The translations under genes were made by a program, and so were the position numbers. From Synechococcales cyanobacterium C42_A2020_086 (GTDB taxonomy: Bacteria > Cyanobacteriota > Cyanobacteriia > Elainellales > Elainellaceae): a DNA stretch of 48,251 nt. The stretch is taken from contig JACYLU010000019.1 in assembly GCA_015272325.1 (NCBI GenBank), forward strand, positions 1 to 48,251. The letters run 5' to 3'. Shown here one piece after another: positions 1 through 48,251 of this stretch; within the stretch, counting starts at the first letter, position 1; each line of letters starts with the position of its first letter. The notes under the pieces were generated by a model. That model was not told where the DNA came from and did no database searches. It saw nothing but the letters and a program-made list of their open reading frames with translations.

Positions 1-382
1 GATGGCTCCGTTAAGTCCAACCTGCGGTCCCTTTTTCATTCATGCAACAACGCCTGGCAACATGAAAAAATGTATTAGAAAATACAAATATGAGTAGGTT
101 GAATAAGTGCGATTGCTCGACTGAAGGGCAAGGAATAGTGCAAAAGACCTGTGACCTAAGAGCGGGTCAATAGGATTCGGTCTGCTGGGTGAGACTGTAT
201 TATTCTGCATGAAAATTCCACCCTTTGTTCCAACCCATATGCTCTCTTCCATCAGACGTCTTGCAGCGGCTGATTACCCGGTTTTGGTGACTCGAATGCC
301 CCCCTGACGCTACGGCAAGAGGTCTTCTACCCAGCCATGGGATTAGCGATGGGAGACCCATATCCACCAGAGGTTTTCCACC
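1..382. other. Region upstream of pckA without a supported gene
   Basis: I see no convincing gene here. A short minus-strand open frame (40-252) has no recognisable domain and an unbalanced composition. The last ~100 bases should hold the pckA promoter and leader; an AGAGG ribosome-binding-like sequence lies about 9 bases before the pckA ATG. Confidence 0.4.
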
Positions 383-2074
383 ATGACACCCATCAATCCA
401 TTCATTGAGACACCTTCATCAGATGCGGCTCCATTTTGCCATCTCCCCTTATCGCAATGGCACTCCGCACTAGAGCCAGAAACTGCTGCCGGGACACTGC
501 TGCACAGTTTAGCTGCCCTCGGGATGAAGCATCTTGGACAGCTTCACCACAATTTGTCGGTAGCGCATCTTGTTGAGCATGCCCTGCGGCGGGGCGAAGG
601 TCAGCTTGCCAGCAACGGGGCCCTCTGCGTGGAGACGGGCAAATACACCGGTCGATCGCCGAAGGATCGCTACATTGTCAACGAGCCTAGTACGTTTGCC
701 GACATCGACTGGAACCAGCACAATGTTCCCATTGCCGAAGTGCAGTTCGAGCGGCTCTATCAGCGCGCAATAGAGTATGTGCAGGGGCGCGATCTCTATA
801 TTTTTGATGGTTTCGTAGGAGCTGACCCCAATTACCGCTTTGGGGTGCGGGTGATTAACGAACTCGCGTCTCAGAATCTGTTTGCCCATCAGCTGTTCCT
901 GCGACCAACCGCTGCCGAGTTGCAGACGCACCGCCCCGACTTCACCGTCATTGCCCTGCCGGGACTGCAAGGCATTCCCGAAACTGATGGTCTGCACAGC
1001 GAGGCGTTTATCATCCTGCACCTTGCGCGGGGAATTGTCCTGATCGGTGGCTCGCGCTACGCCGGCGAAATCAAGAAGTCAGTCTTCTCACTGCTGAACT
1101 ACCATATGACGAAGCGTGGAGTGCTGCCAATGCACAGTGCCGCAAATGTTGGGCCTGACGGCAAAACGGCCCTGTTTTTCGGGCTGTCGGGCACCGGGAA
1201 AACCAGTCTTTCGGTAGACAGCGAGCGGCGGCTGATCGGGGATGACGAGCACGGCTGGTCGGCGGACGGCATTTTCAACTTCGAGGGGGGCTGTTATGCC
1301 AAAACGATCCACCTATCGCCGGTGCGTGAACCGCAGATTTGGGCTGCCCTGCGGTTTGGAGCCTTACTAGAAAATGTCATCCTCGATCCGCAGAGCCGAG
1401 TTCCCAACTACGACGATGGCCGTCTCACCGAGAACACCCGCGCCGCCTATCCGCTGGACCACATTCCCAACTGCGAACCCTCTGGAGTTGGGCAACATCC
1501 TCAAACTATTATTTTTCTCACCGCTGACGCCTTTGGCGTGCTGCCGCCGATTGCTCGCCTAACCCGCGAACAGGCAATGTATCACTTCCTCTCGGGCTAC
1601 ACTAGCAAACTTGCTGGTACCGAACGCGGCATTACGACGCCCCAAGCGACGTTTTCCGCCTGCTTCGGGCAGTGTTTCTTTCCGCTGCCGCCCACCCTCT
1701 ATGCCAAGATGCTCGGAGAACGGTTGCTGCACCATCCTCACACTCAGGTGTATCTAGTCAACACAGGCTGGACGGGCGGTAGTTATGGGGTGGGGCAACG
1801 GATGCCGATTGTCTATACCCGCGCGATGATAACGGCCGCATTAGCCGGACAATTGCATGAGGTCGAGTCTGCGCCCCATCCTGTCTTCAAGGTGCTGGTG
1901 CCAAAGCAGGTTCCAGGCGTGCCCGGCGAGCTGCTCGATCCTCGACAAACCTGGTCTAATGGCGAAGCATACGATCGCCAAGCCCAGGAGCTAGCCCGTC
2001 GGTTCACAGAAAACTTCCGGCAATTTCGTGGGGTAGATGCAGCCGTAGCAGCCGCGGCTCCTAACGTTGAGTAA
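383..2074 (+). CDS. pckA: Phosphoenolpyruvate carboxykinase (ATP)
   Basis: This enzyme interconverts oxaloacetate plus ATP with phosphoenolpyruvate, CO2 and ADP in the cytosol, at the junction of C4-acid metabolism and gluconeogenesis. The 563-residue product shows the family hallmarks. Near residue 88 is the substrate-binding segment TGRSPKDR. The ATP P-loop GLSGTGKTSL lies near residues 268-277, followed by the metal-binding LIGDDEHGW. A late LTENTRAAYP and the NTGWTGGSYGVG segment also match. Length is slightly above the usual ~530-540 because of about 40 poorly conserved N-terminal residues, so a later start is possible; the chosen ATG has an AGAGG-like site upstream. It is alone on its strand. 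The ATP-dependent rather than GTP-dependent class follows from the P-loop context and length. Only some cyanobacteria carry this gene. Confidence 0.96.
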   Translation: MTPINPFIETPSSDAAPFCHLPLSQWHSALEPETAAGTLLHSLAALGMKHLGQLHHNLSVAHLVEHALRRGEGQLASNGALCVETGKYTGRSPKDRYIVNEPSTFADIDWNQHNVPIAEVQFERLYQRAIEYVQGRDLYIFDGFVGADPNYRFGVRVINELASQNLFAHQLFLRPTAAELQTHRPDFTVIALPGLQGIPETDGLHSEAFIILHLARGIVLIGGSRYAGEIKKSVFSLLNYHMTKRGVLPMHSAANVGPDGKTALFFGLSGTGKTSLSVDSERRLIGDDEHGWSADGIFNFEGGCYAKTIHLSPVREPQIWAALRFGALLENVILDPQSRVPNYDDGRLTENTRAAYPLDHIPNCEPSGVGQHPQTIIFLTADAFGVLPPIARLTREQAMYHFLSGYTSKLAGTERGITTPQATFSACFGQCFFPLPPTLYAKMLGERLLHHPHTQVYLVNTGWTGGSYGVGQRMPIVYTRAMITAALAGQLHEVESAPHPVFKVLVPKQVPGVPGELLDPRQTWSNGEAYDRQAQELARRFTENFRQFRGVDAAVAAAAPNVE

Positions 2075-2184
2075 CCTCAACACTTGTAGGAATGTAAGCT
2101 AAACAAAAATTAGCTTCTGGAAAGTCTAGAGAGGCGGCTTCCCAAAAGCTAACCCTTGATCCCGGGAGCTTAAATTTATCTGAG

Positions 2185-2784
2185 CTATGCCCGGTCGCGA
2201 GCAAATTCTCCGGTTCCAGTTGCACCACGAGCGGCTCGATTCACCTTACCCGACACATCATCGGCAGTATCTTGTAGGTTATCAGCCGCCGACTCAACTG
2301 TATCCTTGACGCCTTCACGGGCCTGGTCAGCGTTGCGCTTCAGGTTCTGCATTCCTCGCGCAGTGCCCTCAGAGAAATCCTCCTTCAGCTCTTCAACGGT
2401 GCTGCCAACGCGCTCAGTCACATCTTGAATGCCTTGCTTAAAGGGAGCAGCCGCTTTTACCTCATCGGCTAGCTCTTCGCGGCTCTGAACTTTGTTTAAA
2501 TTTTGTTCGGCTTGTCTGATGCGCTCACTAGCCTTGGCAGAGAGATCATCGCGGCTTTGCCGAGGATCGGTATCGGGATAGACGTTCATTCCGCCCTTAG
2601 GCTCTTGGATGGTGTCGTAAAGCTCGGTAGGTTGTTCAACTTTGGAAGTATAAGAGCCGCTGCCAGAGACACTGGGTGAACTCGGGCTACAGGCAGTATT
2701 TACAAATAAAATAACGCCTGCGGCTAAGACGATCAGCATTCGATCGAACCGATAGCGCTTCAGAAACGCAGTGAGGCTGTGCAT
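2185..2784 (-). CDS. Putative lipoprotein with amphipathic helical repeats
   Basis: A 199-residue protein. The N-terminus has basic residues, a hydrophobic stretch (about residues 16-30) and a lipobox-like VNTAC ending at about residue 32, so it is probably a membrane-anchored lipoprotein. The rest is hydrophilic and rich in A, E, D, K and Q. From about residue 95 it carries amphipathic segments of the form DVTERVGSTVEELKEDF and AADNLQDTADDVSGKVNRAA, reminiscent of LEA-like or low-temperature-induced cyanobacterial proteins. A GGAG ribosome-binding site precedes the ATG. Function is unknown; a stress-protective envelope role is inference from composition only. It is convergent with pckA and separated from psaE by a 400-bp divergent promoter region. 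Confidence 0.75.
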   Translation of the reverse strand: MHSLTAFLKRYRFDRMLIVLAAGVILFVNTACSPSSPSVSGSGSYTSKVEQPTELYDTIQEPKGGMNVYPDTDPRQSRDDLSAKASERIRQAEQNLNKVQSREELADEVKAAAPFKQGIQDVTERVGSTVEELKEDFSEGTARGMQNLKRNADQAREGVKDTVESAADNLQDTADDVSGKVNRAARGATGTGEFARDRA

Positions 2785-3188
2785 AAGGGTACTCCTGTTC
2801 TGTTAATCTATCGTGGAATTATTGAACTGCATACTGCCCAATCCTTAGCGGGCAACTGGGCGAAAGCATTGGCGGGCTGACAGTTAACTAACATTGACTA
2901 CAGTTAGACTGCGCTCAGTTCGGGCATGCGTGCAGTGCTTCCCCACGGTAACCATTCGTCGGGGGAGAGTCCTCTAGCGGAAGTCATAATTTTCTGAAGA
3001 TTCTGAGTCGCTCAAATTGGCCTAGGCGTGCAGGCAGCCATTCAGGATAGAGCGTAGAGAAGGAGCGCTTCTTTTTTAACAAAAAGTGACATAACCAAGC
3101 ACACCTCGCTTTACAAAGATTCATAGGTGGGAAAGCGAGGGTCTTCCTGTATCCTAGGAATTAAACTCGCGTTTTAAGGAATGTACCT
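2785..3188. promoter_or_regulatory. Divergent intergenic region between lipoprotein gene and psaE
   Basis: No gene is supported here. The region must contain the psaE promoter on the plus strand and the lipoprotein promoter on the minus strand. Close to psaE there is an AT-rich run, an HLR1-like element (listed separately) and an AAGGA ribosome-binding sequence about 8 bases before the psaE ATG. Confidence 0.4.
3110..3127 (+). promoter_or_regulatory. Possible HLR1 (RpaB-type) element upstream of psaE
   Basis: The sequence TTTACAAA-GA-TTCATAGG fits the HLR1 pattern of two 8-base repeats separated by 2 bases: the first half matches the KTTACAWW consensus fully and the second only weakly. HLR1 sites bound by RpaB commonly control psa genes under changing light. 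It lies about 60-80 bases before the start codon. The assignment rests on a half-match and gene identity, so it is tentative. Confidence 0.3.
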
Positions 3189-3566
3189 ATGGTTCAACGT
3201 GGCTCTAAGGTCAGGATTCTCCGCAAAGAGTCCTATTGGTTCCAAGATGTGGGCACCGTTGCTTCGATTGACCAAAGCGGCATTAAATACCCCGTTGTGG
3301 TGCGCTTTAATAAAGTTAACTATGCAGGCGTCAATACAAACAATTTTGGGCTAGCTGAACTCGAGGAAGTAGAAGCTCCTTCAGCCAAGGCAGCGAAGTC
3401 TACCCCAGTGGCATCGGGCGGCAAACAGACCCCCATCGACCCTGCCCAGCGCAGAACCGGGCAAGGAGCGGCAACCGAAGTGAAAGAAGGAGCTGCGGCA
3501 GATGCTCCTGGAACAGATAATCCTCAGATTGAAGGCGATCCCAATCAGGGAACGGAATCCCGCTAG
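3189..3566 (+). CDS. psaE: Photosystem I reaction centre subunit IV (PsaE) with C-terminal extension
   Basis: PsaE is a small SH3-fold subunit on the stromal (cytoplasmic) side of photosystem I that helps ferredoxin docking and cyclic electron flow. Residues 1-60 match the family closely: [17 protein letters not shown] at the start, then [23 protein letters not shown] and [11 protein letters not shown]. Cyanobacterial PsaE is normally about 70-75 residues. This product has 125, because a tail of about 55 residues rich in A, P, G, T and E follows the conserved core. The tail looks disordered and contains no recognisable domain. The start has an AAGGA site at correct spacing, and a factor-independent terminator lies about 55 bases after the stop, indicating a monocistronic transcript. 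Confidence 0.95.
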
Positions 3567-3621
3567 AGGCTGCCTGCCCAGCATCTACTCATTATTTCTT
3601 CTTTGAAATTAATTTCTAATT

Positions 3622-3648
3622 AGGGGTGCAGTGAGCACTCCTTTTTTT
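3622..3648 (+). terminator. Rho-independent terminator after psaE
   Basis: An 8-bp stem AGGGGTGC / GCACTCCT with one G-U pair and a 5-base loop is followed by seven T residues. It sits about 55 bases after the psaE stop codon. Confidence 0.85.
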
Positions 3649-3903
3649 GTGGGCTGCCGTAAATTCCAAAATTACTGCTTTAGTGAGACGACAGAACCTC
3701 GCAACGCTGAGGACAATAAACCCCATCTGCTGTAGCTATAGGTTAACGCAACACCCTACCAACCCAACTCATCGGGCTAGAGAAGATTGTTCTGCACAAT
3801 TGATTTTATTCAATGCAATCCATGAAGGGATATCTGGGTGTAATCTAAAAGCAGAATTGATTATGATTCATTAGTTGTGGTGATAGTTTGGAGAGAAGCC
3901 AGT

Positions 3904-4344
3904 ATGAGTTGGTCGCAGCGAATCTTTTCCATGATGGCGCATCATTCGGTGAAATCTGAGCAGATACAGCACGCACAGACCTTAAGTACAACATCTGGTT
4001 TAAATAATGAGCGTCAACAAACACAAAATTATACGTTACATGCACATGACCCTTCTCTGCCCCTAGAATATGTGGGGGTAAAGGGGGAGTATGACTTGAC
4101 GGGTCTGGCAAAGCGCGTGGCGCTGGCTCTAGATGCTGACCCAGACGTTAGCTGGATCAAAACCCTGTGCATTATTCAGCATGGCGCTCGCATCAGCTTT
4201 CTGGGTAAAGTAGCATCAGCTGAAAGCCTCAATAAAGTGATCGCTTTGGCAAATCAGGTGGAAGGAACACGCGAGGTGGATGTGAGCCAAGTTGTGATTG
4301 AGAACAGCGTGCCTGAGCAGGTTATGCAACCCATGGCTAGCTAG
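3904..4344 (+). CDS. Small BON-like domain protein (paralogue of the 26.2-kb gene)
   Basis: A 146-residue protein. The C-terminal half (about residues 55-135) resembles a BON-type alpha/beta module: a GEYDLTGLAKRVALALDADP segment, a strand ending in QHGARISFLGKV, then a helix SAESLNKVIALANQVEGTREV. The same pattern recurs in the 111-residue protein at 26243-26578, so the two are paralogues. The N-terminal ~50 residues are Q-, S- and H-rich and probably disordered. The ATG at 3904 is chosen because GGAG lies about 10 bases upstream; a GTG at 3877 would add 9 residues. BON domains are generally linked to membrane or envelope binding, but no signal peptide is seen here, so the cellular role is unknown. 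Confidence 0.75.
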   Translation: MSWSQRIFSMMAHHSVKSEQIQHAQTLSTTSGLNNERQQTQNYTLHAHDPSLPLEYVGVKGEYDLTGLAKRVALALDADPDVSWIKTLCIIQHGARISFLGKVASAESLNKVIALANQVEGTREVDVSQVVIENSVPEQVMQPMAS

Positions 4345-4811
4345 GTCGCTCTGATCATGAAATATTTGTTTGATTGTGAAATACTTGCATGAAATACCTA
4401 ATTTAATAGCTGTCTCTAAAAAATTGTCTAACAAAGTGAATAAACAAAGTAAACAATAATTGGATTGCGTTGGGTCCTTGTTTAATTCAAACGTCTGTTT
4501 AATTCAAACGTCACTATAGAATTGAATAGGCATTAAATCGATCATTGCCTTTGCGTAGTCAGCTCCACTCCGCTGCCGCTATGGTTGGTTGGTTATCATA
4601 TTGTCTGTTCTCCAGACGGTATGTTTTTGTTTCTCTTCGTTTACTGGGAGTTACCTCAATAGCGCAGTTTCTCTGCTAGCAGTCATAAAGCGGATACTGA
4701 GGAATTGACACAGGTTAGTCATCCGTTTGTCACACCCAGATTTTATAGTAGAAATACCCAGTCACAGGCTTGTGCAATGGCTCTTGAGGTGCTTAAGGTA
4801 GGGTAGAGACA
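4345..4811. other. Intergenic region with tandem 17-bp repeat
   Basis: No gene is supported. The stretch is AT-rich at its 5' end and carries a perfect 17-bp tandem repeat at 4479-4512 (listed separately). The 3' part should hold the promoter of the small membrane peptide gene that follows. Confidence 0.4.
4479..4512. repeat. Perfect tandem duplication of a 17-bp near-palindromic unit
   Basis: Two adjacent identical copies of TGTTTAATTCAAACGTC. The core GTTTAATTCAAAC is nearly self-complementary (GTTT....AAAC), which suits a dimeric DNA-binding protein with two adjacent sites. It lies between the BON-like gene and the small membrane peptide gene. No specific regulator can be named. Confidence 0.7.
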
Positions 4812-4922
4812 ATGATTATTGAACTGCCATTCTTAGCTAGTTTTCTAGTGGTAGTGCTTTGTCTGGTTACAGGAGTGCGAGTCATTCATACGCTGTTCCC
4901 CGATGCCGGTAAGAAGCGTTGA
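4812..4922 (+). CDS. Predicted 36-residue single-span membrane peptide
   Basis: A short frame starting MIIELPFLASFLVVVLCLV and ending in a basic FPDAGKKR. It has one clear transmembrane helix (about residues 6-25) followed by a short positively charged tail, the layout typical of the small one-helix subunits of photosynthetic complexes. I compared it from memory with PetG, PetL, PetM, PetN, PsaI, PsaM, PsbI, PsbX and PsbY and it matches none of them clearly. The ribosome-binding site is weak. It is followed by a long intergenic region, convergent with the AspT-type transporter gene. Real coding status is plausible but unproven. Confidence 0.45.
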   Translation: MIIELPFLASFLVVVLCLVTGVRVIHTLFPDAGKKR

Positions 4923-5111
4923 GGCTATTGTTGTGAACTGTTTTGAAATTGCATGGTGAATTGCGTACGAATCACATCGGGTCAGGGCTATGGTGAACTG
5001 CAATACTAAATTCCATGGCAAATACTAATGGAATCTATTAGATCAAGCCATTAGATTAATGAATTGTAGGCGATTGTTATAGAGCATACCTGCCTCAATG
5101 ATCTACAACGT

Positions 5112-6779
5112 CTATAACCGTGCTATCAGGCTACCTACAATGGCGCAGAAGATAGTAGCAAAGGCATAGGTGCCAGCGTAGCCAATAGTCGGAATTGAGC
5201 TTCTAGCATCACTGCTAACGGCAGCCATCGCTGGAGTACAAGTTACCGATCCCGTGACGGCCCCTAGCAGCAGAGCGGGATTCATTTTGAGTTGATATAA
5301 CCCAAACAGGAAGGTTGCAATGACAGGTAGCGTTGCAATAAAGAAACTGCACAATAACACAATCGGCCCAGGAGACTGGAGTGCTCCCATCAATCCCTGT
5401 CCCGCTGTAATGCCTACGCCTGCCAAGAACAACAGTAGTCCCAATTCTTTAAACACCCACAGCGTCGCCGGGGGAACCCGTCCAAAGGTGGGATGGATGG
5501 AGCGTAAGTAACCCAAGACCAACCCCATCAGCAGCAGCCCGCCAGAGGTACCCAAACCAATCTTAACGCCGCCAATATCAATGCCAATTTGTCCAATCAA
5601 GAAGCCGGCAATCACCCCGGCAGCAAAAGTCACCAGATCGGTAGTGTCAACATCGCGCTCGAAGAAGCCGATGCGGCTCGCTAACTGATCAAGGCGGGAC
5701 TGGGGACCCGTCAAGGTCAAGACATCGCCTTGAGCAAGCTGCAATTCTGGACTGAGGGCAAGCTCTACTCCGGCTCTCAGGCAGCGAATCGGGTAGCAGG
5801 CATACTGCTGCCTAATTTCTAGCTCCTGTAGCGAGCGCCCGATGGCTTCGGATCTGGTAATAATAATGTCTCGATTCACAATCTTCTGAGACAGCAACTC
5901 CTGATCAGCGACCTCGGCTCCCAGCAGCTCATCCAGCAGGTCTTGCTGTTCCACCTTACCCCACAGCAAGAGGCGGTCTCCGGGCTGCAAGGCGATATCG
6001 GGGTGAACCTCCATTAGCAGCCCATCCCGCTTGTAGGCTAGTACCGTACATTGCGAGAGATGTTGCAGTTCAGCCAAGGATTTTCCGTGTACCTCCACAT
6101 TTCGGACTTCGTAGGTTCGCAATGTCAATGTCCAATTAGCAGAGGGAGTCGTCGATTCATCTTGCACGTGTTTTTCTTGGGCTGCCCTTACGGCTTCGGT
6201 GCGCAGATCAAAGCGGAACCACCTAGGAAGGTTGCGAGCCAACAGAATGACAGCGATATCGGCCACCAGGAAGGTAAGGGCATAGGTGACGCTAATATTC
6301 TGCGTGACCTGTTCAGAAGTCCACCCTGAGCGAAGCGCTGCTTCTCCAGAGTTAACCGCATCCAGAGCAGCGGCCAAACCGGCAGGCGTAGTCAAAGCGC
6401 CCGCAAATAGTCCCACTGGTACCCCTGGATCAAACTGGAGGGCAAGGCTAACTGCCACGGTGAGGAGTGCCCCTAGGGCTGTTGCAATCGCCGCCAAGCT
6501 GATATAGCCCGGGCCATCGGACAATACAACCGAAAAGAAAGCCGGCCCGGCCTGAAACGCGACGGCATAGAGAAACAGAAACAGACCAATAGTTTCTACA
6601 CCAGAAAAAATCCTGAAGCCAAAGTGCCCTAAAATCAACCCGGCTATTAGCATTCCAGGGGGCGCTCCCAGTTCCAGATTGCCAATTTTGATTCGGCCAA
6701 GCAAATACGCTAGCGCCAGTAAAACAAATAAAACTAGCTCTGGGTGAGCCTTACCTAACTCAAGAATATCGATTTCCAT
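5112..6779 (-). CDS. AspT/YidE-type (AAEx family) membrane transporter with two RCK_C domains
   Basis: A 555-residue inner-membrane protein with the layout of the aspartate:alanine exchanger family. It has an N-terminal membrane half (about residues 10-180), two cytoplasmic TrkA-C/RCK_C domains (about 215-285 and 295-375), and a C-terminal membrane half (about 383-555). The repeat signatures GLFLFLYAVAFQAGPAFF (first half) and ELGLLLFLAGVGITAG (second half) are typical, as is the GAVTGSVTCTPAMAAV segment. The family exchanges or exports small carboxylates or amino acids. The substrate here is unknown. It is divergent from the acyltransferase gene with a ~175-bp shared promoter region. Confidence 0.88.
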   Translation of the reverse strand: MEIDILELGKAHPELVLFVLLALAYLLGRIKIGNLELGAPPGMLIAGLILGHFGFRIFSGVETIGLFLFLYAVAFQAGPAFFSVVLSDGPGYISLAAIATALGALLTVAVSLALQFDPGVPVGLFAGALTTPAGLAAALDAVNSGEAALRSGWTSEQVTQNISVTYALTFLVADIAVILLARNLPRWFRFDLRTEAVRAAQEKHVQDESTTPSANWTLTLRTYEVRNVEVHGKSLAELQHLSQCTVLAYKRDGLLMEVHPDIALQPGDRLLLWGKVEQQDLLDELLGAEVADQELLSQKIVNRDIIITRSEAIGRSLQELEIRQQYACYPIRCLRAGVELALSPELQLAQGDVLTLTGPQSRLDQLASRIGFFERDVDTTDLVTFAAGVIAGFLIGQIGIDIGGVKIGLGTSGGLLLMGLVLGYLRSIHPTFGRVPPATLWVFKELGLLLFLAGVGITAGQGLMGALQSPGPIVLLCSFFIATLPVIATFLFGLYQLKMNPALLLGAVTGSVTCTPAMAAVSSDARSSIPTIGYAGTYAFATIFCAIVGSLIARL

Positions 6780-6954
6780 AGGATGAGCGCTTGCGTGGGC
6801 GGAGCATCGCTGGGCTTGGCGTCTATCCTAAGCTGGTTATTAAATAGAGTCACGTTGTCTCAGTTACATTCCAGCGGATCACGGCGGTATCTCTGCTGTA
6901 GGTGGGTTTCTACTACCTACGGGCAGAGGTTAAAGTGATCGTAAACGCGGCAGA

Positions 6955-8226
6955 ATGGCCAACCCTGCCACTGACTTGCCATGGACCCTAATGAAGCACT
7001 TATCCAAACAACAACCGAAGTGGAGAGGGTGGAGAGGATTGCTGCCCGACTGGATCCTAGGGATGCCATTCAGGAACCCATTTGGAAGCCAACGATGGGC
7101 CCGCCGCACCGTCAATCGCACTGTCAACCGGGAGCCACCCGTCTCTGAAGCCGCTCAGTCTTCATCACCCCCTGCTGCTCAACCCTACCAATGGAGCAGA
7201 TTTGACTGGTTCTGCCTCTGGTATCCGCCCGGCTGGTTGATTCTGTTTAATCGTCATTGGCAGCACTACCATGCCGATCCTGATGGCTGGAATGGGCTGG
7301 AATATGGCTTATTCCTGATTCCGGGCGGATTTTATTTGGCACTGCTGTTGCGATGGCTGCGGCTGGGCGGTCGAGCACCTCGGAGCGTGGCACCCGTCGT
7401 AGACCTAGACTACCAGCAGGCATTTCGGCGAGAGGTTCTGCGGCCCATCGTTCACCATTATTTTCGCGCTGAACTCCAGCGAGTGGATCTGTTGCCAGCA
7501 ACTGGCGGTCTCATCGTTGTGCTGAATCATGCGGGTATGTGCTTCCCGTGGGACATAATTAGCCTAGGTGTACTGCTGAGCGAACAACGGAATTGGCTGC
7601 CCCTGCCGGTGTCCCACAGTCTCTTTTTCGACCATCCTTGGTTGCGCTGGTGGCTGCCGGCCGGTTGGGCAGAGAGTCTAGGAGGGGTGCGCGCCGAGCG
7701 TCCGGCTGTAGAAACCGCAGTTGCTGCTCTGCGGTCCGTGTCTGCTGCAGCTTCGCCTGAACCCGTTTTGCTCTATGCTCCTGAGGGCTGGCGGGGGCTA
7801 GCCAAGGGTTGGCGACAGCGCCATCGGCTGCAGGTGTTTGATGCGAACGTCATCCGGTTTAGTCATCGTTATCAGGTGCCGATTCTGCCGGTAGTCTGCC
7901 TGGGCAACGAGTTTTTGCACCCCTGGACCTGGAATGTGCGCCGACTGGCTCGCTGGTTTGGCATGCCGCTGTTTCCGGTGTCAGGATTGCTGCTGCTGTT
8001 TTTGCTGTTTCCCTCGATGGGGGTTTGGGCAAACCGGACTCGCCTTCGCTATGTGTTGCAGCCGGTGCAGCAGCCTTGGCAGCAGCTCCCGTCGCAGCCT
8101 GACCGAGCCACGCTCTACGCCACCGCCCAACAACTCCGCCAGCAGCTTCAGCAGCAGCTCGACCAGCTCATAGACAGCAAGGCTACCCAGCCCCCTCAGG
8201 CTGCACAGCCATCACCGCCGCAGTGA
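6955..8226 (+). CDS. Lysophospholipid acyltransferase family protein (PlsC-like)
   Basis: A 423-residue protein. The N-terminal ~140 residues are basic then hydrophobic (two membrane-associated segments around residues 85-130). The acyltransferase core follows. The probable catalytic His-Asp pair lies in NHAGMCFPWD (about residue 190). A later APEGWRGLAKGW (about residue 275) corresponds to the PEG phosphate-binding motif, and VPILPVVCLGNE follows it. The H-to-D spacing is longer than the classical HX4D, as in related cyanobacterial glycerolipid acyltransferases. The likely reaction is transfer of an acyl group to a lysolipid or similar acceptor at the membrane; the acceptor is unknown. The Q-rich C-terminus overlaps the 3' end of the convergent kinase gene by 44 bp. 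A start at 6991 is also possible. Confidence 0.85.
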   Translation: MANPATDLPWTLMKHLSKQQPKWRGWRGLLPDWILGMPFRNPFGSQRWARRTVNRTVNREPPVSEAAQSSSPPAAQPYQWSRFDWFCLWYPPGWLILFNRHWQHYHADPDGWNGLEYGLFLIPGGFYLALLLRWLRLGGRAPRSVAPVVDLDYQQAFRREVLRPIVHHYFRAELQRVDLLPATGGLIVVLNHAGMCFPWDIISLGVLLSEQRNWLPLPVSHSLFFDHPWLRWWLPAGWAESLGGVRAERPAVETAVAALRSVSAAASPEPVLLYAPEGWRGLAKGWRQRHRLQVFDANVIRFSHRYQVPILPVVCLGNEFLHPWTWNVRRLARWFGMPLFPVSGLLLLFLLFPSMGVWANRTRLRYVLQPVQQPWQQLPSQPDRATLYATAQQLRQQLQQQLDQLIDSKATQPPQAAQPSPPQ

Positions 8227-11200
8227 TATGAAGCAGCTGATCCAGCCGGAAGTTGTAGATTAGCTGCCGGAGCGCTTCAGCAAGGGCGTCTTGTTCTGCC
8301 GGAATCTGGTTAAGAAGTTGCAGCATTAGCTCCTCATCTGCGGTCTGGGCCGCTCGGTGGAAGCTCTGAATCCAGGCAGCGGGCATCATTCGCAGGTGCT
8401 CTGGTGTCAGCGGCTCGACTGTTGCCAACCGCTCAGTTAGCTCGTCAGTCGGCAGGTTGCTCTGATAGAGATACTGCACACCCAGATAGTGGGCCATTTT
8501 TTCCAGCAGGGTTTGCTCCCTCACTGGCTTGCGTACAAAATCGTCGCAGCCCGCCGAGAGAATCGCCATCCGATCTTCCTCAAAGGCACTGGCGGTGAGG
8601 GCAATAATTACCGGCACCCGTTGCGGCGGTTCGGGTAGAGCAGCTAGCTCGGCACGAATGCGGCGCGTGGCTTCGTAGCCATCCATACCCGGCATGCGAA
8701 TGTCCATCCAGATCAAATCAGGTTGCCATTCCCGCCAGCAGATGATTGCCTCACTGCCGGTTGCCACGTCTCGCACCTCGAAGCCCAACGGGGATAGTAA
8801 CTGCACCAGAAGCTGTCGGTTGGCCCAGTTATCCTCTACGACCAGAATGCGATAGCGCTGCGCCTGCGGCACGACCCCAATCACCCGCGGCTGTGACTGC
8901 AACACCGGCGGCTCGACCCGAATCGCCTGAATGCAGAAGCGAAAACAGCTTCCTTGGTGCAGCACGCTAGTGACCGACAGCTCCCCCCCCATGAGCTGCA
9001 CAAACTCACGACTAATAGGCAGCCCTAACCCCGTGCCCTCCTGAGACTGACGGCCTATCTCGGTTTGCCCAAATGGTTCAAATAATCGCCCAAGCTCCTC
9101 TGCCGCGATGCCCGGCCCCGTGTCTTGCACTTCAAACCACAGCCAAACCCCATGGGCAGGGTCACCGGAACAGCAATGGGGGGAAGGTTGCAAAGCACTG
9201 GCAGACGACACATCCAGCGGCAGGGCAACAGCTTCAGGTGGTGGGCCACCGCAGCTCACGCGCAGACTCACCTGGCCGGCTGTTGTAAATTTAACGGCAT
9301 TGCCCAGCAAGTTGATCAGGACTTGTCGCAGTTTGCCTTCATCGGTGCGGATGAATTGCGGAATGTCGGCTGGGCAGTGACAGTGCAACTGCAATTGCTT
9401 TGACTCAGCCTTGAGGCGGAACATATCTTCCACAGTAGCCAACAGCCGATGCAGGTCAAAATCGTTGGGGTTCAGCGTAACCCGTCCTGCCTCGATTTTG
9501 GACATTTCCAGAATGTCATTGATCAGGGTTAGCAAGTGTTCGCCGTTGCGGTTGATGATGGCGAGCTGCTGCTGCTGTTCGGCACTGAGCTGAGGGGCAC
9601 GGCTCATCAACTGCGCAAAGCCTAGAATGGCATTCAGAGGGGTACGCAACTCATGGCTCATGTGGGTCAGGAAGGTGGTTTTGGCTCGACTTGCCGCTTC
9701 TGCTGCTTCCTTGGCGTGCTTCAGTTCTGCTGTGCGTTCTTCAACCCGCACTTCGAGTTCTAGGTAAGCCTGCTGCAATGCGGCCTCGGCTTGTTTGCGC
9801 TCGCTGATATCGCGCATGATCGTGGAGAAATATTCAATCTCGCCGCTGGTGGAGCGATGCCGCAGAATTAGCTGCGATACCGGAATTTCTTCCCCTTCAG
9901 GGGTGAGCAGGGAGGTTTCACCGAGCCACATCCCCTGTTGAGCCGCCTGAGGTAGCCCTTCATGAAGGATTTTTTCCGCTGCCCACTGAGGATGAACATC
10001 GCTGATCAACAGCTGCGAGAAGTCCGTGGCATCCACGAGGTGATAGAGCTGCTTCATCTGAGCATTGAGCCAGAGCGTTTTGCCGTCGGGCGCGGCCATG
10101 CCGATATAGTCGGGAGCCGTTTCTAGAATTTTTAGCAGCCGTGCCTGCTCTGCTTGGAGCCGTTTGCGCTCTGTAATGTCTTGGGCCGTGCCGATGTACT
10201 GCGTCACCTGACCCTGGGCATTTCGCTTGAACACCGTATCGCGGCTGTAGAACCAGTGCCACGATCCATTGGCATGGCGGTAGCGGTATTCAATTTCTAA
10301 AATCTCGCCGTCGGCTGCTGCACAGAGCCGCCGCTGATGCTGGAGGTAGGGTTCTAAATCCTCGGGATGGAGGACTAAGGCTAGCATTCTGTCCAGCCCG
10401 TTGGCAGCAATATCTTCCAGGGTGTAGCCAATCACATCCAGCATGTCGCGATTGCTATAAACATTGCGATGCTCGACCAGATCATGAATGTAAACAATAT
10501 CGGGCGTGCTGTCGGCAATGCTTTGGGCAAACTGACGGCTTTCCTGCAAGGCCTGTTCTGCCAAGCGAAAGGCGGTAATATCTTCGGCAACTCCTACAAT
10601 GCGATACACCTCGCCCTCGGAATTGCGAATCGGAAAAGCTCGGTCGCGGATCCAGCACAGTTCGCCGTTGGGTCGAATGATGCGATACTCCTGATCGTAA
10701 TTGCCGGAAACCTGAGTGGGACGCAGAGCCAGAATGCGCTCTCGATCTTCAGGGTGTAGGGCGTCTAGCCAAATCTCTGGAGATTCCATCAGGCGGGCAA
10801 CCGGCATACCCCAGATCCGCTCGAAGGCTGGAGACACATAGAGCAGGTGTTCGGTGTCAGTCATCCAGAAGACGCTCTCGACGGTTTCGGTCAGCTGCCG
10901 GAAGCGCTCTTCGCTCTCGCGCAGGGCAGACTCGGCTTGTTTGCGGTCCCGCAGGTCAATATCAACGCAATACAGCTCCGGTTCACCTTGGGGTCCGATC
11001 AGCATTACATGGGAAGAGTAGACCGTCACCGAGTTGCCGGCTTTGTCCTGAAGCTCTAGCTCCCCCGCCGGAATCGGGATGCCGGTTTCCAGCCATTGGT
11101 TGATTGCTGTCACGGCCCACTCGCGCAAATGGACCGGAACAATCAGATCTTCGAGCTGTTGCCCCATCGCTTCTGAGGCACTGTAGCCATAAATAGACTC

Positions 11201-13477
11201 GCTGGCGCGATTCCAGTAGATAACCTGCCGCTGGCGGTTGTAGCCTTGCACAGCAATGCGGGGCATGGCATCAAACAAATCCCGGAAGCGTTGTTCACTT
11301 TGCTGTAGCTCTTGTGTCCGCTCAATTACCCGCTGCTCGAGCTGCTGATTCATCTGGTGCAGTTCGGCTTCTAGCTGCTTGCGTTCGGTGATGTCTCGCC
11401 CTACACACTGAAACTCCAGCAGGTTGCCTTGGGCATCTCGAATGGCTGAATCCGTCCATTGCATCCAGCGCATCTCGCCATCGCTGCGATAGGCTGAGTG
11501 TTCACTCTGGACGGGGCCAGTACTTTGTTGCAGGGTTGCCAGAAACTCCATGACCTGCGCCCGCTCGCTCTCCGGAATCAGCGACAAAAAGGGTTGACCG
11601 ATTAGCTCCTGACGAGATCGCCCAAAGTAGCGGCAGTAGGCTTCGTTGACAAAGGTAAGAGTGCTATCGGGCAAATAGCGGCAGATCAGTTCTGCTTGCT
11701 GTTCTACGATATCCCAGTACTGCATCTCGCTGGCTCGCAGCGCTAGCTCTGCCTGTTTGCGGTCGGTAATATCGATAACGACGCCCAGCATTTCCACCAA
11801 CTGCCCTTGAAAGTCCTGTAGCCCTCTGCCCTTGCCTTCCAGCCAGCGCACGCTGCCGTCGGGCCAGACCACCCGATACTCGCAGTGGAATTCCGTCTGG
11901 GTTTCAATCGCCTGTAGGAGGGCTTGTTCTACGCGCTCTCGGTCCTCGGGATGCAAGGCATTGCGCCAGGTATCGTAGGGAATGGCTGGTGATGGCGGCA
12001 GTCCTAAGAGTCGCACCCCGTTGGCGTTGCAGTAAATCATTTGTCCTGGGGTCCAGCGCCAGGCGGCAATTTGCGTCAGGTCGAGTGTGAGCTGCAGGCG
12101 GGCTTCAGTGTCCTGCATGGCGGCTTCTAGTTGCTTGCGGTTGGTGATGTCTTCGGCAATGCCCACCAGTTGCCACCCGTGGGAAGTATGAACGGCATAG
12201 AAGCGATCGCGGACCCAGCGCAGTTCCCCGTCCGGTCGCAGAATCCGGTACTCGATGTCTTGATTGGTTCCTGCCAAGCAGTGCTCCATTGCTTCGTCAA
12301 CGCGCGACCGGTCCTCGGGATGCAGGGTTTCTAGCCAGTTCACTAAGCCGCTATTCACGCTTTCCGGGGGATGTCCCCATACGGCTTCGTAGGCAGGGCT
12401 AACATAGGAAAAGTGTTCTGTTGCAGGGTCATACACCCAAAACACGTCCTCTAGGGTTTCTGCCATCTGCCGGAATCGCGCTTCGCTGGCCTGCAACGCT
12501 AGCTCGGTCTGCTTGCAATCGCTGATATCGACCAAGGAACCGCTGAATCCTACCACGACCCCTGCCGAGTTTCGCTCGACTTCTGCTTGGATCAGCAGCC
12601 AACGCTCTCCACCATCCAGATCGGGGATACAAATTTCATCGCTGTAGGTTGCTTCTGGGTGCTGCGGCGCATCCTGCACAAACTGCTGCCAGCGTCTCCG
12701 CATCTGAGCAAACGCCTCTGACGGCGACAACGCGGCTAACCATCCTTGCGTTGATGTTTGCTCCACTTGCTCTAGCGTCAGTCCGAGCAGTTGCCTTGCC
12801 TTGGCATTGAGATACACGCAGCGCCCTTGACGATCGTGCCGAAAGATGCCGATTGAGCTTAATTCGACGAGCGCACAGGGAGAAGGGGTCAATGCCCGGG
12901 ACTGTCCTGTTTCAGTCGCCGGGTTCAACTGTGTTTGCTGATGGGGGCAGGTTCCTCTTCCAACCGGGACAGGCACTAACGCCCAGCTCACCTGCGCTCC
13001 CACAATGGTGGTGAAATGTAGATGATTGACGGTAAAAGCCCGCGCCTGAGAATGGGCTAGATACACCACCCCAACCACCTGCTGCTGGTACACCAAAGGT
13101 ACACAGAGCAGCGATCCTCGCTCGACGAAAGCTGCGCTAGCCTGACCGGCGACCCTGGTTTCATGAAGCAGCAGCGGCTCGCTCGACTGGGCAACCTGTC
13201 GAATGATCTCTAGCGGTACATCCGCCTCGGTGGCCAGCATCGCTGGTGTCCTGATGGTTGCACCTATCCCCGAACCTGCTGGAGCACCATCTACCACCGT
13301 ACCCACCGCCGCCAAAATCCATAGTTGCTCTCCTGAAGATTCGCTCGGCAACAGCAGTGCTCCGTGTTGGGCCTCGGTTTGCTCGATGAGGAGGTGCAGG
13401 AAAACGGGGAGGAGTTGCTCGGCAGGAGCAGCTGCTAACGTCTGCGCCGCGTTTGCTACACGGGCTAAATTCAGCAT
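8183..13477 (-). CDS. Multi-PAS hybrid sensor histidine kinase
   Basis: A 1764-residue soluble signalling protein with no membrane segments. In order: a GAF domain (about residues 18-175); eight successive PAS/PAC units (about 205-1245), each ending in a D-I-(T/S)-x-x-K-Q type linker; a coiled linker; HisKA with phospho-acceptor His in SHELRTPLN (about 1272); HATPase with DTGPGI and GTGLGL boxes; and a C-terminal receiver with phospho-acceptor Asp in WMDIRMPGMDG (about 1592). A ~120-residue helical tail follows the receiver. It should sense several cytoplasmic cues and relay phosphate internally, then to another protein. Neighbouring REC-kinase and REC-GGDEF-EAL genes, transcribed divergently, are possible partners. 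Ligands of the PAS units cannot be read from the sequence. The gene's 3' end overlaps the acyltransferase gene. Confidence 0.95.
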   Translation of the reverse strand: MLNLARVANAAQTLAAAPAEQLLPVFLHLLIEQTEAQHGALLLPSESSGEQLWILAAVGTVVDGAPAGSGIGATIRTPAMLATEADVPLEIIRQVAQSSEPLLLHETRVAGQASAAFVERGSLLCVPLVYQQQVVGVVYLAHSQARAFTVNHLHFTTIVGAQVSWALVPVPVGRGTCPHQQTQLNPATETGQSRALTPSPCALVELSSIGIFRHDRQGRCVYLNAKARQLLGLTLEQVEQTSTQGWLAALSPSEAFAQMRRRWQQFVQDAPQHPEATYSDEICIPDLDGGERWLLIQAEVERNSAGVVVGFSGSLVDISDCKQTELALQASEARFRQMAETLEDVFWVYDPATEHFSYVSPAYEAVWGHPPESVNSGLVNWLETLHPEDRSRVDEAMEHCLAGTNQDIEYRILRPDGELRWVRDRFYAVHTSHGWQLVGIAEDITNRKQLEAAMQDTEARLQLTLDLTQIAAWRWTPGQMIYCNANGVRLLGLPPSPAIPYDTWRNALHPEDRERVEQALLQAIETQTEFHCEYRVVWPDGSVRWLEGKGRGLQDFQGQLVEMLGVVIDITDRKQAELALRASEMQYWDIVEQQAELICRYLPDSTLTFVNEAYCRYFGRSRQELIGQPFLSLIPESERAQVMEFLATLQQSTGPVQSEHSAYRSDGEMRWMQWTDSAIRDAQGNLLEFQCVGRDITERKQLEAELHQMNQQLEQRVIERTQELQQSEQRFRDLFDAMPRIAVQGYNRQRQVIYWNRASESIYGYSASEAMGQQLEDLIVPVHLREWAVTAINQWLETGIPIPAGELELQDKAGNSVTVYSSHVMLIGPQGEPELYCVDIDLRDRKQAESALRESEERFRQLTETVESVFWMTDTEHLLYVSPAFERIWGMPVARLMESPEIWLDALHPEDRERILALRPTQVSGNYDQEYRIIRPNGELCWIRDRAFPIRNSEGEVYRIVGVAEDITAFRLAEQALQESRQFAQSIADSTPDIVYIHDLVEHRNVYSNRDMLDVIGYTLEDIAANGLDRMLALVLHPEDLEPYLQHQRRLCAAADGEILEIEYRYRHANGSWHWFYSRDTVFKRNAQGQVTQYIGTAQDITERKRLQAEQARLLKILETAPDYIGMAAPDGKTLWLNAQMKQLYHLVDATDFSQLLISDVHPQWAAEKILHEGLPQAAQQGMWLGETSLLTPEGEEIPVSQLILRHRSTSGEIEYFSTIMRDISERKQAEAALQQAYLELEVRVEERTAELKHAKEAAEAASRAKTTFLTHMSHELRTPLNAILGFAQLMSRAPQLSAEQQQQLAIINRNGEHLLTLINDILEMSKIEAGRVTLNPNDFDLHRLLATVEDMFRLKAESKQLQLHCHCPADIPQFIRTDEGKLRQVLINLLGNAVKFTTAGQVSLRVSCGGPPPEAVALPLDVSSASALQPSPHCCSGDPAHGVWLWFEVQDTGPGIAAEELGRLFEPFGQTEIGRQSQEGTGLGLPISREFVQLMGGELSVTSVLHQGSCFRFCIQAIRVEPPVLQSQPRVIGVVPQAQRYRILVVEDNWANRQLLVQLLSPLGFEVRDVATGSEAIICWREWQPDLIWMDIRMPGMDGYEATRRIRAELAALPEPPQRVPVIIALTASAFEEDRMAILSAGCDDFVRKPVREQTLLEKMAHYLGVQYLYQSNLPTDELTERLATVEPLTPEHLRMMPAAWIQSFHRAAQTADEELMLQLLNQIPAEQDALAEALRQLIYNFRLDQLLHITAAVMAVQPEGAG

Positions 13478-14132
13478 GGTGGGTGGTCCTTACAATGATT
13501 CCCGCGCGTTTGCCTTGCTGCTAGGGCAACCCCAAGGTGAATCGCTTGGTCAACCCGATTGATTGATCCCATTGCATCGTTCCATCGAGCAACCCTCATG
13601 GCGGCAGCAATAACCCTCATCCTAAGATAGTCTCAGGGTTTGGCAAATGGTAGCCCTTGCTATTCTGTGCAGCTATGCATAAACCGCAAGAGAGCGGCAG
13701 TAGAGATCGATAGAGCTAGACGATATTAAGGGGGCAACTCGTATTAGGTAACACCACAGAGATCATGCGGCATTGATATGAGCAGCATCGTTGCCTCTTA
13801 AGAAATTTCGACAGAGAAATGACCTAAATGTTACGGTAATGTTGATTTGCAGCAGATTGACTTTGAGTACGGTTGACTGGTGCTAGCCAGGATGCATGCT
13901 CGTAACCGACTAGTCGATATGCCTTTGCGGTGGGTCTGCTGCTTCGGGGTGTTGATTCTAGCTTGATTCAGTTGATTGGTCAGTTGATTGGTCAGTCGTG
14001 TTGTTCTCGGTTTCACTTCATTAGAACTTAAGAACTTATGTGGAATTTTAAGCGCCGGCCGCAGGAAACGCCGTTTGGGGTTGGGTGCCTGAACGAAGAG
14101 AGTGGCTGGAGTTGGCGCTGGAGTCGCCTTCT
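13478..14132. promoter_or_regulatory. Divergent promoter region between two signalling genes
   Basis: About 650 bases with no supported gene separate the hybrid kinase from the REC-kinase gene. It contains a perfect 12-bp tandem repeat (13969-13992). Both promoters must lie here; I could not place their boxes with confidence. Confidence 0.4.
13969..13992. repeat. Tandem 12-bp repeat CAGTTGATTGGT x2
   Basis: Two perfect adjacent copies of CAGTTGATTGGT, followed by a partial third (CAGTCG). It lies about 140 bases before the REC-kinase start. It could be an operator or simple slippage. Confidence 0.6.
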
Positions 14133-15449
14133 ATGGTAACCTCAGCCGATATTTTGGTGGTCGATGATAAGCCCGATAACCTCCGGTTGCTGTCCAGTAT
14201 CTTGACGAATGAAGGCTTTAAAGTGCGTAAAGTGCTGAATGGGCAGCTAGCCATAGATGCAGCCCGAATTCACCCGCCCGATTTGATCTTGCTAGACATC
14301 ATGATGCCTCAACCCGATGGCTATCAAGTCTGTCAGGATCTCAAAGCCAATCCCTGCACAGCCGATATTCCCATCATCTTTCTCAGCGCCCTAGATACAG
14401 TAGCCGATAAGGTTAAGGCGTTTACGGCTGGCGGTGTAGACTTTATTAGCAAACCCTTTCAGCAAGAAGAAGTTCTGGCCCGCGTTAAAACCCATTTGCA
14501 GATTCGCCAGTTAACTAAAGCCTTACAAGAGCAGAACCAGCGGTTGCAGGCAGAAATTCAGCAGCGCCGTCAGGTTGAAGCCGAGTTGAGCCAAGCGCTG
14601 CATGAGCTGCAAGCCACCCAGGAGCAAATCATTGTCAAAGAAAAGTTGGCGTCGCTGGGAGCGTTGACGGCAGGCATTGCCCATGAGCTGCGCAATCCGC
14701 TCAATTTTGTGATGAATTATGCAGAAAGTTCGGTGGAACTGGCGGCTGAAGCCCTAGACGAGTTAACAGCGGCAACAAGCCCCCTCGCTGAGTCGGCTCC
14801 CGCTCCTGCTATTGAACTTCCCTATTCAGAACCAGAGCGGCTGGCAACCCTCCAAGAAATCTTGTCCGATCTGCGAGACAATGCGACTGCCATTCATCAG
14901 CATGGGCAGCGAGCCGAACGCATCATTCGCATGATGATGCAGCATACCCGCACCGAACCTTGCGAGCGCAAACCCACGAACCTAAACGAGCTAGTTGCTG
15001 AAGCACTCGATTTGACTTACCACAGCAAACGCGCCCAAGATAGCGACTTCAACGTGACGATCCAGACCGACTACGATCCAGCCGTAGGGATGATCTCTGT
15101 ATCCGCCAGCGACCTCGGGCGAGCGCTGATCAACCTCATCGAAAATGCTTACTATGCCCTGCAAGAGAAATATCACCAGTCTCCAGTTGGATTCACCCCA
15201 ACGCTGCTGATCCAAACTCGCAGACACCCTGAGACAGTTGAGATCCGGATTCGAGATAACGGAATAGGCATTCCTCCTGAGATCCAGACTAAGATCTTCG
15301 ACCCCTTCTTCACCACAAAAGCCGCCGACGGAACCGGACTAGGACTTTCTATTACCTACGACGTGATTGTGGGGCAGCATCAGGGCACGCTAAAGGTGAC
15401 TAGCCAACCCCAGGTTTTCACGGAGTTCCTCATTGGCTTACCGGCTTAA
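14133..15449 (+). CDS. Response regulator-histidine kinase hybrid (REC-HisKA-HATPase)
   Basis: An N-terminal receiver begins immediately after the start (ILVVDDKPDNLR) with its phospho-acceptor Asp in LILLDIMMPQPDG (about residue 58). A Q/E-rich coiled coil (about 125-185) leads to HisKA with the His in GIAHELRNPLN (about 190). The ATPase domain has DNGIGI, FDPFFTTK and GTGLGLSI motifs near the end. The layout is typical of cyanobacterial kinases that act downstream of another kinase. The ATG at 14133 puts the receiver at residue 5, with GGAG about 12 bases upstream; a GTG at 14085 would add 16 residues that match nothing. The REC-GGDEF-EAL gene starts about 130 bases after its stop on the same strand, so the two may be co-transcribed. 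Confidence 0.93.
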   Translation: MVTSADILVVDDKPDNLRLLSSILTNEGFKVRKVLNGQLAIDAARIHPPDLILLDIMMPQPDGYQVCQDLKANPCTADIPIIFLSALDTVADKVKAFTAGGVDFISKPFQQEEVLARVKTHLQIRQLTKALQEQNQRLQAEIQQRRQVEAELSQALHELQATQEQIIVKEKLASLGALTAGIAHELRNPLNFVMNYAESSVELAAEALDELTAATSPLAESAPAPAIELPYSEPERLATLQEILSDLRDNATAIHQHGQRAERIIRMMMQHTRTEPCERKPTNLNELVAEALDLTYHSKRAQDSDFNVTIQTDYDPAVGMISVSASDLGRALINLIENAYYALQEKYHQSPVGFTPTLLIQTRRHPETVEIRIRDNGIGIPPEIQTKIFDPFFTTKAADGTGLGLSITYDVIVGQHQGTLKVTSQPQVFTEFLIGLPA

Positions 15450-15581
15450 TTTCCATAATTTCCCTAGTGTGTCTTACCTGAAATCAGGATAAGCATAACT
15501 CTATTGATGGGATCGCCTTAATAAACAACTAAACCGGATAAACGCATCCAGTTCCCAACCCTGGGGTAAGGCTAGATTGAT

Positions 15582-17444
15582 ATGACACCAAGGATCTTAG
15601 TAGTTGATGACGAGCAAGAGTTAGAGCGATTGATCCGACAGCGCTTCCGCAAACAAATTCAAGCCAAAGAGCTGGATTTTCTGTTTGCCGCCAATGGTCT
15701 GGAAGCGCTCGATCGGCTGCAATCCGATTGCTCAGTAGATATGGTGATCACCGACCTGAATATGCCCCAGATGGATGGGTTATCGCTCATTGCCCGACTG
15801 TCCGCCATTGACGCAACATTGCAGGCAGTCGTGATGTCTGCCTATAGCGATCTGTCCAACATCCGTCAGGCCATGAATCGGGGCGCTTTCGATTTTCTCA
15901 CCAAGCCCATCGACTTCCAAGATTTGGAACGCACCATTCAGAAAACCCTGAAGCGGGTACAGCACAGTCGCAAAAAACGGCAGCAGGCGCAGCAAGCCGA
16001 GCAAACATTACTGTGGGCTGCCCATCACGACTCGCTTACCGGGCTGCCCAATCGTCGAGCTTTCCTGCAGCGGGTGAACCAACGCATGACCCGCCCCACC
16101 GCAGCTTCAGGGGAGGGAGCGTCCGAGATGGGTGTGGCGTCTGGCGCGTCGCCAATGGCTGCAGCCGCATTAGAACCCAAATGGGAACCAGATATACCCT
16201 GTTCCAGTCCAGAGTCGCTCTATGCAGTGCTGTTCATCGACTTGGACCGCTTCAAGCTCATTAACGATAGCCTCGGGCACTTCGTGGGCGATGCTCTGCT
16301 GCGCAGTGTCGCCGAACGCCTGCAGCACTGTCTGCGCGAACCCGATGTCGTCGCCCGACTCGGCGGCGATGAGTTTGCCATTCTGCTCGAAGACATCCAG
16401 GACGTCTCCCAAGCCATAGCTGTTGCTCGCCGCATCCAGGAACAGTTGCGCTTGCCCTTTCAGTTGCTCGACAACATCGAGGTCTACTCGCAAGCCAGCA
16501 TTGGCATCAGCTTGGGTGTGCACACCTACCAGCAGCCAGAGGAGTTGTTGCGCGATGCCGACATTGCCATGTACTGCGCCAAAGCCCAAGGCAAAGGTCG
16601 CTATAAAGTCTTTGACCCGATTATGCAAATCCGCGCTAGAGAATGTCTGGAACTGGAAAACGATCTGCGACGTGCCATCGAACGCCACGAATTTAGCCTG
16701 CACTACCAGCCCATTCTGTCGGCTGCTACAGGTCAACTGCAAAGCTTTGAGACGCTAATCCGCTGGTACCACCCCTCCCGAGGGCTGATCTTTCCCAGTC
16801 AGTTTATTTCGTTAGCCGAAGAAACGCGCTTGGTTGTGCCGCTGGGCTGGTGGGTGTTTCAATCAGCCTGTCAGCAGTTGCGTCAGTGGCAGGAGCAATA
16901 TCAGTCATCGCTGCATCTGAATATTAATTTCTCGATTGTGCAGCTGCAACAAATCAATCTGGTCGAACGGATTGCAGAAATCTTAGAAGCCACTGGATTA
17001 AGCGGCGAGAGCTTGAAATTAGAAATTACAGAAAGCTATTTGCTGGAGAATATCTCTGCTCCGATTGAAACACTCAGGCGATTAAAGAATTTAGGAATTC
17101 AGCTGTGCATTGATGATTTTGGTATTGGTTACTCTTCACTCAGTCGTCTACATGAATTTCCCATTGATATTCTCAAGATTGATCGTTCCTTTCTAAAGCG
17201 CGTTGATATCCGTACTGGAACCCACTTAGAAATGATTCAAATGATCATTACCCTTGCCCACAGCCTGAACATGGCCGTTGTGGCAGAAGGTGTGGAGACA
17301 GTTGAACAATTGCAGGCTTTACAAGATATGGGCTGCAATTTTGTACAGGGGTTCCTATTCTCTCAAGCTCTCAATAGCCAGTTGGCAAGTCAGTTACTGC
17401 AACAAGAAGGGCTGCTGCCGTTTCCTGGTCCGTTTCCCAGATAG
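15582..17444 (+). CDS. Response regulator with GGDEF and EAL domains (cyclic-di-GMP turnover)
   Basis: A 620-residue protein with three parts. The receiver (residues 1-120) has its Asp in MVITDLNMPQMDG. The diguanylate cyclase domain (about 140-340) has an intact GGDEF and, five residues before it, RxxD (REPD), the product-inhibition I-site. The EAL phosphodiesterase domain (about 360-605) keeps ETLIRW, which fits ExLxR, and DDFGIGYSSL. Both catalytic domains therefore look competent, and phosphorylation of the receiver probably sets the balance. An A/S/G-rich insert of about 40 residues (around 170-210) interrupts the start of the GGDEF domain, which is unusual. It follows the REC-kinase gene by ~130 bases, and that kinase is a reasonable partner by position only. 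Confidence 0.95.
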   Translation: MTPRILVVDDEQELERLIRQRFRKQIQAKELDFLFAANGLEALDRLQSDCSVDMVITDLNMPQMDGLSLIARLSAIDATLQAVVMSAYSDLSNIRQAMNRGAFDFLTKPIDFQDLERTIQKTLKRVQHSRKKRQQAQQAEQTLLWAAHHDSLTGLPNRRAFLQRVNQRMTRPTAASGEGASEMGVASGASPMAAAALEPKWEPDIPCSSPESLYAVLFIDLDRFKLINDSLGHFVGDALLRSVAERLQHCLREPDVVARLGGDEFAILLEDIQDVSQAIAVARRIQEQLRLPFQLLDNIEVYSQASIGISLGVHTYQQPEELLRDADIAMYCAKAQGKGRYKVFDPIMQIRARECLELENDLRRAIERHEFSLHYQPILSAATGQLQSFETLIRWYHPSRGLIFPSQFISLAEETRLVVPLGWWVFQSACQQLRQWQEQYQSSLHLNINFSIVQLQQINLVERIAEILEATGLSGESLKLEITESYLLENISAPIETLRRLKNLGIQLCIDDFGIGYSSLSRLHEFPIDILKIDRSFLKRVDIRTGTHLEMIQMIITLAHSLNMAVVAEGVETVEQLQALQDMGCNFVQGFLFSQALNSQLASQLLQQEGLLPFPGPFPR

Positions 17445-17743
17445 ATCCGGTTCCGGCTGCCCTGCAGCTAGTCCATTGATCGATACTCACCTCTAGACCC
17501 AGTCTCCAAAAAGATTTTGCCAAAAAGTACACGCGTGGGTACCTGACGCCCCCTGCTGCCCTCAGTAGGATCAAGAGGAATCTGAAGCAATGAGCGATCG
17601 CTCTTTCCTCCCTAGGGCAGCCTACTCAAGTTCGGCATTATTTTTGGATATCAACTGGATATCGGTTGAGATGAGCCGCTGCAGATAACTTTTTTGCATA
17701 TAGACAACCCTTCGGCGGTCGGCTCCTAACTCCTGCGGAGAGG
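17445..17743. other. Intergenic region
   Basis: No gene is supported. It contains one HIP1 palindrome (17594-17601) and leads into the small dispersed repeat at 17729-17754. Confidence 0.4.
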
Positions 17744-17754
17744 CTACGTCAACG
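17729..17754. repeat. Small dispersed repeat (degenerate copy)
   Basis: This 26-base stretch contains the palindrome CTCCTGCGGAG followed by GGCTACGTCAACG. It aligns end to end with the insertion at 18248-18273 (palindrome TTCCCTACGGGAA, then CGCTATGCGAACG), sharing the pattern CCTRCGG...GCTAYG..AACG. The first palindromes differ in sequence but both remain able to pair. It resembles the ~24-nt small dispersed repeats known from cyanobacteria. On the minus strand it supplies the TAG that ends the helicase fragment. Confidence 0.55.
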
Positions 17755-17983
17755 ATTTGTTATCTTGCTTGGCAGGGGCATTTCGTTTACTTTGGGCATC
17801 GCAGAAGTTCCAACAGGGTTCGACGTGCCAACCGGCCCAGAAGCCGTATTTGCTCAGGGGTTCATTGTGAAAGCTAGCGCCGATCGATTTTTCCGGCACC
17901 ACAATAATCGTCTGCTTGAGTCCCTGATGTTCCAGTTTGTCGAGGGCGGCGACCTTTCCAATAGTCTGGATCGCGACGACAAC
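17744..17983 (-). pseudogene. Fragment of a DEAD/DEAH-type helicase gene
   Basis: On the minus strand an open segment of about 79 codons without a start codon reads ...KVAALDKLEHQGLK, then QTIIVVPEKSIGASF, then EPLSKYGFWAGWHVEP. I recognise this as the region just after the Walker A motif of a large DEAD/DEAH-box helicase family found in restriction-type defence loci; identification is from memory. The Walker A motif itself and the rest of the protein are absent. The fragment is fused out of frame behind a truncated nucleotidyltransferase gene and ends at a TAG lying inside a small dispersed repeat. It is a remnant, not an active gene. Confidence 0.6.
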
Positions 17984-18150
17984 TCATAATAGCGAGAACG
18001 CAAGACGACGAGAACATCAATATCTGAATCGGATTCGCTGTCTCCACGGGCCTGGGAACCAAAAAGGGTGAGGTTTATCAGTCGATCGCTGTAGAGTTCG
18101 GTCAGGTCTTGTTTAAGCTGTTTGAGGATAGGCTGGAGTGTGGGAGTCAT
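17854..18150 (-). pseudogene. Truncated MNT-type nucleotidyltransferase
   Basis: The first ~50 residues are a normal minimal nucleotidyltransferase: an N-terminal helix, LTLFGSQARGD with the GSxxR motif, and SDSDIDVLVVL with the catalytic Asp pair. After residue ~52 the frame runs into helicase-derived sequence read in the wrong frame (W-, R- and S-rich), so the C-terminal half of the domain, including its third acidic residue, is missing. The ATG overlaps the stop codon of the upstream methyltransferase fragment (ATGA), so the gene was once translationally coupled to it. The 98-residue product is probably non-functional. Confidence 0.65.
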
Positions 18151-18195
18151 GACTGATTCTTCTTGGTTTTGCGTTTTCCTAACTCTTTGAATGAC

Positions 18196-18469
18196 GCCTG
18201 CTGGCGGGTCATTTTGACATACATCTCAAACAGTTTCTCTAGCCGTTTTCCCTACGGGAACGCTATGCGAACGGTATCGTTTTTGAACCGCTGCCCGATG
18301 TAAATGCGCTCCAGGGTTTCGTCATTTCTTTCATGGGCTTTCCGCACCAAGGGGAATTCGCTGTTCATTCTGTCGGGGTCATACATCTCGGCAATGGTGG
18401 CGGGGAAGTCGTGTTCGCGAGCCAGCAGAATGTCTTCGGCACAGCGGGTGAGGTCAGCTTTGTTTTGCT
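18196..18469. repeat. Long direct repeat, copy 1 (274 bp, filled)
   Basis: This block is nearly identical to 19463-19712 and lies in the same orientation. The two differ by a handful of substitutions and by a net 24-nt insertion in this copy. Both copies are the 3' part of a methyltransferase gene. Between them lie the hepT-mntA pair and a small gene remnant. Confidence 0.95.
18248..18273. mobile_element. Small dispersed repeat inserted in a coding fragment
   Basis: TTCCCTACGGGAA followed by CGCTATGCGAACG interrupts the methyltransferase fragment. The other copy of the direct repeat has only CC at the same place, so it is an empty site and the net gain is 24 nt. The element contains two consecutive short palindromes (TTCCC/GGGAA and CGC/GCG) and keeps the reading frame length but brings a TAG on the coding strand. 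Size and structure fit the small dispersed repeats of cyanobacteria; exact boundaries are ambiguous by 1-2 bases. Confidence 0.75.
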
Positions 18470-18502
18470 CGGTGAAGGTGGAAGCAACGTGCTTATTAGT
18501 AT

Positions 18503-18844
18503 TCAATTTTCCTTACTGGGTAGAAGTGGTGTAATATAGTCCAGCAGTTCAGGAATGTTTGTTTTAATCACTTCCCAAACTAAATCGAGCTTGACTTCAT
18601 CGTAATTATGAACTAAGCGATCGCGCATTCCAGCAATCTTTCTCCATTCAATGGTTGAATGCTGGTTGCGAAACTCCGTTGAAAGTCGCTTGACCACTTC
18701 ACCAAGAATTGTAATCTCATATAGAATGGCTAGATGCGTCCTTTCGTCCTGCTGAAATTCAGCTTCAGTCATGTTGGCGGTTAAGCGAAGAATGGTTTGA
18801 CAGAGCTTAGCCATATCAAGCAGGTAGGACGGGTCTTGCTGCAT
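18503..18844 (-). CDS. hepT: HepT-like HEPN ribonuclease toxin
   Basis: A 113-residue all-helical protein of the DUF86/HepT family. The catalytic and target motif RX4HXY is present as RDRLVHNY near residue 78, inside a typical GMRDRLVHNYDEV context. The family cuts RNA and is neutralised when its partner nucleotidyltransferase AMPylates the motif tyrosine. Its start overlaps the 3' end of the mntA gene by 29 bp, the usual antitoxin-first arrangement. Its stop (TGA) overlaps a TTG that opens the methyltransferase fragment. No frameshift or stop is seen, so the pair appears intact inside an otherwise decayed locus. Confidence 0.9.
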   Translation of the reverse strand: MQQDPSYLLDMAKLCQTILRLTANMTEAEFQQDERTHLAILYEITILGEVVKRLSTEFRNQHSTIEWRKIAGMRDRLVHNYDEVKLDLVWEVIKTNIPELLDYITPLLPSKEN

Positions 18845-19172
18845 AAATCACTTGAGCAGTGTTCAAAATATTTTTGCGCCGAATCCAGTTGTCGCTATCT
18901 ACAATGGAACGCTTTTCAATCAGGTCAACCCCACGTCCAACCATATCTTCTAGCTGATATTCAATGCCCACTAGATCCATTAGGCTCAGGTGTGGGTTGG
19001 CACTGCGGTCAAAAACTACCAGCATATCAATATCGCTGTCAGCCTTGAAGTCGTCGCGTAAAATAGAGCCGAATAATGATAGCTCCAGGATATGATGCTG
19101 TTTGCAGAAAGCAGCGATTTGCTCTGGTGTCAGGTTGAGTCGTTTATAAATCGTGGTTTTATCGATCATCAT
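18816..19172 (-). CDS. mntA: MntA-like minimal nucleotidyltransferase antitoxin
   Basis: A 118-residue MNT-fold protein. An N-terminal helix-rich segment (LTPEQIAAFCKQHHI) is followed by LSLFGSILRDDFKADSDIDMLVVF, which contains the GSxxR signature and the metal-binding Asp pair; GRGVDLIEK later supplies the third acidic position. This family AMPylates and silences the HepT toxin. Translation is coupled with hepT through a 29-bp overlap. A GGGAG ribosome-binding site lies 5 bases before the first of two adjacent ATG codons. The C-terminal residues are unremarkable. Confidence 0.9.
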   Translation of the reverse strand: MMIDKTTIYKRLNLTPEQIAAFCKQHHILELSLFGSILRDDFKADSDIDMLVVFDRSANPHLSLMDLVGIEYQLEDMVGRGVDLIEKRSIVDSDNWIRRKNILNTAQVIYAARPVLPA

Positions 19173-19259
19173 CGTCTCCCTTTGCGTTTGGCTGACTTGT
19201 TCAATGATGCCGGCTAGTCATCGCAGTGTCCTCTACCGTGTCTTTTATTGGTGCTAGTA

Positions 19260-19478
19260 TCAAGTGGATTTAACCAAGGAACGAACGGTCAGGATTTTGT
19301 CAGGACGTAAAGCCTCTACAACAGAAATCGGGACAGCAATAACTGCTAGAGACTCATCTACAGCATTGAATACTTCTAACACACAACCGTCTTCCCCATG
19401 ATTGGGGTATACGATCTCTTGATGATGGCTAGTTTTTGCGTCTGGGTGACTTCTTGGGCGATGCCTGCTGACGGATCA
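19260..19478 (-). pseudogene. Remnant of a small beta-rich protein gene
   Basis: The minus strand reads ...EIVYPNHGEDGCVLEVF then NAVDESLAVIAVPISVVEAL and RPDKILTVRSL before a TGA. This pattern of short strands resembles small cyanobacterial proteins of ~70-80 residues often found beside toxin-antitoxin genes. The N-terminal portion (before EIVYP) is replaced by out-of-frame sequence from the methyltransferase fragment, so only the C-terminal ~50 residues look genuine. I cannot assign a function. Confidence 0.45.
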
Positions 19479-19933
19479 TTTTGACATACATCTCAAACAG
19501 TTTCTCTAGCCGTTCCGTATCGTTTTTGAACCGCTGCCCGATGTAAATGCGCTCCAGGGTTTCGTCATTTCTTTCATGGGCTTTCCGCACCAAGGGGAAT
19601 TCGCTGTTCATTCTGTCGGGGTCATACATCTCGGCAATGGTGGCGGGGAAGTCGTGTTCGCAAGCCAGCAGAATGTCTTCGGCACAGCGGGTGAGGTCAG
19701 CTTTGTTTTGCTCCGTGAGCGTGGGTACGGAGAAGGTGTTCCAGCGGAGGGGGTTGGAGTAGCGAAAGTCGGTTTTGAGTTTACCGCAGACCGTGGCGAT
19801 TCAGACCCAGTGCAGCTGCGAGGCGATCAGTGCCATGTTCCAGAGGGGGCATAACCCCTGTCGCTCCTTCAGCAGGATTGCGATCGCCCGAAAAATCTCC
19901 GCCAGCACCTCATGAGTATTCGAGGCATCTCAT
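19429..19933 (-). pseudogene. 3' fragment of restriction-modification DNA methyltransferase gene, copy 2
   Basis: In one frame the minus strand reads PLWNMALIASQLHWV, a TGA, then IATVCGKLKTDFRYSN, RWNTFSVPTLTEQNKADLTR and onward to the normal C-terminus. This is the TRD-to-C-terminus portion of an MmeI-like type IIL DNA methyltransferase. The TGA at 19801-19803 stands where family members have Trp (TGG), so a point change has killed the frame. Upstream of PLWN the sequence (HEVLAEIFRAIAILLKERQG) does not look like the same protein and may be a junction. The last ~10 residues (PKKSPRRKN) differ from copy 1. Not functional. Confidence 0.65.
19463..19712. repeat. Long direct repeat, copy 2 (250 bp, empty site)
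   Basis: This is the partner of 18196-18469 without the small dispersed repeat. Identity outside the insertion is very high by eye. The two copies start about 1.25 kb apart and bracket the hepT-mntA genes. Confidence 0.95.
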
Positions 19934-20215
19934 GCAACTTTGAAATCTGACCCCGATTTTTTGATTTTGAAGGATATGATAGTCTCCCGCCGGGCTTTGC
20001 CCATTGCGCAGGATCTCCTAGAGAAATCGCAGCGCAGGAACCTCAAATCTTGAATGAGGCTCTCAAAATGCTGCCCCACCCCAAGACTGAAGCAAGATGA
20101 CAACCGGTCTGAGTGGCTCAAAAACCGCCGGCGATGAATACCTCCCCTTCTAGACGCGCCTCGAAACAGAGCAGGTTACACTTTGAAACAAATGGAGAGG
20201 GAGGAACAGCCATTG

Positions 20216-21820
20216 ATGAGGCAGCTACGCACGTTCCGGAGAGCCACCCGTCGATGCTGGGGGCAACAGACCGCATTTGCACTGCTGCTAGCCGTGCTTT
20301 TAGCGATTCCGGCTAGTGCTCAGGAGCCACCCAAAATCCCGGTCGTGATCGATGGGGCCGAAGTTTTCCGCATCGGCAGTACGGGAGAGTTTGCTGCCAC
20401 CGAACGCGCTCAAGCCATCAATCAACAGTTGCATCAGGCAGTGACTAGCCCTGAGCCACCTTTGGTGGAAGTAGGAGGGGATGCAGATCTACCGACACTA
20501 GTATTGAACGGCAACCACCTGCTGACAGTCACCGCTTCCGATACGCCCCCCGGACGCACTCGGCTAGCTCAGGCTCGAATTTGGGCAAATGAGCTGCGAA
20601 ACCAGATTCGGCAGGCACAGCAACAACGTCAACCAGACTATTTGTGGCGAGCACTGGCGTTTGCGGCGGCAGCTCTTATTTTGGCAACCGGGTTGCACTG
20701 GGGTTTGGGGCGATTTTGGCAACACACTCTGCGTCCAGAGCTGCATGCCGTCACTCAAAGACCAGGCGGTGGCACCGCGGAGGATCGGCCTGCTTCACTT
20801 AATCTGCTGCTAAGTCTGCTCCTGCTTATTGCTCGCACTGCCGTTTGGCTGGGAGCGGGCTTTTATCTGATGAATTTATTCCCCTGGACTCGGCAATGGG
20901 GCTACCAGCTGATGGAGATTCTCAGCAGCAGCTTTATGGACCCCATTTTCACCCTGGGCAATAGCCGCTACTCGGTGATCAGCTTGCTGATTTTGCTGGT
21001 GCTGTTTTTTGCTCTAGAAATTGCCACCAAAACCGTAACGAATGTTCTCAAACTGCGGGTGCTGCGGATGACCGTCGCCAATCGGGGTGCCCGAGAAGCC
21101 ATTGCAATTTTGATTCGCTACGGGCTGCTGTTTCTCGGTTCACTAGTGCTGCTGCAAGTTTGGGGTATCGATATCAGTTCATTGGCCATTCTGGCTAGCG
21201 CCCTGGGGTTGGGGATTGGGCTGGGGCTACAGGATATCGCCAAGGACTTTGGCAGTGGGCTAGTGCTGCTGTTCGAGCGCCCCATTCAAGTCGGGGATTT
21301 TGTGCAGGTAGGAGATTTTCTGGGAACGATTGAGCGAATCGGCACCCGCAGTACTTTGATTCGTACCCTCGATCACATCTCGATTATTGTGCCCAATTCG
21401 CGCTTTTTGTCTGGCGAGGTAATCAACTGGAGTCACGATAATCCAGTGTCGCGGTTGCGCCTACCCGTTGGGGTCGCCTATGGCTCCAACGTGGAACAGG
21501 TGAGGCAAGCCCTGCTAGCGGCCGCTAAAGCTAGCGCCAATGTATTGAGCCAACCGCCGCCCCAGGTCTTTTTCAGAGGATTTGGTGATAGTGCCCTGGA
21601 ATTAGAATTGCTAGTCTGGACGGCGGAACCCAGTAAGCAGCTATTGATCAAAAGCGAACTCTATTTCAACATCGAAGCCCAACTGCGTCAGCACAAGGTA
21701 GAAATCCCTTTCCCGCAGCGAGATCTGAATCTGCGCACCGGCACATTGCCTATCGAACTGCCGCCCGATCTAACTCATTCGTTGCAGCAGTGGCTGAGAC
21801 AGGCTCAAAATGGCAAGTAG
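20216..21820 (+). CDS. MscS family mechanosensitive ion channel
   Basis: A 534-residue membrane protein that should release solutes when membrane tension rises. It has a signal peptide (hydrophobic core FALLLAVLLAIPASA ending near residue 35), a periplasmic domain (about 36-130), several transmembrane helices (about 145-340), and the MscS core. The core shows the Gly/Ala-rich pore helix ALGLGIGLGLQDIAKDFGSG and then the beta domain FERPIQVGDFVQVGD...GTIERIGTRST. The alpha/beta vestibule end is present. The ATG at 20216 is chosen because GGGAGG lies 11 bases upstream; TTG 20213 or ATG 20192 are alternatives. It is first of three same-strand membrane genes. Confidence 0.93.
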   Translation: MRQLRTFRRATRRCWGQQTAFALLLAVLLAIPASAQEPPKIPVVIDGAEVFRIGSTGEFAATERAQAINQQLHQAVTSPEPPLVEVGGDADLPTLVLNGNHLLTVTASDTPPGRTRLAQARIWANELRNQIRQAQQQRQPDYLWRALAFAAAALILATGLHWGLGRFWQHTLRPELHAVTQRPGGGTAEDRPASLNLLLSLLLLIARTAVWLGAGFYLMNLFPWTRQWGYQLMEILSSSFMDPIFTLGNSRYSVISLLILLVLFFALEIATKTVTNVLKLRVLRMTVANRGAREAIAILIRYGLLFLGSLVLLQVWGIDISSLAILASALGLGIGLGLQDIAKDFGSGLVLLFERPIQVGDFVQVGDFLGTIERIGTRSTLIRTLDHISIIVPNSRFLSGEVINWSHDNPVSRLRLPVGVAYGSNVEQVRQALLAAAKASANVLSQPPPQVFFRGFGDSALELELLVWTAEPSKQLLIKSELYFNIEAQLRQHKVEIPFPQRDLNLRTGTLPIELPPDLTHSLQQWLRQAQNGK

Positions 21821-22012
21821 AGCGTGCAACCAGAGGAAGAGCCATGGGCAGGTTGCGGCTCCAGCTATCCCATCACTCTCCATAAATCTGCAGCTTTACT
21901 AAGGCGGCTCTTCCAGGCACCTCACCCCTGCGCTAGATGACGCCAACACCTAATTCCCATTCTAATCATCAAGGAATGACTCCCTAGCATTCATGATGGA
22001 TTAGAACTCGGT

Positions 22013-23014
22013 GTGCTCAGTCAATTACGTAACCGCCTGAACCGCTTCCGCCGCATCCATATCGAGCGGTTGCACCCTCAACAGTTTCGAGCCGATTTGC
22101 TGGCAGAATCTACGCTCGATTCGTCCTATGTGATTTTAGTCATCAGCTCTTGCACGATTGCGACCCTGGGTTTGCTGTCTAACAGTGCAGCGGTGATCAT
22201 TGGCGCGATGATTATTGCGCCCCTGATGCTGCCAATTCGCGGTATCGCTTTCGGAGCACTTCAGGGCAATGTGCTGCTGTTTCGCAACGGCATGGTTTCT
22301 GTGATCGTGGGAACGCTGCTGTCGATTGGCATCGCTTACGGCATTGGGCTTCTGGTGCGTCTCCCTATCTATGGCAGCGAGGTGCTAGCGCGGTCGGCCC
22401 CCAATCTGCTGGACTTGGGAATTGCCGTGGCGGCAGGCGGTGTTAGCGGCTATGCCAAGGTAGAACCCAAGGTTTCGGGAACGCTTGCTGGAACGGCTAT
22501 TGCCGTAGCCTTGATGCCGCCCATTTGCGTGATTGGCTTGGGGCTAGCCCAGATGAATGCGGCACTCAGCTTAGGTGCAACGCTGCTGTATTTAACGAAT
22601 CTCCTGGGCATTACCCTCTCCTGTATGCTGATTTTCTTGCTGGCAGGCTACGTTTCCTTTCGCCGTGCTCGCAAAGCCCTGACCGGAACGGTGCTTTTGA
22701 CCTCAGCCCTGCTGTTGCCGCTAGGCGTTAGTTTTGCTCGCTTGCTGCAGCAGGCTCATCTAGAAACCAGCGTTAGGCAAGCGCTGCTGAGTCGCACCGT
22801 CACCTTTCAACGCTTAGAACTCCTGAGTACCGAGACCAACTGGTTAACCAATCCACCAGAAGTGCGCTTGCAGGTGCGTGCTCAGGACCCCGTTACGCCC
22901 CGCCAAGTCCAGTTGCTCGAGGAATTTGTAGCCCGCGAAATGGGGCGTCCATTTGTCTTGATTTTTGAGGTAGGGCGAGTGGAAGAAGTGCGCCGAGAGG
23001 AGGCTGCCCCCTGA
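22013..23014 (+). CDS. DUF389 family membrane protein
   Basis: A 333-residue protein with five to six membrane helices (about residues 40-245). The signature of the DUF389/TIGR00341 family is clear: STLDSSYVILVISSCTIATLGLL, the NSAAVIIGAMIIAPLMLPI segment, then an AVAAGGVSGYAKVEPK loop and GTAIAVALMPPICVIGLG. The C-terminal ~90 residues form a soluble domain. It begins with GTG. The function of this family is not established; transport or envelope stress roles have been suggested. It lies 192 bases after mscS and 61 bases before the TrkH gene. Confidence 0.88.
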   Translation: MLSQLRNRLNRFRRIHIERLHPQQFRADLLAESTLDSSYVILVISSCTIATLGLLSNSAAVIIGAMIIAPLMLPIRGIAFGALQGNVLLFRNGMVSVIVGTLLSIGIAYGIGLLVRLPIYGSEVLARSAPNLLDLGIAVAAGGVSGYAKVEPKVSGTLAGTAIAVALMPPICVIGLGLAQMNAALSLGATLLYLTNLLGITLSCMLIFLLAGYVSFRRARKALTGTVLLTSALLLPLGVSFARLLQQAHLETSVRQALLSRTVTFQRLELLSTETNWLTNPPEVRLQVRAQDPVTPRQVQLLEEFVAREMGRPFVLIFEVGRVEEVRREEAAP

Positions 23015-23075
23015 TGACGCCTTTCTACACCGCTCTGGACTGGGTTTGCCGAGAGCTGAAGGGAGTGGATGGTCT

Positions 23076-24581
23076 GTGAAGACTCAGCGATGGGGGTTAT
23101 CGCCTGCAGTGCAGATCATGCTGCATGATGTTGGGCTGCTACTGCATGTTCCTGGCATGATGGCTCTGTCCTCGTTGCCGATTTGCCTTTGGTTCCGGGA
23201 GTTCTACGCAATTCCCGGATTCTTGATCACAGCAGCTCTGTCCTTGGGGGTAGGGCAGTTGCTGTATCGGCTGTTTGCCACGACCACAGAGGTGTATCTC
23301 CGCCATGCCATGATGGTTGCCGCTGCGAGCTGGGGCCTGATTCCCTTGATCGGGGCAATTCCCTTCTGGTTCGCTGCCGTTCAGCTTGCCAGTGCCCCTG
23401 AGGCATCACCCACGCTGCTGGCGTTTCAAGATTTGTGGAATGCCGTCTTTGAGTCGGTCTCTGGCTTTACGAGCACCGGACTCACGGTAGCACAGCGCCC
23501 CAGTCAGCTTCCCTATAGCTTGCAGTGGTGGCGCTCCTTCTCAGAATGGATTGGGGGGGTAGGAGTAATTGTGCTGCTGCTCTCGATTGTGGAGCCAAGC
23601 ACCGACGCTGAATTGCTCTACAGCGCCGAAGGACGTCAAAAGCAGATTGCCCGCACCGTCACTGCCACCGTGCGCCGCATCTGGTGGATCTATTTGCTCT
23701 ATAGTGGCCTCAGCATTCTGCTGCTGCGGCTAGCCGGGATGCCCTGGTGGGATGCTATCAATCACGGACTGACTGGCATCTCCACCGGCGGCTTTAGTAT
23801 TCGCGACGATAGTCTGGGCAGCTACTCGCCGCTGATCCAGCTTGCCGCCGTGCCGATTATGATCACCGGCGCGATTAGCTTTCCCATCCACGCTTGCCTG
23901 CTGCGGGAACGGCGATTGGCAGTACTGTGGCAGGATACGCAACACCGTACCCTCTGGCTGCTGCTCATGGTCGGAACCCTGATTCTGCTCTGGGAAACCT
24001 ACGAATTGAGTGGCTCTGTGCTCTGGCTCGACAGCCTGTTTCAGTGGGTTTCGGCACTGGGGACCTGTGGCTTTGAAACCGTTGATTTGCAAGACTGGAG
24101 TCCGAGTGCTCAGCTCTGGCTCACCCTAGCCATGATCATCGGCGGTGCGGCCGGCTCGACCGTGGGGGGGTTGAAGCTGAATCGCGCCGTGACGCTCTAC
24201 AAAGCTATTCGCTGGCGGTTTCAGCGTCTTCGTTTTGCCCCAGACCCCGCGATCCGCTATCGTCTCGATGGAAAGGATCTCAGCGAAACCGAAGCCGGTC
24301 GCCGGATCGAGTCTGCCGCGACTCTGGCAATCCTTTGGCTGCTGGCTATCACGATGGGCGTTTTTGTGTTGCTGCATGTCGTGCCCATCGCCCCGTTTCA
24401 GGAGCTGCTCTTTGAAGCTGCCTCAGCTCTCGGCAGTGTCGGGCTATCTACTGGCGTTACCAGTCCAGATCTGCCGTGGCTGGGCAAGCTAGTGCTGATC
24501 CTGTTGATGTGGCTGGGGCGGCTGGAAATTATCCCCGTGCTGGTGCTGCTCAGGGCCCTCGTCCGCCGTCCCTTGTCTTGA
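23076..24581 (+). CDS. TrkH/KtrB family potassium uptake channel subunit
   Basis: A ~501-residue integral membrane K+ (or Na+) transporter subunit. All four pore-loop repeats are visible with their selectivity Gly: SGFTSTGLT, TGISTGGFS, SALGTCGFE and SALGSVGLST. The helix following repeat four ends in GRLEIIPVLVLLRAL, as in the family. GTG at 23076 is chosen since GGGAG lies about 10 bases upstream; TTG at 23046 is an alternative. A regulatory TrkA/KtrA partner is not encoded in this window. Together with MscS and DUF389 this suggests an ion and turgor group. Confidence 0.92.
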   Translation: MKTQRWGLSPAVQIMLHDVGLLLHVPGMMALSSLPICLWFREFYAIPGFLITAALSLGVGQLLYRLFATTTEVYLRHAMMVAAASWGLIPLIGAIPFWFAAVQLASAPEASPTLLAFQDLWNAVFESVSGFTSTGLTVAQRPSQLPYSLQWWRSFSEWIGGVGVIVLLLSIVEPSTDAELLYSAEGRQKQIARTVTATVRRIWWIYLLYSGLSILLLRLAGMPWWDAINHGLTGISTGGFSIRDDSLGSYSPLIQLAAVPIMITGAISFPIHACLLRERRLAVLWQDTQHRTLWLLLMVGTLILLWETYELSGSVLWLDSLFQWVSALGTCGFETVDLQDWSPSAQLWLTLAMIIGGAAGSTVGGLKLNRAVTLYKAIRWRFQRLRFAPDPAIRYRLDGKDLSETEAGRRIESAATLAILWLLAITMGVFVLLHVVPIAPFQELLFEAASALGSVGLSTGVTSPDLPWLGKLVLILLMWLGRLEIIPVLVLLRALVRRPLS

Positions 24582-24612
24582 ATTCCGCGTCGTAGCAGAT
24601 CCAAGACAGATC

Positions 24613-25632
24613 TCAGAATGCCGTGCGAATCACCCGCTCCCCGAGGTGGCGATCGCCAGCGGATTCCCCCAGATCGCGGACTACAAAAGAGCGTTGCAGC
24701 CAGCGGTCGAAGCCATCGTAACGCGGCGTAAAGGAAGACCGCCCGTGCACCGTGCGGCGATTGTCGATGCAGAGCAGATCGCCCGTATCCAGCTTCACCC
24801 CGCGATACACCTGGGCAATCGCAGCTTTCAGCGCATCTAGAGCATCCTGCGCTTCTGGGGTTAAGGCTTCCATCAAATCCTCGTCGTAGTTGAGGAACGG
24901 ATCGTCGGGATTGCCGTAGAGCACGGGCAGTACCGGCCCATTGCCCTTCACGGTTTGCAGATTGCCGAAGGAGTAATCAATGCCGGTCCGGTAGAGCGGC
25001 TGAAACAGCAAGGATCGATGCTCGGCCGAAAGCAGCGGCAGCGCATGCGTAATGCTGGCATAAGTCGTCTCGGCAATCCGGTCATGGTCTGGGCGCAGGC
25101 AAAACAGCAGCAGATACTCCGGCGCGTAGGGGTGGAACACGGTCTCGCGATGGAATTGCAATCGGGTCTGCGAGCCGCCGGAAGATTGAATCGTTTCCTG
25201 CCCCTTCACAGGGGCCAGATTCTGGAACAAATCGCCGTTCTTCTCCTGAATGTAGGACACCAAATGCCCCAAGCGGCTGCCGATCATCGCCAGACAGCGT
25301 TCGCTGACAAAGGTTGTTTTCTCTTGGGAACGCTGAGCATTTAGCGGCGTGTGCACGTAGTACAGCCCCGGATCGATTGGTAGTCCCTTCAGCAGTAAAA
25401 TTCCGTCCGGATTCGAGCGCACCTGAAATTCCAGCAGTGCCCGCCGTACAAAGCGCGGCATCTCATCTGCCCGCATCTCGCAGTCGAACAGAAATTCTTC
25501 CGTATCCTGGTAAGGGTTGGGTCCCGGTGCCAGAAACAGATTCATATTGACTTCGTCAAACCCGCGACAGTCTACTAGCCGCACATCTGTGGAGATTGAC
25601 TGCGACGCGGGCTGCGACGGTGTCAGGTTCAT
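24613..25632 (-). CDS. Fe(II)/2-oxoglutarate-dependent oxygenase of the VioC/AsnO (clavaminate synthase-like) type
   Basis: A 339-residue soluble enzyme in the TauD/clavaminate synthase superfamily. The iron-binding facial triad is visible as FHRETVF (HxE, about residue 160) and VHGRSSF (distal His, about 300), with the 2-oxoglutarate-binding Arg in RWLQRSFV after it. N-terminal sequence resembles the group that hydroxylates free Arg, Asn or Lys at the beta or gamma carbon. The substrate cannot be read here, and no peptide synthetase or lyase gene is nearby. The ATG at 25632 has a strong GGAGGAGG site upstream. It is convergent with the TrkH gene (31 bases between stops). Confidence 0.85.
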   Translation of the reverse strand: MNLTPSQPASQSISTDVRLVDCRGFDEVNMNLFLAPGPNPYQDTEEFLFDCEMRADEMPRFVRRALLEFQVRSNPDGILLLKGLPIDPGLYYVHTPLNAQRSQEKTTFVSERCLAMIGSRLGHLVSYIQEKNGDLFQNLAPVKGQETIQSSGGSQTRLQFHRETVFHPYAPEYLLLFCLRPDHDRIAETTYASITHALPLLSAEHRSLLFQPLYRTGIDYSFGNLQTVKGNGPVLPVLYGNPDDPFLNYDEDLMEALTPEAQDALDALKAAIAQVYRGVKLDTGDLLCIDNRRTVHGRSSFTPRYDGFDRWLQRSFVVRDLGESAGDRHLGERVIRTAF

Positions 25633-26242
25633 AGCTGTCTCCTCCTCCCCTTTCAATGAGTGTTTCTAAGAGTATTTCTAAGATTCACGATTGTTTACAT
25701 CATTGCTTACCCCATCCTGGAGCAAATCATGAATCCTCTGGGTATCTAGTACTACCAGCCTAGCTCGTTCATTTCACCAATACACGAACGTCCTGCCCAG
25801 CCGGTGATGAACCCGCTACTGGGAGTACTGACCCATCGCTACCAACCCTGCACGTTCTTGGAGTCGATTGGGATGGTTGAACTGAAGAATCAGGGCAGTG
25901 GCTCTGCCTATGGCTAGGCTCATGTATCGTTAGCTTCAGGGTAGCACCGACTCGTTGGCACCAAGCTGAGAATTCTGCGGCAGATTGGATACAGCAGTCA
26001 ACAATATCCCGGCAGGGTACTAGTTAAGGCCTACCCTTTGGGGCAGAACCCTAGGTAGAGCCAGCGTGCTAGCCAAGAAAGTGGAAGAGAAACTGAATAA
26101 TCTTTTCTGGCGATGGAATCAATGCGATAGTGTTGTTTGGTTACTTGGTAGACCTCAATTTAAAGAGGTGCTGGGCTGAGTACTGCTCATCCTCACGTCG
26201 AAATCATTTAGAGCACTACCGACTACGTAAGGAGACAGGTTT
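25633..26242. promoter_or_regulatory. Divergent intergenic region
   Basis: About 600 bases without a supported gene, between the oxygenase gene and the BON-like gene. It should contain both promoters. A GGAG site precedes the BON-like start. I see no tRNA or strong hairpin. Confidence 0.4.
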
Positions 26243-26578
26243 ATGGGCTTTTTAAGCAAGCTATTCGGTAAAAAGGAAGAAGAAAAGGCAGCAGCAGCAC
26301 CTAAGATTTCGGTGCAGGCAGCGGCAGCTCAGAAGTCTATCCCCCCTGAGAAGGTTGGGCTAGATGGCAATTTTGACGAAAGCGGTTTAGCCAAACGGGT
26401 CGCCAAGGCCCTAGACGACGCCAACATCTCTGACCAAGTGGGGCTATGGGTTGCTCAAACGGGCAGTGTGGTGGTGTTGAAGTACAACCCCGACGCTGAA
26501 GGGGTGCTGGCTCAAGCAAAACAGGTTGCTCTCACGGTAGAAGGGGCTACAGAGGTCAAAACAGTACCCAATACTTAG
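26243..26578 (+). CDS. Small BON-like domain protein
   Basis: A 111-residue protein starting MGFLSKLFGKKEEEK, a short amphipathic and basic head that could touch membranes, then an A/K/Q-rich linker, then a BON-like module (about residues 38-108): KVGLDGNFDESGLAKRVAKAL, VGLWVAQTGSVVVLKYN and a helix ending VEGATEVKTV. The module aligns with that of the protein at 3904-4344 (shared GLAKRVA.ALD, the central strand and VEGTREV/VEGATEV). A GGAG site sits just upstream and a terminator follows 45 bases after the stop, so it is monocistronic. Function unknown. Confidence 0.82.
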   Translation: MGFLSKLFGKKEEEKAAAAPKISVQAAAAQKSIPPEKVGLDGNFDESGLAKRVAKALDDANISDQVGLWVAQTGSVVVLKYNPDAEGVLAQAKQVALTVEGATEVKTVPNT

Positions 26579-26622
26579 GCATCTTAACTGGCAGCAGTCC
26601 GCATTTGCAGCACTCCAAATGC

Positions 26623-26651
26623 ACCCATCAGCTCTAGCTGGTGGGTTTTTG
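26623..26651 (+). terminator. Rho-independent terminator after the BON-like gene
   Basis: A 10-bp stem ACCCATCAGC / GCTGGTGGGT with one G-U wobble and a 4-base loop is followed by a run of T. Confidence 0.88.
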
Positions 26652-27561
26652 CATCGATTGTGCTCTAGATGTCATGATCATTCAGTCATGAGGCGATATT
26701 GTCCCTGGTTATCCTGAGTCGCACCCTAATCACAATAATCCAATCCGGCACAATTAAAAAAATAATATTGATCCGCCGATGACTTTGATTCCGAATAATC
26801 TCGAGCCTTCTGCAATCATGAGGTAACCATGAAGCAACGCTCTGAGGCAAAGCAAAAGAAAATATACGAGAAAATATACGAGAAGCCGAATTATGGACTC
26901 ACTAGAATCTATTTAGAAAAGCGTTTTCTAATCTTTCTGCGTTCTGATCTCGTTGCGTTTTCATAGTCTTTTAGAGAACTATTTTATTGTTTAATGATGA
27001 CCATTGCCCTGAAAGGAATTTCTGCAATGCTGACATTGAGTTGGGACAATGGGTTGAGATAAACTTGTATAGTCTGGAAAAAACTCAGATCTTCACAGAG
27101 CAGCGCTGAATAAGCTTGCCATGGACGGCAGACTCTCCATCGTTAGTTCTGGTCTAACAGCATAGTTGCTTTAAAACAACTGCGGCTCAGCAGAATTAGC
27201 TGAGGACCAACTGGCGATCCTGCCGCTTTGGCTGTGTAAAGTTTCTGTGTTTCTGTAAAACTACGTATACTATGAAAGGTAGTGTTCCCCATCACTCGGT
27301 AAACCTGCTTCGCTGAGTAAGGTGCAGAGCTAGCCCCTTGTATTAGCGCCTTGAAAGAAAAGAAGAGTTCTGCTTAACGACCGGCTTCCCAGATCAACTA
27401 TCGGCTGCAACTACAGCCCCTCGCTAACTCAGGGCGTTCTCGGGGCGTTCTAATTCTATGCGCTGTAGAACCCCTCGTGTGTTCTGTCTTTGAGTGCATA
27501 CTTGAATCTCGTTTCATCTTGTCAAGATGCAGTCCTAGCTTAGACGGATCGACTTTTGACA
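26652..27561. other. Long gene-poor stretch, possible non-coding RNA
   Basis: About 900 bases with no credible protein gene. It includes an inverted repeat CTCAGC..GCTGAG near 27185-27205 and a TATACT -10-like box at 27266-27271. A strong terminator at 27562-27598 closes the region. A transcript starting around 27278 would be ~320 nt. I do not recognise RNase P RNA, tmRNA or SRP RNA signatures in it. It could also be a long leader for the gene at 27701. Confidence 0.35.
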
Positions 27562-27598
27562 GGGTAGCGTCTCGGGGTGATGCTCACCCTCTTTTTTC
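27562..27598 (+). terminator. Strong intrinsic terminator or attenuator
   Basis: GGGTAGCGTC pairs with GATGCTCACCC (10 bp with one bulged C and a 7-base loop), followed by TCTTTTTT. A shorter alternative, GGGTGA / TCACCC, shares the 3' arm. It lies ~100 bases before the gene at 27701 and ~1 kb after the previous gene, so it must end either an untranslated RNA or an early-terminated leader. Confidence 0.8.
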
Positions 27599-27700
27599 TT
27601 TTCTACTGCTTATAGAGTTTTTTATCTTATAGAGTTTCTTCTATTTCTTCCTTTATCAAGGTTACGCTGTTGCATTTCTGCCGTATTTCTTTACAAGGTT

Positions 27701-28780
27701 ATGCTGTTGAGTTGTCAGATTGCCGATACGCCTGCCACCCAACGCCTAGTTAAACTATGGTCCAATCGGTATATGCCGAACCTGTCGTCCTCGCCTCGGG
27801 CGCAGGATCCTGACTTCTTCGGCGAGCTGCTGAAAGCCTCTTCAGAAGAGGGGCGGGTCATTACCGCTCAGAAGCTGCATGAAGAGCTAATCCGGTTAAA
27901 CTGCGAGTTTGCCATGATTCAAGCCAGGGCGCTTCACGAATATATTCCCACGGTCATGAATCTTCAGGAGGCAAGACAGGTTTCTCAATTTAGCATCGCT
28001 GTTTATCTTGAGCTTGTCAAACTTTATCAGGAGCGGGCGTTAATTAGTAGCTCTACTTTCTCGAAGTGGGAAACAATGGTGCATGATTTGCCGCTCTCTA
28101 CTTGGGGAATTCCAGATATCGCAGAATTAGCGCAAGCGATCGAGCCGCTATTACTGGAATATCAAGAGCAATACCTGTCCTCTAGCGACTGGTGTTTATT
28201 GGGCTTTATGACAACTCATTTTAATTTCAGCGGTAAAGTGTTGCTGCAAAAGTTAACTCCGGTTGAACAACTGCTGATTGGTCCGTACTTCAAGTTTGTA
28301 GAAGAACAAGTTGCGCTACCGTGGCAGCGCGTTTGTGCGGCAGCGGCTCACCATTCCCTCGATTCTCCCATATTAGAGGTGGTTGAGCAGTTAATGCCTC
28401 AGGCAGAATCCATTGCGGAGACGGTCTATCGGCAACTGCTGCAGGATTTTCCAGAGCATCGCAGCCGCCGTGGCGGGTTAGATAATCCGGCGGTGAAGCA
28501 CTCGTGCCTGCGCGATCTCAATATGTTTCAAGCCTATTTGTGGCTTTGCGTCCTAGAAGACAGCCTTGCACCCGTTGAAAAAGAACTGCTGATGCTCTGC
28601 GTGATGGTCATGACCCGAGTTGGAGTGCCGTGGGAAATGACGCTGCGCTGGAATCGATACCTGATGAACGAGGTGCTGCAACGAACCAGTGACTCGCAGC
28701 GTCAGATCGTTCTCCCTTACACGCAAAACATCGAGCAGGCGTTTTACCGGGTGCGCTCCCGCTTTGGCGCAACGGACTGA
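27701..28780 (+). CDS. Conserved hypothetical protein, largely helical
   Basis: A 359-residue protein I do not recognise beyond a general resemblance to cyanobacterial proteins of unknown function. It is predicted helical throughout with no signal peptide or membrane span. Notable stretches are a W-rich centre (TFSKWETMVHDLPLSTWGIPD), FKFVEEQVALPWQRVCAAAAHH and a C-terminal WEMTLRWNRYLMNEVLQR. Start choice is uncertain: ATG 27701 has only AAGG very close to it, and ATG 27773 would remove 24 residues. It is preceded by a long untranslated region with an intrinsic terminator and is convergent with egtD. Confidence 0.7.
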   Translation: MLLSCQIADTPATQRLVKLWSNRYMPNLSSSPRAQDPDFFGELLKASSEEGRVITAQKLHEELIRLNCEFAMIQARALHEYIPTVMNLQEARQVSQFSIAVYLELVKLYQERALISSSTFSKWETMVHDLPLSTWGIPDIAELAQAIEPLLLEYQEQYLSSSDWCLLGFMTTHFNFSGKVLLQKLTPVEQLLIGPYFKFVEEQVALPWQRVCAAAAHHSLDSPILEVVEQLMPQAESIAETVYRQLLQDFPEHRSRRGGLDNPAVKHSCLRDLNMFQAYLWLCVLEDSLAPVEKELLMLCVMVMTRVGVPWEMTLRWNRYLMNEVLQRTSDSQRQIVLPYTQNIEQAFYRVRSRFGATD

Positions 28781-28927
28781 AACCCACCGCTGGCTGAATG
28801 CCTGAAACACGCTGATGCGGACCTGTCTATCTTTGCTGATCAGCTCATCCAGCTTGCGACCCAGTTTCAAATTCACCTGCTGCGGTTTTGGCTAGAGCAA
28901 CTGAACAACTCAAACCCAGGCTGAGTA

Positions 28928-29908
28928 TCAGGACTTCCCTTGCAAATAGTGCAGGCTAAACAGCCGATCCGGATCGGTCCAGACCTGCTGCGGTTGGAAT
29001 CCTGCTTGAGCGGCGAGATCTTGAAAGTCGCTGACGCTGTATTTGTAGGAATTTTCTGTGCGTAGGGCTTCACCTTGCTGGAAAGCAATTTCATGCGCTC
29101 CAAGATGCACCACCTGATCGATCAGGCTGACTAAATCCATTTCGATGCGGCCAATCGGGTTATACGATGCCCGATAGCGAAACTGATCGAGCTGGAAGTC
29201 AGCGCCAAGTTCTCGGTTAATGCGTGTCAGCAAGTTGAAGGCAAAGGCAGCAGACACGCCCTGCGTATCGTCATAGGCGGCTTCCAAAATTGCTGGCTCT
29301 TTTTTGAGGTCTACTCCGATCAGCAAACTACCCTGCGGACCAACCAACATCGCCGTGTGCCGCAGAAATACCACGACCTCTTGAGGTTCCAGATTGCCAA
29401 TCGACGAGCCGGGGAAGAAGCCCACCTTAGAGCGATGGCGCAGCGCAGGCAGGTCGGGCAGCGTCAACGGTTGGGTATAGTCGGCACAGATAGCAATTGC
29501 CTCTAGCTGAGGGTAGCGACTCGCCAAATCGAGACAGGATTTTTGCAGTTGATGCCGCGAAATATCTAGCCCGACATAGGTGCGCAGCTTGGGGTTAGCA
29601 TCGAGCAAGGTCTGCACTTTCTGGCTGCTGCCACTACCAAATTCGAGCAGGGCACAGTCGCCCATGAGGGTAGCCAATTCGGGGGCATAGGTCCGGAGAA
29701 TCAGGAGTTCGGTGCGGGTCAGGTAATACTCCTCTAACGTACAGATGACATCGAACAGCTCGGCTCCCCGCTGATCGTAAAGAAATTTAGGCGGCATGGT
29801 TTTCGGAGTTGCCTGCAAGCCTGCCAGGGCAGCAGCATAAAAATCATCCAGCGGTGGATGCAGGTCATAGAGCTGAACATTGGGGCGAGAGTTAAGCGAT
29901 AAGGTCAT
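28928..29908 (-). CDS. egtD: L-histidine N-alpha-methyltransferase EgtD
   Basis: A 326-residue SAM-dependent enzyme that trimethylates histidine to hercynine, the first step of ergothioneine biosynthesis. Family features: PPKFLYDQRGAELFD near residue 40, TLEEYYLTRTE, the SAM-binding LLEFGSGSSQKV (about residue 87), the FFPGSSIGNLEP segment and GVDLKKE. Length is normal. It follows egtB by 33 bases on the same strand, so the two form an operon. The genes for EgtA, EgtC and EgtE are not in the window, as expected if EgtB uses cysteine directly, a route known for cyanobacterial EgtB. Confidence 0.95.
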   Translation of the reverse strand: MTLSLNSRPNVQLYDLHPPLDDFYAAALAGLQATPKTMPPKFLYDQRGAELFDVICTLEEYYLTRTELLILRTYAPELATLMGDCALLEFGSGSSQKVQTLLDANPKLRTYVGLDISRHQLQKSCLDLASRYPQLEAIAICADYTQPLTLPDLPALRHRSKVGFFPGSSIGNLEPQEVVVFLRHTAMLVGPQGSLLIGVDLKKEPAILEAAYDDTQGVSAAFAFNLLTRINRELGADFQLDQFRYRASYNPIGRIEMDLVSLIDQVVHLGAHEIAFQQGEALRTENSYKYSVSDFQDLAAQAGFQPQQVWTDPDRLFSLHYLQGKS

Positions 29909-29941
29909 AACCAGGTCATACCAGTGGAACGATAGAAACCG

Positions 29942-31204
29942 CTAGTGGGCTAAGCGAATGCCGCTGAACTGCCAGCGAGTTGCTGCCGGAAAGAAATTGC
30001 GGTAGCTAGGGCGGATATGAGACTGAGGAGTAACACAGGAGCCTCCTCGGAGCACCATTTGATTGCACATGAATTTACCGTTATATTCTCCGACGGCTCC
30101 AGCAGCGGGCTGAAATCCGGGATAGGGTAAGTAAGCACTTTGCGTCCATTCCCAAACATCCCCGAACACCTGATCTGGACGGGTGTTGCCTTGGGCTGGA
30201 GCAGGATGATAGTACTGATGCTCGGCAAAGTTGCCAGTTAGGGGCAGCGAGGCGGCCGCAGCTTCCCATTCCGCTTCAGTGGGCAAGCGTTTCCCCGCCC
30301 AGCGAGCATAAGCATCCGCTTCGTAGTAGCTCACATGGCAAACGGGTTCCGCTTCATTTAGGGGGCGCAATCCCGCCAGTGTCATCACCCACCAGCTCGA
30401 CCCAATCTGCTCCCAATACAGTGGGGCTTGCCACTGCTGGCTTTGTACCATTACCCACCCTTCAGCCAGCCAGTGTTCAGGCTGCTGATAGCCGCCAGCT
30501 TCTATAAATTCCAAATACTCGCCATTAGTGACGAGTCGCGCCGCTAGCCAGTAATCGGGTAGATAGACCGGATGTGGCGGTAATTCATTGTCGAAGGCGA
30601 AACCGGACCCGGTATGACCAATGGTAAACAGCCCGCCCGGATAATCTAGCCAGCGGTCTGGAGAGGGCACCGGCGGCGGAAGATCCGGCAAATCGGACCG
30701 ATAGGCAGGACGAAGCGGGTTGAGTGCCAAGATGTGCTTGATGTCGGTGAGCAGCAGTTCCTGATGCTGTTGCTCGTGATGCAGCCCCAATACAACCAAC
30801 GCCTCCAGGCTGTCTGGCAGCGGCTCAGCCAACAGCGACTGCATGGCTGCATCAACATAATCCCGGTAGCGGTAGATCTCCTCAACTGTGGGGCGTGAGA
30901 GCAGTCCGCGCTGGGGACGAGGGTGCCGCTGCCCAAGGGAGTCATAGTAGGAGTTAAACAGATAGCCAAACTGAGGATGAAATACCTCATAACTTGGCAA
31001 ATGTGGCAGCAGCAGAAAGGTTTCAAAAAACCAGGTGGTGTGAGCCAAATGCCATTTGGGAGGGCTGACATCAGGCATGCTTTGAATCACATAATCCTCG
31101 GTGGCAAGGGGCTGACAGAGGAAGTCGCTCCACTGACGAATCCGTTGATAGCGCTCTACCAACGGCAGTGCCGTTATAGGCGGCATAAGAGAGGGATGGA
31201 TCAT
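29942..31204 (-). CDS. egtB: Ergothioneine sulfoxide synthase EgtB
   Basis: A 420-residue non-haem iron enzyme that joins a thiol donor to hercynine with oxygen. The N-terminal DinB-like domain (about 1-165) supplies the three iron-binding histidines: WHLAHTTWF near residue 52 and LHHEQQHQE near 145. The C-terminal FGE-sulfatase domain (about 185-420) ends in the usual QMVLRGGSC...SHIRPSYRNFF and GIRLAH. It is the first gene of an egtB-egtD operon. Whether the sulfur donor is cysteine or gamma-glutamylcysteine cannot be decided here. Confidence 0.95.
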   Translation of the reverse strand: MIHPSLMPPITALPLVERYQRIRQWSDFLCQPLATEDYVIQSMPDVSPPKWHLAHTTWFFETFLLLPHLPSYEVFHPQFGYLFNSYYDSLGQRHPRPQRGLLSRPTVEEIYRYRDYVDAAMQSLLAEPLPDSLEALVVLGLHHEQQHQELLLTDIKHILALNPLRPAYRSDLPDLPPPVPSPDRWLDYPGGLFTIGHTGSGFAFDNELPPHPVYLPDYWLAARLVTNGEYLEFIEAGGYQQPEHWLAEGWVMVQSQQWQAPLYWEQIGSSWWVMTLAGLRPLNEAEPVCHVSYYEADAYARWAGKRLPTEAEWEAAAASLPLTGNFAEHQYYHPAPAQGNTRPDQVFGDVWEWTQSAYLPYPGFQPAAGAVGEYNGKFMCNQMVLRGGSCVTPQSHIRPSYRNFFPAATRWQFSGIRLAH

Positions 31205-31394
31205 GATGAAACTTTGTGGATCAAAACTTTATAGATCAATGGAAGATTGATGGACCGTCGGTGTGGATCAACCAATTGGCAGAATCAATTGGCAGAATGA
31301 GCTTCTAGTTTCAACCGCAGATAGGAAACATGGACTTCAATCATATGCGAGCTGCTAAAGAAGTCATAGCCCCAAAGTAGCAGCCTGCAAGGGT

Positions 31395-31961
31395 TCACAG
31401 CTCCACCTCGTTCCAAAGCCGCTCGAGTTGATACCGCCATGCTCCCAAGACATCGCTGCGGACCTGCTGCCCTTGGCTCATATCGCCCATTACGCCTTCT
31501 TCGTAGAGGCGGTCGAGAGTTTGCAGCGTCGCCTCTAGAGATTGCCCCTGCTGCTTTGCCGCTCGAATAATTTGCCGAATTTGCAGCTCGGCGAGTTTGC
31601 TGAAGCTATCGCCTAGCCCTCGCTGATGCAGCACTACCAATCGAGCCACGGCCTGCTGAAAATCTTCGGGAGTCAGGGTTGCCAAACGATGGTGAAACAC
31701 CCCCCAGAGCAGCCCTTGAAACAACGCATAGCGAGCTTCCTGGGTGTCGTCGAAATTGGCTTCTAGGAGCTGCTCGAGAAATGGCTGCGCTTCTTGAGCC
31801 GGGACGATCGTCACCAGTGCCCGCAGCCAGGATTGGTCTTCAGAGAGCAGGACCAACAGCCGCAGGGCATCCCCTTCGACTTGCCAAGAGTCAGGCTCGG
31901 TCACGGTAACCGCCTCACCAAACAAGTTCGTCAGAACTTCAGTAATCTCATCGGAAGTCAT
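31395..31961 (-). CDS. Conserved cyanobacterial hypothetical protein
   Basis: A 188-residue soluble protein with an acidic N-terminal alpha/beta part (TSDEITEVLTNLFGEAVTVT, then SWQVEGDALRLLVLLSEDQSW) and a helical C-terminal part. The N-terminal half resembles small chaperone-like folds, but I cannot assign a family. ATG 31961 is chosen because the sequence before it in the longer frame (from 32042) looks non-coding. It lies 190 bases upstream of egtB on the same strand; co-transcription is possible. Confidence 0.65.
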   Translation of the reverse strand: MTSDEITEVLTNLFGEAVTVTEPDSWQVEGDALRLLVLLSEDQSWLRALVTIVPAQEAQPFLEQLLEANFDDTQEARYALFQGLLWGVFHHRLATLTPEDFQQAVARLVVLHQRGLGDSFSKLAELQIRQIIRAAKQQGQSLEATLQTLDRLYEEGVMGDMSQGQQVRSDVLGAWRYQLERLWNEVEL

Positions 31962-32248
31962 AACCGTAGGGGATCCACCCAAACGCAGCAAGGGCAATCG
32001 CTGATGGCAGTCCGCTCCCAGCCAGCCTATTTCATGAATCAATCATGAACAGAGATACAGAGATAGCCTGCTTTCACTCAGAAAACTCATCACAATGCAA
32101 GCGCCCTCCTTGAGTTTCTACCATACTCTGGTGACACATGGGCGATTCCGGCTTGCTCGGGTCGGCGGCCCACGGATTGGCTACACTGCTAGCACCTGAG
32201 ACGGCACCTTAGAGACATCATTGCCCCGCACTTAAAAAAAGCCGCACT

Positions 32249-32273
32249 TAAAAAAAAGCAGGGTTGCCCCTGC
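32249..32273 (-). terminator. Rho-independent terminator of the 1-Cys peroxiredoxin gene
   Basis: Read on the minus strand, GCAGGG-gcaa-CCCTGC is followed by a run of eight or more T. It lies ~145 bases after the peroxiredoxin stop. Confidence 0.8.
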
Positions 32274-32345
32274 CAATTGATGCGTGTTGTGGTGTCAGTG
32301 AAGCGGACTGAATGAGCTAACTTGTCTAGTAGAGGTGACTCTCTG

Positions 32346-32385
32346 TTCAATTCGGTTCAATTCGGTTCAACCAGGCTCAACCAGC
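32346..32385. repeat. Four ~10-bp tandem repeats after the peroxiredoxin gene
   Basis: TTCAATTCGG twice, then TTCAACCAGG and CTCAACCAGC, head to tail. The unit is close to one helical turn. It lies in the 3' untranslated region of the peroxiredoxin transcript. Confidence 0.6.
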
Positions 32386-32417
32386 CTGACTCAGTAGAGT
32401 TGCACCCGTTAGGCATG

Positions 32418-33053
32418 CTATTTGTTCGGTTGGGGGGTCATGCGCAGGTACGGCTTCACCTCGGTGACTCCCTTGGGAAACTTCTGCTTTGCTTCTTCGG
32501 TGGAGATCGAGGGAACCACTACGCAATCGTCACCATCTTTCCAGTCAGCCGGAGTGGCAACGCTGTAGTTGTCGGTCAGCTGCAACGAGTCAATTACTCG
32601 CAGAATTTCATCAAAGTTGCGCCCGGTGCTCGGAGGATAGGTGAGGGTAAGGCGCAGCTTTTTCTGCGGGTCGATTATGAATACCGTCCGTACGGTCACA
32701 TTGGCGTTGGCGTTGGGGTGGATCATGTCATATAGTTCAGACACTTTCTTGTCAGAGTCTGCCAGGATGGGGTAGTTGAGCTTGGTACCCTGGGTTTCTT
32801 CGATATCCCCCACCCAGCCGATGTGAGAATCGACATCGTCTACGCTGAGAGCAATCACCTTGACATTGCGCTTGTCAAACTCAGGCTTAAGTTTAGCGAC
32901 CGTTCCCAGTTCGGTCGTGCAAACGGGAGTGTAGTCGGCAGGGTGCGAGAACAGCACCACCCAGCTATCCCCTGCCCAACTGTAGAAATCAATTTCACCG
33001 TCTGTAGAGGCTTGGGTGAAATTGGGAACCGTGTCACCAAGTCGGAGTGCCAT
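32418..33053 (-). CDS. 1-Cys peroxiredoxin (Prx6 type)
   Basis: A 211-residue cytosolic thiol peroxidase that reduces hydrogen peroxide and organic hydroperoxides. The peroxidatic cysteine lies in HPADYTPVCTTELG (about residue 45). The long C-terminal domain typical of the Prx6 group is present (TPADWKDGDDCVVVPSIS). No resolving cysteine is apparent in the 2-Cys position; a second Cys occurs in DDCVVVP. Length matches the family. It is monocistronic with its own terminator. Confidence 0.95.
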   Translation of the reverse strand: MALRLGDTVPNFTQASTDGEIDFYSWAGDSWVVLFSHPADYTPVCTTELGTVAKLKPEFDKRNVKVIALSVDDVDSHIGWVGDIEETQGTKLNYPILADSDKKVSELYDMIHPNANANVTVRTVFIIDPQKKLRLTLTYPPSTGRNFDEILRVIDSLQLTDNYSVATPADWKDGDDCVVVPSISTEEAKQKFPKGVTEVKPYLRMTPQPNK

Positions 33054-33431
33054 AGTTGAACGTCCTGTCTGTTATCTAAACAACAAATGAGTAGTTTACC
33101 TTACGATCATCCCATAAACTCCAGTTTTCCGGTCGGAGTTTCGAGCTTTCTTTAGGATCTTAGCGAATCTCAATGATTCGTTGCCTATCTCAGCACAGTA
33201 ATCAAAGTGCCTCCCTTGATGTTTCTCCTTTTAATGTTGAATTGCCCCGAAGCTGGTTTTGCCAGCAGGACATCCGCCAACACGGTGAAGAACGCCAAGC
33301 TTCAGCTTAATGGGTGCTGGAGCAGCTTGGCAGAGGTTCAGCAAGCCCATCCACATAACTTAATAACCCTTAATCACCAAAGCCATTGCAGACCGACATG
33401 ATTAGAGATAACGCTGATTACTGTGAGCCTT
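33054..33431. promoter_or_regulatory. Divergent intergenic region
   Basis: No gene is supported; it should carry the promoters of the peroxiredoxin gene and of the small membrane protein gene. A 64-codon frame at 33207-33401 has no recognisable features. Confidence 0.4.
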
Positions 33432-33734
33432 ATGGTCGTCCTGCTGCGCTCTGCTCTCCACGGGCTGATTCATGTTTTGCAGCCCTTGCTTGTGCCAACT
33501 TGTTTCGTTCTGGCCTGGGGGTTAATGATCCTGCTGTTCTGGAGCATTGGCTCAGCCTTGCGGGATGCACTGGCAAATGCCAAACAAATGCACCAAATTC
33601 CCTGCGCCAACTGTCAGTTTTTTACGAGTAGCTACCATCTGAAATGTCCGGTCCACCCCCGCACCGCCCTCTCAGTGGAAGCGATTAATTGCCCAGACTA
33701 CGAACCGACTGCCTATCGTGCCCAGGATAACTGA
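33432..33734 (+). CDS. Small cyanobacterial membrane protein with conserved cysteines
   Basis: A ~100-residue protein. The N-terminal half has one or two membrane helices (about residues 3-45). The C-terminal cytoplasmic part carries IPCANCQFF, LKCPVHP and INCPDY, i.e. CxxC plus two further Cys, arranged as in a recurring cyanobacterial family of unknown function. Four cysteines could bind metal or act in thiol chemistry (inference). Start is either GTG 33423 or ATG 33432. It is followed by a cupin gene on the same strand after ~100 bases. Confidence 0.75.
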   Translation: MVVLLRSALHGLIHVLQPLLVPTCFVLAWGLMILLFWSIGSALRDALANAKQMHQIPCANCQFFTSSYHLKCPVHPRTALSVEAINCPDYEPTAYRAQDN

Positions 33735-33835
33735 CAGGATAACTGACGCTGCTTCCACCTTGCCTCAGCCGGAACGGTCGGGAATGGTTGGGGGCGGCGC
33801 GATCCCAATGAACCTAAACTCAATGCACACTACCC

Positions 33836-34195
33836 ATGTTGATTCAAAAGCTGCATCGCTGTCCTGAGTTTGTGGCAGGTGATGCCACAGTGCTGCGAGA
33901 ATTACTGCATCCCGACAAGCAGCCCGTGGCGCTGCGCTACAGTCTAGCCCACGCAACGCTGCTTCCGGGTCAACGTTCTAAGCCCCACGCCCTAAAGACA
34001 TCTGAAGTGTACTACATTCTGAGCGGCACCGCTGAAATGCACATCGACAACGAAGTGCAGCAAATCGAACCGGGTGACGCCGTCTACATTCCCCCCAATG
34101 CTGTGCAATTTGTGCAAGCCCTCAGTGAGCCGCTAGTCTTTCTTTGTATTGTTGATCCGGCTTGGCGTTCTGAAGACGAAGTAGTTTATACCTAG
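33836..34195 (+). CDS. Cupin domain protein
   Basis: A 119-residue single-domain cupin. Cupin motif 1 is seen as KPHALKTSEVYYILSGTAEMHI, with His and Glu metal ligands (the first His of the usual HxH is kept once). Motif 2 is PGDAVYIPPNAVQFV, where the usual second-motif His is replaced by Q. Metal binding may therefore be weaker or different. The substrate is unknown. Confidence 0.85.
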   Translation: MLIQKLHRCPEFVAGDATVLRELLHPDKQPVALRYSLAHATLLPGQRSKPHALKTSEVYYILSGTAEMHIDNEVQQIEPGDAVYIPPNAVQFVQALSEPLVFLCIVDPAWRSEDEVVYT

Positions 34196-34716
34196 ATACC
34201 TCAGCACAGCATTGGGCGCCTGTGAAAAAATGAGGCCGTTTCCCGCCGCAGTTCACCTAGGTTGATCCCAGATCGCTCCGTCAAGAAGCTTACTTTACAT
34301 TTCTTGTAGAAAATTTGGAGCGGTGCCATAGCAGGCTTCGAGTTTAATGGAAGCAGTGATCCTAGACACAAGGCTGCATAAAATTTGAGCCGCTCCTATT
34401 AATTTGTGTTTTAGTATACAGAATCAACTTGTTAAGAGTTGCTGAAATCTGAAAGATACTTGCATTTTCTGCATGACCAGCGTTTCCGACGCTGCCACTC
34501 TCCGGTCTCTCTGGCCATTTTATGGGGTGAGTATAGGCAGAATGGCTGAACGGCGACTCGCTCCCAATTACTAGGTGCGATGAGATTGCCTTGCTGCCGA
34601 CTAGACCGTGGAGTGTAGGGTGCTCGGTTGCTCCTCCTATCCGAACGGTGTTCTATCTGTGGTCTATGCAATAGGACCCGGGTTCAACACAACCATTCTT
34701 CAAGGAACCTCCAGCA
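34196..34716. promoter_or_regulatory. Long leader/promoter region of amt1
   Basis: About 520 bases without a gene. It contains a GTG-N8-TAC sequence resembling an NtcA site (34406-34419). An AAGGA ribosome-binding sequence precedes the amt1 ATG. Nothing else was recognised. Confidence 0.4.
34406..34419 (+). promoter_or_regulatory. NtcA-like site (GTG-N8-TAC)
   Basis: GTG TTTTAGTA TAC differs by one base from the NtcA consensus GTA-N8-TAC. NtcA activates ammonium transporter genes in cyanobacteria under nitrogen limitation. The site is ~300 bases from the start codon and no clear -10 box follows at the canonical distance, so it is weak. Confidence 0.25.
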
Positions 34717-36315
34717 ATGTCTAAATTACTACTCAGAAAAAAGAGAAGTAGGGGCAGACAGTCACCGAATCGGCAACTTGGTGCGTCTGTGCTCCTCACC
34801 TTCCAGAAAAAGCTTAGAAAAATTGGTCGCCTTGCTCCGGCTTGGCAAGCCTGCATTCCGCTGGCTGTATTGATTGTGCTGGTTGGCAGCATGGCAGCAT
34901 CGGCGCAAGATGCCCCTCCTTCTGCTGAGGAGTTGGCTGCCGATGTCAGAATCGGGCTTGACACCATGTGGGTCATGGTGGCAGCGATGCTGGTTTTCTT
35001 CATGAATGCAGGTTTCGGTATGCTAGAAACCGGCTTCTGCCGCCAGAAGAATGCTGTCAATATTTTGACCAAGAACCTGATTGTGTTCGCCATGTCCACC
35101 ATCGCCTACTGGGTGCTGGGCTTTGGCTTGATGTTTGGCAACGGTAATGGGTTCTTTGGCACGGAAGGCTTGTTCTTCCTCTCTGGTGCAGATAACAGCC
35201 CAGCCACAGGGGATGCCTATCAAGGGGCCTATGCAGCCCTGAACTGGACGGGTGTGCCGCTATTGGCGAAGTTCTTCTTCCAGCTTGCCTTTGCGGGTAC
35301 TGCCGCTACGATTGTCTCTGGGGCAGTTGCGGAACGCATCAAGTTCATAGACTTCCTGATCTTTAGCCTGCTGCTAGTCGGGATTGCCTACCCAATCACC
35401 GGACACTGGATCTGGGGCGGCGGCTGGCTGGCGGGTCTAGGTTTCTATGACTTTGCTGGCTCCACGGTAGTGCATGCGGTGGGCGGTTGGGCAGCCCTGA
35501 TGGGTGCAGCCTTTCTCGGTCCCCGAATTGGTAAATACAACCAGGACGGCAGCGTTAATGCAATCCCCGGTCACAACCTTTCCATTGCCACCCTCGGCTG
35601 TTTGATCCTCTGGCTGGGCTGGTTTGGGTTCAACCCTGGCTCGACCATGGGCGTGAGCTGGCTAATTGCTCACATTGCGATGACCACAAACATCGCAGCC
35701 GCCTTTGGAGGTGCAGCCGCCACCCTTACCGCTTGGGTGGTACTGGGCAAGCCTGACCTGTCGATGATCATCAATGGAATTCTGGCAGGGCTGGTAGCGA
35801 TTACGGCTCCCTGTGCCTTTGTGCCTGTGTGGGCTTCTGCTGTCATTGGTGCAGTTGCCGGTGTATTGGTGGTCTTCGCCGTGCTGTTCTTCGACCGCAT
35901 CAAAATCGATGATCCGGTGGGTGCGATCTCAGTCCACCTGTGCAACGGCGTTTGGGGCACTCTGGCGCTGGGTCTGTTTGCTGTTGGTCCTGATGTTCGC
36001 GTCGGTCAGGATGTGCTCTATTCAGCTGGTCCGGCTGCAGGTCTGTTTATGGGCGGCGGCATCACTCAGCTCTGGGTACAATTTCTGGGCAGCATTTCCG
36101 TTGGTTTAGCCATCGTTGTCTTGTCTTCAATCTTCTGGGTGCTCCTGCGTTCAACCCTGGGGATTCGCGTCAGCGAAGAAGAAGAACTGGTGGGGCTGGA
36201 TATCGGCGAGCATGGCATGGAAGCTTACAGCGGGTTTCTCAAGGAGACCGGCGATGTAGCCCGTTCGGTGAGTTCACCCAGCAGCTCAACGGGAATTCCC
36301 AGCAGCAACTTCTAA
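34717..36315 (+). CDS. amt1: Ammonium transporter (Amt family)
   Basis: A 532-residue inner-membrane channel that takes up ammonium. It has a long basic N-terminus plus a signal-like helix ending ASAQDAPPS (about residue 68), then eleven membrane helices. Hallmarks are the [19 protein letters not shown] segment, [16 protein letters not shown], first pore His in GHWIWGGGW and second pore His in [13 protein letters not shown]. The C-terminal regulatory tail ([18 protein letters not shown]), which can contact PII proteins, is intact. An intrinsic terminator follows the stop by ~65 bases. No glnK/PII gene is adjacent. Confidence 0.96.
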
Positions 36316-36378
36316 GCCGGCAGGGCACTATATTTCCCCTGCTACAATCTACAGTTCTAATTCACGAAGCTACAGAGA

Positions 36379-36403
36379 GCCAGTGCTGGACACTGGCTTT
36401 TTT
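36379..36403 (+). terminator. Rho-independent terminator of amt1
   Basis: Perfect 7-bp stem GCCAGTG / CACTGGC with a 5-base loop, followed by six T. Confidence 0.92.
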
Positions 36404-36602
36404 GTTGCCATGTAACTGGCTTGACTCGGCAAATTCAGCTAAACTACCCTTCAGTTTGCCGGTACAGGTTGATAGGATGCCCGTGCTCGACTCTGCTCCA
36501 GCGGCAGTGCCCAACCCTCAATTTTGGAACCGCCTCTGGACCTGCTGCTGTATGGTCTTTCTCTGTACCTGATATCTGCTGATCTGTCTTTATCGCTTTA
36601 TC

Positions 36603-37550
36603 GTGACTACCCTGAAGCCTGTGAACAACACCCACAGAATGCGGCGAATGCGCAATCGCCATCTGCGGTCGATCACCCACTTTTTTCGATTTTCTCCGGT
36701 ACTGCTGCACCTGCGGTTGCTTCCGTCGTGGCTGCGGCTGCTGTTTGTCGCCAATGGGCTGCTGTCTTTGGGGTTGCTGGGGTTGCTGCTGCTGCGACAG
36801 GCTCAACCCGCGCCCTCAGCCTCTGCCCACCCCCCCGCGTCCGATCTGCCCACACCGCTAGCGAGTACGGCTGTGACGCTGCCTCAAACCCAGGCTGGTA
36901 CCCGCCGCCAACTGACCTACGAAGCATGGGTCAATCAGTTGCAGCAGGAAGCCAGGGTGATCGCGGCCCAATCTCCCGAACGGCTAACGGTGCTGGCAGG
37001 AGATTCGATTAGCCTCTGGTTTCCCAAGGAGCTGCTGCCAATCGAGCGCACCTGGCTCAACCAAGGCATTTCTGGCGAAACCTCTGGCGGGCTGCTGAAG
37101 CGCCTAGATGCCTTCGCGGACACCGATCCCGAAACCATCTTCGTTATGATTGGCATCAATGATCTGCTGCGGGGCATCAGCGAGCAAACGGTGCTAGACA
37201 ACCAGCGCCAGATTATTCGCGACTTGGCTGCCACCCATCCCGATGCCCAGATCGTTGTGCAGTCAATTTTGCCCCATGCGGAAGAGTCAACTTGGGAGGG
37301 GCGGGATCGGCTGCTGACCTTGCCCAATCAGCAGATTCGCGATCTCAATCGCCAGCTCGAAACCATCGCCCGTGAAGAAGGCGCCTATTTTCTAGATCTA
37401 TATCCGCTGTTTGCCAATGCCGCTGGCGATCTGCGTCCGGAGCTCAGCACCGATGGACTGCACCTCAACGCGCAGGGCTACCAAACCTGGAGTATTGCCT
37501 TGCAGGTGTTTAGCCGCGAGGTGCTGGAACCCAAACAGGATGACGAGTAG
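36603..37550 (+). CDS. SGNH/GDSL-type hydrolase, membrane anchored
   Basis: A 315-residue protein. A basic N-terminus and a strong helix (about residues 42-65) form a membrane anchor or signal, followed by a P/A/S-rich linker. The SGNH catalytic domain (about 100-305) shows all four blocks: GDSISLW, NQGISGETSGG, GINDLLRG and DGLHLNAQGY (catalytic Asp/His). It should hydrolyse an ester or acyl bond outside the cytoplasm; the substrate is unknown. The GTG start is weakly supported, and internal ATG codons nearby could be used. It precedes ispH by 120 bases on the same strand. Confidence 0.88.
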   Translation: MTTLKPVNNTHRMRRMRNRHLRSITHFFRFSPVLLHLRLLPSWLRLLFVANGLLSLGLLGLLLLRQAQPAPSASAHPPASDLPTPLASTAVTLPQTQAGTRRQLTYEAWVNQLQQEARVIAAQSPERLTVLAGDSISLWFPKELLPIERTWLNQGISGETSGGLLKRLDAFADTDPETIFVMIGINDLLRGISEQTVLDNQRQIIRDLAATHPDAQIVVQSILPHAEESTWEGRDRLLTLPNQQIRDLNRQLETIAREEGAYFLDLYPLFANAAGDLRPELSTDGLHLNAQGYQTWSIALQVFSREVLEPKQDDE

Positions 37551-37670
37551 AGAGATGAGTAAAGACAGGTCCAGTTCAGCGGTGAGAGCCAGGAGAGACC
37601 GCATCTCGGCTCACGGCCGTTTGCCCTCTTCTGGTACGCTGAAAGCAGGTGAAATCAACAGATAACCCGC

Positions 37671-38879
37671 ATGGATACAAAAGCCTTTAAGCGAGCGCTC
37701 AATAATTCCCAGCACTACTATCGCAAAGGGTTCGGTCATGATGCCGAAGTATCTGACCAGATGCAGTCTGAGTACCAGAGCAGCCTGATCCAGCTGATTC
37801 GGTCGAACCACTACCGGCTGCAGCGGGGTGAGGTGACCATTCGCCTCGCCGAAGCCTTTGGCTTTTGTTGGGGCGTCGAGCGAGCAGTTGCAATGGCCTA
37901 CGAGACGCGGCAGCACTTCCCGAGGGAGCGTATCTGGATCACCAACGAAATTATCCACAATCCGTCGGTGAATCAGCGGCTGCGGCAGATGCAGGTGGAT
38001 TTCATTCCGGTGATTGCCGGGCAAAAAGACTTTAGTGGCGTGGAGCAGGGCGATGTGGTGATTCTGCCTGCCTTTGGAGCCAGCGTCCAGGAAATGCAGT
38101 TGCTCAACGAGCGCGGCTGCACCATTGTAGACACGACCTGCCCTTGGGTCTCCAAGGTCTGGAATACCGTCGAAAAACACAAAAAGGGCAGCTACACCTC
38201 GATCATCCACGGCAAGTACAACCACGAAGAAACGGTGGCTACTAGCTCCTTTGCTGGCACCTACTTGATTGTGCTGAACTTGGCAGAGGCCCAGTATGTC
38301 TGCGACTATATCCTCAACGGCGGCGATGCTACAGAATTCATGCAAAAATTCAGCCGCGCCTGCTCCGAGGGGTTTGATCCCGATCGAGACCTAGAGCGAA
38401 TCGGCATTGCCAACCAAACCACGATGCTGAAGGGCGAAACCGAGCAAATCGGCAAGCTATTTGAGCATACGATGATGAAGAAGTACGGACCGGCCCAGCT
38501 CAACGAGCACTTCCTCAGCTTCAACACGATCTGTGACGCCACCCAAGAGCGGCAGGATGCCATGTTTAAACTAGTCGATGAGCCGCTAGATCTGATGGTG
38601 GTGATCGGCGGCTACAACTCCTCTAATACGACGCACTTGCAGGAAATTGCTGTCGAGCGCGGTATTCCCTCCTATCACATCGATAGCGCCGAGCGCATCG
38701 GTCCGGGCAATCAAGTGCAGCACAAGCCGCTGCATCGAGAGCTGGAAGTGCAGCAAAACTGGCTGCCCGCAGGTGAAATTACGGTCGGGATTACCTCGGG
38801 TGCCTCAACGCCAGACAAGGTGGTTGCCAGCGTGATCGAGAAAATTTTTGCGCTGAAGGCAGTGGGTGTGCCTCAGTAG
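37671..38879 (+). CDS. ispH: 4-hydroxy-3-methylbut-2-enyl diphosphate reductase
   Basis: The last enzyme of the MEP isoprenoid pathway, making IPP and DMAPP for carotenoids, chlorophyll tails and quinones. The 402-residue product is of the longer cyanobacterial/plant class. The three iron-sulfur cysteines are seen in [11 protein letters not shown] (about residue 65), [12 protein letters not shown] and [15 protein letters not shown]. The active-site segment HGKYNHEET and the late [11 protein letters not shown] and [10 protein letters not shown] are intact. It is convergent with the DUF1400 gene pair, with about 44 bases between stops. Confidence 0.97.
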
Positions 38880-38923
38880 CGAGCGGGCATGAAGATCGCC
38901 CCCACACCCCTCGCTGACTTTCG

Positions 38924-39568
38924 CTAGCGGGGTCGCAGCCGCGGCACCTCACATTCGTCGCAGACAAAGTTCGCCAGGAATTCCTGAATGACTGCAATTG
39001 TCGGCTCGATCTGAGCGATGAATCCCTGAACGTTGCGAGCAGCCCGCGCCAGAACCACTCCGTCTACGAACACCTCTGGAGTTGGGTATTTCTCCAGAAA
39101 CTCCAGTAGCGAGATTTGGTTGTCGTCTGCCGCCGATAGAATAAATGCCGAGCGCAACGCTCGAATTTGCACCGCACCCTGCCGCGACTTAGTGTGAACC
39201 ACCCTGCCCATCTGGAACAGCACAAACTCACCGGGCAACGAGTAGGTGATCTGATCCACAAAGACCGGGTTGAGCCGCACATTCTGCGTTAAAACCTGCC
39301 GCACGGCATCCGGATCGGCATTCGTGAAATTCAGATACCAGCGCAATTGCCGGGTTGTTTCACCGGTTTCGGCAAAGGTCCGCAGATCCTCGATCGAGAA
39401 TGAACGACTGAGCGGTCCATAGGTGAAATAAATCCGATCTGCCGCCGCCGCCCGACCTGCAAGCGGCAGAACCACAGCCGCCGCAGCGAGCAAGAGGGAA
39501 CTTCCCCAGTTTCGCAGGGCTGCCTTTCGCGTCTGCCGCCCAGAACAGCATGATAGGGTCCTGGTCAT
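38924..39568 (-). CDS. DUF1400 domain protein (second of a tandem pair)
   Basis: A 214-residue exported protein. A signal peptide (hydrophobic about residues 20-40, AAAADRIYF after it) precedes a single DUF1400 domain: FTYGPLSRSFSIEDLRTFAETG, the FVDQITYSLPGEFVLFQMG segment and ISLLEFLEKYPTPEV. DUF1400 is usually the N-terminal part of cyanobacterial alpha/beta hydrolases; here the hydrolase domain is absent. The start overlaps the stop of the upstream paralogue by 4 bases (ATGA), indicating translational coupling. Function unknown. Confidence 0.85.
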   Translation of the reverse strand: MTRTLSCCSGRQTRKAALRNWGSSLLLAAAAVVLPLAGRAAAADRIYFTYGPLSRSFSIEDLRTFAETGETTRQLRWYLNFTNADPDAVRQVLTQNVRLNPVFVDQITYSLPGEFVLFQMGRVVHTKSRQGAVQIRALRSAFILSAADDNQISLLEFLEKYPTPEVFVDGVVLARAARNVQGFIAQIEPTIAVIQEFLANFVCDECEVPRLRPR

Positions 39569-40395
39569 AGCGAGTTCCCCTGGCGTTGTGGCTCGGTCGG
39601 CAGCGCATCGGTCTCAGCGGCAGCAGGCATTAGTGGTGCAGCTGCGGCTGTGGCCGTAGCCCCCGGCTGGCTATCGGCAAGCGGTAGGTCCTGGCAGTTA
39701 GCCGCTCTGGCCGCAACTGGAATCGCGGCTCCAGGCAGACGAGACTGCGGGCTGGTCGTAGGCGTATCGGTTGCCGCCGGAGTGGGGCAGTCGCAAATCA
39801 GGTCTTGCAGATATTCGCGAGCCACCTCCAAAGCCGGCAATACCCGCTCTACAAACCCTCTGACCGTGTTGTAGGTCGTTTCCAGCCCTGTCAGGTTGAG
39901 CCGAATCTCTGGACGAGGATACTCCCGAAGCACCTCCACCAGAGAAAGGCGATTGTCATTCTCGAAGGCATTGATGACTGCCGTTTCTAGCGGCTGCAAA
40001 TCATCGGGGACTGAAGCATCGCTTACGAGCTTACTGAGCTGAATCAAAACAAACTCCCCAGTTGAGCTGGCCAATCCCTGACGAATCTGGGCGACAAAAG
40101 AGGGGCTGATGTAGATTTCTGCGTTCAAGATGTCGCGGATAATCCGTCCAGCATCGGGATGACGGTCTACAAATTCCTGGAGATCCTGGCTCACGGGCGT
40201 TCCCGTTTCAATAAAGGATTCAATGTTGGCCAGAGGGACGGTTCGCTCGGTTTCTTCAAACCTCAAAATCACGCGCTCGGCAGCTCTCGCCGGAGTACCC
40301 AAGCCCAAGAAGCTGATGCCAGCCATTAGCAGCAATGCTTTGTTAAACCAGGGAACTAGGCGGCGGGTCGCCCGTTGGGAATGCATCAGTGTCAT
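39565..40395 (-). CDS. DUF1400 domain protein (first of a tandem pair)
   Basis: A 276-residue exported protein with a signal peptide ending around ARAAERVIL (about residue 38). The DUF1400 domain (about 38-205) reads RFEETERTVPLANIESFIETG, SPSFVAQIRQGLASSTGEFVL and LSLVEVLREYPRPEIRLNL. The C-terminal ~75 residues are P/A/T-rich and low complexity, ending without a hydrolase domain. It is the upstream partner of the 38924-39568 gene, with the same fold and a 4-base overlap. The two diverge considerably, so the duplication is old. Confidence 0.85.
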   Translation of the reverse strand: MTLMHSQRATRRLVPWFNKALLLMAGISFLGLGTPARAAERVILRFEETERTVPLANIESFIETGTPVSQDLQEFVDRHPDAGRIIRDILNAEIYISPSFVAQIRQGLASSTGEFVLIQLSKLVSDASVPDDLQPLETAVINAFENDNRLSLVEVLREYPRPEIRLNLTGLETTYNTVRGFVERVLPALEVAREYLQDLICDCPTPAATDTPTTSPQSRLPGAAIPVAARAANCQDLPLADSQPGATATAAAAPLMPAAAETDALPTEPQRQGNSL

Positions 40396-40876
40396 ATCGG
40401 TAGATGGAATTCAAAGGGTAGATTGATTGGCGAGGAGCAGAGCGTCAGGCAGTTCAGGAATTGGAACCATTTGAACCAGGCGTGGGAACCAGCAGTTAAA
40501 TCAGTTGAGGAGTTGTTTTGCCCTTATACTCCTATGACTTACGCCATACATCGTATAAAATTACGCCTGATCTCGTATCACTATCTCAGGAAGGATTTTT
40601 CTAGTCAATCTCAAGGGCAACGCAAAGCCCCCTGCTAGAGTCCGGTAGACCGAGCAACGACTCGCTGCAATCACCTCGGATCACAACTGGCGTCAGAATC
40701 CTGGTCGTACTTTTCGTCGTAATGTTCAGAGAGCGCTAATATTGAGTCCGAATTGCCGCCCGAGTTGCCAATGCTTGCAGCAACCCCCTTGAGGGCAGGT
40801 CTGTTTTGCAGGCGCTGCGGGCCGTTGGCATTCCCAAACACTTCCGCCTCAAGGACACACCAAGGACATACAACCA
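40396..40876. promoter_or_regulatory. Divergent intergenic region
   Basis: No gene is supported. It should contain promoters for the DUF1400 pair and for the amidase-like gene. An AAGGA site lies about 10 bases before the latter's ATG. Confidence 0.4.
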
Positions 40877-42226
40877 ATGGGACGAATCTTTGTTGCATCC
40901 AGCTACGGGGAGCGGCTTGGACCATCTCACCCAACCCTAGCGAGCGAGGGCCTAATTGTCGCGCAAGAGTTAATTCTATTGCGAGATCTGGTTGTTCAAT
41001 ACCTGCGCTCATTGCAGTACGAAGCGCTGTCGGTGCCGGAAGACCTCAGCCCGGCGCAAGCCATCACCTGGATCAACAGTCGGGCCCGAACGGGCGATGT
41101 GGCGCTTGACTTGCAGGCCGACTGCTCCCGCAATGCCACGATTCGCGGCACAACGCTGTTTTACATTGCCGGCAACGATCAGCGGCGCGTCCAAGCAGAA
41201 CAGTTGCTCCAAGCGTTTTTGCGGCAGGTGCCCCAACTGATGAGTCAAGGGGTGAAACCCGATATCCAGTGGGACATGGGGTACTCAGCTTTCTGTCGGC
41301 AGATTTTTGTGCCCGCGCTGACGATGATCGTGGGTGCGTTTACCAATCCCGATGACCGTCAGGTGATTCAAACCCAGCGGCAAGCCGTTGCCTTGGGGAT
41401 CGCGGAAGGGCTGGCCGTTTGGAGCCATGCGGTCTCCTCTGCGGCACTGCTGACGCCAACGCCAACCTACCCGGCAGTCAACGTGAATTTGAACGGAGCG
41501 CTGTTTTATGGCGAGGGCATTTTAGCCAACGGCAATTTCTATATACCAGTGGATCTGGTTGATCAGTTGGGAGTGGATCTGCCCCTGACGCCGCAAATAC
41601 GGCGGTTGAGCTACCGCAATATTGTCTATGTCCGGGCTATCGATCTGCGAGAGTTCAATGTGTCAATCAGTGCTGACAAAGATAGCCACTCGGTGATGCT
41701 GCGCTCGGCTCCCTTGGGATATCCGGGTCCAATTGATTGGATCATGGGACGGGGAACATCATCGGAGGTGCAGCTCATGATGTTTCTCAAAAGCCACCAC
41801 CCAGACAGCCTGATCGCGTTTGCTGAACTGCCGCGACTCTACCGGGAAGAAGCGGCGATTGAAGGGGTCAACTACGACATTGCCTTTGCTCAGATGTGCG
41901 TCGAGACCGATTTTTTGCGGTTTGGCGGTCAGATCCGGCCTGAACAAAATAACTTTGCCAGCCTAGGAGGAGTCGGCGACCAACCCGAAGGAGCCAGCTT
42001 TCGGGATGCTCGTATCGGCGTTCGGGCCCACATCCAACATCTAAAAGCCTATGCCAGCACCGAACCTCTCGTGCAAGAAAGCGTTGATCCTCGATTTCGT
42101 CTGCTGCGCCGGGGGGTAGCCCCTCAAGTGGATCAGCTCAGTGGGCGCTGGTCCGCCGATCTGCACTATGGGCAACGGATTAAAGCCGTAACTCGACTCC
42201 TCTATGAGTCGGCTGGCTTCCTCTAA
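40877..42226 (+). CDS. Amidase_3-like (degenerate) plus glucosaminidase domain protein
   Basis: A 449-residue protein. Residues 1-190 align with the cyanobacterial N-acetylmuramoyl-L-alanine amidase family (LSVPEDLSPAQAITWINSRA, GDVALDL, FYIAGND and GAFTNPDDRQVIQ are recognisable). The zinc-binding residues appear lost: where the family has a GHGG His, a TEA Glu, an EIHADA His and an MEVGFLTNP Glu, this protein has SSYGE, VAQ, DLQADC and MIVGAFTNP. About residues 290-445 form a LYZ2-type glucosaminidase domain in which the candidate catalytic Glu is kept (FAQMCVETDFLRFGG). The protein may thus cut or only bind peptidoglycan glycan. No signal peptide is evident. Confidence 0.8.
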   Translation: MGRIFVASSYGERLGPSHPTLASEGLIVAQELILLRDLVVQYLRSLQYEALSVPEDLSPAQAITWINSRARTGDVALDLQADCSRNATIRGTTLFYIAGNDQRRVQAEQLLQAFLRQVPQLMSQGVKPDIQWDMGYSAFCRQIFVPALTMIVGAFTNPDDRQVIQTQRQAVALGIAEGLAVWSHAVSSAALLTPTPTYPAVNVNLNGALFYGEGILANGNFYIPVDLVDQLGVDLPLTPQIRRLSYRNIVYVRAIDLREFNVSISADKDSHSVMLRSAPLGYPGPIDWIMGRGTSSEVQLMMFLKSHHPDSLIAFAELPRLYREEAAIEGVNYDIAFAQMCVETDFLRFGGQIRPEQNNFASLGGVGDQPEGASFRDARIGVRAHIQHLKAYASTEPLVQESVDPRFRLLRRGVAPQVDQLSGRWSADLHYGQRIKAVTRLLYESAGFL

Positions 42227-42348
42227 GGTTAAGCAGCCCAACCAGCCAAGCCAAAAGACACCTGTCTGGGTTGCCAGTTCTAGTGCACTCTCCACTGGCG
42301 ATACCGCAGTCCACTGTATTCAGCATTCAACCGTATTCAGCTGCTGCA

Positions 42349-43185
42349 TCAAGCCACTGAATCCAAAGACGGATCGGGTAGGGATTCTAGAAATGAGAGG
42401 GGTCGGCTCATCTGGGCGGCAAAGCCGAGAATGGCTCGATCGCGATGCTCGTAGAGTAGCTGTCCTTCGGCGGTAAACAGGAAGGTGGCACCCCGTTGGG
42501 TGAGGTAGGCTGCATTCGGCACGTAGGTTTTCCAGTGGCTGAGCACTTCTGCCATATTTCGCAGGCGCAAGGTTGCTAGCTCGAACGGCCGCTGAAACCC
42601 GTTACCGCCTGCCCAACGAAACGAGGAGCCTTTGAGCGGCGGCAGCGGCGGAGCTTGAACGATTTCTTCATCTGCGATCAGCTGCGGAGCTTGGCGATCG
42701 CCTCGATAGCCACGCCAGACTTCAGCGAGTGTGCCAGGACTACCGATGCCCGCACACATCAGCAGGAGATTTAACCAGGCGGTTTGAGCGGGAGATAGCC
42801 CGGGCAGCTTGAGCGACAGTCCCGGATAAAGGTGCAACTGCCGATGCAGTTCGGCGGTCGGATCTACGAATAGGCAGTCGGCAGGAAAGCCGGTATAGGT
42901 GCAGAACCGTTCTCCGGAAGCGCGATCGCCAATGCCCACGGCACGAACGATAATGCCTGCTTGGTGCAATGAGTCTGCCTGACGCTGTAGCCACCAGGCA
43001 TATTCAAGACTGTCAAAATCTCCTAGCTGTGGCCAGAGCAGCACTAGCTGCCGAGAATCAGAGGGGCACCCCTGCAAAATCGGCACAACTGCTCCATCGC
43101 TAATGCGTTGCCGTTGGGTTTGGCGGAGACATTCGTATAGCGTCATCGCTGCATTTGTCGCTGTATTCATTGCTGTGTTTAGCAT
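42349..43185 (-). CDS. Peroxiredoxin-like (PRXL2/AhpC-TSA) family protein
   Basis: A 278-residue protein with the conserved cyanobacterial/plastid signature LVLLWPQLGDFDSLEYAWWL, followed by AVGIGDRASGERFCTYTGF and FVDPTAELHRQL. The fold is thioredoxin-like, but the CxxC or peroxidatic Cys expected after the first strand is not present (PQLGD instead), as is typical of this subfamily. Redox activity is therefore doubtful. The start is ambiguous among several early ATG codons (LNTAMNTATNAAMTLYE). It ends 123 bases from the amidase-like gene (convergent) and follows bioB by ~36 bases on the same strand, so it may be co-transcribed with bioB. Confidence 0.8.
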   Translation of the reverse strand: MLNTAMNTATNAAMTLYECLRQTQRQRISDGAVVPILQGCPSDSRQLVLLWPQLGDFDSLEYAWWLQRQADSLHQAGIIVRAVGIGDRASGERFCTYTGFPADCLFVDPTAELHRQLHLYPGLSLKLPGLSPAQTAWLNLLLMCAGIGSPGTLAEVWRGYRGDRQAPQLIADEEIVQAPPLPPLKGSSFRWAGGNGFQRPFELATLRLRNMAEVLSHWKTYVPNAAYLTQRGATFLFTAEGQLLYEHRDRAILGFAAQMSRPLSFLESLPDPSLDSVA

Positions 43186-43221
43186 TGAGTCAATTTTCTT
43201 GTCAAACGTCTCACCAAACGT

Positions 43222-44178
43222 CTAGTAAATGGCTCCGATGTCATCTAACAATTGCCGGTCGGCGTTACGGTCCGGGTTGGGGGTGGTCAAGAGAGTGTCT
43301 CCATAGAAAATGGAGTTAACGCCTGCCAGAAAACAGAGCACTTGGGCCTCGCGGCTGAGTTGGGTGCGGCCGGCACTGAGGCGAATCCGGGAGGTGGGCA
43401 TGAGAATGCGGGCCGTAGCGCAGATTCGCACCAGATCGAGCGGGTCAACCGGCGGCTGCGCCTCTAGCGGCGTTCCTGCCACAGCCACCAGGGCGTTGAT
43501 CGGGACGCTTTCCGGATGGGGATTCAGGGTAGCCAAGATTTCTAGCAGACGGGCCCGATCGCCCCAAGATTCGCCCATGCCAATAATGCCGCCGCAGCAA
43601 ACGGTAATGCCCGCCCGCCGCACGCAATCTAGGGTCTTCAGGCGCTCACCGTAGGTGCGGGTGGTGATGATCTGGTTGTAATATTCCGGACTGGTGTCGA
43701 GGTTGTGATTGTAGGCGGTGAGTCCGGCTGCCGCTAGCCGTTCTGCTTGCGTATCGGTCAACATGCCAGCGGTGACGCACGCTTCTAGTCCGAGTGCTCG
43801 CACCTCTCGCACCATCGTCAGCATATCTTCAAAGGCTTTGCCTTCACGGATCTCGCGCCAGGCCCAGCCCATGCAGAACCGTGTCGCTCCTAGTGCTTTG
43901 GCCCGCTGAGCCGCGGCGACCACATCGGCTACGGTTTGGGTTGGCTGAGGCTGCACGGCAGTTTCATGATGAGCTGACTGCGGGCAGTAGGCGCAGTTTT
44001 CAGGGCAACCGCCGGTTTTGACGCTCAGCAGGGTTGCCAACTGAATATCTGCATCGGGATTATAGTGTCGGTGGATCGTTTGTGCTCGATACACAAGCGG
44101 TAGCAGCGGTTGGTGCAGCAGGTCGAGAATTTCTGCACTGGTCCAATCATGGCGGATTGGGAGGGAAGTCTCTAGCAT
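43222..44178 (-). CDS. bioB: Biotin synthase
   Basis: A radical SAM enzyme that inserts sulfur into dethiobiotin. The 318-residue protein has the cluster-binding Cys triplet in [14 protein letters not shown] (about residue 58). The second-cluster ligands are seen as [31 protein letters not shown] and the Arg in [21 protein letters not shown] is intact. Length is normal for the family. No other bio genes are in the window. Confidence 0.97.
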
Positions 44179-44321
44179 GGGCCGTTGCCTCGAAGCAGCA
44201 GCTTATTATCATAGCGCCCGGCTGGTCCCCCAGAGTGAAAGGATTCAGGAGCCAATCGAATTGCAACATTGCATAGGCTGATTCAGCAAGAGGGGATGGC
44301 AGCCATTCATGCGGAACCCAT

Positions 44322-44555
44322 CTAGCCTTTCTTCTTCTGCGTTTTCTGAGATGTGCCAAACCCTTTGCTCGGGGCTGAAGGCAGCTTCGATGCCTTGGAT
44401 CGCAGCCTTTCTGCATCAACATGATGCCGCCGTTCATAGACCTCTGCCCGCGAAATCAGGCCCAGCTCTCGCTGCACATCAATCCAATCGCCACAGTCAG
44501 TTGCCAGGCTTTCATCAAAGCTTGCTTCGCTTTCTTGGCTGACTCGAGCTTCTCC
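44322..44555 (-). pseudogene. Protein-like open segment without a start codon
   Basis: On the minus strand, 77 codons run from a TAA to a TAG with protein-like composition: ...SFDESLATDCGDWIDVQREL, then GLISRAEVYERRHHVDAERL, then a basic tail ending KTQKKKG. There is no early ATG, GTG or TTG. The best explanation is the 3' end of a gene whose 5' part is lost or shifted; another frame just upstream (LSRKEKLESAKKAKQ) may be part of the same decayed gene. I do not recognise a family. Confidence 0.35.
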
Positions 44556-44640
44556 TTACGGCTCAATACCTTTTTACTTGAAGCCAATAGTCGCAATGCC
44601 CAGTTTGAGCCAATCTGGGGGCCGAAGCAGCACCGCATCG

Positions 44641-45315
44641 CTAACTTGACGCACGATCTGCGATCCCAGCAATGTGTGGACTAACAATCGGAACAGATAG
44701 GCGAAACGATTGATAATGGACTGATGTAAACCCAGCCTTTTCAAGATGCAACCCAGTTTCTCGGTTCGGGTGACAATGATCAAACACAGTTTTCCATATA
44801 GGCGTGATGCCATCTTGAACGATGCGTGTGCAGGTATTTTCTGAGGCTGCAACATGTTCAATGAAAACAAAGGTACCGCCGGGTTTCAGCACTCGTTGAA
44901 TGTCCTTTAAGGTTGCGTCAACGTCAGATACTGAGCAAAGAACATAGGTGCTGACTACCGTATCAATGCTGTTGTCTGCAACGGGTAACGTTTCAGCACA
45001 TCCTTCGTATAGCTCGATCGCTGTAAGTCCGTGACGTTTCGCTTCCTGATGAATGTAAGGGTGCATAAACAGGTTAGGCTCCACCCCAATCCAGTGAATG
45101 CCTGGTGGGTAATAGGAGAGATTTGCTCCTGCACCGGGTCCAATTTCTAAGACAGTGCCCTGCAAATGACCGAGGAGCGATCGCTTCAGATCGGCCATCG
45201 TGGCATAGTCCGGACAGTCGTGCAGTTTGATTGCCTGCTCATCAGCATTATTGGCTTTTGCCATGCCCCAGGCAAATAACTGTTTGTACCAATTGTGCAG
45301 AAACGAACTCTTCAT
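44641..45315 (-). CDS. Class I SAM-dependent methyltransferase (METTL7/TMT1-like)
   Basis: A ~224-residue methyltransferase. SAM motif I is seen as VLEIGPGAGANLSYYP (about residue 55). Later motifs are EGCAETLPVADNSIDTVVST, LKDIQRVLKPGGTFVFIEHV and the substrate-lid region. The pattern is that of membrane-associated small-molecule/thiol methyltransferases of the METTL7 group. The substrate is unknown. ATG 45315 is chosen because homologues begin close to it (KSSFLHNWYKQLFAW); ATG 45381 would add 22 residues. Confidence 0.85.
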   Translation of the reverse strand: MKSSFLHNWYKQLFAWGMAKANNADEQAIKLHDCPDYATMADLKRSLLGHLQGTVLEIGPGAGANLSYYPPGIHWIGVEPNLFMHPYIHQEAKRHGLTAIELYEGCAETLPVADNSIDTVVSTYVLCSVSDVDATLKDIQRVLKPGGTFVFIEHVAASENTCTRIVQDGITPIWKTVFDHCHPNRETGLHLEKAGFTSVHYQSFRLSVPIVSPHIAGIADRASS

Positions 45316-45743
45316 AGGCTTGCTCACAACGTAGAAGATGGACAGATCCTCTGGATCCTCAGTGACTGAGCTGCAAGCCATCGGAGGCTATAGTTCCACC
45401 GTAACGTTTTGTACAGCAATTGACAATTTGGGAAAAATCTACTGTACACTTGACCCTAAGTTGAACTCATGACGAGTACGACTTTTGGAAATGCTCGGGT
45501 TCCTAGGCGCAATCAGCAATTTTTGCCAAACCTCGGTTTGGTTGAAGCGACTTGAATAGGTTGAATTGTGAGCGCAAACTCAAGAACATGGATGACGTTG
45601 ATGATGAGGTTGACAACGCTGCAGAGGGTGTGAGGGCAAGTTACTGTTCCAGGGTAGCGTTTTTACTCATCAATCTCGTTGTTGGAATCTCGTTGTTAAG
45701 TAAGGGTTTAACTGCTGTTGAATTCGAGTCAGGAGTTGAACAA
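45316..45743. promoter_or_regulatory. Divergent intergenic region
   Basis: About 430 bases between the methyltransferase and the redoxin pseudogene. It contains the imperfect palindrome ACTTGAC-CCTAA-GTTGAACT (45448-45467) and the pseudogene's old promoter. A 28-codon frame from 45469 has no recognisable family. A frame at 45552-45812 that crosses the region only becomes protein-like at its end, where it is the redoxin N-terminus. Confidence 0.4.
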
Positions 45744-45995
45744 ATGCTATTCAACTACGAGGGACAGCGTGTTTCTCGAGTCACCTTTCGGATGTTTGGG
45801 GAGACGGGTTAGTACAACCTATCTACGACAAATTTCTGACACAGAACCGTGGTGATGTTTGCGGTGCCAGGAGCGTTTACCTGCCTGTATTCTCCAATTC
45901 AACTATGTAGGCTACAACGACTACGCCAAGCCGTACTGAGCGAACGAGGTTGATGAGGTCAAGAATCGGAGCAAGCAGCCGTACTGATGAAAATG
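45744..45995 (+). pseudogene. Degenerate redoxin-type peroxiredoxin gene
   Basis: An ATG with an excellent AGGAG site 8 bases upstream begins MLFNYEGQRVSRVTFRMFG, matching the N-terminus of Prx5/redoxin proteins (N.EGQRVP.VTFR). In the same frame after a TAG and a TGA come TTNF, then RTVVMFAVPGAFTCLYSP, matching TT..LF..KTVVLFSVPGAFTPTCSS with the peroxidatic-Cys region altered. A shift by one frame then restores YVGYNDYAKPY, a TGA and ANEVDEV, matching H.PGYNEYAK.F.ANGVDEV. Two stops, a frameshift and another stop make this clearly dead. It lies about 90 bases before katG. Confidence 0.72.
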
Positions 45996-46063
45996 TGGCA
46001 GACGATTTCTGCCCGAAAAAAGAGTGACATAGCAACGAAAAAGTACAGCACAACACACGATAG

Positions 46064-48251
<2,188 letters not shown>

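Follow-up and report, generated by a model that had tools for sequence, protein, structure and literature searches.

An amidase fold without its canonical active-site residues, fused to a glucosaminidase, in a cyanobacterial ortholog of the filament-taper gene tftA

TftA of Nostoc punctiforme (Npun_F3584), the hormogonium tapered terminus morphoprotein, combines an amidase_3 and a glucosaminidase domain. Its expression is specific to hormogonia, and the gene is needed for tapered hormogonium tips, with knockout filaments ending in blunt termini (PMC10710843). Enzymes of the Amidase_3 type bind zinc through His, Glu and His and use a further, catalytic Glu, as set out in PMC9929850. The discoverers of TftA already pointed out that in the N. 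punctiforme protein a His of this set is replaced by K81 and a Glu by Q152, described one absolutely conserved Glu in the glucosaminidase domain and obtained an inconclusive zymogram (PMC10710843). A later paper terms TftA a putative amidase (PMC11351039). Among the matches listed for the open PMC literature, no amidase pseudoenzyme of this kind was found, and among those listed for glucosaminidase or endolysin only PMC10710843 names TftA; the word 'endolysin' occurs there once, in a reference title.

Here, we describe a relative of this gene from Synechococcales cyanobacterium C42_A2020_086, located in a stretch of 48,251 nucleotides (contig JACYLU010000019.1) that is referred to as the window. 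The gene lies at 40877..42226 on the + strand (ATG to TAA, coordinates including the stop) and encodes a protein of 449 aa. In an NCBIfam scan, residues 1–449 match positions 1–450 of the equivalog model horm_taper_TftA (NF050040) at 628.8 bits, against a cut-off of 500. A class-level search matched 210 of 388 genomes, and in most gene-bearing relatives the match runs end to end at approximately 47–69% identity. By sequence, the window gene is an ortholog of tftA, a morphogene that tapers the filaments of filamentous cyanobacteria. The protein has the same two domains as N. punctiforme TftA but differs from it in that four amidase residues are replaced instead of two. For comparison we used an ortholog set of 237 rows, each a distinct full-length protein (258 ORFs collapsed for identity, with 3 partial ORFs left out), to which the TftA sequence of N. 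punctiforme itself does not belong.

The amidase half comprises aa 1–186 (40877..41434, +) and is assigned to the Amidase_3 fold by Pfam and an AlphaFold2 (AF2) model, although Pfam Amidase_3 (PF01520) scores 23.6 bits on aa 57–179 (E 5.9e-5), below the cut-off of 27. Its active site appears to be lost. Tyr10 (40904..40906, +) stands at the position of a zinc-ligand His that is kept in 220 of 237 orthologs, Val28 (40958..40960, +) at that of the zinc-ligand Glu (kept in 217 of 237) and Gln80 (41114..41116, +) at that of the second zinc-ligand His (136 of 237). Ile151 (41327..41329, +) takes the place of the catalytic Glu, a position at which 101 of 237 orthologs have Glu and 103 have Gln. In the alignment of the 237 orthologs these residues correspond to H10, E29, H81 and E152 of the intact ortholog L018, and the same numbering (10, 29, 81 and 152) in the Nostoc rows is in line with the published K81 and Q152. 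When three amidases from the same genome and two viral ORFs were aligned with the 71 intact orthologs in three MAFFT modes, all five carried His, Glu, His and Glu at these positions. A PDB profile alignment agrees for CwlV at 10 (His), 81 (His) and 152 (Glu) but places its ligand Glu three columns away from 29. Set against the Amidase_3 enzymes CwlV (1jwq) and N. punctiforme AmiC2 (5emi), the window protein differs at every zinc-ligand position and at that of the catalytic Glu. An initial annotation of this DNA had claimed that the metal ligands and the catalytic Glu were replaced in an otherwise recognizable fold with the segments SVPEDLS, WINSRA and FTNPDDR. These segments are present, and the ortholog alignment confirms the replacements, as does the comparison with same-genome amidases, in which the canonical residues fall on the replaced window positions.

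The predicted structure points the same way with regard to the fold. In the AF2 model of the window protein, 14 of the 16 ten-residue blocks of aa 31–190 in the amidase half have a pLDDT of at least 80, and the model is poor at aa 11–22, beside the first ligand position. Solved amidases overlay the amidase-half model with Z 17–22 overall, among them 4rn7 (Z 22.3, rmsd 2.3 over 171 residues), AmiC2 (Z 21.3 over 165 residues) and CwlV (Z 20.8 over 166 residues). Together with the end-to-end relatives, these superpositions argue that the pseudo-amidase ORF is not a product of chance. In the secondary structure of the model, the amidase half is followed by a beta-rich linker region at aa 191–285 (41447..41731, +; bounds approximate).

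A different or partly retained metal site could in principle leave the domain with amidase or some other hydrolase activity. Residues particular to the window alone could form such a site, and partly degenerate orthologs, in which H81 has become Glu or Gln or E152 has become Gln, could still hold zinc. However, neither the window's clade (6 rows) nor the 10 rows with all four sites lost has a new shared His or Cys that might act as a replacement ligand, and the shared His, Cys, Asp and Glu residues are nearly all present in intact orthologs too; those common to all 10 four-site-loss rows in the amidase half are only D38, D75, D130 and C141, and these four also occur in the majority of intact orthologs. 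We regard retained metal-dependent activity as very improbable.

The C-terminal half contains a GH73 glucosaminidase domain at aa 321–439 (41837..42193, +; Pfam PF01832, 32.5 bits over a cut-off of 30.2). Glu343 (41903..41905, +), the conserved Glu of its CVET motif, is Glu in 236 of 237 orthologs, and on the basis of GH73 motifs we presume it to be the catalytic residue. The glucosaminidase keeps its Glu, as had been stated in the initial annotation, whose overall picture of a pseudo-amidase fused to such a domain is supported by sequence and predicted fold. In the model, aa 258–449 resemble the GH73 domain of LytB (7pj3; Z 14.4, rmsd 2.6 over 136 residues), with pLDDT under 50 at aa 347–374 and 400–412. 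The likeness to LytB is in fold only, given that PDB searches with one sequence (E up to 1) and with a 15-row profile (E up to 5) returned no sequence match of the TftA GH73 to solved GH73 enzymes. The GH73 motif Glu is missing from only one of the 237 orthologs, L168, which has Ser there and all four amidase residues, a single case opposite to that of the window.

The loci of the 237 distinct full-length orthologs were chosen from a ranking based mostly on likeness to the window. In 71 of these orthologs the four amidase residues are all retained, so that the TftA family as a whole is not amidase-free. The intact site is found in 2 of 71 rows of a subset leaning to Nostocales compared with 69 of the 166 other rows (165 genomes). 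Replacements affect the catalytic Glu in 136 rows, the second His in 101, the ligand Glu in 20 and the first His in 17, and changes at a single site concern the catalytic Glu in 60 rows, the second His in 23 and the ligand Glu in 1, where it is Asp. In most sampled orthologs, one or more of the residues required by standard amidases of this fold are missing, despite the putative-amidase label in PMC11351039, and this moves attention to the glucosaminidase.

Site loss is scattered over the family tree. A quick tree built from only the linker and GH73 part and rooted for drawing requires no fewer than 17 changes of the intact state. If branches under SH-aLRT 90 are collapsed and polytomies are resolved for fewest changes, the minimum is 12 changes, also when only losses are allowed, and the state with all four residues lost has at least 4 origins. 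All of these counts are minima from an intact root and a few of the changes may hence be returns, mainly at position 152, for which the full tree gives a losses-only count of 40 versus 16. In a more careful tree of 49 rows, 16 rows of the window's family, all of them short of at least two of the four residues, group in a single clade (ultrafast bootstrap 98) that adjoins three intact rows. The window and its sister genus form one clade (support 100), joined to the other four-site-loss clade at 90, and L226/L227 and L070 are placed elsewhere. The losses close to the window are, on this tree, not all independent. What is new here is the scale: amidase-site loss appears as a recurrent event in TftA orthologs, of which the window is an extreme case. 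The family offers a repeated natural experiment in which one active site of a two-enzyme protein is lost and the fold is kept. Genome G002 carries two TftA copies (L193 and L234); one of them is degenerate, with Tyr, Glu, Arg and Thr at the four positions, and the other retains the complete set of amidase residues.

Selection on the two halves was compared in 59 reciprocal-nearest pairs that share no rows, using only pairs with usable dS (16, 22, 17 and 4 pairs with 0, 1, 2 and at least 3 residues lost). In this order, the summed amidase dN/dS is 0.073, 0.078, 0.060 and 0.074, and the ratio of amidase to GH73 dN is 1.22, 1.08, 0.91 and 1.88. If all pairs closer than 60% identity are used, which overlap, the corresponding amidase dN/dS values are 0.156, 0.104, 0.110 and 0.156 and the amidase/GH73 ratios 1.01, 1.02, 1.15 and 1.95 (11 pairs with at least 3 lost). 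The pair ratios and dN/dS together indicate that constraint on the amidase half is about as before when one or two residues are lost, and that the loss of nearly all of them comes with an approximately twofold relaxation that does not release the domain.

The amidase half could nevertheless be a decaying passenger, with GH73 alone being of importance. Amidase dN exceeds GH73 dN in all 4 reciprocal-nearest pairs with at least 3 residues lost, and around the window it does so 2–3-fold (amidase half 0.37–0.46 and GH73 0.14–0.18 between the window and its sister genus); this faster change means that constraint on the amidase half is weaker than on GH73. However, amidase dN/dS is still approximately 0.07 in the pairs with at least 3 lost, and several positions of the amidase half (W66, N101, R104, G126, D130, G136 and R142) are identical in 237 of 237 rows, including the degenerate ones, and we consider a mere passenger unlikely. 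Purifying selection still acts on the amidase fold that has lost its site, although more weakly than on GH73, and such selection after the loss supports the earlier suggestion that the pseudo-domain keeps a selected function.

The most likely explanation is that TftA acts through its glucosaminidase and that the amidase fold is kept for binding or structure. Peptidoglycan would then be remodelled by the glucosaminidase alone, and the amidase fold would be a non-catalytic module that either binds the wall or its stem peptides or positions GH73 through the linker. A pseudo-amidase that binds stem peptides and directs glycan cutting, as first proposed in the initial annotation, is a plausible form of this.

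The other role proposed there was that of a regulator of true amidases at septa; on this reading, the pseudo-amidase would control enzymes like AmiC or compete with them. An active-looking paralogue had been suggested as something to look for, and five Amidase_3 loci of the genome score over the cut-off; the three that were aligned all carry the four residues. The presence of apparently intact amidases, together with the amidase fold retained in the model, leaves room for a septal regulator, but we found nothing in favour of it and the phenotype of the N. punctiforme ortholog sits at filament termini (PMC10710843). We therefore hold regulation at septa to be quite improbable.

The surroundings of the gene are a housekeeping setting, with ispH, a DUF1400 protein, an ORF without an NCBIfam match, an AhpC/TSA_2 protein and bioB as nearest neighbours. 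In the flanks examined, each of the two upstream ORFs and the AhpC/TSA_2 ORF recurs in 1 of 80 ortholog loci, and bioB and ispH in none of the 80. Of the two adjacent ORFs upstream of tftA (38924-40395, -), the first matches DUF1400 and the second is without an NCBIfam match. Their counterparts in L038 (68% and 50% identity) are likewise neighbours, and either ORF matches the L038 counterpart of the other as well, at approximately 26%.

In 203 of 258 full-length ORFs at most 14 in-frame codons separate the start from the preceding stop, and both AlphaFold models open their first strand at residue 4. By eye, the 35 ORFs with at least 20 upstream codons have no obvious signal peptide. A word search of PMC10710843 found no mention of TftA export, and the open PMC literature on hormogonia and signal peptides yielded nothing further. 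Given that most orthologs have no room for a signal peptide, TftA may get to the wall by some path that does not depend on a standard Sec or Tat signal. The joint reading, in which a tftA ortholog with a non-catalytic amidase fold is exported by a non-Sec/Tat route and remodels the wall through GH73 only, is in our judgement rather probable. With it, two questions of the TftA paper, wall hydrolysis and confinement to the filament tip, become directly testable.

Phage endolysins are among the closest described systems outside the family. The GH73 half shares 38–57% identity with ORFs on viral contigs (80 loci retained from 157 relatives), and a full intact ortholog matched 16 phage records, several of them annotated as endolysin, none of which covers 80% of the ortholog. 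Residues 1–449 of the intact ortholog L113 align with PHROG 435, an endolysin, and the window protein matches PHROG 435 and PHROG 8124 in its GH73 half only. A Pfam scan of 8 picked viral ORFs found Amidase_3 plus GH73 in 4, Amidase_2 plus GH73 in 3 and GH73 alone in 1, with the GH73 of L267 just under the Pfam cut-off. In these endolysins (PHROG 435, PHROG 8124 and the IMG/VR loci L267, L271, L281 and L334) an amidase is followed by GH73, the same order as in the window protein, which has this architecture with a site-less amidase half. Endolysins are phage-encoded, whereas the window tftA sits among housekeeping genes, as far as its nearest neighbours were examined. In a tree without a cellular outgroup, the GH73 domains of TftA (26 rows) and of viruses (80 rows) fall on opposite sides of one branch, a split that shows kinship but gives no direction for any transfer. 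From these sequences, an endolysin origin of TftA is possible. A bolder version, in which filamentous cyanobacteria have turned a phage endolysin into a shape gene and its amidase half has repeatedly become a non-catalytic module that binds the wall, would give the signal-less protein access to the wall only next to a lysed neighbour or at a break in the filament, and would by this means confine its action to filament tips; we consider this unlikely.

Relatives of the GH73 half also occur elsewhere. On plasmids it matches 11 records (Clostridioides 7, Priestia 3 and Brevibacillus 1). In seven genomes of family f24, genus g44 (G058, G072, G084, G104, G130, G160 and G207), a separate GH73 open frame of 219–232 codons lies beside tftA and is 59–62% identical to the GH73 of the TftA query. 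A 107-aa ORF at G000:C6:164348-164647 (L266) resembles the C-terminal part of the TftA GH73 at 54% identity, without the stretch that bears the conserved GH73 Glu, and shares its locus with ORFs that by eye are CHAP-like and peptidoglycan-binding-like.
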